Positions 1 to 64,000 of a DNA stretch of 64,000 nt are shown here, in pieces. Within the stretch, counting starts at the first letter, position 1. The number at the start of each line of letters is the position of its first letter. The position numbers and the translations under genes are program-made. Source of the stretch: Datnioides undecimradiatus (taxonomy: Eukaryota > Chordata > Actinopteri > Lobotiformes > Datnioididae). The stretch lies in NCBI GenBank assembly GCA_008933995.1, contig WARS01000007.1, positions 6,382,923 to 6,446,922 of the forward strand, in the 5' to 3' direction. The notes beneath the pieces are model-generated. The model made no database searches. It was given only the letters and a program-made list of their open reading frames with translations, and was not told the DNA's origin.

Positions 1-172
1 ACTAGTTAACCTAGTTTGAACCCAAACCGTGCAGATGCCCAAATTCAGGTCATGCAGCCACGCTCTAAAATTCTTTCATGTTCTTCAGTCTGGTTAACTG
101 GACACTGTCAGCACAATTACCTCTTTTCTTATTAAATGTTTGGTGTTCTTTGCTGCCTTTTCCTCTCTCTAG

Positions 173-3100
173 TATGGGATTGTCTTGGATGCTGGATCTT
201 CGCACACGGCTTTGTACGTATACAAGTGGCCAGCAGACAAGCAGAATGGCACGGGCGTCGTCACTCAGCACAGTGAATGTCATGTTAAGGGTAAGTATGG
301 GCACTTTCTTTGTGTTTTCTTTGGTATTAAATATACATTTCATTTTGACATGTGATGTAAAATGTGTGCAAGCACAAATAAAACACGAAAAACAATGATG
401 GCAGTTAGTATACGGTGCCTTCATACAAGGTTTAAAGGAACAGAAGTCACTGTTTTATAGTTTTTTTCAGCTGTTAACCTATTTAACTTTTGGAGCTATA
501 GAGACAGAGCACAATCAAGTCCCACCCATGCCTTTGTGGGTATCAGCTTTGTGTTGTGTGAAAGGACCTAATTGTTACTCCTGTCTGCTAGCAAACCACA
601 GAAATATACTCAAAAGCTAATGTGTGGAACTTTAAACTAGATTAGAGGTTAAATGATGATCTTACCTGTTGATTTGATCAAACAGTTGTGTACATCCAAG
701 TATTTCACTTTTGGACATCCAGTAAGGTCATTTCTGTAAGAGAAGAAGGTAAGAAAAGAGACACTCAGATAGAACAACAATATAAAGTTTGTCATTATAT
801 CTTTTCCTCTCTACTAGATGTAGAATGCTCACATAATGCTTTCACACTCTGAAATCTAATATTTTTAGGTAGCTACAGGTAATTTTTCAGTTTTTCAGTC
901 TTTGTTTTTTTTTTGTACTGTGGCTTTGATTGTTTCCCCCTCGAGTGGGCATGGTTGTCAAAGTGTGACAGACTGTGCTGTGTCTTAATGGAAATCTAAT
1001 TTTGCCAGTATTCCTACAAGGGTAACACCATAGACTATAACCCCAGCTGACGAGCTGGTCAACAGGGATAGGGTGTCTTACACATTCCCAGAGGACCCCT
1101 CCACTGGAATGTGCTCTACATAAATCAGTTGAACCAATGTTTAAAACACATGGAACCAAATGCAGAAGTGAACAAATATGAGAAAACTCAATGTTTCACA
1201 GTAAACTTTCACAACCGCTATCATTGTTACCTTCCTGTTGCTCACAACGACCATTAGCTAGTTATTGTGCAGTTAAGCATGCAGCTACAAAGGGAAACTG
1301 TATATTTTGCGAAAGGTCAGTGAGTGAATCATACAGAGGATGTAGACCATATGCACAGATGAAAATGAAGAAATGAATGACATTTTTTCTGTACGAGTGG
1401 CTGAAAAAGATATTCCAAATTGTTTTGGCACGAGACCATCATGAAATGAAAGTTGTACATGTTGCAAAAATGTTACGATTGAAAAATTCTGTGCGTACAA
1501 ATGGACAGAGGAGAAGAAGAATAAGCTGTGGCAGAGGGTTGAAAAGTTTTTAGAAATATTGTTGAAGCTTCTTTTGATTCCTGTGGGTTGCTGTTGGGAT
1601 CCTTTTGTTACTGTAATGCCATACTCATATCATGTGCAAGTGACAAAGGTGTCTAACATCCAAGTTGTGATTACGATTGATAACTTTTGCTGTTCAAGGG
1701 GCCAATGAGCTGAATCGATAGGCAGTAGGCATGCTATGCAGCCCCATGAATGTTTTGAATTGTTCAGTCAGTGCTCTAAGGTTGCAAAAATCTTTTTTAA
1801 AGCTACAAAACGGCTGTGAGTCAACTGACTATAGCTGCCATCCTCTGTGGAAGAGTAGGCCACAAACCTTTTCAGACTCCTTTCAAACCTTCAAACTGTG
1901 AACCTGTTTCATTAAGAGCACAGGTTTTCAGAGAAGTGTACCTTCACTCCAGCGATAGTAAAATGATACCAGGGATCATTACAGGCCACTCCTCTCCACA
2001 TGTAAAAACACCAGGCCCACTAGCGTTGGTTACTTTGGTTTAAATTTTGTTTTTTTATTTTGTTCAGTGTGTGAGCTGGACCTGAACTAGCAGCAGCTGT
2101 TTCCTGCAAATGTATATCAGTTGAGCACAGCTGGGCAAGTGAAGCAAAACTTTGTCTCAGGCATTTGTGAATCAGGAATGAGTCAGAGTTGAGCTCTGCA
2201 CTTTGCCACTCCTGTCCCGCCAAAGGGTCTTTATGTTTCTTGACTTAGATAAACAAACACCTTCTTTCCCAATTAGTCATGAACATGGTGTTTACACTGT
2301 CATGTTTCATCATCCTATAAATGCCCCAGTCAGAACTGAACTTTAAACCTGAGATGGATGTTTGTGTATAATAGGAAAAAGTAAATGTCCTTTAAATTGA
2401 TTTTTCATTTTGTGTCAAGAAAATAAAATATATGTCCACGCTGATTGATTCATTTTAAATTTGTTCCTTCCCCACTTGGAGATTTCTAGTCTTGTGGGTG
2501 TTATGCATTAGAATCACAATGCGTACACTTCACAACAGTAAACCTTGTTTTGTGCTGACATGAGAACAAGACTCCACATGTCTATAATGCAATCAGATGT
2601 TTGGTTTGGTTTTAATCCCATTTATCTCTCACTCAGGCGAAGGTATCTCCAGCTATGCAGGCCAACGGGGAGCAGCAGGGCAGAGCTTAAAGGCATGTCT
2701 CGACCAGGCAGTGAAGGACATCCCGAAAGAAAGACACCAGCTCACACCTGTGTACCTGGGAGCCACGGCTGGCATGAGGCTTCTGCAGTGAGTCAGTCTG
2801 CGTGTGTCTGTGTCCGTGTGTGTTGATTTGTTTTGTTTCTATGTGATTTTATTTTTCTTTCTCATGCAGGGCCTCGCCTCCTTTCTAGTTCTACCACTCT
2901 CCTATGCTGATCCATTTACACAGTATGACAGTATTAAATCAAAACAGTTCACCTGCAGTGATGATGCACCTGCATGGCATATAAAACATTAAATAAATCT
3001 AAATTCTGAGTATGCGTGATTTATTGGTAGATGATATATTATGCAAAAAATCATTTATTGATAAATCCACAGTCTGTCTATGGTCACTTCAGAGGCAGAT

Positions 3101-6100
3101 ATTTGAGTTTACATTAAATATATCTGAACTTTCAGAGGAAAAAAAGATAAAACAGCAACTCCTGTGTACAATCTGTTTACAAAAACTGTTTAAAATGCAT
3201 TGATTTTCAGCACTGAAATTGCATATTGGTGCATCCTGAATATAGTAGTATCATGCATGTCTTTGACATTGTGAACATTGCTTTGTAGAGTCCAGGTAAA
3301 TCTATCCAATAAGCCTTTCTCTTCTTGCTCATCACATTTTACAGTTATTTCGATTCCCTCTGACTTATTTTAAGTTATGCATATAAGTCATCTCTTCCTA
3401 TCCTATTAACAATTTTTAATACCTTGAAATCCTAATTAGCCTGTATGCTATCTATCTAGCTATATTTGTCTCAGCTGACTGGTAAACTGACCACAACATC
3501 ACCTGTGACATCAGGATTTGGTTGTATATATAAAAAACATCTCTTACTTGATTCACAGGAGTTATATTGACGTTATGTTCTTGACTCATTATCTTATCTT
3601 CAGTGAAATACTGATGTAGATTGCATACAGAGCTGACTGTGACCTGTGTCTGTGCAGATATGAGTCCTGTAGGCATGTATCCTGTATTAATCTAAATGTG
3701 GGGATGCAAACACACAGCATATTGGCTTACTCCAACACATATGACATTATTAAACATCTGAAAGTAGGTGCCTCATTGCGATGTTGCGGTTTATGTGTAC
3801 AGTTTATAATAATTTGAAACAGGTACTTTGCTTAATTAGTAATTTGCAGAGTTTGGTGGCTTTGCCCTCCTGTCTGTAAACTGATCAATTATCGAAGGAG
3901 ACAGCGTGACTGCAGGAAGCTTTGAGAGCACAGAGTAGGTGATGTTTGACTTCATGCAAATATGCAGCAGAAAACAGCTCCCCAATCACTCAGTCGGAGG
4001 TGAATATGTAAATCATTTGTTCAGTGCAATCATGTCCAAAAGCTACAATGTGATTGAGGCAACTGCTTGTCTATTTTTTATCAGTGCATGCATTCAAAAC
4101 ATCCCTCTGCTCCAATGTTACTCCATACAATATAGATGGCATCTCCACTTCCCTCAGGCCTTTTCTGACCCTGCTGCTCAGTGAACTCTCTGTGGATTGA
4201 TCTGCTGATCTGATTGACGTGTGCAGATGAAACTGGGGTCTCAACATGACAGAGTCTTCAAATTTTTGATATTATAAACATATTAATTGTTGCCTGCAAA
4301 GGACAATGAAAATGTAACTAAGAGATAAAAAGAGTCTGTCTTCAGATGACTAACCGGTGCCTGATGAGGCTTTTTGTGGACTCGGCTGCTGTTGCATGTT
4401 TCCCTGCTGACAAACTTCACTGCAACTCAATGAAACTGACGCTGAGCTATTGTAAATCTGAAGCCTGTTGAAGCTTTTATAGTTTCAGAGGTCAGATGTC
4501 AAACCTGAAGCAAAAACAGTTAGAGATAAGTGTGATTTATGAAAAACGTTTGACCATTAAACGTAAAATTGTCTCCATGCAACCTCTAAAAGGAAGCCCA
4601 TAAAACTTGCTTACTGCAGCTTGACCTTTTGATAGTTTGGTAAAAAGAAATAAACCTCTTGTTTCTTTCGCCCAGCCTTTCTAGCCCAGAGCAGGCGGTT
4701 CAGATTCTGCAGGAAGTGGGTCACAAAATCCAGTCCTACCCTTTCAGTTACCGGGGAGCAGCCATACTGACTGGTCAGGAGGAGGGGGCGTACGGCTGGG
4801 TCACTGTCAACTATCTCTTAGAGAACTTCATCAAGGTACCTAAACTTATGTATGTTATTGTATTCAGCAGGCTGCATGTGTTTTTCTCTAAATGACAGCT
4901 GTGCTGTTGTAACAGGTTGTGTTAAATGATTTCAACTTCATTTATTCAAAATATTTCTTTGTCTTTTGCTTCTAATTGTTGCAAAGATGATCTGACGGGA
5001 GGTATTCGCCTCTTTAAAGCTTATTCAGAGAGTGACTGATGACACCTAGTGGCCTCTTTAACACCAATAACCAAGTGATTTCAGAAGTGGCTACTTGTTT
5101 TCAGCTGGCTTGCTGGGATGAATGCGTGGATCAACTATGTGTAGCATATGGACGGCTGCTCATAAGCTAAGGAACAGGAAGTAGCCTATATTCTTCAGCT
5201 TCTGTTTCCCTTGTTATTTCTTTGCAGTATGGTTTCGTGGGGCACTGGTTCAGCCCCGGCAGACCCACAGTGGGAGCGTTAGATTTTGGCGGGGCGTCCA
5301 CCCAGATAACATTCGCGACTCAGGAGGAAGTAGAAGACAAACACGACACGATCAAACTGCGCCTTTATGGCCAGGAGTACTCTCTGTACACGCACAGCTT
5401 CCTGTGCTATGGGCAGGACCAGGTTCTGAAGAGACTGCTGGCTCACATACTACAGGTAGCGTAACATAACACACTCACTAAAACTGAAATGAAATGAAAG
5501 TATTATTATTATAAATACATGATAGACTCAACTAAAAGAAGTGCAGTGATGTTTTTCACATGTCTCTTTATGTCTCTCTGCCTCTCAGTCGCAGGGTTAC
5601 TCTGGGTCAGTCACTCACCCCTGCTATCCCACAGGCCACACGAGAACTTTAAAGCTGGACAGCATATTCAACTCTCCTTGTACAGCAAAGTACAAACCCA
5701 CCTCCTACAACTCCCATGACTCTCTGACAGTACAAGGCAGCGGACATTATGAGCACTGTCTGGGCAACGTGTCCGAGATCTTCTCCTTCGACAGCTGCCC
5801 CTTCTCCCAGTGCTCCTTTGATAAAGTCTTCCAGCCAAATGTCACCGGCAGCTTCGTGGTAAGTACAGCTGCAGGGGATGGATGATACAGAGGGGTTATA
5901 CACGCTTTATCGACTAAAGGTCAGCCTGTACACAAGGGGTACAGACACAATGTTAGTGATGCGTACAGTTCATCCCTTCCTCTCAGAACCACAGAGAGCT
6001 GTATTGTAGTCTGTATCTCACAGATTATATACATTCACACTGTACAGCACACGAACAAAAATCTAAAAGATGCTTTCATTTGGATCAGCAGTAATCTAAA

Positions 6101-7168
6101 GTAGCAGTGCATGGAAACCATCAGCAGGATGTGATTAAAAACAATTTGATTACGGGTAAAAGTGCATGCATTGAAAAATAACACAAAGTATCAACTAATT
6201 AGGCATTTGCAACAAAATGTGCACAACTGTCAAATTATAACTAAAGAAATTGTGGCTTTTGGTCATTTTCTGACTTTTGAAACAGAAATATGCACAATAT
6301 TGCGTCAATGAGCCAAGAAAAAACATTGAAAAATTCACTGTAGACATAAATATATTATACTCCTTCTGTTGCTCCTATAGATAATTTTCTTCCATTTGCC
6401 CCAGTGTGGGTTTAATATTTTGTCCTCTTTCTGTGTGTTATCAGGCGTTCTCTGCGTTCTTCTACATTCACTCCTTCCTGCAGCGTGTCACCGGTATCAC
6501 TGTGAGCACTCCGTCACAGCTGGAGGAGGCAGCCAAAACTGTGTGCATGATGACTTTCGATCAAGTAAGTAGCACGTCCACAGACTTGCCTTTAAATGCA
6601 TTGACTATTGTTAACCATTAAAATAAATATATTTATTCTAGTGGCACACCGTGTACCTGTTATTCATTTGGGCAGATGAGCAGCATTTTATTGATGTCTT
6701 TCTAGATGCTGACTCTGGCTCCAGAGCAAAAGCCTCGTTTGCAGGACTACTGTGCTTCCACTGTGTTCATGAAGATCCTCATGCTGAGAGGATACAGCTT
6801 CGACAAGACGTCATTCCAACGCATTTCCTTTCAGAAGAAGGTGAGAACTTCATCTCCACTTTACACAAAAGTTTTTTCTCTATGATGATTTGCAAATTCC
6901 AAAAAATAAAGACCATCTAACTCACAGCAATCCTTTGTTGCTGATCTTCCAGGCAGGTGACGCCTCTGTGGGTTGGGCTCTGGGCTACATGCTCAGTTTG
7001 AGCAACCTGCTGCCAGCAGAAAGTGCAGGGCTGAGGAAGGCCCTGACCCCAGGAGCGTGGGGAGTGCTTATCTTTCTGTTTGTCGCCCTGTTGACAGCAG
7101 TCCTGGTCTTTGTCATACTCCGAGCTTGTAGTGGGAAGAAGAAAGGAGGCAGTGAAAGCACCATTTAG
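173..7168 (+). CDS. entpd2: ENTPD2-type ectonucleoside triphosphate diphosphohydrolase, 5' end missing
   Basis: Cell-surface ecto-ATPase of the GDA1/CD39 family, which hydrolyses extracellular nucleoside triphosphates and so shapes purinergic signalling. Eight exons in the window join in phase: 173-290, 2637-2787, 4676-4835, 5228-5455, 5589-5858, 6445-6564, 6706-6840, 6953-7168 (465 residues plus TAG). The apyrase conserved regions are visible in order: DAGSSHT (ACR1), GATAGMR (ACR2), [14 protein letters not shown] (ACR3), [14 protein letters not shown] (ACR4) and GWALGYM (ACR5). A C-terminal membrane segment ([19 protein letters not shown]) precedes a short basic tail ending STI, as in mammalian ENTPD2. 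The first visible exon starts at the conserved YGIVLDAG, so the N-terminal cytoplasmic/membrane exon (about 40 residues) lies left of the window. Similarity is closer to ENTPD2 ([25 protein letters not shown]) than to ENTPD8; which fish ENTPD2 copy it is cannot be decided here. Confidence 0.93.
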
Positions 7169-7574
7169 ATGTAAGAACATACAGTACAGTCAGAAACCAC
7201 AGAGACAGTATATGTTTTGTTTGCGTTGGCCTTGTGCTCTAGCGCAGTGGGTCTGAATTTAAGAAGAATTGGAAGAATTAAATTTTTTTTTTACATATTA
7301 TTATTTACATAGTATTACTATAATTACATAATAATGATGTTTTTTTTCCAAATCCAATGTGTCACAGCACAGAGTCAACACAATGAAAAACGTGACACTG
7401 ACCAAACAGTGTGTGACTGCCCTGTATGTTTCAAAACAGCACTGCCCTGGAGGCATCGGCGCTACACGGGAGGTCTGAATGTAATTTTTATTATTGAGAA
7501 GTTAAACCAATTTTTCAAATGTGAGACATGTCAGCATTTTTGTTTGTTTTGTAGCATGTACTCTATTACAGTAT

Positions 7575-7580
7575 AATAAA
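7575..7580 (+). terminator. Candidate entpd2 polyadenylation signal
   Basis: AATAAA about 400 bases after the entpd2 stop codon, in AT-rich sequence and followed by GT-containing sequence. Further AATAAA hexamers occur around 7.6 and 8.5-8.65 kb, so a longer 3' UTR is possible. The position is read directly; its use is inferred. Confidence 0.45.
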
Positions 7581-9400
7581 GCACACTGTGGATATAACAG
7601 CAAGCTAAATAAATACAGAACTGCTTTTTTAAACTTTTTGTATTGAAAAATATGCAATTTTAAGGTTTGAGTTTTGCATTTAAGTTAGGCTAGATTAACA
7701 AGAAATAATCAAAGAAAAACAGGAGAGGAAACAGCAGGTGTTGCTTATTGCATGTTATTGTCATTAATATAGCTGTTTGGGTCAATCTCTTTAAAAACTG
7801 TCAATGTGCGGAAAATGTGTTTTGTTTTGGGTTTTTTTCTGGCAAGGCTGGTGTCATGTTGATGATGTTATGAACTCCATTTGCCCCAGTTGAGCTTTAG
7901 TCAATCATGCGACTTTTATTTTCACACCAAAAAATAATGTTTAAAGGCTGCTGTATCAGAATGGACTACACATTACATGTGTGGCCTCTATTATGTCCCC
8001 AGGCCAAGATAAAACATAAACACAGTTGGACCATCCAAGAAAGATTTGTATTTCTTATATCAGAGTATAAAAGCATTCCAATCTGTACTATAGCTACAAT
8101 GATTGGTCAATCACTTAATTAGGTGATTGGAAGACAGGTAGTAACCATTAACTATTCTCTGTTTTGAAAAATATTTCTTTGTTTCAGCCAGTTTTCAAGC
8201 AAAAATGTCAAACAGTTGCTGCCTTGTCATCGGTGGTTGTAAAATAATGGGATTTGGACCATCTGTTGAACCAAATTAGCAATTTGAAGATGCCACTTTG
8301 GGGTTTTAATCTTTTTTTTTCTTTTTTCTTTTTTTTTTACATTTATAGACAGACAGATGAATTGACATGGCCCTGTGCTGGAGATTTTGCCAGCAGTTAT
8401 TCAGTCTCACAGCTTCACAACTTTCAAGATGGCTCACACAGATTACTGTGTGCCACTTTCAGCTAATTCAATCAGTGTCAGATGAAACAAGTGTGACAAG
8501 ACTACATTTAAGATTTATATGTATTTGAGATTAAATAAATGTTTTCAGTAAAATTAGACTCAATAATTGGTTAGGTAATATTAAATCGCCATAACTTTGG
8601 TCTATGTGTGTTCATGCTGTATATTTTACATCAGATAACAAAATAAATGTTTCGTTGTTTCTGTTTTTGTTTTACAAGCAGGCTGCTGTGTTTATGTTCT
8701 TTTTACACAGTCTTTACTTCTGGTTTGACCTGGACTAAAACTACCAAAATACATTGCTGTACGGAAGTATGGGACTCGATCTGACGATTTCCGTTATAAT
8801 AGCAACGCCTTCAGAATAAAAGCGTGGGGTTTTCAGTAATTGCCTTTTTTTAACAATAAAAACATTTGCAAAATGATATGCTGTTTTATCATAGGCAAGT
8901 CAAATCATAAAATTAAAATCAACCTGAAAATGGATTAAATATGACCACCTCTATCAGGAAATCAGGACATCAACAGGAATATCAAGGACAGGTAAAGGTA
9001 ATGTCAATGTGGAAAAATTAAGCCCAAAGGTTATTGTGTGTTAATGTCATTTGTGTGATTCTTTCTTTTTACAATTTAATCTTGTCGACGTTGTCACAAG
9101 TAGAAGTCACTTTCATAACATTGCTTAAAACACTAAACCTGAGTATGGGCCAGTTTCTATTAAATTAACTGATGTGGTTTAAGGAAATGACACCATAAGG
9201 CCTTGACGTCAGCAGGGTTGCTTGGTTGATTGGTTCAGGTCTGGCCCTAGATTTATTTCATCTTAAAGCAGAACCCAATACACCTTAGTTATACCTCACT
9301 TTGCTGCACTCATGTACAGGTTTACTCCTGGACGCCATGACATCACCGTTGACTGTGGAAACAGCTGCATTGAAGCTATTGAGTTCAATACAAGGCGTAA
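7581..9400. other. Spacer between entpd2 and phpt1
   Basis: AT-rich sequence with homopolymer T tracts near 8311-8338. I see no coding exon, RNA gene or recognisable transposon. Part may be extended entpd2 3' UTR. Confidence 0.5.
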
Positions 9401-9453
9401 CCCCAACATTAAGATTCAGTGCTTGTTTTATGGCTTTTATTTTGAAGGCCATG

Positions 9454-9463
9454 ACCGGAAGTG
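9454..9463 (+). promoter_or_regulatory. ETS/GABP-type site in the phpt1 promoter region
   Basis: The sequence ACCGGAAGTG matches the ETS-family (GABPA-type) consensus. It lies about 210 bases upstream of the first candidate phpt1 ATG, in a locally GC-richer stretch. Such sites are typical of TATA-less housekeeping promoters. The motif is seen; the function is inferred. Confidence 0.4.
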
Positions 9464-9670
9464 TTTCGTTTGTAGTCTCTGCATGGCGGAACAGGCGCGA
9501 GGTGGAGCTACTGTACTCTCTCTATGTTTCCCCATTCAGGTTTACACCTAAATAGCAACTGTGTGAAGCGTTAAAGCTTTCTGCCTAGACAGACACGGAG
9601 TGTATTTAGCATTCAAAGCAACCTGCGTGTTAGCTTGTGAGCTAGTGTGGCCACTGGGCATTTTGGGAAG

Positions 9671-11138
9671 ATGTGCACACAAACTAGAGCCGCGGCTCTA
9701 ATGGCCAACATACCGCAGGCAGACATCGACCCGTCCGGCGTGTTTAAGTACGTCCTCATCAGAGTTCACAGCAGAGAGGAGGGAGACGACTCGGAGGTGG
9801 ATATAGTCCGAGGATACAGCTGGGCTGAGTACCACGGTGAGTCAGGAGTCTTTATGACAGTGGAACATAAAAACAAACAAAACAAAACATAATTACAGTC
9901 AATGCCAAATACGACTGAAACAAACAACCTCCCTTTTGTTGACACTGTTCTCCCAGAGGTGTGGATTCAACTGTCAAACATCACTAAATGTTATTTCTTT
10001 GCTTCAAATGCTGAGAAAGTTGAATCAGCACCCTCAGTTTCAGCACTCACTGCTGATTTTGGTTGCAGTTTCTCTGGTTTAAATTTAAACCGTGCAACAT
10101 GCATTTAAGTACAAAACACTATGATGTTAGGTATGATCAAAGGTAAATGAAATATTCCCATACTAATTGCATATCTGAGTAAAAACACGTTTTGCTCATA
10201 GTATTCGCAGGTCATGCTGCCCTCTGCTGGACAACGCTGCAATGACACATACTTCATTTAGTTTCCTGTTAAATAGTTGCCAGTGTTTTAAGCAATAAAA
10301 CCATACACTAGAATAAAAAAACAAATATCTGTATTGTCTGTATTATATTTAACTCCATTTCATTGCTTAATTCGAACCCTCTATAAAAACTGTATATAGG
10401 TATATGTATTCATTTCCACGCAGGTGTTTGTATCTGAGGTAGAGCATAGGATGGTTTGTCCAACAAGTGACCGCTCCTCATCACAAATACCCGATACAAC
10501 AACCAATAGTTTGGAATAATGCACGTACAGTTAATGACTCAAATGCTGGTGGATTCATTCACAGACATTATATTACAAACAAATGTTGTGTTTAGGCCAA
10601 AATCCAAGAACAGCTGTTGGAAGACCAAAATCTCTGGTACAAATTACTCTCCTAAGCCACATTAAAAACGCTCAGCATTACGTACTTTCAAAATGTTCTA
10701 AATTATCCATAGAGATGAAATGTAGTTGAAAGCGCGGTGTTGATGCTTCGCTCACTTATTGTATGGGTTTTCTTGCAGCTGATATCTACGACAAGGTGTC
10801 TGAGGAGCTGGAAAAGGGGGGCCACCTGGACTGTGAGTGTATCGGAGGAGGAAGGATCAGACATGATCCCCAGGCCAAGAAGATCCACGTCTATGGATAC
10901 TCAATGGTGAGACAATCCTGCAAAATAAAACCCGATTTAGACAACAACGGTATAAAGAGCAAATGTGGCATAGGAACAGCATTCATATAATAAATAAATT
11001 CAATAAATCTGTTTCCTGACTTTCATGTGATGTGATTCATTACAGGGATTTGGAAGAGCAAACCACGCAGTATCTACTGAGAAACTGAAGGCTCAGTATC
11101 CAGACTATGAAGTGACCTGGGCAAATGAAGGATACTGA
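9671..11138 (+). CDS. phpt1: 14 kDa phosphohistidine phosphatase
   Basis: Small cytosolic protein phosphatase that removes phosphate from histidine (and lysine) in proteins. Three exons join in phase: 9671-9836, 10779-10906, 11046-11138 (TGA at 11136). Recognisable family segments are [53 protein letters not shown] and [13 protein letters not shown] at the C-terminus. The catalytic histidine (human His53) is the last residue of exon 1, in AEYH, followed by ADIYDKV across the splice junction. Two in-frame ATGs are possible. The one at 9671 gives 128 residues and has A at -3. The one at 9701 gives 118 residues beginning [13 protein letters not shown], which lines up better with the human N-terminus (125 residues). 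The GTG-initiated extension at 9647 is not needed. Intron 1 carries a CTCF-like motif. Confidence 0.95.
10217..10230 (-). promoter_or_regulatory. CTCF-like core motif in phpt1 intron 1
   Basis: On the minus strand the 14 bases read CCAGCAGAGGGCAG, a full match to the vertebrate CTCF core (CCASYAGRGGGCRS). It lies in the first intron of phpt1. Occupancy cannot be judged from sequence. Confidence 0.5.
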
Positions 11139-11743
11139 ACTGAACTGAGACCAACCTCTGCTGGATTTCCTTTCACCTGGACTAACACTGCACTTATCTG
11201 TAACCCCCTCACGAGAATGCAGAGTCATAAGGGGGCCATCACACCAATATGAGTCGCTACAGGTGACGCTTCAAACACGTTTTGACAAAGTCTACTGGGC
11301 AAAGAAGCTTTTGTGTCTGTGGCTGTGGCTATCAGTGCAACTGGGCAATCAAATATGATTTATGTTCTTCTGTTCCTACACGCGTCTGCAGGCATTAAAA
11401 TGGGAAGGCAGTGGTTAAGTAGTAAAGATCATCATCGATGTTATTGGCTGCCTGTGCTAAGTGTGACATTGCATACCACAGAAAGAAACATTAGTAAAAC
11501 AATGATTTTGGTTGCAAACATTTCTCTGAACATGTCTTGATCTGGCCCACAGCATTAACTCTGCAAAGAAAACAAACCTGTTGTTGGTTTTTGTTGTTTT
11601 TGGATCTCAAAAAAATACATTATTGTCTCTGTGACATTTCAGTCGTGTGAAGCGCTATCTGGAATTACAGAACAAATTATAGCTGCTGTGCAGCGCTGAG
11701 TCTGTGCCTGGCATTTTCAGGAGGAAGACACATAATTACAGGA

Positions 11744-11749
11744 AATAAA
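11744..11749 (+). terminator. Candidate phpt1 polyadenylation signal
   Basis: AATAAA about 605 bases after the phpt1 TGA. It is the first canonical hexamer I noticed beyond the stop codon, but an earlier variant signal could be used instead. Confidence 0.3.
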
Positions 11750-12514
11750 GGAGCTTCCTTCTGCAGACCTGCCCTGAGCACCATTATCACTGAGCCCTGA
11801 AGTTTTGTGTCTATTTATCACAGCACAGTGCCTCAGTATTAATGTTTTTTTAAATGTGAGACATTCAGTCTGCATCACCTGGGACTTAAACAACTTCAGA
11901 TTTCAAGGGGACATGACCATCTTGTTGAGCTACCTGCCTGGAGAGAGACCAAATTAAGTGAGATGACTTACCACCAGGGTTGCATGTAACATTTAGAAGT
12001 GCTGTCAAAACTTAAGTTTTCAAAAGAAAATTTTTGAAATTTAGTGAACTTCACCTAGACAACAGAGGCATCTGCAATTAATTTTTAGACTGATCTTTTA
12101 ATAAATGAGACTTGTTTGAAGATGCTCTGTTTTTTATTGATTGCAATAGTTGGAGGATAAAAGTCAGTTCAAAGAATAGTACAGTATAATTTTTTAACAA
12201 ATAATTCTGAAACTCAGTACATTTAAAATTATTTCCAGAAACATTGCTTGTGCTACCTACAAGTACTTTTTAAATCGAGGTAGTAACAGACCAGTGTATG
12301 TGTAGGCACAGTGCTGGTGGGGATGGTGCAGCTGAGGTTGGATTGTTTGTTCCTCCTCAGACAACTGGCACTCTTGATACCGTGGGTTTGGTCTGGTATA
12401 AATTAAAAATAAAATGTGTTGTAAACAAAATTCCACTATAACAAACTATCTTGATTATTTATTTTTGTGATTCTTAGAGGAACAGGTTGTGTTAATTTGT
12501 TCTCAGTTGTGGAA

Positions 12515-12850
12515 TAAAGAACATTTACTTCAGTAATGTACCTAAGTTCCATTTTGGTGAATTTTACATTACCCATTTAAATGTTATGCTTCTTCCACTT
12601 CACTATCCTTCAGCCACAGCTACAAATCCAAAAAGGTTTTCACTACTTAAAAAAATCAAGTTGAATTGGACTCATGGTATCCAGATGGAATTAGTGCTTT
12701 TATGCTGCTCTGAGACTGAACTGACCAACAATACATGAAGCAGCTACATATGTCTCCACTTCAACAATAACAGCAACAGTAATATGCTACATATTACATA
12801 TTATATGAGTATGACACACTGATATGTGAGTAATATTTTACTTTCCACCA
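12515..12850 (+). repeat. Decayed copy of a dispersed fish repeat
   Basis: The start resembles a very common teleost interspersed repeat rich in TTTACTTAAGTA / GTACTT / TTCTACTTC words; here they appear as TTTACTTCAGTAATGTACC and ATGCTTCTTCCACTTC. The AT-rich part near 12760-12840, ending GAGTAATATTTTACTTTCC, also fits. Identification is from memory of the family; the boundaries are approximate. Confidence 0.35.
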
Positions 12851-13761
12851 CAGAGTTCCTTCTAAGAAAACTTTGTATTGTTAAAATGCAGCATAAGAAA
12901 AACTCCTCCCAAGAAGATCACTTTTAATTTTTGAAAAATTGCCACCGACAGCGCCCATTACTCAAATGTACCACCTGTAAATCCTTTTTGAAAAGCTTCA
13001 ACTCCATCCAGGTACAGTGATGGGATTTTTATAGACACAGCTGAAATCAATTGGGACTGGGGGTAGAAGTAGACAGACAGGCACACGCATAAAAATGAAC
13101 CTACTAAACAAAATAGAGACTCAATTTACTTTATTTTTCCTGAAAGTTACTGCCTAGAAAGCAATGTATTGGTGAAATGCAACACAAGCAGGCAGGGCTA
13201 TCTTTAAACACTGCTCCTATCGGTTTACTTATATGTACCACCACTGAATCCACTGAACTCAGACACAGCCAAAAACATCTGCTTAAATAGACCCCTCTTT
13301 AGGTGGAGTCAATGAAGGCTGCACCAACCCTGCAGGTGAATGGGACACTTTTCCACATTTAACTCAGGTCATTCATTCTCATCAACCTCCAAGTAGAAAC
13401 ACCTTTACATTATGAACTATATTACATACATGTGCAGCTACCCATAAACAGATCATAATCATCAATAATACATTTGTTTGCCAATTCAACCCCCCCATCC
13501 CCAAATGTGATCCAGCCCAGTGACATCACTCAGAGTATAAATACAGGAAGTAGATGTTACTGTGTCTGCTAAAACCCCCATGAACAAACATGACGCAAAC
13601 TAAACTGCTAAGCTGACTGACAACAACACAGCTGTGAACTAAACAAATGTGAATTTCAGAACAACAGATTCACATATAATAAGTAGAATTGGAGCTGATA
13701 CCTTTCATCCAGTTACTTTCCCAGTTGTCCTTTCATACAGATGAAGATTGCCGTCTGTGTC

Positions 13762-13835
13762 TGTGCTTAAGAGGTATAGCAGCTTGTCCACTAATTGCAA
13801 GATTATTAGTTTGATTCCAGCTGTCTCTAGTTAGA
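13762..13835 (+). repeat. Relic of a tRNA-derived SINE head
   Basis: GAGGTATAGCAG, then TTGTCCACTAATTGCAAG, then a B-box-like AGTTTGATTCC followed by AGCTGTCTC, follows the order of the tRNA-like head of common fish SINEs (AGAGC, GTCCACTAA, GGTTCGATCCC, AGCT). The A and B boxes are mutated, so the copy is not expected to be transcribed. Confidence 0.4.
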
Positions 13836-14328
13836 TATCAGTGTGTCTTCCGGTAATGTGGCCTCATCATCAGTCTGTGCCACCATGATGTGAAAGTGAG
13901 TGTTTAGAAAACCAGAATGATGTCAAATAAAGACCTGTAATGAGAGATGTTGTATGTACCCATAACCATATATGCCAGGAAATGTATTTTACATATGTTA
14001 AACAAACACGGCTCATGTGTATGGAGCAATTTTTTTGTTTTAGGTTTTTTATAAATAGTTTCTACATGTTTTAATTCATATGCACAGATATTTCATATAT
14101 GTAAATTCAGTATACTTATGTTTGCACATGGGAGGACTTAAGATTTCATTTAAATAATATCATTAGCTATACTAGCTCAGTGATTGACAGGTGTTGAGTC
14201 TGGGGCCGTTGAGCAACTGTGGGAGGATGCTTCCCGCATGTGTGCGAATGCATGTTTCCCCAAATCAAGACAGGACAGCGCAGCACACTTTTTGGATTGG
14301 AATTGGAAATAATTGGAAACACAATGTG

Positions 14329-14342
14329 CCAGGAGAGGGCAG
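14329..14342 (+). promoter_or_regulatory. CTCF-like core motif, intergenic
   Basis: CCAGGAGAGGGCAG matches the CTCF core at 13 of 14 positions (G instead of C/T at the fifth). It sits between phpt1 and mamdc4, about 1.4 kb before the mamdc4 ATG, in the opposite orientation to the motifs at 10217 and 61338. Confidence 0.4.
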
Positions 14343-15414
14343 CACATTTGCAGTACATACATATATTTTCTATCATTTCTCTAGCTCTAGTTTGATGACC
14401 AGGAGCAGCTACATGTAGCAGTTTTCATCATTTTTTAAAATGTACTACTTTTATGAGCAATATAACAATGTTGCTGGTGAAATAGTCAGAAAGACTGACT
14501 GACGTACATTGGAAATACAAGTCATGATTTACAGTCTCTAGAGGTGATTCAACCTTTTCCCACAATAGAAAGAAAAATTACAATTGGGAAAATGCAAAGA
14601 TTTGTGTCAAATAAGGGAACCTATATACAGACAGTGTGTAGTCACCCTACAAAGGCCCTTTCTAAGCCAGGAGAACCCCTGCATGGCCTCATACATTTGG
14701 ACTAATCACAAAAACATACAGGATAGTAAAACTTAAATGATTTATCATGACATACGTTTCATTGCATCCTGTGTGCCTTCCGTTCCAGAGCAGAATAAAA
14801 AGGCCCTCAGTCATTGCTTATCTTAGTTTTAGTCAGCAGGGCATTCAGCAGACTGTAAACTGCTGATGAATGCTGTGGCCTTAATTTAATGTGGGCAGAT
14901 AAGATCACATGAACTTGATCTTTCAAGATTAACTGTGTGCTGAAATATTTGGAAATCATGATGTATGGGAATACTGCCAGCGGATACTGGGTATGCTGTT
15001 GACATCCAGATTTGTTTTTATTATCAGCTATCAGTTCAAAGACTGAAGGCAGAGAGAAACTATTAACTAATCTAAATCACAAAAAAGTGACTTTCAACTT
15101 CAAAACTGTTTCATTTACATGTGATTTGCAGAAAGCTAGCTGTAGATATTCTACAATATCATTTGGTAGCAAAGATCTGGGTAGGAAAAACAATGTGAGA
15201 TATACTGTATCACCTGGGCTGCACGCACAGTGAGTTTCACAGCTCGTATTCAGATTTTTATGATGCAAGTGTAGGTGTGTGTATTCTGTCACTTTTGGAG
15301 CCACTAATCTAGTCTCCCTCATTACTGATCACAAGAAATGAAACTCAAGCCTGACTCAGCCAATTAAATCTAATTAGTGGCCAGGGTGGCTTTACTGGTT
15401 ATTTAGTATTTCTG

Positions 15415-15480
15415 GTTCCCTTAAGCAAGGAACTTGCATCATCTCTGTTAACCCATAACTGCTATGCCACCCCTGTTGCC
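15415..15480 (+). repeat. Possible SINE-tail relic
   Basis: The words TTCCCTTAAGCAAGGAACTT and ACCCATAACTGCT resemble the body of tRNA-type fish SINEs (CTTGAGCAAGGCACTTAACCCCTAACTGCTCC). The copy is short and diverged; chance similarity is possible. Confidence 0.25.
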
Positions 15481-15587
15481 ATTGCTGTCTGCTTCATTTA
15501 CTGTGCAATATAATGTATACACTGCGGAAGACTCATTGGATGGAAATTGTTTTATAACATTTGTTGCGGTTGCAGGCTGGAAGAATC

Positions 15588-15596
15588 CAAAGTCCA
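15588..15596 (+). promoter_or_regulatory. HNF4-type site in the mamdc4 promoter
   Basis: CAAAGTCCA is the HNF4-specific half-motif. It lies about 105 bases upstream of the mamdc4 ATG and is followed at about 15609 by TGATAA (GATA-type). HNF4 and GATA factors drive enterocyte and kidney tubule genes, which fits an apical endosomal protein of absorptive epithelium. The motif is seen; the regulation is inferred. Confidence 0.45.
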
Positions 15597-15700
15597 AATG
15601 TTATCTGTGATAAAGAGAGAAGAGGTCAGAGCGAAGTAGCAGAGCAGAGAAGCTGTGTTCATACTGTCAGTCCGATCAGGTGGAGGAGGACAGAAGAACA

Positions 15701-18700
15701 ATGTCCCCTTGGAGGAGCTCAGCCCTCATTCTGCTGTTGACTCTGCAGTTTGGTAAGAGCGCACTCAGCTTGACTCATTTCAAACAGTGTGAGTTTGACA
15801 AAACCAGATAAGACATTTCCTTTAAAGCTATCTTGTGCTCACTATCAAAACATCTTTTTTAATGTATACTTTATTATACTTTATTGCTAGAAAACACATG
15901 TTCAATTTTAGCTTGCGTTACTTCTGTACTATAACAATGACATATAGCACCTAATAAATGGTCACTATTATTATTATTTCCCTTAAATCAACAGTTATCA
16001 GACGCGCTCTTCACCTGTCCTGTTGCTGCTACCACTACAACATGCTCTGTGTTTCATAACTACCTTTTTCTCACTATGGAACATGTTGTGATGCATGTTC
16101 ATGCTCACGTCATGTCTGATTTCCAGCTGGCTGGCCGCTGGAGCACAAAGTCTCAAGTCTTAGTCCGAGGCATTGGCATTTAGTGTTCCTTGTCTCCGGC
16201 CTTTGAGCCTGTTGGCATTAAATGGACCTTTGACAGTAATGAGTCCTGATAAGAGAGTTTTGGGTTAAGTGGGATGTGAGAATTTATACAGCCCTCAGAC
16301 AGAAACAAACATGGAGAGCATTTAAATCCAGTTACTTGTGCTGCTCTGGTACTTTAGGTATTACATGTCAGAGGAAAATATCTTTCTCTTTACCCCAATG
16401 TTAAATGTCTCTGTTGAGCTCCTTTTTACTTTTTCCAGGTACAGGTCAATTTTAAAACACACATGAGATAAGTCAACAAGGTCACATTTGACCTTGCAAT
16501 CAGCAAGTCCAACTCAACTCAACTCAAGGTCCACCTGCCTGCTCGTTCTAGACTTTTGAATGTGTCACAAAGTCTTGATCAGCAGGCACAATTTGCTCAG
16601 TGGTTATGGAGCTGAAGGGCATCTGTGTACGTGGAGATTGCTTTGACAAATAATAGTGTATAAATGAAAAAGTGAGCCCTGATGCCACCCAGACAGTCAT
16701 GACTGCATAAATCCAGCATAAAGTTTAATGTCTGTATCTTTTGATTTACATACTGACAGGCACTTGTACATTTGATATTGGCTTGCATTATGGATTGGAT
16801 ATTTTGATTCACAGTTATTTTTGTTTATTTACTACAAAGTCTCTTTTATTTTTATTTAATAAAATGTATAAAGCATTGTGACTATTGCCAGCTAAATATA
16901 AAAGGATTTTGGTAATGGAGTTCCCAGTGCAGAACAGAAATGGATGTTGCCAAACATTTGTGTAAAATCATTTCAGAAAACAAATTTAAAGCTTTCCTTG
17001 AAAGTGTTCTAAAATTCTCTATTAGTTTAATTTATCATTGATGTTTTATCTCATTACGCAGTGGCTGACTCTTGGGCTAATCAATGTCAGAGTCCAGGGT
17101 TTAAATGTGATTTTGTGTGTGACTGTGAGGACTGCAGCGATGAGCAAGACTGTGGTAAGTTTAAAAATGAAATTTAAATATGGCTTCAGATGAAAAGACT
17201 CTAAACTGATCTGCCCTATACTGATCATGTTACCTTATTCTCATCCGGGCTTACAAAGAGAGTACTGTACATTATTACTTATGATAGAATGATAGACGTT
17301 TTCATTATTTGCACTGAACACATGATAACACCTTAACTTTTTTAACACCTCTTAAGGCTACAGAGGAAAAGAGTTCAAGTGTGATTTTGACAGTGAAGGG
17401 ACGTGTGGATGGACGGACCAGTCAGTCAATCCTGCAGTGTACAGCTGGGCGAAGAGCCAAAGAGGGGACCCACTACCCAGCAGTGGGCCATCGTCAGACT
17501 ACACCACTGGGACAGCTATTGGTATTGTTTAATACACAGTCACCTTTCTTACTGCATTTTGTCTTTTTCTCATAGTGTTGCATGCAGTGTCTAAAAAGCT
17601 TGCTAAAATACATTTCGTACTCTACAGCAAGCAAAATGCCTGAAAAGTAAACAAATCCTGAATGTATGAGTGTATGTTTATTATTCAAATCACTGTTATA
17701 TATTATCAAAGGATCATTTGACTAATTGTAACAAACCCACAGACCTCCTGACTCTGTAGCTCCCCTCAGCTCTATGAGGCTTCATAGTTTATTGCAGCAA
17801 ATTATCTGTGTTTCCTGCCTCCTTGCTCCATAACTGCAGTGAGTGTAACTAAGGAACTGTTTTGTATATCCAATTAAAAGGGTAGGCAAGTATTTCCAGG
17901 TTACTTCCTCTGCCTCAAAGGTGCCATAAATGAGTTAATGCAGTTTTAAATATCTTGGTTGTTTGTGTGTTTCCCATTAAAGCTGTATTTATTTATTTAT
18001 TCATTTATTTATTTATTATTTTTATTTATTTATTGCGTAATAATGAGTACGTGCTTCGAATTATCAACCGTTTCTCAACCATTTTAGTAATTCAAACCTA
18101 ATGTGAAATGTTAGATCAGCTCTATAGTGTGGCTGTGATTAAACAGATCCCTGCTCTATGCTGCAATGTAACATAACTGACATAAAACATGTGGTATTTC
18201 CCATCACGCAGGCTCATTTATGGGAGTGAGTGCTGTGAAAACAAAGTCTCTCAGTACTGCAGTTTTAGTCTCTCCAGAGATGAAACAGTCTTCACCCACC
18301 TGTCGTGTTCGCCTCAGATATTTCCTGTGGGACTCAGGTAATCACCCTTAATGACGACAGGTCATATGTTCAAACTGCCTGCAGTAGGAATTCATTTCCC
18401 TTTGTAGTTTATATTATGTAATTGTTTCTCATAACTCTTAATTTGGATAATTTTATATCTGTTTTTATTGTAATCATGAGCAAGTTGTATTGCTGTTTAC
18501 ACTGCCATGAGATTTATTTCTCCTGCAGCTGCCCCTCTAATAAAGCACTTTTTACATTCCCTATAGGTGAAACAGGTCTGGGCCTCACATCCTTGTGGGC
18601 GTCCATCCTTTACCAGAACTCTGAACAGGCTGTGGTGTGGCGTCCTGAGGCCACCAGTGTCCGCGGATGGAGGGAGGCCACCTTTTTTCTAGGACGTATT

Positions 18701-21700
18701 CCAACATCCTTCCAAATCCGAATTTACTCGCAGCGCTCTGAGGGGAAAAAGGGAGATGTGGCAATAGATCAGTTGGAGTTTCTGGACTGTGCTCTGCCCG
18801 GTAACTCACTCAAACATTCATTTTCATCTGCAGCCTTTCTGTGGACCTCTTGAATGTTACTTGGCGTAATTAGCACAATCATGGTTGATTCTGTTGTTGT
18901 CGCGTTTCTTTTTTATTACCTCATCATACCAGGCTCTGATGAAGTGTGTTCAGTGGATATGATGAAGTGTAGGCGTGGGGGCTGCGTGGAGCAGCGTCAG
19001 GTCTGTGATGGCAGTGACGACTGTGGTGACAGCAGTGACGAGGAGAACTGTGGTGAGAGACCACACATCTTCTGTGTTACTTTGCTGTACACAAATGATT
19101 AGCACCACAAAAAACCCGTGTTGTTTTCTGTGATACACTCAATATTCAGTGAGAAGTACTGCACAATCCACATGCTACATTCTAGCATGTGGATTACAGT
19201 ATGTACATCCAGGGATCAGCAGTTCATGCCAGGTGTGTTTATTGTGTCCTCAGAAGGGTTTAGGCGCTGTGACTTTGAGGAGGGCCTGTGTGATTGGGAC
19301 CTGACTTCGCTGTCCACACTGAAATGGACGAGGATGAGTCAGATGAACATCTCCATCACGGCTCCCATGAGAGGACCAGGCAGGGATCATTCCAACAACA
19401 GTGCCACAGGTATCATACTCTGATGAAAGTATCCCTGCATGTTTTTTGCATTGTTCAAAGTGTAGTCTTCTTCTGTTTTATGATTTCAGCGTTTGACTTT
19501 GCTTCTAAACATGATTCTTTATAAATAAAAATAGTAAATAAATAATAAAGGTTCTCCTTATTGTAATTGGAGGTCACTTCCTATATGTCACTGTCCCAAA
19601 TGAGGGTCTCAAAATGGACTGGGCTGCTTTCCAAAGTCCCCGACTTGAACCCACCAACAGTTCACATCCTTGCAAGGTGAGTCCTGAATTTAAAAGTTGG
19701 TTTAAAAAAAAAAAAAAGAAAAATAGAGAAAATAATTAGTTCTTCCAATTTTTGAAATCAAAGATCAAAGATATTTAAATCATTTTGCATTTCTAAACAT
19801 AATTAAAGCCTAATTTGACAAGTTTTCTATATCCTGTCCACTGTAGATGGTGATGTACACTCACCAGTTTGGGCCAAGGTCCGGCGGTCTGACGGTGCTG
19901 GTGGCAGATCGTACGATCTACCCAGTGTGGGAGAGGGGCGGAGCTCTGGGTGACGTTTGGGTGAAGGCTGAGGTGGAGATCGTCACCAGCTCAACTTTCC
20001 AAGTGAGTTAAAATAAAAACATCTTTAACACAGACACAGACATGTGTCTCATAAACAAAGGTGAATAACAGGAATAACATTTGACACAATTGCAACAAAG
20101 TGTAACAATGTCCTGAGATTCCTTTTTATGCTAATATGTCACTAAATGGTTTGTTATGAAGGGCAAAATCCAAATCGCTAACAAATTAGGGCCTTTCGAT
20201 ATAGTTCAGATAGCAGTTTTTGGCACAAAGTGGCTATACACAATCCATATATTCCATTTCTGGCCTTTTCACCACTTGATACATTATAAATATACATGCT
20301 GCTCTCCACAATAAATTAAACTGTACATATAAAGTATTGCTTGTGCTGTAGTACAAATTATATCTGTACCTATCTGTAAATAACTTGTGTTGTGTTTGGA
20401 TGAAATTGCATCACTTCAATGAATTCAACATTTTTCCCCTTTCTCTGTTGAATTTTCTGTCTTCATAGATTTTAATAATGGCCGCCATCAGGAACTTTAC
20501 ATATGGAGGTATCGCTGTCGACAGCATTGTGTTGTCTCCTGACTGCCGCTTATCATCTGGTAATAAATGTCTTCTTTCTAAAGAAGAACGAGAGCGAATG
20601 CCCTCTGTGGTGTCATGTTTGTGATGTCTCCCATTCTCCTCTTGAACAGTGAATGACACCTGGGCAAAATTCCCTAATCCTCCTCGGCACCCGTGCACTA
20701 CACCGGACAAGATTTGCGATTTTCTTGTTGACTGCGCAGAAGCAGAGGACGAAGCCAAATGTGGTGAGTCTATTCATTCTGTTGCCGTCAGTTTTTATTC
20801 TACAGTAACTAGTCCACCAAGGTTAGAAAAGGAATTATGATCTTGATTAGAATCAGTGGAAGCATCAGTGAAGCCGATTAAGACACCAGGGGCCTAGATA
20901 GATGGGAGCATTGACAGATACAGTTACAGTTACAGTTGTTTCAACTGAACCAAAGAGGAGGTAGATCAAGAAGTACTCATATGAAGAGAGAGGAGTAGAA
21001 CTGTTAAAATGATCTGAAACCACTCAGCTTTAAAAGAGAAGTGTTTCCACATGATGGCAACAAAATATGCATTCTTCTGTTGATTAATTTTGTCATTTTT
21101 AGAGTTCTGTCTTTTGTAGTTTTGACACCTACAATGCCTTTATACCACTGTGTCTCATACACCAAACTTTTAATATGCAAGAATAATGCAAGTCATAATT
21201 TGGAAGTCTGTTTTTAATCACCAAATCCAATTTTTGTTTTATTTTTGACTGAAACTGGAACTGTTTACACGTTTCCTCCGTGCAGGGGATTTCTCTTACA
21301 GTGAGGGCAGCTCAGGCTGGACTGACACCAGTATTGGGAGTCAAGGTTGGGTACTACATGAAAATTCCACATCCGAAGGTGCGAATACGCTTCATCATCA
21401 CATCAAGTTGTATATTCATGGATTCAAAAAACAAGAAAATAGTTTGATATTTCTTTCCAAAATATTCCTTAGAGGGGTACCTGTATGTAGCCGAGGCCCC
21501 TGGCCAGCAGTTGACAGAAGCCCAGACACGGACCCCCCTCTTGGGCCCCTCCGGCCCAGCCTGCACCCTCAGCTTTGATTTTGCATTAACAGGAAATCCA
21601 GCTCACATTGGTAATGAAATGAACTTGTTCTTTTACTTCTTTCCTTTTCTAGGAAACTGGTCTCAGAGATTTTACTATGATTATAATGCATCTGTGCTGC

Positions 21701-24700
21701 AGGTGATCTGTCCATCAGGGTGATTGACAGCTTGCTGGGCATACAGCCTAAACTGTGGGAGTTTGGTGGGAAGACAGGAACAGATGAGGAGGCGTGGCAG
21801 AACGTCACCTTGGCTATTGGAGTCAGAAAACATCGTTTCCAGGTCAGAGACTGACCGATATAATTCTTGCAGTGATGATGACATTTAACTGTAGAAGTGG
21901 GAAGAAAGAATGTAGGTTTAAGGCACTCATTTGTCTTTCACCATTGATTGCCTTCAGTATTTTTCCCAGAATAACCTGCTGTGAGGCACACTGGAAGAGA
22001 AGAGACTTTGCCTCTTTATGGACTTGACTCACAGACATGACTTACTGTTAATAGAGGTCAAATTTGTCTGACGAACATTTAGAGATAAAAGCATGCGTAT
22101 GCATGCAGTTCACAGCGTGGCTACCAGATGCAACACGTCTCCTTTTGCGCACCCATAATGCAATGCAGCTTGAGGATGAGCAGAGAAATGAGTCTGGTTG
22201 CCATTTTTCAGTGGTTAAAATAAAACGGCTGCATTGTGGAAAACTGGTTCAACATTGAATATATGGAATCTGTTGAAACTGAAGGGGTCAGTTTACTCAT
22301 TAGGGCTTGTTGTTGTTCCTTGTTTTATCTTTGCCAGCTGGCATTTGAAGCCCGCGCTCTGAATCTTTCTCCATCCACAAAGATTAAAGTGAAAAACGTT
22401 CACTTTCTCAGCTGTCATGCTAACTATTTTCCATCTTCTCCAACAGGTAACTCATACAATTTACAATATACACACACACATGCAATTTCCCATATTGTGG
22501 GACAACAAAGGTTTCTTAATTAAAACATTGTTGCACTATGCATACTTTCATATATTACCTAGAAGTGCTTTGATTTAACATTTATTGTTTTTCATTCTTT
22601 TGTTGTTTTTGTGTGTTTTGGGGGCCAGGACTCTCCTGTGCATTTGAAGATGGACTGTGTGGATGGTATCAGGACAATAGTGACAACTTTGACTGGACAG
22701 TGCTCGATGGGATGGACCACACCATAAAGATCGGTATGCTAATTTAAAAAAAAAACCCAAAACAAACAAACATTAAAACAAACTTTGTCACTGTCTTTCA
22801 TTAGCCTCACTGGTAGCTACTGCCAAAACGTTGCACATGTCATATGGAGTAGGATGGAAGGAACACACAGGAGGATATTTTGTCATTATGGTGTGTTTCA
22901 ATGATGCTGCTATTAATACACCAACAGTCTTTATAAGACAGTGTCTGTCACGTGCTTCTGGCCATTATCTATTTAAATACACACGAGCAGTGCTACATGC
23001 TCACCCACGTACACCTGCGTATGTACTTTTAAATGTTTGTAGGGAAATGACATCAAAGGCATGACACTTACTTGTAACTTGAGAAACAATGACTATGTCA
23101 CACCTCTGTTAGAACCTGAGCTAAAAACTTCTGACCAGCGCTCTGGTCTAAACTGCCCTGAAGGCAAATAATGAGCTTAAATATTACTGTTTAAAATCCT
23201 CAGATCAGTTTCAACCTCTTAACGGCAGATATCACTTTACTGGAGCCTTACTGGAGCTAAAGACACAGGATGTTCGATTTGATTATTGATGATTTGTTTG
23301 CCTATGTCTATGTAGTTTACAGTCTATCTGCTCAACCCAGTATAAATCTCATTAACAGCATCTCTCATAATCCGTATAAATAATGAAGTATATTGTTAGA
23401 TAGTACAGTATAACGGCAGTATATTAAGTGTCACCGTTGTGCCTGTGGTGCCTTAAAACTTGTTTTTCTGTTGATGACCAGGCAAAAGCCTGGTTGTGGA
23501 CATGTGGGATCCTTCTCTGCGCGATCTGTACGGACGCTTAATTTCATTCACACAGTTACCAGGTTCGACAGACTCCTGCTTGTACTTCTTCTACAAAATC
23601 TATGGCCCGAACACAGGTGAGGATGAGAATGAATTTATAGTGAAATCATGAAAAGTCATATTTTGCCTTTTGTTGTTTATATTAACCGGTGGATAATATT
23701 TCATTTTCATGTATTGGAAAATGAAATATTACCTTCTTACCTGAAGCTTGAAATTATCCAGAATGAATAATTTATTCCCCTTCTCCTTTCTACCGGCCCA
23801 TCCACACCCACTGATCACATCCAGGTGCTCTGAATGTGAAGCTGTTTCATAAGAATGGTTATGAGGAGATCCTCTGGACCCGCAGTGGAGCTCATGGCAA
23901 CATGTGGCATGAAGCTCAATGCCCGGTACCACACCAGCTCACAAGCTTTCAGGTAAGGAATAGCTGCAGTCAGCCTGAAATGACTAGATAACATATCAAA
24001 ATTCATACAATGTCAAAAAGCTTCATGCAGCTTTTAATATTGAAAAATGAGAGGCAACAATGGGGGACGTTAATATGAAAAAGACTAATTGGATGGTTTG
24101 GGATTTTGGAGAATTTTCTGGGAAAAACAACACGTTTCTGATGCTCTAAGCAAGTACTTTTGTCTGCTACTGATAAAAAACAGAGGTATAATGCATTACT
24201 CGCTGGTCTAACTCCCCCCTTTTGACTTCTGACCTACTAGCTAATGTTTGAGGCGGTTCGCTCTGGTTTCGATGGGCACATTGCCATTGACGATGTGGCG
24301 TTTGTGGACCGTCCTTGCACCATGCCAAGGACGTGTTCCTTTGAAAGTCAGCAGTGTGGGTACAGCAGCTCTAGCATAGTTCCCTGGCTGCACCGCAATG
24401 GACACAGCTTTTTGACGAACGGCCCTAAAACTGACCACACTCTGGAGACTGAACTGGGTGAGAGAGAATCCCATTTAAAAACATGAATATGTAAACATAC
24501 ATTGAAGAAAACTGAGAGGCAGTGAATCGTGATCTTCCCTTGTCTATTTGGTTGTTCAGGCTTCTACATGATGGTTAACACTGGAGCGGACATCCTTCCA
24601 TCTGGTAGCACAGCAGTCCTCTTTTCTCCTGTTCGCCAAGCAACCACCAAAACCGAGTGTGTCCATTTCTGGTATCACATGGGAGGAGTGAATCCTGGTA

Positions 24701-26080
24701 AACACCCTCACACACTGAAAAACACTCACAAACAAATGGCCCAAAAAAATATATTACAACTGTGTGCACTTCGGCAGGATCGCTGACATTATATATGAGG
24801 ACAGTGAAGGGAGAAAGGGTGAAGATCTTCTCTGACAGTCAGAACCAGGGAGATGTCTGGCGCCATGGCAACGGCAACATCTTGAGTGGCCTTGTGGACT
24901 GGCAGGTACAATGTGGAGGCTGGAAAGAGCCACTGGAACAGTTTTAGTCCTTTTCAGCAGTTAGTTAGAGCACATTTCATTATTTTTTTACATTAAAGAA
25001 ATAGCATTTCTGAAGTAATTAATTGAAACAATAAAACATTCACATGCCTCTAAAATCCACATTCAGGCTACAGTTTTTTTAAAGAAAAGCAGCATGTTAA
25101 ACCAGCATGTTGGCCCAGTACAGAATTAGTCATTACTGAGACTTCACTCACACCTTTACCCTGCTCTACAGCTGGAGTTTGAGGTGGTCGGAGCTGGAGG
25201 AAAAGACACTCACATTGCAGTTGATGACATCTTCCTCTCAGCTCTCCCTTGTGAAGATCAAGGTTTGAATCAGCCACACACACCTTTGGACTAGTGTGCA
25301 AGAATTTAGAAAAAATATGGCACTGTACAAGTTATTGGTGCTCTGTTTTTATCATAATTAGATTGTAGCCACAATATTATAGCCACAAATGTGAAGTTTG
25401 GTTTCTCTCTCAGCATTTAACCACTTTAGAGGAGCGTTCCACTATTTTACACATCATGCTCAATTTACTTGTGTCACAAAGTGCATATGTGGGCTTTGAA
25501 AGACTTTAACAGGCACAGAAGGTCTAGCAGAAGACTCCATTGATTTGCACTGTGGGAAACATAGGCTCGATTGTCTGTGTGACTAAGTCTAAAATGTTAC
25601 ATATCTCAGGTTCGAAGTGCAGTCTGGAGAGAGGGATGTGCAGCTGGAGCAACACTCAAAACGCAGAATTGGACCAGCTGGACTGGGTGCTGTCGAGTCA
25701 CGAAGCAGAGAAGCACTACGTCACTCCACCTGAGGACCACACTCTGGGCACAGAGAGAGGTAAACCAGAGAGAGACAGAATGAAAGATACAGCACTTTCA
25801 TGTGAGCCACGTGTTTCTCTTCTTATCAACAACATCTTTACAAGTGTTGATCATTTCCAAGTACAAATATGATTGAATGGACAGAATGTGTTTCTTTATT
25901 CAATCGATTATCCTTCCTGTTATTTCCGCTAGGTCACTTCCTGTTCTTTCCTAGCAGCAACCGGACGCCGGCCAAACAAAATGCCCAACTGCTAAGCCCA
26001 CACCTGCCCCCAACCAAGGGCACCTGCCTGAAATTCTGGACCTACAAGCCATACTCATGTAAGGATCATGTAATCCGAAG

Positions 26081-26114
<34 letters not shown>

Positions 26115-28024
26115 TGCGCTTCCCATCAGATATTTAGTAACACGTTTTTGTATTTAAATGTATGCAGCGGACAGCGAGCTGAAGGTGCAGAGGGTGTCTA
26201 AGGGTTTTTTCCATGAGCTACTGGTGGTGAGCGAACTGGGAGCTTCATGGAAACGCTTTGATGTCAACATTGTATCTTCTGAGGAATACCAGGTCAGACT
26301 CTCACCATGCTGTGGTTCAATGCTTCAGATGTGTCCCCTGTGTGGTGACGGTAATCTGAGAACTGTTATCACACAAGTAAATGTGAAATTGTCCATTTAA
26401 GTTTGTCTAATGAGACTCACCACTCTCTGTGCTGTCATCTTGTTTCCGCTCATACCAGATTGTGTTTGAAGGAATCAAAGGCACGTCAGGTTTTGTCGCT
26501 CTGGATGACATTGAGTACACTGTCGGAGTCGACTGCGATAAGAAAGTCACTGACACTCGTAAGATTTTTTTTTAAACTTTTTGTTTTACTCTTGGTTTCC
26601 TTAGAATTGTTGGATAGTTTGGCAAAAGTGATTATTCGCAATCTTGCTGAGAACAAGATGAGAGGAACAATGACACTCTCATGTCTAGACATCAAATATG
26701 ATGGCATGACCATCATCAGTTAAGCCTAGCTTAGAGGTTGAAACACAGGTTGAAATCGCTGAGCTCTGCCAAAACTCCATGATTAAGTGAAAAACTAAAG
26801 ACTGTGCTCCTGTAGTGCTCTTTCTTCTGATATTTCATAGTCAACTGCTAAAAAGCCAATATTTAACTGAAATAAGTGTATTTTAATTGATTTTCAAGTT
26901 TGTCATCATAGTATACCAAAACAAATATGATGAAATGACTTCACAGAAGGTGCAATGAAGAACAGGAAGATGAAAAATGCACAATATGCATAATGTTCAG
27001 CGGAATGTTGAGACTGCGATATAATGTGGCCCTGCTGCTTTCAGCAGACTCTCTGGTAGGACTGCACACTAAATGTCGCCTGTCTTCTCAGAGCCCTCAC
27101 CAAAGCCTGACAACGTGGGGGGCATCGCAGCGTCGGTCATTGTGGTCCTGCTGCTGATCGGCACGTTGATCGCCTTGCTGGTTTACTACCTGCGAACCCG
27201 ACAGAGAGGCAACGGGGCCGGCCCAACAGCTTCTTCCTCAGCTGGTCTTGGCTTCACAAATGAAATATATGAAGCAGATAATACAGTGAGTCAATGTGGA
27301 CACTCAAGCCTTTGACAACACCTACAGAAAGTCAGTCTTCCAGTCAGATTTGTGCCATGAATATTATATTGTATGAAAATAATTCTTATAGTTTTGGGTG
27401 GATGATTAGCAGAGTCACGCTTTAATGTAGCTCACAACAGGATCTTCTCTTTACTGCGTCTGATGAATGTTTGATCATGTTCACTTCAGCAGGACCACGT
27501 GGTTCCATCAGCACAGAACCATCCAATGGCAGCTGGCTTCAACAATGTCTCTGTGAGTACACAGATGCCCAGTGTTTTATTCCATATTCCATTTGTTTTC
27601 TATTTCACTTGATTGGGAGGCAAAATACTCGTCCTTATTCTCAGTGCTGAAATACATAAAATACATCCATAAAATAAAAAAATGAATTTCAGCCAGTTGT
27701 TTATTAGACCCTGATGGATTTTTGCATTTCTTTTTTACCTTCCTTACATTTTGTTTTATATTATTTTTATTATTGTGAATTATCGGGTAGACTGGATGGA
27801 TGCACGCTGAGTGGGCATTTCTCCTGAGTCAGTGCGACGGCTGGGTATTTTTTGCATGCTGCAGATGTTGCTTTTGTGTACATGCTACATGCTATGTTTC
27901 AGCCAAATGAGTACCCACAGTTGCTGTAATAGACGTTTCAAATGCAGTCTTTCAGTTTCAGTGCACTTTACTTCCTGCCTGTTTTCTGTGTCACCTGTAC
28001 CTCATATGTAAATTAGTTTTCACT

Positions 28025-28079
<55 letters not shown>

Positions 28080-28486
28080 ATGTAATGCTCTCATTTGGAC
28101 ATTGCCAGACTTTTGTACTTCTGGCCTGCTCCTCTACATGTTTGCTTTCCTGTGTGGTCTGCTATTCTGGTTTTTACCTTTTACCTTCCTCACCCTCCCT
28201 TAAGGGTTTAATACTGACTTGTGTACATTAAGTTATAATGGAACTGCACAACCTCTGCCTCCATCTGCATTTTGGTCCTATGCTCGTTCTGGTTAAAGCT
28301 TTAATTTCACATTCATTTTCAGGGTTAGGGTTACAGAATTCGTAGGGCTCATGTGATATTACTGCCCATTAGTTTAGTTTACAGATATCAACCATCTTAG
28401 GCCAGTTTATGGTTCTCACTAACAGGTCCCCTCTTCTTCTTGTGCTTCTGCAGGTCTCTAATGGCAGAGAAATGGAGGTAGTGTGA
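15701..28486 (+). CDS. mamdc4: Apical endosomal glycoprotein (endotubin)
   Basis: Type I membrane glycoprotein of apical early endosomes in absorptive epithelia. All 29 exons join in phase (1207 residues; human about 1216): 15701-15752, 17062-17154, 17357-17521, 18212-18337, 18567-18800, 18933-19052, 19254-19409, 19573-19676, 19847-20002, 20469-20559, 20650-20763, 21286-21378, 21473-21610, 21703-21842, 22338-22446, 22629-22733, 23482-23616, 23825-23952, 24241-24457, 24560-24697, 24778-24905, 25172-25262, 25610-25759, 25933-26058, 26168-26292, 26459-26558, 27092-27285, 27490-27552, 28454-28486. Signal peptide 1-17; LDLa1 about 20-48; MAM1 50-222; LDLa2 225-263; MAM2 265-432; LDLa3 (degenerate) 445-470; MAM3 471-630; MAM4 631-780; MAM5 781-944; MAM6 945-1111; transmembrane 1123-1145; short cytoplasmic tail with [13 protein letters not shown] has A at -3. 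Most exons are phase 1. The exon 28 acceptor is a CAGCAG tandem, so one Gln may be optional. Confidence 0.93.
17986..18034 (+). repeat. (ATTT)n repeat in mamdc4 intron 3
   Basis: About 49 bases of imperfect TTTA/ATTT units between the third and fourth exons of mamdc4. No function is apparent. Confidence 0.8.
26083..26113 (+). repeat. (GT)n microsatellite in mamdc4 intron 24
   Basis: About 31 bases of uninterrupted GT lie 25 bases after the donor of exon 24 and about 55 bases before the next exon. The intron is only about 109 bases long, so repeat-length changes could affect it. Confidence 0.9.
28030..28078 (+). repeat. (TG)n microsatellite in the last mamdc4 intron
   Basis: About 48 bases of pure TG in the intron before the final mamdc4 exon. 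Confidence 0.95.
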
Positions 28487-28577
28487 AGCAGGAGGTTCAG
28501 TGGCGCTGCCACTCAAAGGTGGCTTTGTCAAATTAAGGCGATATCACAGCAGCAGAACTGCTTGTATCGCCCTTACA

Positions 28578-28578
<1 letters not shown>

Positions 28579-28619
<41 letters not shown>
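28579..28619 (+). repeat. (CA)n microsatellite in the mamdc4 3' UTR
   Basis: About 41 bases of CA roughly 95 bases after the mamdc4 stop. With the TG tract 500 bases upstream it forms a complementary TG/CA pair on the same strand that could fold together in the pre-mRNA. Confidence 0.9.
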
Positions 28620-29452
28620 CACAAGCACAGCCCACATACTGAAACACTGATTGAGGCCTAATTGGTGCAGCTGCCTCAGATCTGGTGGTGTTGTCCAGGG
28701 TTGCCGTTTTCGGCCTGTGGACGAGCAGATAAAAGTCAGAAGGAGAATGTCTAACATGTCTTTGCTGAAAATAAAATCTTTAAATCGAGACTGGGTATAA
28801 CCCATTAATGGCAAAAAAGGTTGCATGGAGATTTAGAGTGCATTTGGATCTGTAAGAATGTTCTAACACTTTTAGTTTGAAGTGCAACACTGAATTACAT
28901 TTGTGTAAGGAGAACTCAGCAGGTTGCGGTGGCATAAAGGGGCACCTCTCTGATGTTAAAGTCAATATGCTAGTCAGGAGTACGCCTCAGCCTGAAGACT
29001 ATGTGGTATAACGTCTTCCGTGGCTCTGAAGCAGCATTGACATGTTGTAGAAAGTAACTCATGACCAATGATCTCAGCTTTAGCTCAGACACCCTGAACT
29101 GTATGGAGCTTCAAAGACATGTACATTTGCATTTATGAGGGAATGAGAGGCTGATGAAAGTTGAGCAATGGGAATCGAGCTGTACGCACATTAAGATCTA
29201 AAATTCAGAACATTTCTGTCTCTTGTTGGTCTTAATAGAATGATGTGGAGGGCCCCTTTAAAGAGGAACGAGAAAAAAGAGAATAACTCTAAACAAACAG
29301 ATTAAACCTTGTGAAAACTAGAAAAAGGTGTATAGACGATGTAATGTAAGGGTTTGAAAAAAGACTGAAGTATTGATGGATGCTGTTGGATGTGTTGGAG
29401 GGTTATCTTACCTTGCGTTTGAAAAAGACAGTATAATTAAGCTTTAATGATG

Positions 29453-29458
29453 AATAAA
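29453..29458 (+). terminator. Candidate mamdc4 distal polyadenylation signal
   Basis: AATAAA followed by TG-containing sequence about 970 bases after the mamdc4 stop. An earlier AATAAA at 28770-28775 could give a shorter 3' UTR. Confidence 0.4.
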
Positions 29459-30331
29459 TTAAAGTTGAGCATTGAAAAACGGGTGTTGCTGTGCTTTTTT
29501 TTAAAAAAAAACTCCTCTTGGGAATTGAATTACTGCGACATGACGGCCAACAAATATACTTTTTAACTAGTCTTTTTTTCTTAGAATCAGAAAAAAATCA
29601 CATTCACTTGTAAAATGTATAAACCTCAACTAATTACATACTTAGCTTTAACTGATTAACAAATCAATAAAAAATATCAAATATTTTCTGGATATGTCAT
29701 TTCACATTTTTAGGATTCATTGTATATTTATATTAATTAACATATATTTGTCTACTGGTAAGACACGGGCTTTGTTAAATCATATTGTTATTCTCTATTT
29801 ACATTTTAAATAGAAGGAAAAACTGATGATGAATGGTTGAATGAATAGTAATCTCAAGCAGTCATGCTCTTGATTGGTAGCTCTCTGCGTGGCTCTGATA
29901 TGGTCAAATGCCTCGTTCATCTTTAGGAAGAGAGATGACGACATTATGTCCTTAGCAACGGTGGCGTCTCTACGGCAACATCCTCCGATGTCCCCTCTCT
30001 GCTGTTGTCAGTGAGACGGGGAGAAAATCACCGTTTTCCTTCGGATGAACTGATAATTTCGGAGAATGCTGTGTTGTCATGGGTGGAGTGCGTGCGCCCA
30101 CCCTGGCAGCTGTTTGTATCTCGCGACTTGAGTGCCTAAAGTTGAAGTGGACGCGGGGCAACTTGGGCACGAGGACCCTCTCCTCCTCACCATCATCATC
30201 ATCGTTGTTGATCGTCGGTCTCCTAGGACCAGACAGTCAGCACGCGCCGGTTGCCTCCTGGTGCTGTTGGTCTAATCTGGATATTTCGCCTTTGCACCAC
30301 CCGGTTGTCATCCAGCGGCGCGTGCAGCTGA

Positions 30332-30462
30332 ATGGATCCCGCCGTGCTCATCTTCCTGCTGTACATGATGATCGCGCACGAGCTCGTCTGCGGCTGGATG
30401 CAGTACCGGAGACAGAGCGCCAAGCCCCGCAAACGAGCTGCTGGACCTCTTTTGCGCTCAAG
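30332..30462 (+). CDS. Candidate short membrane-peptide exon, unknown
   Basis: I do not recognise this ORF. The ATG at 30332 directly follows an in-frame TGA. It encodes MDPAVLIFLLYMMIAHELVC (a hydrophobic, membrane-like stretch), then GWMQYRRQ and a basic tail with KPRKRAAGPLLRS, up to a possible donor (TCAAG|GTTGGT) at 30462. The surroundings, about 30070-30460, are markedly GC- and CpG-richer than their flanks, as in a vertebrate first exon and promoter. It may be exon 1 of an unidentified gene, a stand-alone micropeptide, or an upstream ORF in a 5' exon of the glul gene. If joined to the glul acceptor at 36325 the frame would stop at once (AGT TAA), giving 44 residues. The ATG context is weak (T at -3, G at +4) and a TG repeat follows the donor. 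No second exon was found. Confidence 0.35.
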
Positions 30463-31566
30463 GTTGGTGTGTGTGTGTGTGTGTACCTGTGTAACTATTG
30501 TGTTTGTGTATGCGCGTGTGTATGTGTAATTATCAGAAGCAGAACATCTGGACGTAGATAATATACAAATATGTTTGAACATGACCTTGATAATCTATCA
30601 ATTGATATTCTTATTTCTGTATACAACTGTATTCTTATTTCTTTAAGATCCCAATATAAACAATAAGAATACAGTTTGGTTACTCTACTTTAAAATAAAA
30701 ACAAATTATGAAATAATGCATTAATTGAAATACATCAGTGTTAAAAATAGCATTACTGTTAGCTGCATGATAACTTTTACCAAATAAAATGAACCTTTGA
30801 TGGAGGTTCATTGCTGACCTGATAAAATATTCAAAACTCAAGGTCACCTAATTATTTTTTTTTTTTTACCTGTGTTTTTAACTGCATCTCATGGCTTCCT
30901 TCAGTTGATGAGACTTGCTTGGTTATCTTTTAATCGCCTGTTCTCACGTAACTAAAATTCAGGTCAAGCACGAGGGTTAGCCTGTTTTATATGCTCCAGG
31001 AAACCACCTGCCAAAAACCCTGAAGTGAGCACGGAGTCAGCATACTTCTAATCATGCATTGTAAGAAGTGAAATACTAAAGTAGTTGCCCTGCCCCTAAA
31101 AAGTAGGACTTAAATCATACAACAGTAAGACGAATGTCAAGAGAATCTGAGCACAGTTTCTTCTTTGTCATTGATAGTCAATACTGTTTGCACTCCAAAT
31201 ATTTAAAGTTTGAATGTTCTTGTCCTACATTTTAGTTACTTATACCTTATTATGCGACAAAGTTAATATAAGAAAGAGTTGCTTGTTTTTTTTTACTGGG
31301 TCAAAATATATTGAACACTCTGGGCGCTTTAATTGGTTACCCATAAATTAATTTATGGTAGTGGGAGTTTTCTGATTGTTGCTTTTTAAGGACAAGGGTG
31401 TATATTTCTTCTGTAATCTTTTGATGTTGCCGCTAGAACTTTCATATTTGGCAAAATATGTGGTCCTTAAAAGGCCCTTTATCATTAAAAGGAGCATTTC
31501 GTAGACTCAGAAAACTGCATCAATGAGATTGGCCTCTGATGTTTGTTAATAAGACCAGGCTCTCAG

Positions 31567-31685
31567 TGGGTGCTCCACTTCTGGATGGGGTTAAGGTCGG
31601 GGCTCTGCATGGGCCAGCCAACTTCTTCCACGGCAAACTTGAGAAGCCATTTCTTTATGGAGCTCAGTTTGTGCTCAGGGACATA
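31567..31685 (-). mobile_element. Tc1/mariner transposase relic
   Basis: On the minus strand a short frame reads LSSIKKWLLKF, EEVGWPMQSPDLNP and then a stop shortly after. This corresponds to the C-terminal catalytic part of Tc1-type DDE transposases (typically W(P)xQSPDLNPIEHLW), here with the glutamate-containing end degraded to IQKWSTH-stop. Only about 120 bases are recognisable and I see no terminal repeats, so this is an old fragment. Confidence 0.7.
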
Positions 31686-33282
31686 GTCAAGTCGAAACAG
31701 GAGAGCAATAAACTCAGACTGTTGCCACAAAGTAAAAAGCTCTCTATTCTAGTCTGAAATATCAATGTACAGCCTGTTTTAATGTATTGTCACAAATCCC
31801 ATCAACGCGTAGTTTGTTCGCATCTAGTTTCTGTTCCCCGTCTCTATCACTAACTCGTCAGATAGTGCAGATTCTGCCCACCTCTCACTCCACTCATTCT
31901 CTTCTGTGGTTTCCCGCTTCCCTCTCCTCACCTGCCAATGATCCTCTCAGTAATCTTTTATCGTGTATCTATAAATCAGTCCACTTTCACCTGGTTGGCC
32001 AGTCTTGTTTGACTATATAAAAAATAAAATGTCCAAAGGGGAACATTATCTCATTGACTTTTTATAAACAGTGTTTTATTTAATCTGCTATAAAGAAGAA
32101 ACTGGAAATCAAATCAACTGTGAGATTAAACCATATTTACCTCAGGCAAAATTTAAAATATGTTTGGCTGCTGTTTGCTCACCACTTGGAGTCTAAAGTG
32201 GTTGATGGCAGGAAAACTGATGTGGCTTATTAATCTCATAGACTGGCTGGTGTGTGGTGGAACTCTCATGAATGGATTCATTAAGGTTGTATTTCTTCTG
32301 GTAATCATGTGTATTTCGCCTCAGTGCCAGGGTGTGTCAAGGAGCCTGGAGGGCAAGCAGCCAGTTTGTCAGGACTGACAGAGGAGGAAGAGACTTGAGG
32401 AAGAGTGGACGCATCGTGAGAAAAGCCTAATGAAAACAGAAAGAAAACATGGTGAACACTTCTTGAGGACGAACTTAAACTGACTTCTGAGTGTGAACTT
32501 GTTTCCTGCAGGTTTGATCCAGTCCGCCTCGCCTTTCTTTGGGCATTCAAACCATTTATTACTGTGGTTATTTCTGTAACAAATGAACTGTTTAAACATC
32601 TTTGCCAAAGGAGTTTTTAGCCTGCTGTAAATCAAGTTGTAGATGGCCAAACTGGTGCGAGGATGAGGATGATTTTTTTTTAAGGCCAAAAATGCAGCAG
32701 CTGGCTGAAAATATAAGGCATTGCATCTGGTGATCTTCATGGCTGGCCTTCATCATATCAGCAACCAAACCTCCTCTTTTCATCTGTTTTTACGTTGAGA
32801 TGCACCTTTTCGAGTATTGTTTGAAGCACATTTGTTAAAATGCTAAGACAGCCTTCGAATCCTGCAGCAACAGATCTCCCTTTTTAATTGTCTGAGACAC
32901 ACCATACATTTGTTTGTTTGAGGTCAGGCACCTTCTACCTGTTTATCATGTTACCCTCTGTCCCTCAATAAAGTAAACTGTGAAATAAAGAGGCCAAAGA
33001 GCCAGGATTCATTTCAGTCCAAATTATTCTTCTTTGGTGTTGATGGACATGATCACCCTGAGGTTAAATATCTCTTAGCAACCCTCTAAAAATGGCGTTG
33101 ATTGTAAAGAGTTGGGGAGAATAACCCCACTTCCAAACAGTGACAACTCTGACATGCACGATGTTAAACTGAGTAATACACGGAAGACAACATGCAGTTT
33201 ATAAACCTGGCTATAAGACCTGAGGGTCCTTTGAAGGAATCATTTGCCTGTACCATACGACAAGACCAACAACCTACAGCTA

Positions 33283-33500
33283 CACAAGCAGCTCTGTGAG
33301 GCTATATGTAGACACCGCAGAGAGCTGAACATTAAAGTCACCACGTCAGATATGTAAACATTCCCTCATAAGCACCAAAACAAGGCACAGCTGAGGAAGA
33401 TGGGAATGTCATCTCATTTGCATGTATTTGGTCATAAGCCAAAGTATTATAAAATAAAATCCTGACCTGGTCAAAAGGGATGTAGACCAAAAGTCAGCAA
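33283..33500 (+). repeat. Dispersed fish repeat, copy 1
   Basis: CAGCTCTGTGAGGCTATATG, AGAGAGCTGAACATTAAAGT, CACAGCTGAGGAAGATGGGA, TATTTGGTCATAAGCCAAAG and CCAAAAGTCAGCAAGG follow the order of a dispersed family shared with 45330-45455, 54361-54625 and 63640-64000. The central part (TAGCATGCTAAC region) is deleted. The edges are approximate. Confidence 0.6.
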
Positions 33501-34951
33501 GGTTTTAGTCTCTCTGAAAACATCTGGATCAAAGTGCTGGCTTGAGCAAGTCATGTGAATGTGGCTCTGCTGCCCTTTCAAACACCCTAAAGTCAGATTT
33601 GGGAGTTTATTCCAGCAGGTTTACTCTGCAGATGATGCACATGCAGTAATTTTCAGAGCCTCTGCATGTACAATCGAAACTCACTGAGTGGAATCTGTTT
33701 GTTTATAAGTGTGCTTATAAATGCCTGGGTGTAGTATACACCAGCCCGTTTCTTTTGTACTTTACTATTGTTTGCACATTGGTGTAGAAATCCTAATTAT
33801 AACTGGAATGTTGCACAACAAGTTTATCGTTCACTGTGATTGTCAGTCAACAATTTAATGGTCATGACAGGAATTTATACACGAAGGCCAAAGCTTCCGT
33901 CAATGGAGTTAAATCGTTGTTGTTAAAGGGAGGGAAAAGAGGGTGTTGACTGTTAATCCTGTTAATCCAGTGACTCTCATCCTCAAGATGTTCAGTAACG
34001 TACATCCAGTTTATCTGATTCACATGTATGATTTGCTTTCATGTTTAGCCTCAAGGGATTCCATGCCTGATACAGAAGACATTTGAAACAGTGTCGTGTT
34101 GATGCACTGAACTTCATGAACCAAAGGACTATCATAACTTAAGCTTTGCCAAAAATGTAATTTTAGTTTAAAGAGCATCAAATAATAATCTCACTCACAG
34201 CTGTCAGTGGAGTACAGACGCTACATGTGGAATCACATTTTATTATCAATCCAATGGTATTGTGTGTCCAGTTTAATTGGAAAACTATCTGTCTTGAATT
34301 ACATTATGACAGTGCTTCACATTTTATATTTGAAACGATCACATCCTCTTTTATGCTCTCAGACAAAATAAGTCATTTTTTCAAATCAGGAAAGGGGCAA
34401 TGATATCACATTAATAAATAACGTAACATAAACATAAAAAAGCAAGCTAATGTCTGCCAATTTACACAACACAGAGAGTGTTAACAGGAATTCACAAAAT
34501 TAGGACAATTCATCTCGAAAGGGATGTGAATGTCCAATCAGTAGCTGTAGATACAAGTGAAGAGAAGTCAAGTGAAAACACTGACATTGCTCTCCATAGA
34601 GCTTTACCCATAGCATGGCTCAAAATACATAATAAATACAGTTATGTAATATGAAAGAAAAATGAAGCTTGATTAGAAGACTTTGAGAAATTATTAGTTG
34701 TTTCATAAAACCCTTAAATACCCTTGAATAGTTGACATTTTTTTGGATACAGCAGCACTTTGTCATTCAGATGTTTGCAGAGCCCTGAGGGGACCTCTGT
34801 GGCCCCTCTGCCCTTTAAGCAGCTTACCTAGTATATGTCTTTGATCAGCTCTGTGCACATCACACGCTTAAACACACCACTGCAGTGTCCCAGGTGACCG
34901 AATTTCTGCCCTCTTGCCTGATCTCAGAACAGCCAACCTGACGGAAACTGA

Positions 34952-35056
34952 ATATATGAGCATCTTTTAGTCACTAATTGTGATCACCGAGCTGCAAAAC
35001 TCTCAGCTCAGCAAACTGCAGTCAGACTCTATCATCAGACGACCTTTCTGGCACAG
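34952..35056 (+). promoter_or_regulatory. Candidate glul core promoter and 5' UTR exon
   Basis: A TATA-like ATATATGA at 34952 is followed about 30 bases later by a stretch ending in GGCACAG|GTGGGT, a good splice donor at 35056/35057. The glul coding start lies 12 bases inside an exon whose acceptor is at 36324, so a non-coding first exon is required upstream; this is one candidate. A second strong donor (ACA|GTAAGT at 35547) and the CpG-rich exon at 30.1-30.46 kb are alternatives. Confidence 0.3.
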
Positions 35057-36336
35057 GTGGGTGTTCATTACTATTTCTCATGGGAGTTTATGTCCATCTC
35101 AGCTTTACCTGTGCAACTGATTTCACTGACGTATTGTTTTTGTTTGTTTGTTTTAACTTAGAGGACAGCACGTTTTGTTTGCAGAGCTTGATTGAAATGT
35201 TGTTTGTGTGGGCTGATTAAATGCAGCTTAAATGTAACCCGTTCACAGCTTGCATTGTTTTGTCTCAACAGAAGAGAAGCAGGAATGTTTCCAACTTTGG
35301 TCCTGTTTAAAATTACAGGCTAAGGCTAATGAAACCATGATGCTCTGTGTAATGGAAACATGATTTGAACACACTACAACACACACCTACAAAAATGAAA
35401 CGTCACCTTACGTATACAACGTGGACGCTTGTGTCATCGGCGTCGTGATTTGCATTCCTGTTAAATACAACAAACAAGTTTAGGCAGGTCACACACTAAG
35501 TTGTCTTGAAGACACTTGACTACACCTGAAGTCACCTGTAACACAGTAAGTATTTCTCTGTCTGTCTTAGTTCTCCTTGATTTGCTGTATGTTGTGTGTT
35601 CCGGTAATGCAGTTCTGATCATTTAAAAAACATAATTATCAAATTTTCAGTTTTTGTTCCTTACATGATCAAAAGTGATGCAGAGTCTGATTCAGTTATT
35701 GGGATAACTCTGCTCATACGTTAACTAAGATATTAAGCAGGAGACTGGGCTAAGTGACAGTTTTTGTGGAAAGGTTTTATAGACTTTTTTATAGTGTATT
35801 TTTTCTGTGAATAAAGTAAGCAATACCTGCATAATATCATAATATGATATGCTCTTCATGTAGATAATCTAAATCTGTTAACAAATCTGTTTTTATCTAA
35901 TTTATTATAATAAACAAATTTTCTAACATCATTCTTGAGATACAACTAGGAAAACTTAGTAACTGTATTATCTTCAATCAAATGGGTTTTTTTTTTGGTA
36001 TTCATATTTCAGAGTTTTTACTTTCTTTTGGTGTTTGTCACAGAAACCGACAGTCTATGCAAATTGGTTTCAAGTCCGGCAGGTTAACATCCCGTCCAAG
36101 CACAGAAGTGACAAGTTAGAGCTGCAGTATGTCGGGTGATGACAGAGAACAAAGAGGGATTGAAAGAGGAAGGAAAAACAATGTAGAAAGTTGGCCTTGA
36201 GACACTGAAGAAGGGTCTAATCCAGTGTTGAATGAATTAATGAAAACTCATTTGAGTCATAAACACAAGACCTGACATGCCACTTAATGTAATAAAACAT
36301 TTGGATTGTACTCTGCCTCTCTAGTTAAAGGTGAGC

Positions 36337-39300
36337 ATGGCATCCGTGTCGTCCAGCTCCTGCCTCAGCAAGGTTGTGCGCCAACACTACCTGAGCCTGC
36401 CTCAGGGAAAGAAGTGCCAGGTAACCTACATCTGGATTGATGGCACTGGAGAGGGCCTTCGCAACAAGACCCGAACCCTGGACAGGGAGCCCCAAAGTAT
36501 AGACGGTGACTATCGGTTGTTTTAAGCTGAATATTTCAGTTGACTATGTAGTGAGTCAGTTTTCATCCTTATTTTCTACAAGTCTATGTATCGAAGCATT
36601 TGACGGGTTCTTTGAGGGATGTTTTCTGAAGAATGAAGGAATAACTCAGATGTTAATATGAGATTAAGCAGTTGGGAGGTTTACTCTTTGACCATCATAG
36701 AAACAGAGGACAGGACATTGCACACAACACAAGGTGGAAGAGCATCCTGGTGCAAGCTCAGTGACATGCAGGCTGAGCTGGAGAACAAATATTTGTTGTA
36801 GTTCCATCTTCATAGCTGCAGATTAAGAGTTTACATTCAACATGAGAACTTTCAGGAATGTCAGTCATGTAATCGTTCCTGCCCTTTAACTGTCTGTACT
36901 TGATGTGTTTGTTTCATTCTCGTTTCTGATAATCAAGCCTTCACAATGTCCAGGAATTTGTGACATCAGAGCTACAATAGTCTGTGAGAGCGTTACATTT
37001 CACGTGGCACAGGCTGGCACAAAGCCAGTTCTGATGTATATTTAGAAATCATGTTTTGTTGATGTTCTTTTTCCGGTAAATGTATCATTCCAGATATTCC
37101 TGAGTGGAACTTTGACGGCTCGAGCACATACCAGGCCAAAGGCTCTGATAGTGACATGTATCTCATCCCAGTCTGCATGTTCAAGGATCCGTTCACCCTT
37201 GACCCCAACAAGCTCGTCCTCTGTGAAGTCCTCAAAAGTGACCGCTCACCTGCAGGTACACTATTCACATTTCTGTTTATGTTTTATTGCAATAATACCA
37301 ATGAGTAATGTCAGATCATTTGAGCTGCATGGGTTTTTATCTTCACTGTCTAGAAACTAACCATCGAGCAAGCTGCAACAAAGTGATGGAGGCGGTTAAA
37401 GACCACCACATGTGGTTTGGCATGGAGCAGGAGTACACGCTCTTAGAAATGGATGGACGTCCTTTTAGCTGGCCCACCAATGGATTCCCTGCACCACAAG
37501 GTAAATCAGCAACAATTTTGCCCTCCTCTCAGTCCACCTCATTCCTGTGGGCCCTACTGTAAAAAGGTGTAAACAGATGTAATAAGTAATCTAAATCAAG
37601 AGCTGCAGTGTATGTATAGTTATGCCTGTTTTATCAACATTTTTCTCACTAAACAAGTCTTTCTGGTTTATTATAATCAGGGGCGGGCCATGCATTTCAC
37701 ACCTAGGCCTTCAGTGGTGTCCTACCTGAATTAACCCACCTCATAATACCATCATTGTGAAATTAGAAATTATCAATATTATACAGAAATGCAGTATAAC
37801 AGGGCGTCGCATCACAGACAAGTATTGTCATTGAATACCTTCAGCCATTGTCAATTGAAAAAACAACAAATGAATCAAGAGGAATCTATTTTAGTTTATT
37901 TTTATCTTGTGAAATTCACTAAAGATACGGTTTGCTAGCTCTGACGAGTGCACGCTGTGACCATCCAATCAAAGGACGTGAAAATGCCGACATTACCGTG
38001 CGCCTGCTAGATGGCCCCAGTGTCGCCAACTCGAAATCTGATTGGTTAAAGCAACAGTTTCATTGCCATTTATTTTAAGTTACAGACGCCCGCACTGATG
38101 ATTCTGAAGGCCTCAAGGCAGATTTCTTTGACCCTAGCAACACATGATGTCTGAAATATGATTGGATAAAAGCTCTAAAATATAAACACACTACTGCAAG
38201 CAACCAAGAGAAAAGCCATTATATGAAGATAATAGATTATCCCGATAGGAATCATTAATACACATTCATGGAAAAACATATTGAAACGTAAGTCAATGAT
38301 CTTTAGATTTAGGCCATCAGAGAAGGCCTTGCTGGCCCTGATGGCCCACCACTGATTATAATTGATGTTTATGATTAATGTTTCTGGCACAGGTTTGTAT
38401 TTATTTCTTCGTGACAAGCGTCCTTTCATGTCGTCCACTTAAAGGGCCTTATTACTGTGGGGTGGGATCACAAAATGCTTATGGACGTGACATTATGGAG
38501 TGCCACTACAAGGCCTGCCTCTATGCAGGGGTCAAAATCTGTGGCACTAATGCTGAAGTGATGCCATCTCAGGCAAGTACCGCCGTTATTCTTACACACA
38601 ATGGATTAAAAATTCTTTCACATTCAACTTTAAACGTTTCTAAATGTTTTTTAATATCCCCACTATAATCTGATTTTTTCTCTTCCCCATTGTTTCTTCA
38701 AATTTCAGTGGGAGTTCCAGGTGGGTCCTTGTGAGGGCATTGAGATTGGCGACCATCTGTGGGTTGCACGCTTCCTGCTGCATCGTGTGTGTGAAGACTT
38801 TGGGGTCAATGCAACACTGGACCCCAAACCAATGACAGGGAACTGGAACGGGGCTGGTTGCCACACAAATGTCAGCACCAGTCAGATGAGGGAAGAGGGA
38901 GGAATGCGGTGAGTAAATGTTTCATTTGAAATTTGTTACAATCATTTAAAATAAAAAGAATAACAACAAGAAGAATAATTTTAAAATGAATCCGCACAAG
39001 TGATATATTAATAACACATATCAAATATAATACAGCTTATACATTCAACCCTGTCCAAAGTATATCCAGAAATAAAAGTCTCTGAAAAATATTGTTTTTT
39101 GCTCAATTGATCACTTGTCTCCCTAAAGGATGAAGCATTCAGAACTTTGATTATTATTTTCAGATTCAGTGAGATAGACACTCAGTGACATGAAGAAAAC
39201 CTCAAAGTGTAATACGCTTACGCAGTTGAGTTTCTGTTAATTCCTTAAATGGGCAGTTATCATTATTTCCACATTATATTGCATGAATGTGAAATGTTTC

Positions 39301-39435
39301 ACTTACTATTTATGCACTTAAGGCTCCAAAAACTTATTATATGCTGGAAACAGTAGATGGACAAACACTTCCCTCAGTTGTTGGTTGAGACCAAAAAGGA
39401 GCTAAAAGGAGAGAGAACTTGTTGGATGGATCAGG

Positions 39436-39498
<63 letters not shown>

Positions 39499-39905
39499 CT
39501 GTTCTCTTTATTTTAGCAGAAATCAATCATCCAGACAGTCACTGCAGCAACGCTTTTTTATATATCTCAGTTGTCTGTATTTTCCTTGATTCAGATACAT
39601 ACTCAACCAAGCCATCCAGAAGCTGAGCAAAACATGCCGAAAGCACATCCGTACGACCCACATGGAGGGCAGGACAACACATGCCCCACAGGTCTCCACG
39701 AAACTCCAGCATCAACGACTTTCTTTCAAGTGGCCAACAGAGGGCCAGCATCCGCATCCTCGGCCAGGCATTGAAAAGAGGCTACTTCGAGGATCACTCT
39801 GCAGCAAACTGTGATCCAGAGTGTTGTGACAAACATTACCTAAAACCTGTCTTCTTGATTTGGAAGAAGAGGAGAGCAAGGGGTTTAAAGGCAGCAGCTA
39901 TGTAG
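36337..39905 (+). CDS. glul: Glutamine synthetase paralogue with a broken last exon
   Basis: ATP-dependent glutamate-ammonia ligase: condenses glutamate and ammonia to glutamine. Coding exons 36337-36505, 37094-37255, 37354-37500, 38445-38572, 38709-38908 join in phase to 268 codons with no disruption. Family motifs: [44 protein letters not shown] (metal/substrate glutamates at about 135 and 137), [50 protein letters not shown] (His about 254). The ATG has A at -3 and G at +4; an acceptor at 36324 implies an upstream 5' UTR exon. The last exon (from 39595) starts in frame, then needs at least three frame changes to follow the family and in its own frame stops at 39812-39814 (TGA). The fourth intron begins with GC rather than GT. 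It is a third-type (glulc-like) copy or a decaying gene; family membership is certain, functionality is not. Confidence 0.88.
37678..38354. mobile_element. Non-autonomous hAT element (MITE) in a glul intron
   Basis: The left end reads CAGGGGCGGGCCAT. The right end, ATGGCCCACCACTG, is its inverted repeat (CAGTGGTGGGCCAT), matching at 12 of 14 bases. A perfect 8-bp target duplication, ATTATAAT, flanks the element at 37670-37677 and 38355-38362. An 8-bp duplication and CAG-starting ends are typical of the hAT superfamily. Subterminal GGCCTT/AAGGCC words recur. The 677 bases contain no transposase ORF. It lies inside the intron between the third and fourth coding exons of glul, ending 90 bases before the acceptor. 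Confidence 0.85.
39440..39494 (+). repeat. (TA)n microsatellite before the last glul exon
   Basis: About 55 bases of pure TA, ending 100 bases before the last glul exon. Such tracts can extrude cruciforms and are error-prone in replication and in sequencing. Confidence 0.95.
39595..39905 (+). pseudogene. Frame-disrupted last exon of glul
   Basis: The acceptor (GATTCAG at 39588-39594) and the first 16 or so codons ([12 protein letters not shown]) are in frame with the upstream exons. Family sequence then continues in a second frame from about 39652 ([16 protein letters not shown]), in a third from about 39705 (SSINDF, then ASIRIL, RGYFED, NCDP) and returns to the first from about 39848 ([10 protein letters not shown]). 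Compared with the family, codons are also lost after QDNT and around SSG-VANRG. The conserved catalytic arginine/glutamate region of the C-terminal half therefore cannot be made from this sequence as written. The alternatives are true decay or local sequence error. Confidence 0.8.
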
Positions 39906-40170
39906 CATATAATTATATACATCTGCCTGTGAGCTTATCTGAGTTGAATACTTGGAAAAAACATGTCCATGTAATAATGTAAGTCCATGTGGAAAGTCGC
40001 AGATAAATTATTATCATATGATCATCCAATGAAGAAACTAATATAATATTTTACACAGTAGCTTTGCTTGTGACAACAAATACTGTACACATTTTCTTTT
40101 TTCAGTTCTTTTTTGAGTATTCATGCATGTTGTTTTTCAAACATTTGTCATATGCGATGGGATGAAGTGA

Positions 40171-40176
40171 AATAAA
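40171..40176 (+). terminator. Candidate glul polyadenylation signal
   Basis: AATAAA in the context GTGAAATAAAGAC, about 270 bases past the end of glul homology and followed by a TGTGTGTTTT-containing GU-rich stretch at 40206-40215. This is a convincing 3' end layout and suggests the locus is, or recently was, transcribed. Confidence 0.55.
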
Positions 40177-41980
40177 GACAGTGGTGCTTCTATTATCTAA
40201 TCATTTGTGTGTTTTCATAATATCAGACTAGGAAATTTTGAAAAAGTCAAAATTTATACATAGAGGGGTTTGAACTAGATTTGTGCAATTAATCAAAACA
40301 AAGTATTATATACTGGCTGAGATTTTATTATCTCATTATTAAGATATGTTTTGGGGTTTTAAGGCTGCTCTGAGTCCTCAAGTTGAACAGAGTAATGTTA
40401 ATCATTCTTGATTCTTGCAGTGTTTTGCAAAAAGAAAGTTAAATTGTGATGCCCACACACATTTGTTTTCTAATGTTTTTGTTGCATTTATCTCTTTGCT
40501 CAACAGTACTGAGAGTTATCTTCTCCATTTTGCATCTTTCCCATTGGCAGCAGTGTTGCAGATGTAAGTCTGGTAAATGTCCTCTAGATGGAGCTATCTG
40601 TAAGGCCTTTGTTCACTGCAGTCTCTCACCATAACTGTAATTCAAACGTCAAAACCATATGACAAAAGGTCAGAGGTCAAGCACCAGAGCAGAGGTGTAC
40701 CTGTGTAGCACTTTAAAAAAGTCTTGAGTGAAGCCTTAAACCACAAAAAGGACAACATAATAAGGTGTGTGCAGCCAGAAAAGGCATTAATGAGGTTGTG
40801 GCATGGATACACCCCAGCCTGATGCTTAGTATATTGGACATATGGCAGTAACATCTTATCCTGTTACCTCCCTGACACAATGACTCTCACACTTTCAGCC
40901 CCACAGTGTCAAAATGACTCATTATTCAAGCTGTTTGAGGGGAGGCTTTTGCAACATGAGTAAACAAAAAAGAGGGATTCTTTAGACCAGATCATCAGAT
41001 GCCAACACATACCAGATTTCCATGGATACAGGCAGTAACTTGGCAACCGTGGTGTTTGTCTGTTGCCATGGAAACATCTGTTCCGAGCATTTAACAGAAA
41101 TATTAGCAGCCTGGGTGAGATGATGACGGAGAGAGAGAGAGAGGAGAAAGAATTGTTATATTGTCTGTCCCTGTGTGTTTGATGACATTTTTCTTTAAAA
41201 ACACAGCATGCTAAAACTCTGTGATGAGCACTGTGACCTTTTTATTGTGAGCTGCCGCACCACAGCCATTATAACTGTCACATCTACTCCAGTCACTGAT
41301 GTTGCACATTCAGACAGGAAGTACAGTTAGATACAGGAAGAACTCTCAGAGACAGGAAGTATATGCAAAGATGGGAAGTGTATGAGCCATGGGAAGCACT
41401 GTGAGACATGCAACTTCATGTTGTACTTTAAGTCTGAAAATGTTTCAGTCTTTATGTAGTTTTAGTGATGTTTCCTCGATGCACACTTTGCATCATTTCC
41501 TGTTAATATAAAACCATATACCGATTTCTTGTCTAGTAGATGCAAAAAATAGTGCTCTTAACATTAACCAAGGAATTATGACACAGTCTGTGTTCATGCA
41601 AATGCAACAGTTTTGCTGCAGCTCCTGTTTTAAAGAGATACACAACCTGAGACTAAAATGCTGAAATATCAGGAATCTGTTATTAGAGGGGCTTTTGTGT
41701 CAAAGAGATTTAACACACATTTTATTTCAGTTTTAGACAATGATGCGTTTTTTGCCAAAAACGATTAAAGACCATCTGTATATTTCAACTTAGTTTTCAA
41801 TATTCCCAAAAGTGCACAAAATCCTAAATAAATGCTCAGCCTTTATATCTTCAAGACTGGGGTTTGTTTGTTTTTTTTTTAGATTTTACCCCAAATCGTC
41901 CTGCAACTGCATTACATAGAAGAGTCCATAAACCACATGCTACATCAGTTATCATCCCTCCCCATTATTTTCACTGGATC
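40177..41980. other. Spacer between glul and arrdc1
   Basis: About 1.8 kb without coding evidence. It holds a short GA run (about 41131-41148), an X-box motif (41062-41075) and several AGGAAGT words near 41320-41370. No transposon was recognised. Confidence 0.5.
41062..41075 (+). promoter_or_regulatory. RFX X-box motif upstream of arrdc1
   Basis: GTTGCCATGGAAAC differs at one base from the palindromic RFX X-box (GTTGCCATGGCAAC). An extra half-site-like GGCAAC lies 20 bases upstream (41042-41047). It is about 1.05 kb before the arrdc1 ATG. The motif is seen; a role is inferred. Confidence 0.45.
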
Positions 41981-41987
41981 GTCAAAG

Positions 41988-42026
41988 TGACGTCACTGGT
42001 CTCTAGGGGGGGGGTGGGGGGGGTGG
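41988..42026 (+). promoter_or_regulatory. arrdc1 proximal promoter: CRE and G-tracts
   Basis: A perfect palindromic cAMP response element, TGACGTCA, lies at 41988-41995. Two long G-runs follow (9 G at 42006-42014, 8 G at 42016-42023), which could act as GC/Sp-type sites or form a G-quadruplex. The CpG-rich 5' UTR and the arrdc1 ATG follow within 120 bases, so this is probably the core promoter, without a clear TATA box. Confidence 0.6.
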
Positions 42027-42112
42027 CTCGCGGCAGCAGGTGAGAGCGCAGCGTCGCCTCTTCGCCGCTTCCAGAGTCGCAGAGCGGCGGAGTAGCGGAG
42101 CAGAGCGGAGCA

Positions 42113-45100
42113 ATGGGAAAGCTTCAAGAATTCGACATTACTTTTACCAACAACAAGGTAGTTTACGGTCCGGGAGAGTCTATAAGCGGAACTGTGAAAA
42201 TACGAACCGGCAACTCGCTTCAGTACAAAGGTAAGCTTTCCTTCAACATGTTTTCAACAGAGGGAGAGGAACATTTTTGCCAGCGTGTGTCTCCGCCTGA
42301 TTCAGTGAAGCGCGTGGCGGAGGCTCGACGTCAATAAACTTTTCCTCCGTGATGTGGACGCGAGGGAGAATAGAGGACTGAATGTTAAGGTTGTATCATG
42401 GTCGGTTTTACTGTGCATTTCGAGGCTGTGAAAAACTGGGGTGCGTAGTCTGTCAGGGGTTTATGGTGGTGCTGCGCTGGGAGTGGACGCGGCGTTCCAC
42501 CCTCCACATGTGCACGAGCGCTGGGAACTACGTTGTTGTGCCATGTCAGCGAGTTGATGCTGCTCGGTAGTCGAATCGTGTGAAACCCACATCCTGGACC
42601 ACATCCTGCTTGTTACAACATGTTGCTTCCATGTATTGTTTATTAAAATCCCTTGATATTATTTGGGCACGTTGTCCCGAGGTGTCAGGTATCCAGAAAA
42701 GGAAAACAACAGGTGTTTATGCTCTCTTCTACTTTGTTATTTACCAACAAGTCCATTTTGTTTAACTGTCACGACAGCCAATCAGAGCTTTCTTTCCCTC
42801 ACATCTCTGACGAACTAATGGGAATAGTTAATAATGGAGAGTAAAGTAGGTTAGCAAGGTAGAGGGCAGCTTTTGGAGTTGCCATGGAGGTACACAAAGA
42901 ATCTATTGTATATAAGGGATCCTTGTGGGGATTCCTGTTTGATAATAGAGGACTGCTATCAACTTTAACTAAAGCACATTTTCAAAGGGAGTCTGGCTCA
43001 GAGGTATGTTAATTGACAAAGACAGTAGATAAAAACAATTTCTGGAGAGTGCGTTGATGCTAAGGTGATTTCTGGCAATAGTCATTCATCATCAGGATCT
43101 CACAAAATGTCTCACAAAACTGCAGTGACGGATTTACTTAGTGTGTTACTAATGTCAACGTTTCAGTCATTTTAAATGTGCATAAAATAGCAGGGAGTGA
43201 AAACAATCCTTTTCTTTACTAAAAAGACAGATTGATTATATTTTATATTTTTATGACATTTATTTTAATAACACAAGGGTTCTGTGAAGTTATTCAGCAG
43301 CACTTCTACCTGAATGCTGTACATAGTGAGATTAATTTGTCATAATGCACAGGCTGACCTGAAGCAGATGGCGTCAACAGTAGAGGTCAGAGCTCCCGCT
43401 GATCCCTGTTACACTGTAAGGTCACATGGATGCGGTTAGTCTGTACATGACACCAGGCATTGTTCCCAGATTAAACCATCCAGTTGTGGACGTGTTGGTG
43501 GCAGGGTTTGGTGGCCTGTCTATCCACTGTTATTTCTCTGGAAATCTGTAAGAAGTGTGATTAATCCCTGTAGTGAAGTATGAAAAAACACAGTTTTAAG
43601 CTCTCAGTCTTCTGCCCTCCAACACAGATCACATTCAATTAAAATGCAGATACCAAATTCATTATTCAAAAGTCAAGAGTTTTTAAATGTGTGAGAAGAT
43701 ATTGCCAAATTAATAAACAGTGAAAAAAGAAAAAATAACTTGTTTAAAATAAAAACCACATTGAAACAGTGGTTTTAAGACAAATCTATTCATACACATA
43801 CTACATGTTGATAATTATTAGACTGGATAGTGTGAGGTAAAATGTTAAAACATATATTCATCAATCTCAAAACATTTTTTGCTTTTCTGAAAAACTAATT
43901 ATGTCTGTTCTTGTTGGGTTTTCTCTTTGGCTTTCATAGTTGAAAGAACGAAAAAGTTTCTCCAGCTTTTGCTGTGATAAACGTTTAGTCACTGTCAGAC
44001 TGTGGAGTGCACACAACAGTAATTGCTTCCCTGTCCCTCAATGAATGACAATAAGAGTTGCCTGTGAAAGTGTGTTTTAAGAGGTTGCTGTACAAGGTGG
44101 TGTTGTTTCTGCTAGTTTAAGTCCCTCACTTAGAGCCATCCACTGACTGCTGGGCAAAGTTACTCCAACAGAGGAGGCTTGGGCTCCATCTCGGGCTTTC
44201 AGCGTCTCCGTTAATGTACTGTAAATGCAGAGGCTGCATTATGTGTCCAGTGACATCACCCCTCTGTTTATGATTCCATCAGTCAGACAGCCTGAATCAT
44301 GCAGGGAAATACCGTATGTGAGTGTGCTTACATGAATAGTTGCAGTTGTTGTGGTATTGAGACGAGAATGCAGAGAAGTTGTTTGCTTGTTTGTGTAAAA
44401 CTGGACGCTAGAGATTTGGACAGTCAGAGTAGGTTCTAATCCATTTCCTGCACTTATTTGATTATGGTTGACTAATTAAGTTGATGATGAAGATGTTGAT
44501 CCACAGGGATAATAATCTAAGAAATCATTTCTACACGGAATCACAAAAATAATGTAGATTAAGAGTGGGTATACTCCTGGGGCAATTTACATTTGTACTC
44601 AAATAGTGGACATTTATCAATGCAACAGCAGCACACTTTTTAAACTCATCCTGGTTGTTGAAGCAGAACAATAAAATCTAGCCATGAAGCTTTTGTGTGA
44701 CCATTGAAATGCTTAGAGTAGTAAATCAAGAGAAAGTTAATTGGCAGCAATTCTTCCAGTCCAGCCATCTTTCTCATTTCTTTCCCATTCAATGGCCATG
44801 ACTTGATGATTTAATCCTCCAACCTCCCAAATTGTTCCAAAGAGCAGCGGTTCTGTTGTTTTAGGGCAGGACCATCTGCATGATAGACTGTCAAGTTTGT
44901 TTTATGTCCTTTGAGTGTGTGTGTCTGGGTTAAGAAGACATGCAGGCTATCGATTATATAGATTGTGGCACCGTATGAACTGTATGAATCTCTTTTCAGT
45001 GTGTTATTTACATTGCATTGTGATTCAGTTGTATACAGTTACCAAATTGTATGATGAAATAAATACACGGGGTTATTAATAAACAGATACATGCTCTCTG

Positions 45101-48100
45101 AGATACTGAATATTGTGGAGGCCAAATTCTCAGCCTTACTCTATTATTGATGATGGAGCCCATTAGACAGCATTTCTATTGATTAACTTCCAAAGCTTAC
45201 AAAGACAGTCTTTAAAGCAAGATCATGACTGGTTGAATGAAAGTACATGAATGAGCCACTTATACACATTACTTACACATAATGTTAAACATACACTACA
45301 ACTCTGTTGAAACCTTTAATTTTCAGGAGCCATGTTCATATTGTCAAACATGCTAAAATAGGAAGATAAACAGGGTTAGCATCTGCTAAACATCACCACA
45401 TTACTGTACTCTGTCAATGTGAGCATGTTGTCAGTAAGGATAGCTGTAGACTTTTAATCTTATTTCAACCCATGACCACAATCTTTTCTGCAGCTAAAAC
45501 AGACAATGAATTTTGCAAAAAATTCTCTGAATGTTGTTTTTTTTTCTGAATCATCCAATATAAACAGTGTCATCTCAGTATCCATCCTGTTTTAGAACTT
45601 ATCTTGTAAAAATAAGCCATCTACAAACTACATCTTCTGTAATTGATTTGGGATATTGACGGAAAAGCAGGGCGTGTTAACTTATAGATCTGAGGCAGCG
45701 GTTGTAGCCAGCTTGTCTGTTTGGTTTAGTCTCCCATTATGTCTTGGTCAGCTTCCTAGTTCTTCCTAGCATTACCTGATACACCTGACTGTCCTTGTTA
45801 GGACATTTTATCTCATGTGGGACATACCTGTATTGACAGGTTGCTTTAGGCTCCACCATTTAAAATATAAAATATACAGTCTCAGTGACTTTATGCTCGT
45901 GAAAGTAAGTAGGTTTTGGAGCATTAAGTTTAACAGGAAATGAGTTACTTTAAGTGAAAGTCAACTTGATCTGACTTCCTGCGTGTCTTTCGTCTTATTT
46001 ATTAATGTCTACTGTAGATACTTCTTAGATACTTCTCTGTCAAATGACAGTTGAGGATCTCACCTTACTCTTCAGTAAAGCAGAAACACACATATTCACT
46101 GTTACTTGACCATCATCTGTGGTAATACGAACCACTGGCTTTACGTAAACAAGACAAGAAATCCCCTCAATTTCATCTGAAGCTGACCACAGGCATGTGT
46201 TCATGAGCATGCACGCACACACACTTTGTACCTTTTAAAATTGTGCTGTTTTTATTGTGCAATTCATACTTGTGGCTTGTGAATCACAAAGTGGCAGTCA
46301 TTGCAGTGTGATCTTAAAATAAAACATGTAATAATGCTTTCTCTAACTCCAGGACCTTTATGTCATCTATAAATCTGGTATGTCAATTACTCTCTTTGTT
46401 CTCGTTATTTTCTCAGGATAACAGGTGTTGCTATAAAAGAGTATGCTCAGCAAAAAAGAAATTCAATGTATATGGGAAGGTGATCAGCTAGTTGGAGTAA
46501 GGTGAAAGTTTGGTGTGCTTTAACAGTTTGGGAGGGACCTCAATCACCGCAGAAACAGACACAGGAAGTAACAGTGGGGATTTTGGATGACTCATAGAAG
46601 TCCAACAAGAGAAATGTATTCTTGAGTTAATGCATAAATACAATTTTAGCAGATCATTGTTGTGACATCAGCTGATCTCTGTGTGTTTATCCAAAGAAAA
46701 CTAAGGTGAAATGGATACAGCACCAATGAATGAATGCAGTGTATGAGTATCTGTGGCCCATGAAGACCTCCCTGCAGGCCTGTGTGACTGTCTAGACTCT
46801 AGGGCCTGAGTTAATCATGACTTCACTTCCTTGAGGGCAAATGATAAGATTTCTGAAGAGCTGCACTGAAACCAGAGCACTGACACATCATAAGGACAGG
46901 TTGTTACACATAAAGCTCCAAATAAATTATACAATTAACAATTGAACGCAAGTCTACTGTGTAAATGTATTCACAGTGTATTTATATACTCTGTTATTAC
47001 TCCTGTAACCGCTAGCACTCCCTCTGCCACTGTATGAATAAATGACATTTTACCATAGAACAAAAGGGGTTTTAATCCCTCTGACTTTGGTCAGAAATGA
47101 GAAACATGACACATGATTACTCAGTGAGAATAACAGTGACTCAGGGTGAGTCCATTCTCTCTGCTGCCCTTCACTGTGGGTGGGTGGCATCCGATCCACA
47201 TGTACTTCATCAGTCACTGTACTGTGCCCATAGAAGTAGCGCTGTCAGCTGGAAATCTTGGCAACAGCTGCCCCCTCTCCCCTTGGATTTAGTCAAGTTA
47301 ATAATAACTATCCTCTGACCTCCATAACCAACACCCAGTCTAACCCCACAGCTGGTTATTTAGGTCTATTATAAGAGGATTCTGTCTCATTCCTCTTGGT
47401 AAGCACAGACACACCCCTGACATGTACCCCCCCTTCTCCCTTGTTCTTTCTCTTAAATGCTGCCCCACTTCCTATGTTGTGTAAAATGAGTTAGAGGAAA
47501 GGAAGTCACTCTTCTGTGGAAGTGGAACAAAATGTTGATTAGTGATAACAAAGAAACTAAAAATAGGCAACTTGTCAACTGGGAGATAAAAAGCTGGTTT
47601 TTGGTTGACCTGGCATGTTGTGAAATGCTAAATGTATATGTTATATTCTCAGTCCAACTTTAACTTAAAGCTGCACTGATCAATATGTTTGTATTAACAC
47701 CCTTAACACTGTATGTGAAAGCAGTCAATTGCTGGCAGGTGAACTCTTTATACACTAAGCCTTGTGGTTCTCATTTCAAGGAGCAGGCAGCTGGCTTTAG
47801 CAAACATGCTCTTATAAATACCATTGTAATATGGATCACTAAAAGTCACATACTTTTCATCAAAAGTGTCTTTTTTTTATATTATGACACGAGGGCAAAA
47901 ATGTAGTATGGAGATTTTAAAAGAAAGACTTTAGATTTTGTAATAATTTGTTTTCATAGACACAGCTGCTTCAGATGCTTCATTGACTTCTCCCTTTTAA
48001 GCCTCATTTGTAGACAAACCTTGTCTTTTGGCATAGTTAATCATTGCCTGTGAGTGATACATGTATTAGGCCAGTTCAGAGAGCTGTCATCTCTCCAGAA

Positions 48101-51100
48101 ACTTGGTGGTCAGAAAACTGAGTAGCCAGTAGGGAGAAAATCGTTGTCCATCACTCTGTGGTTCCAGCTTCTCACATATGATTTGCTGCTTTGTTGTTAT
48201 TGTACATATTAAGCAAGCATTAATTGATGTATTGATAATAAAATTTCACCAATGCTACTTCTGTTTTGCATAAGTCCCCATTTTTGTCTGATGTGCTATG
48301 GTTGTGATATATGGCGCTGCTGCAAACAAGACATGGTGTGTCTGCACGTGTGCCCGTTTGTTACCTGCTAAAAATAGCATTAATGTGCAATTTTTACATA
48401 CATTCATCACTTTTTAGCAGTGGCTCACAGGAGACAACAGGTTTTAGGTCTGCTGTCCTGACATGGTTCTTAAAAAGCCCCCAGGCAGCTGTTAAGGTTC
48501 AACCATGACACTTGAAAGCCCTTGGAAATGTTTCTGTCTGTAAAACGCTGTGAGCTGGTAGCTGCTTTTTATGGTTAAGCTCATGATAATAGGTTGTGCA
48601 TTTTAAAAGGTCACTAATAACATAAAAAGTATTTAGATACTGATGAGTCATAAAACAAAAACATTGTAGCAGCTCAAACACATATCATAAAGTCAACCAT
48701 GATGGCTACATTCAGGGGGAGTGAGCAGATGTCTGAAGTCACTGTTGGGCCTCAGCTAATGCTAACCACACAGTCAGAGCTGATGATTGTATTTTTGAGT
48801 ATATATCTTTATATTTTCATGTATGTACTTGGATCCAAATACTAGAGATGTGACATTTATAACAATAAATGTTGCCAGTGATCCATACGTAAAAAAATTT
48901 TTTTAACACTTTTAAAACTTAATAAACATTGGTGCTCTCTGACTTGATTTTGGCCTATAAATTATAACAATTGGATTGTGTGGCCTCAATCATCTTGACC
49001 AAAGAAAGAACTTTAACAGCACCCTATTTTCAAATCTAGCGACGTGGCTGAGATCTTTCCAAACTTTTCTATAACATCTGGATCTTGGATCAGCTACAAC
49101 GAGCTGCCTTGTCTCTGACACCAGTGAAATGAGATCAGGTCGACTGAGGACATTGCTTTTTCCCTCAAAGGAGAGCCAATGCCTAAATGTAGGTCTCTAC
49201 TGACATAGATACTATCAAAAGTGATTCAAAGCTAGTGGAGAGGAGGTGTTTACACATGTTATTTCCAAAGCAACTGTCATACAAATATTAATACAATGAA
49301 ATAGAAGCAACATACTAAAATGATTTTTTCCCTTTTTGCAACATTTGCCCATTTTTTTAAAAGGTGATTATCTAGCTGCTAAATCTGTGAGTGTCTGTTT
49401 TTTTGTCCTGAAACACAGAATACAGAGGAACTGTGTGTCTCCTCAGGTCATAATGTCTGTCTGGATTTGAGGCTAATGCAGTGAAATGTGGATATTACGT
49501 GGCATGATGGGTAACGTGTGAGAGAGTGTGCAGAGTACAGATTACATGTCTGCTGGTTGTTTTATGATGTAACTTCTGCGGGCATAAGCCTCTTACACAT
49601 GCATGCAAACATACACAGGAATTGGTGTGTAGTCTGCATGCAAACATCATAAACTGATCTGACTGAAGTGTGCAAAGCATGCCAGCAACCAGTGAGTTTG
49701 TGTGGCCCATCTCTGCAGTTGCTTCTGACTGTTTTAGTATATGTTCCTTTATGTGTGTATGTGTGTGTGTGCATGCACCTATATATCGGGTCTCCTCACA
49801 CCTTTGCCGTATTCCTTTGAGAAGATCTTACTCTCACTTAGTTTACCTGATTATATTTAGGACATATTCCACCTGTGTATCTTATCTCCAACATCAAAGT
49901 TGTATGGTTACAAAACACAGAATCGTAACTTTATGTCATTGGGCCTTGAGAAAAACGGTCTCAAACTATTGTCTGCTAATTTGCTGATTTTTCTAATCTC
50001 TAATGGTTCTTGAAATGCAGTGGAGCCAGAAATACAAATGCACTAAAGTTATGTTAAGGGACCAAATGTAGTTCCTCAATTTGGCTCCTGTGGCTTTTAA
50101 GTTCCCGAAACTGTATGGTTGAAAAGCTCTAATAGAATGCATTAAGCTGTGCATTAATTTTATCTTCCTTTCACTGAAGCAGCTATCAAATCAGCATTTC
50201 TGTATGTTAACCATCAAACAGTGAGGTAACTCAAGACTTGTCTGAACGAACAGCCCAGACTCGGTTCTGCTGCAGGGGATTCCCTTACAGGCGGGAGTGA
50301 TAGATCATAAGATCAGGTAGCTGTGTTTGACATGTCTCAGTGAAAGGGTGTAGAAAGGAGAGGAGGGAGGGAGATGCTGGAAAAGAGAGACGGACTAATT
50401 GTTTGCAGCACTTAAACATTTAATGAAGGAAGTAAGTGCGGCATTGGATTACTCAGATGTCCTCTGGTACAGAGTGAAGGCTGTGACCTCTGGAGTTTGT
50501 AGAAGAATCTGGGAATATTTTCAACTGGTTTAAGAATATTCGGGGAAACGGTGGTTAGTGGTTTCTGTCAGTGCATTTTATCCTCTGTCCTGAAAAAAAT
50601 TTAAAAAACCCCTCAGAACACATCATTTGTGCCTAAGCTCTGACCTCATTGGTAAATTAGTCTTGGAGAGGCATGGCAAAACAAAATTATCATCATAAAT
50701 CATTTTTGTGCAGTAGCATTTTTAAGGACATTAACATATTGACTCTCCATGAATAATGTAAGCACAGGATGGTCAGTTCGTCAAAACTAAACCAGTAGAG
50801 CCTGACAACTACACATTTTTGTCATAATTTAAGTGCCTTCAGTACCGGCCCAAGTGCAAGTTAAATTGCAGTTTAATTGGATCGACTGTGTTTAGCATCC
50901 CAGGTTAAACATTTTCACCCATCAGGGTAATCATCGAAGTTGGTCACAGGTTATGCCACTAAATTATGTTTTAAAGACTGTTTATAATTTATCTGTTTTG
51001 TCATCAAACTTTATGCACCACAGTTTGAACTGCTGCATCCTCTGCAGGTTTTGCGGTTTGCAACGTTTCTCCAGAAGCTTCATTTAAAACGGGCCAGTCT

Positions 51101-54100
51101 TATCACACAGACACTGCTTGGGGAGTTTCCACACCTTATTGTGCTGGAATGTATAAATGACGTTTGTTAATGTATGAGAGGAATGCTGATCAATTCAAGT
51201 CATTCAAGCTGCCTTTTCTAATCTCATTCATACTCCTGACCCACTTCAAGATGAAATCCTAGTTGTAAAAACAGTTCTGTTTTGTCTAAGAGCTTAATGG
51301 ATTCCTCATTCTGCTTTGTTCCTGTAAAGTTCAAACCTTAAACAAACTCACTAAGGCTTCTTTGTGCTCTTAGCCGTCAGCTGAAACTGGACTCAGTGTA
51401 ATCAGTGTAATCAGTGTAATAAAGGACCTGTCATTATTATCCCAGTTTCCCTGCATGCTTCCCCACCAACCTCCAAGCATCAAACCTTTCTGATGTTGTG
51501 ATGCAACAGGAAGTAAGCTATGACTGAATGGTTTGGAAGCAGTTTTTTCTTGAAAAAGTTTAACCGTTGTTTCCAAGTCACATTCCTTCCTCTATGGTTT
51601 GTATTTATACGCTTAGCAGCCCACAATCATGGATTTTTGTAAAGAGACTCAGTTATATTATGTTTGGGAATTCAGCAGTAAACACCAGTATTGCACAACT
51701 AGCACGCGTTTCCTCAGGAAGGTATGCCCTGAAGGACAAAACTAATGCACAGGGAGAGGTGGAAAACAATAGTTGGAGTGGCATCAATGGCTTAACCAAA
51801 AAGGCAAAAAAAAAATATATCCTCAAGGGGTGGATTTCACAGAGGAGTCGACAAACAGCACAAAGACTGTTAAAAACATAAAAACATGAAAGGACACGTC
51901 AGTCTTGGTGAAACGGACCTGAACGTGGGTTGAACTGACAAAAAACCCAGCCAACTACACTAAAAATGGGATATATTGTATTTTCCAGATACACTGTGGC
52001 ACAAAACAGATGATAATCTGCACTGGCGTTCCTGAATTATCTACTTACTCAACAGTACTGCACCTCACAACCTACATCCTCCATGACCCACTAACACCCT
52101 GTTCTAACTCACATCAGAGATCCTTATGTTACCATAAAAGGCAGCAGTCATGTTTAGGCAGCCAGATCTGGAAACACTATTGATTTCAGCTTCTGTCCTG
52201 TATCTGTCTGCTCACACAGTCTAATTGTAAAATGTAATGAGTAGTAGCACCAGGATCATCTCCGCCTACAGACACTCATTGAACCATGGAGACGACCTGG
52301 ACAGACTCCAGTGTGTTGGCAACAAATCCAGGCAGCTGCTGAGTCAGAGTATGCTCTGCTTCTGGCTCCTCTCTTTACTACTGATTGTCACTCTCCCTCA
52401 GGCTGTGGTTTATCCTGTAGAGAGCTGGCCCCTGGCGTAGATTCCTGTGCTGGCAGTTGCAAGGTGTGATCCATAGCTTCTGGTGTGTAGTAGACAAGTT
52501 GGAAACTGTCAGCAGCACAAAATCTAACAAAATATTGTAAGTTTAGCTTGCACTGCAGCATTTAAGTGTCTTAATGTATTTGCAAAAGCTATTTAACCAC
52601 AAGTTTAGAAAAAAAAATCTGAATCTGCACAGCCTGTTTGTCTGAGTAAATGCCTGTTGAGCCTTGCCAGACCGAAATGACAATGTGCTAGCTGTACAGC
52701 TTCAAAGTTGTGAATCAATAAGCTGCGCTGTAACTCTGCTAACTGTGGCAGCTTTTAGTGTTTTCACCTTCACATTGTAGCAATTCAAGCATGGAAGGAA
52801 CCACAATCATGAACACCATAATTTCCACTTTTCCCAAAAATTAATTAATAAATATTTCATGCTGATGTAATTTTTTCATTGATGTCAGCTTTTGAAAGTG
52901 AGATGCACTGTTTAGGTACCCCTCACTATTACATTCCTCCACTCCCGCAGAAAATAGCCTGTTACATAACCACAACATGGCAAGTTTAAGCCCTAATTTA
53001 TAAATGCTATCCTACAGTAGGTGATATGTGACATTTTTAATGAAGTTACTCACTGTACCTAACATTCATTCACATAACTAAACACGATGGACATGTATAA
53101 CTATGTAAGTAATTGTGACAAAAGTGGCAAAACATTAAGGTCTGGCATAGTTGTACAGCTTTAAGAACGGAGATGACCTCTGCAACAATGAGATCATATC
53201 AGAATCAGGCAAAAGATTTACCATTAAGTTTTGGACCTCCACCTCCACTAATCAGCCACATACAGCCAGTGTCTCAGCCAAAGTGACACAACCATTCACC
53301 ATTCAGCTCTGCTACAGCCTCCCTTCCTGCTGCTGATGCTACTGGGGATATTAACAGATTACCCCTGAACCGACCTTCCATGTGCTGAGCTCTTCACTTT
53401 TCCACGACAGACAGCGGTAAACAATGTCTTGTTAGAGCAATGGCTCTCTTCTCTTATGTGTTTTGTACTTTACACTTCTATTCTTGCTTCTGTGAGGTGC
53501 AGTTATTCTAGAGAGCTTAAATGGTGTATTAATGTATGAAGGTATTATTCTTCTCCATGAATGAAGCAGATGGCTGGAGTACCAGATTGCCGGCTTTAAT
53601 TAATGACCAAATAAATGGCCGTTAGTCTGCACGGCTGAAGGGCACCGCTTCGTTTTGTGAGCTGCAGATTTTGGTTTTCGTTTTACCGGCAGCAGAGGTC
53701 CCTCCCCCCTCCCCCAAACTGTGCCAGCAGTCCTGCCGGTGTGGAGAGCGCAGCCATCTGCCGCTATGAGTGTGTGTTTTTTCTGTGTGCATGCTCAGTA
53801 ATGCCAGCACAGGATATTTCATGGGTGTGGGCCTGTGATTGGTCAAACACAGTTTGTGGCAGGATATTTTTTATATCAGATCCTGTGTTTAGGTTTTCGT
53901 TTTGGTTTTCTTTGCCTGCACATGTCCTTAGCAAATCAGAATTCTTTTTAAGTTGTGCCAGATCTGGTCTGTAGCAGCTTGTACCTAAAACCATCATGCA
54001 GGGTCGGGCAGGTAGACAATGTGCTAAATTCTTGAGACAACAAGCCCTCTGCGATTGCATCTGTACTTTGTTGGAAATGTTAGAAATCAGAGAGTTAGCA

Positions 54101-57100
54101 TCACAGCTGTAGGAATGACAGTGCTGGTAAGTCTACAACCAGCTCTGCCACAAGATTGACATTTTTGGCATCTACTGAACTATACCAACAACAATTACTG
54201 GATGGATCACCAGAAAAGTTTCTAAATAAATGAACCCAGGGGCACAAATGTTACTTACTTCAGTGATTTCCTAACTTTTGTTCTAGCACCACTGGGAAAT
54301 TATCATTTCTGTTTTAGAGTGAAATGTATCAAATATTGGATTAGGCTGCCATTAAATATGGCACAGTCATGTACCCATCAGGATGCATTTTAATGACTCT
54401 GTGATCCATATTTTCATCTTGTATCACCATTTAATTTGTACAATACTGAAGTCTATGACCAAATACCCAGAATACCAATGAAACTGACATGAGCCTTATC
54501 TATAAGTTACTTTTCGTTTAGTGCATATGTTAAACTAAGGTATTGAACATGGTAAATTTCACCATGTTAGCATAGTCACTGTGAGCGTACAAGAAGGCTG
54601 ACATTGGCATTTAACTCAATCAAGTAATTATTTAAGCTATTAGAGTTCAGAGAATAATAAAGAGCGATTGCATTTTTATGACACATTTCAATGATTTATT
54701 AATCAAAATATACACATACATGAGCACTGATAGGTTATTCCATGTCATCCATCATGACTGTCACAGTAAAAATAAAGTGCAGCAAGTTGTCACCAAATAT
54801 TTGATGAGATAGATGTCGTTCTTGTTATTTATTGTTAGAGTGCTGTTGAGTCAGAATTAGTCTCTGATGTACTTAGTGGTTTGGCTCATTTGTTTAGGTG
54901 TTTACAAAAAGAGGTTTGAATTGAATGTTATAGAATGAAGGAAAGACTTTTGGGGGTCTTGTTGTGACTGTCTGTCTCTCTGTGTGCTTATCACAATACG
55001 GAAATAATACTGAAGCTGGGCCATCTTTCTGTTTAATCCTCTGGCTTCTGTCGCAGTTTTGGTGTGTGTGTGTGCGCGTGTGTGCGTGCGTGCATGCGCG
55101 TGTGTGTGTGTCGGTGGATTTTCATTTCCTCACAGACAAATCAACAGAGGGACCAGAGAGATAGAGAGAAAGAGGGTGTGTTCACACTGCAGAGTTGTTT
55201 CTGCAGCTCACTTCAATGTTTTTTATGTATGTAACACCAGTGTGAGCCTTAACAAGCTTTTGCATGAAGTACAACAAACATTCTCTTCTTGATCTTGAAT
55301 CAAGTGTGAGAAGATGACAACAATATTCTAAAACAAGTTCTTGTGCCAGTTCTCCTGTGTTTAATCTCATCAAATGGCAGCAAAATGAACCAAAAGAAAA
55401 CTGCAAATGCATTTTCTTTACATTAAAAGTCATGCTCACTTCTAATGGCTAGAAGGCTTTTACAGCAAAGTACAGACCAGTGAAAACATCTGCTGCTCTG
55501 TCCCGTTTATTGTTCTTCCGCTCAGTCCCATTTTTTGTTTCTCAGATCAGTTTTATGGTACCTTGTCAGGCTGACTATGACTCAAACAGGCAGGAAAACA
55601 CTGGAATTTGGTTCGGTTGGGATAAAAACTTTGTGTATGTTCTTTTAATCCTTTTTTTCTATAATCAGATATCTTCACAAGACCTCATCTTTATCTAACC
55701 TGTTGCTTGATCACAACCATCACCACCGTCATCACTCCAGTAAAATGCATGACTGACATGACGTTGCATCTGGCGAACAATGAACAGTTCAAACCAGTCA
55801 AACCTGAAGCATCCAGGCCTTCACAGTAATATCTTGAATCTCACAACAGCTGATGAAGTTACTTGTCCTCTCTTTCATCTCTTAATACAAACACAGCCTG
55901 TCTGTTGGGATTAGTTACCATAGCAGAATGAACTTGACCAGCACCAGTGGCTGATAATCAATTACTTAGGCCCATTCTGTATTTTTTCACAATGCGGAGG
56001 CCACACTCATTGCTGTTGCACAGTATATAATTTAAAAGATGATTCCAAATGCATGGTCTAGGGAGTGCTTAGAAAAATTATTGTTTGTTCACATGCCTAA
56101 AATTAGAAAATACTGAGGATTTTGGCATTTAAACAAAATTCAACAAAAATGGTCAAATGACAATTTACATGGAGAGCTTCCAAGAAGCTCATGTCATCAA
56201 GATTATAATCTGAATTGAAAAAATTTTGAAAATAACATTTAGTCACAGCCCTTCAATGACCATGTTGGAAGTTTCTTAGCAATCAATCAGTAAAATTCCC
56301 AGCAAATATGTATATTTTCGGACTGTAGACTGACTCTTGTTTTTCTCTCCTTTTTCACAGCCATCAAAGTGAACTGTCAGGGCTCATGTGGGATCTCCAA
56401 CAAAATGAACGACAGCTCATGGACTCTGGAGGAGCAGTACTTCAACAGCACGTTGTGTGTTGCTGACAAAGGTAATGTCCCAATAGCAAACACCTCTCTT
56501 ACTTCCCAGGCCACTGTTGATCTTCATTCATATTTGAGCCCACTGTGAAAAAGCTTGAAAGGTTGCTATACTATAGATAATCCATCTCATGTGAACTAGA
56601 GCGAATAGAAAGAAATGGCTACCTGGAAGTCAAGGACAATGGTGCAACTGAAACCACTGTTGTCCTTCAACAGCACAACACATCACCTTCATATGTATGT
56701 CACTGTGTATATTCCTTGATGGCATCATACATTTATAAAACAGTTGTCTACTATCCTCCTACTTACTGTACAACTGTCATTACGCTGTGTGACATGCCTG
56801 AAGCTTCCTGTTTTTCACCTCATTTGATTTCTGGGAAATCTGCTAGCTTAATGTCACTATGACAGCAGTAGGTTTGTGCCTGCCTGTAGAGAGGAGTTAC
56901 AGCCCCAATCAGTAAGACTTGCAGTTCCCTGCAGGGATGTTCCAGCCTGCCTCTCTGCATGCCCGCTTCCCTGAGGTGAGACATGGTCATCACTGTTCAG
57001 CAGTCTATGATGAGAAGGTTGGACACGCTCCACAGACGTTTAGATTTTTTTCTCCCAGTCCCTGGGTCCCATCCTGCCATGCTACACCCTGCGCCCCCCT

Positions 57101-58373
57101 GGAAAACAAGAACTTACAGGACCTTTTGATGTGAACGTGATCTTCCATCTTTTGTATGTGTTACCAATGCACCCACAGCCAGAAGGTGAAATGTGCTGTG
57201 CATGCATGAAATACGTTGTGAACGCAAATCCATGGTGGAACTTCATGGTAGTCATTAGGGCATGTAATCCATGCACGTTTAAACATGGAGAAACAGTTCA
57301 ATGTTTAACTCTAGCAACTGTGTTCTCCAACATGTGGTAAAGACCAACATGCCGTACTACATATTATACTGCTGTGCAGTAATCAAGCAGATTGTTGGAT
57401 GTCTTTCTCCTTGTTTATACTTTCTGTGCGTTCATACTTTTATTAAAATGCATTTCAGCTGGTACTATTCTGTTTCTATGTATTTATTTTTAACTCGCAT
57501 ATTATACATTTAGATACAAAATATTTGTCATTACAGATTGAAATACCCATTTGCATTTAAAGTACTTTAGAGTAGCTTGACAAGCTAAAACATTAGAAAG
57601 CTATTTGTTAATGCATCAGTTTTAATAATACGTGTTAACATACTAACACATACTATAATACACTTAAGAGCTAAAGGATTGACATGAAAACTGCCAACAG
57701 TGAATTGTTTCATTGTTGTTTCATTATTATCACAGACAAAAATTTCACGAGGTTGTTTCATGAAACCAGGACTTTTTTGTATCAAATGTCAGACAGGGAA
57801 GTGAAAATTCTGCACACATTCACACACATGCCTCACACAGTAACATGCAAACCATGGTATATATCAGTATGATCTGAATGCTTCAGCAGTTTTAGAACCT
57901 ATTTAGAAAATGAGATAGAAAACCACACCAAAATCAAAAATGTGCCATGAGAAGTTACACCCTCACTGAATTAGGAGTAAGATTGTGAAACAAAACTGTT
58001 TGGTGGGGTGTCACACCTCAGCTGTTGAACTCTTACACTCAGCGTTGTTTCTGGACACACCTATCTGCCTGCTGGGGAGTAAAAACGTTTTCGATATGAC
58101 AAAAGAAATAAATTAATACTATAATACTATAAACACTGCATTGGCAGAATTGTTTAACATCTCAATAGACACACAGACTGTACATAAAACACTAGGCAAA
58201 ACCACTTCTCCAAACGGAGGAGGACATAAATAATTCATTACACACCCTCCCTCTGTGCTCTCCTTTATCTGCCATTTTCCTTATCCCATTCTCTTCCGAA
58301 AATGGGCTGCTCTGCCCCCAAGGGCTGGGCGAAACTGGGAGAGCAAGACAGGAAGGGTGACAGAGGACCACCA

Positions 58374-58449
<76 letters not shown>

Positions 58450-60760
58450 ACACTTACACAAAGCAAGCAAGGCTCACTTTGGCTGACTGATAATGTGGTA
58501 TGCCAGAGATGCTTGACGGTTGGTGGAGTGAAGACCAGTGATGTCAGTGTCCGCTCTTCATCCTGTCACTGTTCGCAGTTAATGACCTTCAGGGAATAAG
58601 GATCTCTCTCTTACTGCAGCAGTTTGATTATGGTTTCACTGTGGACTGATTTTAGAAACAGACAGCTTTATATTTAGACCAGGATTGAGACAGAGTCACT
58701 GTAGCATTTTTTGTGTTTTCAGTTTAATAAATGATGCTGATGATACTTTAAACTAAATCTAAACAAGACAGACTTTCAGAAGGATTATATTCAGACAAGG
58801 TAAAGCAAAAAGCAAAACTAAGGACAGAAAGTATAGGAAGAGCAGGACCCCTGACACCACTAACATTTTTAGTGATGTCAACTTAGTGTAATGCTATGCT
58901 AATGTTAATGAATTACTAAAAACCTGTTTTGTTTTAGCAAAGTTAGCTGATACCCAAACAGAGCTAGTATGCTAGGTTTCAGAATCTCTAACAGCTTGCT
59001 CACTATAACACATAATCTGAAAATCGTTTTCCCTCATGGTGTTTTTAAGTTTTCCTGCCTGCACCTGTGTTTGCTCTGCTCTCTGCAGTCGAACATACAG
59101 AGTGGCTGTTGCACCTGCACAGTGCTGGTTCAGAGCTTCCTCTAGCTGTAAACATGATGCAAATGAACACACACACAGCACTTCCCCTCAGGAAACTGAG
59201 ACCAACGGAAAAAGTTGTGCCTATCCCTAATGAGGTGAGACATGTTGCTGTCTGGAAGAATTTAATTGGGCCGTCAGCTCATGTAGAGAATTAATAACCC
59301 GGGTGGCTCAAGGTGCTCTCAGTGTGACGGGGATGGAAAGGCCCTTATCTGTGCCTTCTGCTCTTGTTATCCATTTAACCAAGCTTGTGAAGTAAACAAG
59401 TTTAAAAATGTTCTTTCCAGTATGTTATTCGTGCAGCATGAAGCTTAATTTGAATCAGTTAATTAGTGATTACATCACCACAGTATGATGAATAAAATGA
59501 GTGACTTTTCTCAGGCCTTCTGATCATTTCCAAAACTTAATTTTAGAGTGACACCCAGGCTTACAGACAGACATATGCAGTATATGTATGTCTGGGATGA
59601 GATATCATTGAGGAAATTTGGTGTTTCCAAAGCCTAGTGAAAAATTGGTATTAGTTTTCTGGTCAGCTTAAAAAGCACTCAAAGCTGTAAGATTGCTTTC
59701 TGGGTGGAGTTCTGTAGGCACCCACACTGCAAACACTGCAATGATCAACTGATATAAAAAGGCGTCTTTCACAGATGCCAGTTTTTACTCAGACTAAATG
59801 TAGGTAAAAGAGTTTCTTTTACTCCAAAACACCTCTTCTTACTCGTCTCTTACTTCCTGTAGAGGTCACATGTTACTGAAAACATAGGTCTGCCAGTATC
59901 TGTTGTCTGATAACATCAGAAAGTTTGCAGACTGACAGTGTTGCACTTAAGAAGGTTTTCTTTTTTCTGCATTGTTGCTTGACTCAACCCTATCCTGATT
60001 TGTAAAAATGTGCTTCGTTCTATGTAATGTTTTTTTTGTTTAATGCCACCCAAAAATAGTTCCCAACACTATTTTCACCAGTTTGAGTAACATTTCTCCA
60101 GACTACAGTGACCAGATGTTTTAGGAAAATATCAGTACTTAAAAAAAATCATACATGTTTTGGCCTTCTTGACTGGTTGATTTGGTGAAATATAAAAAAA
60201 AAAGTAGCAGGCTTATCCTCCAATCTATGAGGGCAGGCTTTGCACAGTGACACTGGCCTGTAGATGTAACAGAGAAGAAGAATGCACTCAGTCTTGGGTC
60301 GATCACTGCTGGTCTCACTGTGCTTGTAAATCATTGATTAACTTTGCTGAGAAATGCTCCAACTTTGCCAGCTACACAGCCAGCAGTTTATCATGTCCTC
60401 TGACCCTAGCTGATTGGTGTCAGGTACGAGTTTTGCTCGCTACAAAAGACATTTTGGCTCAGCTGTCTGTGAAAAGCGAAGCCAGTTTGTCTCAGAAACT
60501 CCATTCCACTGGGAATGTAGGTGAGCCCTACAGGCATGGCGCCTCACATTGACATCTGATGTTTGCACGGGGATACATGACGTCCAAATAAATACAATCA
60601 TGCACACCCAAACCCTGAGAATTGTCACTATGAGTATCTTTAAAGTCAGTAGTATTTATTTTATTTTCAGTATGTGTCTGTGTGTCTCATAAACATTTCT
60701 CTGTTGCAGGAACTCTGGTGGCAGGTGAACACAGTTTCCCATTCCAGTTTCTCATTCCAG
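42113..60760 (+). CDS. arrdc1: Arrestin domain-containing protein 1, N-terminal exons
   Basis: Alpha-arrestin adaptor that in mammals recruits NEDD4-family ubiquitin ligases and ESCRT components and drives plasma-membrane microvesicle budding. Three exons join in phase: 42113-42230, 56361-56471, 60710-60760. They encode the start of the arrestin N-domain: MGKLQEFDITFTNNKVVYGP, GESISGTVKIR, then IKVNCQGSCGISNKMNDSSW, EEQYFNSTLCVADKG and AGEHSFPFQFLIP, matching human ARRDC1 (VVYSPGEPLAGTVRVR, CIGSCGVSNKANDTAW, EEGYFNSSLSLADKG, AGEHSFPFQFLLP). The ATG has G at -3 and +4. Intron 1 is 14.1 kb and intron 2 is 4.2 kb. The exon that should continue with the TSFEGPFG segment was not found before the window end, so intron 3 exceeds 3.2 kb and the gene is truncated here. 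Confidence 0.93.
45330..45455 (-). repeat. Dispersed fish repeat, copy 2
   Basis: Read on the minus strand: GACAACATGCTCACATTGAC, GTGATGTTTAGCAGATGCTA and TTTTAGCATGTTTGACAATA. These match the central part of the family seen at 63640-64000 (AACATGCT, GTTTAGCAGGT-like, TTAGCAT words). Only the centre remains. Confidence 0.5.
51394..51420 (+). repeat. 9-bp tandem repeat, three copies
   Basis: TCAGTGTAA is repeated exactly three times. It lies in arrdc1 intron 1 and has no evident function. Confidence 0.9.
54361..54625 (-). repeat. Dispersed fish repeat, copy 3
   Basis: On the minus strand the order is: GAGTTAAATGCCAATGTCAG, ACGCTCACAGTGAC, TAACATGGTGAAATTTACCA, TTAGTTTAACATATGCACTA, CATGTCAGTTT, TATTTGGTCATAGACTTCAG, GATCACAGAGTCATTAAAAT, CATCCTGATGGGTACATGA. 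This is the fullest copy and shares both halves with the copies at 33283 and 63640. Confidence 0.6.
55061..55111 (+). repeat. Alternating TG/CG tract
   Basis: About 50 bases of almost perfect purine-pyrimidine alternation mixing TG with CG and CATG steps, the kind of sequence that favours left-handed Z-DNA. It lies about 1.25 kb before the second arrdc1 exon. Confidence 0.8.
56472..60709 (+). other. arrdc1 intron 2
   Basis: A 4.2-kb intron between DKG (AAAG|GTAATG) and GTLVAG (TTGCAG|G). It contains the long (CA)n tract at 58375-58445. No coding exon or recognisable transposon was seen. Confidence 0.6.
58375..58445 (+). repeat. (CA)n microsatellite in arrdc1 intron 2
   Basis: About 71 bases of uninterrupted CA, the longest simple repeat in the window. 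Open frames predicted across it on either strand are repeat artefacts. Confidence 0.97.
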
Positions 60761-63639
60761 GTGAGTGTGGGATTAACCTTGATGACGTGTTTAACCTCAT
60801 TCTTCCCATAATAGTTTTCTCGTGTGAACTCCTTATCAGTAAAGGGAGCATGTAGGTGTGATAACCTCTGATAACACTGGACTTTTCCAGCATATGTACT
60901 TACAAACAGTTCAGCCCTAAGTCCTTTGTCTAAAACACAAAGCAGACGCACGCAGATCTGCGATACTGCTGGTATGTGACAGATCATTACATAGTTAATG
61001 ATTAAGAGATTGGAAAGAAACATGCCAATGGTGAAGTTGACCTTTTTTGCAGGCTGACAAAATAATTAAATGCAAATAACACACAGATGGGCTGAACATA
61101 CTTGGCACCTGTGTGGGCACATACAATTACTCTCTCAGGCGTGGGCTGAAGCATGGGAAGGGGGTTAGGTTATTTTTAGTTCACTCTCCTGTTGTGCAGT
61201 CACTGTTTAATTGGTCTTCATGCCCCCATGCTTCGCCCTCCCCTTCTTTCAAGCCCTCAGACTTGAGAGCATCAGCACAGGGCATGTTAACTATTGGGCA
61301 GAGATAAGTTGCTCATTGGAGATTCAGATGTCTACTACTGCCCCCTGCTGGTACAGCAAACAGACTGATGTGCTCCTGAATTTCTTTAAAATAGACTTGA
61401 AGTGAAGCAGCTCTTCAGGTAGAGTGAGCAGACTGAGAGGTAATGGTTTTTTTATCCTCTTTGAGAAATGTTATTTGGAGATTTAAAACACGACCATATT
61501 GTACATGTACAAAATACAGATAATTATAGAGAACCACACCAAATAACATTCTAACTATAAAATAGATGAATAAGCAAAACCAAATCAAGTGGAATCTGTT
61601 TTTTACGAGCATTGCTAAGAGTAACATGTGAACACTGAGCACCTTAAGAGCAATTTACTCAAAGACTGAAAGATAGATTGTCTTAAATGTGTTACAGTGT
61701 TTGTGTGTGTGAATAATTTATAAAAACCCAACACAAATAGTGAAAAAACTAGCACTTTCTGCACTTTCACTGAACACGGTTATGGAAGGAACTGTCCACA
61801 AATCAGAACTTTTCCGGCTCTCAACACCATGTCAGAGTGTCCCTGAACCTCAGTTTGCTCCTGAAGGTCTCAGATAACTATAAGGCTTTAACTCCTCTCG
61901 GAAAGAGTTTCAACACTTATTGAACATTTTAACTTTTGTCATGGTGGAATTTATGCCAGAACCGATGTACTGGACTGTATTCATGTCAGCAAGATGCTCT
62001 CAATAAACGGATTACTGCAGGTAGAACAATCAGCAGACAAAATATTAGCAGCTAGGTTGGTAGTTTGTCTTTGATCTTGTTTGTTTCAACAACGTGATTT
62101 TGATATGTGGGCAATAGTTAATCAGATGAATATAAGCAAAACTGATGAGGGTTGTCAGATGCCAGTGAAATTTTTTTGATTAATGATGGACATTGTGGCA
62201 TTCAGGGGCTTGTTTTCTATCCTGTTGGTGCTCGCAAGCTTTGAAGCAGCTAGTAAGGAGAAGGAGCCTTGGGTAACATCAGTGTTTCTTAACAAGGCTG
62301 CACAGAGAAGGGCTAACAGAATTTCCTCTGACAAGCCCGGCTCATTTATCTGGTGTCAAGGCATCAGGTGTTGTTCTGGCCTGATCATTTCTCACTGCAG
62401 GAACAAAGAAATTCAAAGAGAAGAGGAAGACGTGGGCTGAGATAAACTCAGTACAAGGACACTTAGAGGGATAAATAGGGTTAGATGAAATGGTGGATGG
62501 CCTCATTCCAAAAAAGACACAAGATATGAGCTCAGGAAGTGAGGAGAGAAACACAACAGAGATGAAAACAAGTGATACACTTTAATACAGTGCTGCAAAC
62601 TTTGATCCTTTGTTAATGAGCCCCGCATACCATGTCAGCATTCTTATTTCTAATCCAATAAAGAGAATAAAACTAAATAGCCAATGTGGATATCTAAGAT
62701 TAAATACATTTCAATGCATAAACAGCTGGGAGGAGGCCTTTGGATTTGGAATGGGGGTTGTTATTGGCTGCTACACAAGCTTAGCATGAAATATGTGCTG
62801 CTTCTCCTGACAAGCCAGAGCTATAAATCAAACAGTGTTACCATCAAACAGAATTTCTTCTCACAACCAATTTATTTACATAAAACCTCCTCCGCTTGAT
62901 GCGTACACCAAAAAAGGTTACTTTATTAGTCCTGATTGTCAAGCAAGCATTGGTTTGGTAAGGACCAGGTCGAAAGATGTATGGAGATCAATCATATACA
63001 TATATACTTCAGATTGGTATTAGGAACCGATGCATATCAGTATATAGTCATTTAAATGCTGTTGACATTATATTTACATGTAATTTAAATATAATCCAAA
63101 CAAGACTGATCTTGCTGTTAAATGGTCTTTTTGCTTAGTAAGTATCTAACTGAGTGAAATGGCCTGAAAGTGGCAGCCATGAAAAAACCTGGCAGAATTT
63201 CAGGGAAAGGTTCTTTAATGCTTCCTTTCTTATCTCTCTAAGCATAGAGTATGCTGGACCATCCTTTATGAAAGGAAAGGAGATAATGCTTGCCCACAAT
63301 TCCTTGCTGTAGTAACAGTCGGGGCAATGCACCACTGCAGATATACCATAGCACTAATATCCAGCTCTAAATCCATAAATATAGATTTCATCTCTCTCAA
63401 GTCTGTCAAGTTTGGAGCCATCATGAAGAACAATCATTTTGAATTATATAATCATAATGAAGTACTAAAATGTAATTTCAATAAGTTCTCCCTTTGTGGA
63501 CAGCATGAAACTTTTATCAAATGTATAAAAAGGCCAAAGAGTCCATGCCAGGAAGCTCGATATACTTTCATCTGAATATAATTTTTGTGTTATTAGTAAA
63601 GCTAGTTTAAAAAAGCCAGCTGTAAATGCAGTTGAAGTA
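60761..63639 (+). other. arrdc1 intron 3, left part
   Basis: Sequence after the third coding exon (ATTCCAG|GTGAGT). It holds a CTCF-like motif at 61338-61351 and no further arrdc1 exon. A stretch at 62186-62440 with a signal-peptide-like start was examined and not called. Confidence 0.5.
61338..61351 (-). promoter_or_regulatory. CTCF-like core motif in arrdc1 intron 3
   Basis: The minus strand reads CCAGCAGGGGGCAG, a full match to the CTCF core consensus. It has the same orientation as the site at 10217 and lies 51 kb from it. Confidence 0.5.
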
Positions 63640-64000
63640 TCTTTTTTGACTATCTGACTGCCGTCTGACTTTACAGCCATACTTGCAGCTCTATAAGGCT
63701 CTGGGGCACAGCATGGCTTTGAGCTAAATGCTAATGTAGGCACGCTAACATTCTTACAGTGATGATAACATGCTGTGTGAAGCAGGTAGTGTTTACCATT
63801 GTCACCATCTTAGCTTAGTGCATTAAAATGCCAAACATTAACTAATTAGCACTAAACATCAGGTAGTTCTGCTGGTATTCAGTAATAAATCAAAGTATTG
63901 CACTGTATTGAAATCTGATGCAGTGATAATAAAGTCTGAGGATCTCCAAAGAGATTACAGCTCATCCTGAGGGGAAGAGTAGTGTCCATACCACAGTGTA
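63640..64000 (+). repeat. Dispersed fish repeat, copy 4
   Basis: TGCAGCTCTATAAGGCTCTG, GAGCTAAATGCTAATGTAGG, CACGCTAACATTCTTACAGT, GTAGTGTTTACCATTGTCAC, CATCTTAGCTTAGTG, CTAATTAGCACTAAACATCA and CATCCTGAGGGGAAGAGTAG follow a very common percomorph repeat. It runs to the window edge. I cannot name the family with certainty. Confidence 0.65.

Follow-up and report, generated by a model that had tools for sequence, protein, structure and literature searches.

A third, putatively glulc-like glutamine synthetase gene with a damaged last exon in Datnioides undecimradiatus

Layout and neighbours of the glutamine synthetase gene

The window, by which we mean the whole 64,000-nucleotide stretch of Datnioides undecimradiatus DNA that was analysed (assembly GCA_008933995.1, contig WARS01000007.1), carries a type II glutamine synthetase (GS) gene. 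It shares its exon layout with vertebrate GLUL and zebrafish glula, glulb, and glulc, although the frame of its last exon is broken and conserved arginines have been lost (Table 1). Exons 1 to 5 sum to 806 nt, translate without a stop, and hold 268 complete GS codons, so the five undisrupted exons of the original prediction were borne out. Pfam searches with these exons matched PF03951 over nearly its whole length and PF00120 only at profile positions 10 to 157 of 344, corresponding to the beta-grasp domain and the initial stretch of the catalytic domain. All 11 substrate- or metal-site positions that were checked in these exons are kept. Acceptors are AG and donors are GT except in intron 4, whose donor (38573 to 38578) is GC in the window gene and GT in both of the paralogues described below. 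Exon 1 measures 169 nt versus 166 nt in the two paralogues, i.e., one extra codon, and this in-frame difference lies upstream of the aligned part of exons 1 to 5.

Table 1. Features of the window GS gene (positions within the window)
Feature	Position	Strand	Remarks
Coding exon 1	36337..36505	+	open, start ATG
Coding exon 2	37094..37255	+	open
Coding exon 3	37354..37500	+	open
hAT-type-MITE-like insertion (class presumed), intron 3	37678..38354	.	677 bases, similar terminal inverted repeats
Coding exon 4	38445..38572	+	open; GC donor 3' of exon (CAG/GCAAGT)
Coding exon 5	38709..38908	+	open
(TA)27 tract, intron 5	39441..39494	.	perfect
Last exon (exon 6) remnant	39595..39905	+	acceptor kept; GS-like to ~39874; several frame-changing indels
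AATAAA, candidate poly(A) signal for the GS gene	40171..40176	+

The insertion in intron 3, putatively a hAT-type MITE, lies between the two copies of an exactly duplicated 8-mer (ATTATAAT; 37670-37677 and 38355-38362); the same intron is 107 bases long in one of the paralogues (that on contig C312). Exon 6 starts ~100 nt downstream of the TA tract, whose suggested causal role in the damage is conjectural. Rfam returned no RNA element in the window at gathering score. Gene content and intron layout are consistent with those of a bony fish.

We searched the whole genome (a 581-Mb assembly of 497 contigs) with the protein encoded by exons 1 to 5. At least 15 matches were obtained, five each on the window contig, C312, and C476, and the matches listed belong to three GS genes, with no fourth among them. 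The C312 and C476 genes, which lie on contigs other than that of the window, are intact, with six open exons each; residue identity of exons 1 to 5 to the two intact genes is 192/266 (72%) and 199/266 (75%). Pfam domains were matched in 6 of 10 neighbouring pieces, comprising three GDA1/CD39 nucleotidase, two Janus/Ocnus, and one MAM-domain pieces. We take the Janus/Ocnus gene for PHPT1. An exon at ~42.1 kb, which gave no Pfam match, is presumably ARRDC1-like. Given these neighbours and the 72% and 75% identities, we call the window gene glulc-like; for zebrafish Glulc, one article reports identities of 70.2% to Glula and 70.8% to Glulb (PMC11546858). In a tree of exons 1 to 5 with seven rows, including three distant GS copies, the four vertebrate copies do not resolve.

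Damage to the last exon

The acceptor before exon 6 (39595) is good. When exon 6 was compared with the intact C312 and C476 genes by frame-aware local alignment at frameshift penalties of 6, 9, 12, and 15, the alignments contained 13, 7, 5, and 3 frame-changing steps relative to C312 and 13, 7, 5, and 5 relative to C476. The corresponding counts of separate indel events were 14, 10, 9, and 8 (C312) and 14, 10, 9, and 9 (C476). In contrast, the same aligner found no frame change in exons 1 to 5 against either paralogue, and none between C312 and C476 in the last exon. The concentration of damage in the last exon (at least three frame changes versus none in exons 1 to 5) had thus been correctly anticipated, and somewhat understated. 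Frame changes had been placed near 39651, near 39705, and between 39815 and 39842; all three were recovered at penalties 6 to 12, whereas at penalty 15 against C312, the changes left were those near 39650, 39745, and 39819, the one near 39705 being absorbed. Further changes appeared near 39729 and 39745 (penalties 6 to 12). Codons had also been predicted to be lost around 39720-39755. In-frame losses do exist, but that placement was rough, as we found them near 39687, 39758, and 39800 and, at penalty 15, also at 39729.

Of the 13 gaps in one nucleotide alignment, 10 were deletions in the window gene, and exon 6 losses measured about 3, 4, and 6-9 nt. Upstream of the first frameshift, 8 of 17 residues are the same as in C312. 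None of the three single-frame readings of exon 6 gave a GS match in Pfam, and a match to RPN13_C in these frames was dismissed as chance (19.7 bits against a family cutoff of 39.3). The window gene combines disabling mutations in the coding frame, retained introns, and intact paralogues elsewhere in the genome, as unprocessed duplicate pseudogenes do.

The damage to exon 6 is more than indels, since universal residues have changed too. We defined universal positions as those identical in C312, C476, the vertebrate GS chain of entry 2uu7 (presumably dog), and four of the five distant GS copies that were found on viral contigs (L019, L021, L022, and L023). One of 73 such positions has changed in exons 1 to 5 (F256V), whereas in exon 6 the residue is altered or missing at 7 or 8 of 29, the count varying with the penalty (Fisher P, 5e-4 to 1.4e-4). 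When substitutions alone were counted, the contrast was 3/24 versus 1/73 (P = 0.046). The universal residues replaced in exon 6 include Arg299, Arg340, and Arg341. According to PMC4737493, Arg340 contacts phosphate, R341C is linked to congenital glutamine deficiency, and Glu305, Arg340, and Arg341 have roles in GS catalysis or its stability. In exon 6, shifted frames still reveal the codons for Glu305, Arg319, Arg324, Tyr336, and Glu338, so its decay is incomplete; the C-terminal part with the Glu305 loop, Arg319, Arg324, and Arg340 is found in no single frame. The broken C-terminal frame and the lost arginines support the original view that this sequence would yield no active synthetase.

Positions fixed in the three vertebrate sequences alone gave a weaker contrast (46/222 changed in exons 1 to 5 versus 24-27 of 73-74 in exon 6; P, 0.04 to 0.008 across four alignments). 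First and second codon positions differed from C476 at 43/174 in exon 6 and 78/532 in exons 1 to 5 (P = 0.004), whereas the two intact genes differ from each other at 9/174 and 34/532, without such a contrast. Overall, 35% of aligned bases in exon 6 differ from C476, compared with 27% in exons 1 to 5. Changes with a negative BLOSUM score made up 28% in exons 1 to 5 versus 58% expected and 42% in exon 6 versus 55% expected, the expectation being random single-base nonsynonymous changes with stops counted. The conservative changes in exons 1 to 5 speak against a plain loss, although they mostly reflect a long functional past.

Could the gene really be intact, and could the apparent damage to exon 6, close to the TA tract, stem from a local error in the consensus or the assembly? 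A tract 100 nt before the exon could reduce read coverage, the preponderance of deletions among the gaps would suit such an error, and the nearest coding controls lie ~690 nt upstream (exon 5) and ~2.2 kb downstream (the ARRDC1-like exon). However, losses of these sizes together with the replacement of R299, R340, and R341 are atypical of read error, and exons 1 to 5 and both other GS genes are clean in the same assembly. Since universal arginines are replaced in addition to the frame shifts, and since two other GS genes are intact, we consider an assembly error unlikely on the strength of the sequence.

It is highly improbable that another ending yields a functional GS, either through an alternative intact last exon or through an alternative acceptor. 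Such a last exon, a possibility raised in the original prediction, was found neither in the window, where the next best match to a GS-like last exon had an E value of 2.3, nor among the scored genome candidates: a genome search with the C476 last-exon protein at E values up to 1 returned C476 and C312 only (two matches, four scored candidates). The window's own exon 6 was not reported by that search because it is too broken. Shifted acceptors within exon 6 would hold a frame open to 39905, but those acceptors fail a simple acceptor test and skip needed residues, and no acceptor within exon 6 that passes the test restores GS.

Predicted products and signals in intron 5

Continuing the exon 5 frame yields a predicted product of 341 residues that ends at a TGA (39812-39814). 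If the gene is transcribed and spliced at the kept sites, nonsense-mediated decay would be expected to spare the mRNA, since its frame ends within the last exon and, as an established rule, a stop there does not trigger decay. The resulting protein would lack the C-terminal portion of the active site and, as spliced, should be enzymatically inactive. If intron 5 were instead retained, the frame would close at a stop right behind exon 5, giving a product of 269 residues.

Intron 5 of the window gene holds two AATAAA motifs (38950-39076), the first of them 42 nt downstream of exon 5; they may be chance occurrences in AT-rich DNA. On visual inspection, intron 5 of each paralogue, which is short, contains no AATAAA; an ATTAAA is present in that of C312.

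Concentration of the damage and its possible explanations

Were frameshifts equally likely anywhere in the 1,089 coding nt, all of them would lie in the final 283 nt with a probability of 0.018 for three frameshifts and 0.0003 for six, although these probabilities are optimistic because exon 6 was tested after the original prediction had pointed at it. If exons 1 to 5 had the frameshift rate seen in exon 6, their 806 nt would stay open with a probability of about 1e-4 or less, and loss at a uniform rate therefore fits poorly. The concentration in exon 6 points either to constraint on exons 1 to 5 or to a cause confined to exon 6. Recent gene conversion was rejected as the reason for the integrity of exons 1 to 5: no long identical run is shared with the paralogues (at most 23 nt for C312 and 19 nt for C476), and identity to them did not exceed 86% in any 99-nt stretch tested.

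We also considered published decay rates. A study on a cavefish genus gives frameshifts as 0.0143 and premature stops as 0.031 of the substitution rate (PMC7826195). From the 35% versus 27% divergence, the neutral excess in exon 6 can be put only very roughly, the paralogues being old, at 0.05-0.15. At divergences of 0.05, 0.10, and 0.15, these rates predict that exons 1 to 5 would be without a stop or frameshift with probabilities of 0.16, 0.03, and 0.004. The original argument that uniform decay would not concentrate damage in one exon was consequently too strong, given the values of 0.16 to 0.03 at 0.05 to 0.10. The same rates lead to an expectation of only 0.2-0.4 frameshifts in 283 nt at divergences of 0.05-0.10, and to probabilities of at least three frameshifts in exon 6 of 0.001, 0.008, and 0.02 at 0.05, 0.10, and 0.15. 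Under these rates, the surprise is the number of frameshifts in exon 6 rather than the clean exons 1 to 5. Since the probability of three or more is 0.001-0.008, a plain loss requires that a local indel-prone episode be assumed. Taken together, exon 6 is relaxed, whereas the intactness of exons 1 to 5 is compatible with either recent loss or constraint.

We tentatively favour, at a probability of roughly 0.48, the reading that the window GS gene is a redundant third paralogue, apparently glulc-like, whose enzyme function was lost by decay of exon 6. Several deletions shift the frame of this exon and conserved arginines are gone; the loss would be fairly young, with exons 1 to 5 not yet hit, and exon 6 would have passed through a local indel-rich episode. 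This would most likely be a rather commonplace duplicate-gene loss in which the damage is oddly uneven in its distribution. Like the fish duplicate or unitary pseudogenes represented by cavefish vision genes in PMC7826195, the window gene has frameshifts, lost essential residues, and retained introns, and working enzyme copies exist elsewhere. It differs from them in that all of its visible damage lies in one exon and its frameshifts exceed the rates given there.

Zebrafish offers some grounds for a dispensable third copy. In two articles, glulc is described as being without clear in situ signal (PMC11546858) and as being confined to nostril cells and hardly expressed later (PMC6130883). Such weak or restricted expression makes dispensability believable, whereas the induction of glulc by hyperammonaemia that is cited in the former article (PMC11546858) argues against full dispensability in zebrafish. 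Among the listed titles and abstracts of CC-licensed PMC articles on fish GS/glul genes and pseudogenes, none concerned a glulc loss. If the window gene is plainly lost, a further example would be added of a fish losing a redundant gene for ammonia handling while retaining two others.

More doubtful is the idea that exons 1 to 5 are still selected as a truncated, noncatalytic GS subunit of 341 or 269 residues while exon 6 decays freely. Exons 1 to 5 without stop or frameshift and with 1/73 universal positions changed, next to an exon 6 with at least three frameshifts and 7-8/29 lost, would fit such selection. The stop reached right after exon 5 when intron 5 is retained, with an AATAAA 42 nt on, would suit it as well, but the frame also terminates right behind exon 5 in both intact paralogues, and chance alone would supply about one AATAAA in an intron this long and AT-rich (a rough estimate). 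The active sites of the GS decamer form between subunits (PMC4737493 and PMC7764910), and a truncated product could be incorporated into decamers of the intact enzymes or poison them. However, a GS chain minus its last ~100 residues may not fold, exon 6 has diverged upstream of its first frameshift too (8/17 residues as in C312), and the prior odds are low. The excess of indels would also go unexplained: exon 6 is indel-rich whether the loss was young or a truncated product was selected, and the results do not discriminate between such selection and a recent loss that involved an indel-prone episode at this exon. The specific form in which the paralogue has turned into a noncatalytic truncated subunit under selection on exons 1 to 5, for example, as a regulator that joins active decamers, strikes us as unlikely. 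If exons 1 to 5 were truly selected, the gene would be a case of truncation giving rise to a vertebrate GS pseudoenzyme and would open a route to study how decameric metabolic enzymes gain inactive subunits.

Lengsin is a GS-like noncatalytic protein. It would provide a parallel if the truncated product is made, as a case of the GS fold reused without synthesis activity. On contig C24 (L001 1462-2670), we observed a 402-residue open frame that matches the GS catalytic domain profile at positions 2-334 of 344 and that is probably lengsin. Whereas this frame covers nearly the whole domain, the window gene loses the C-terminal quarter.
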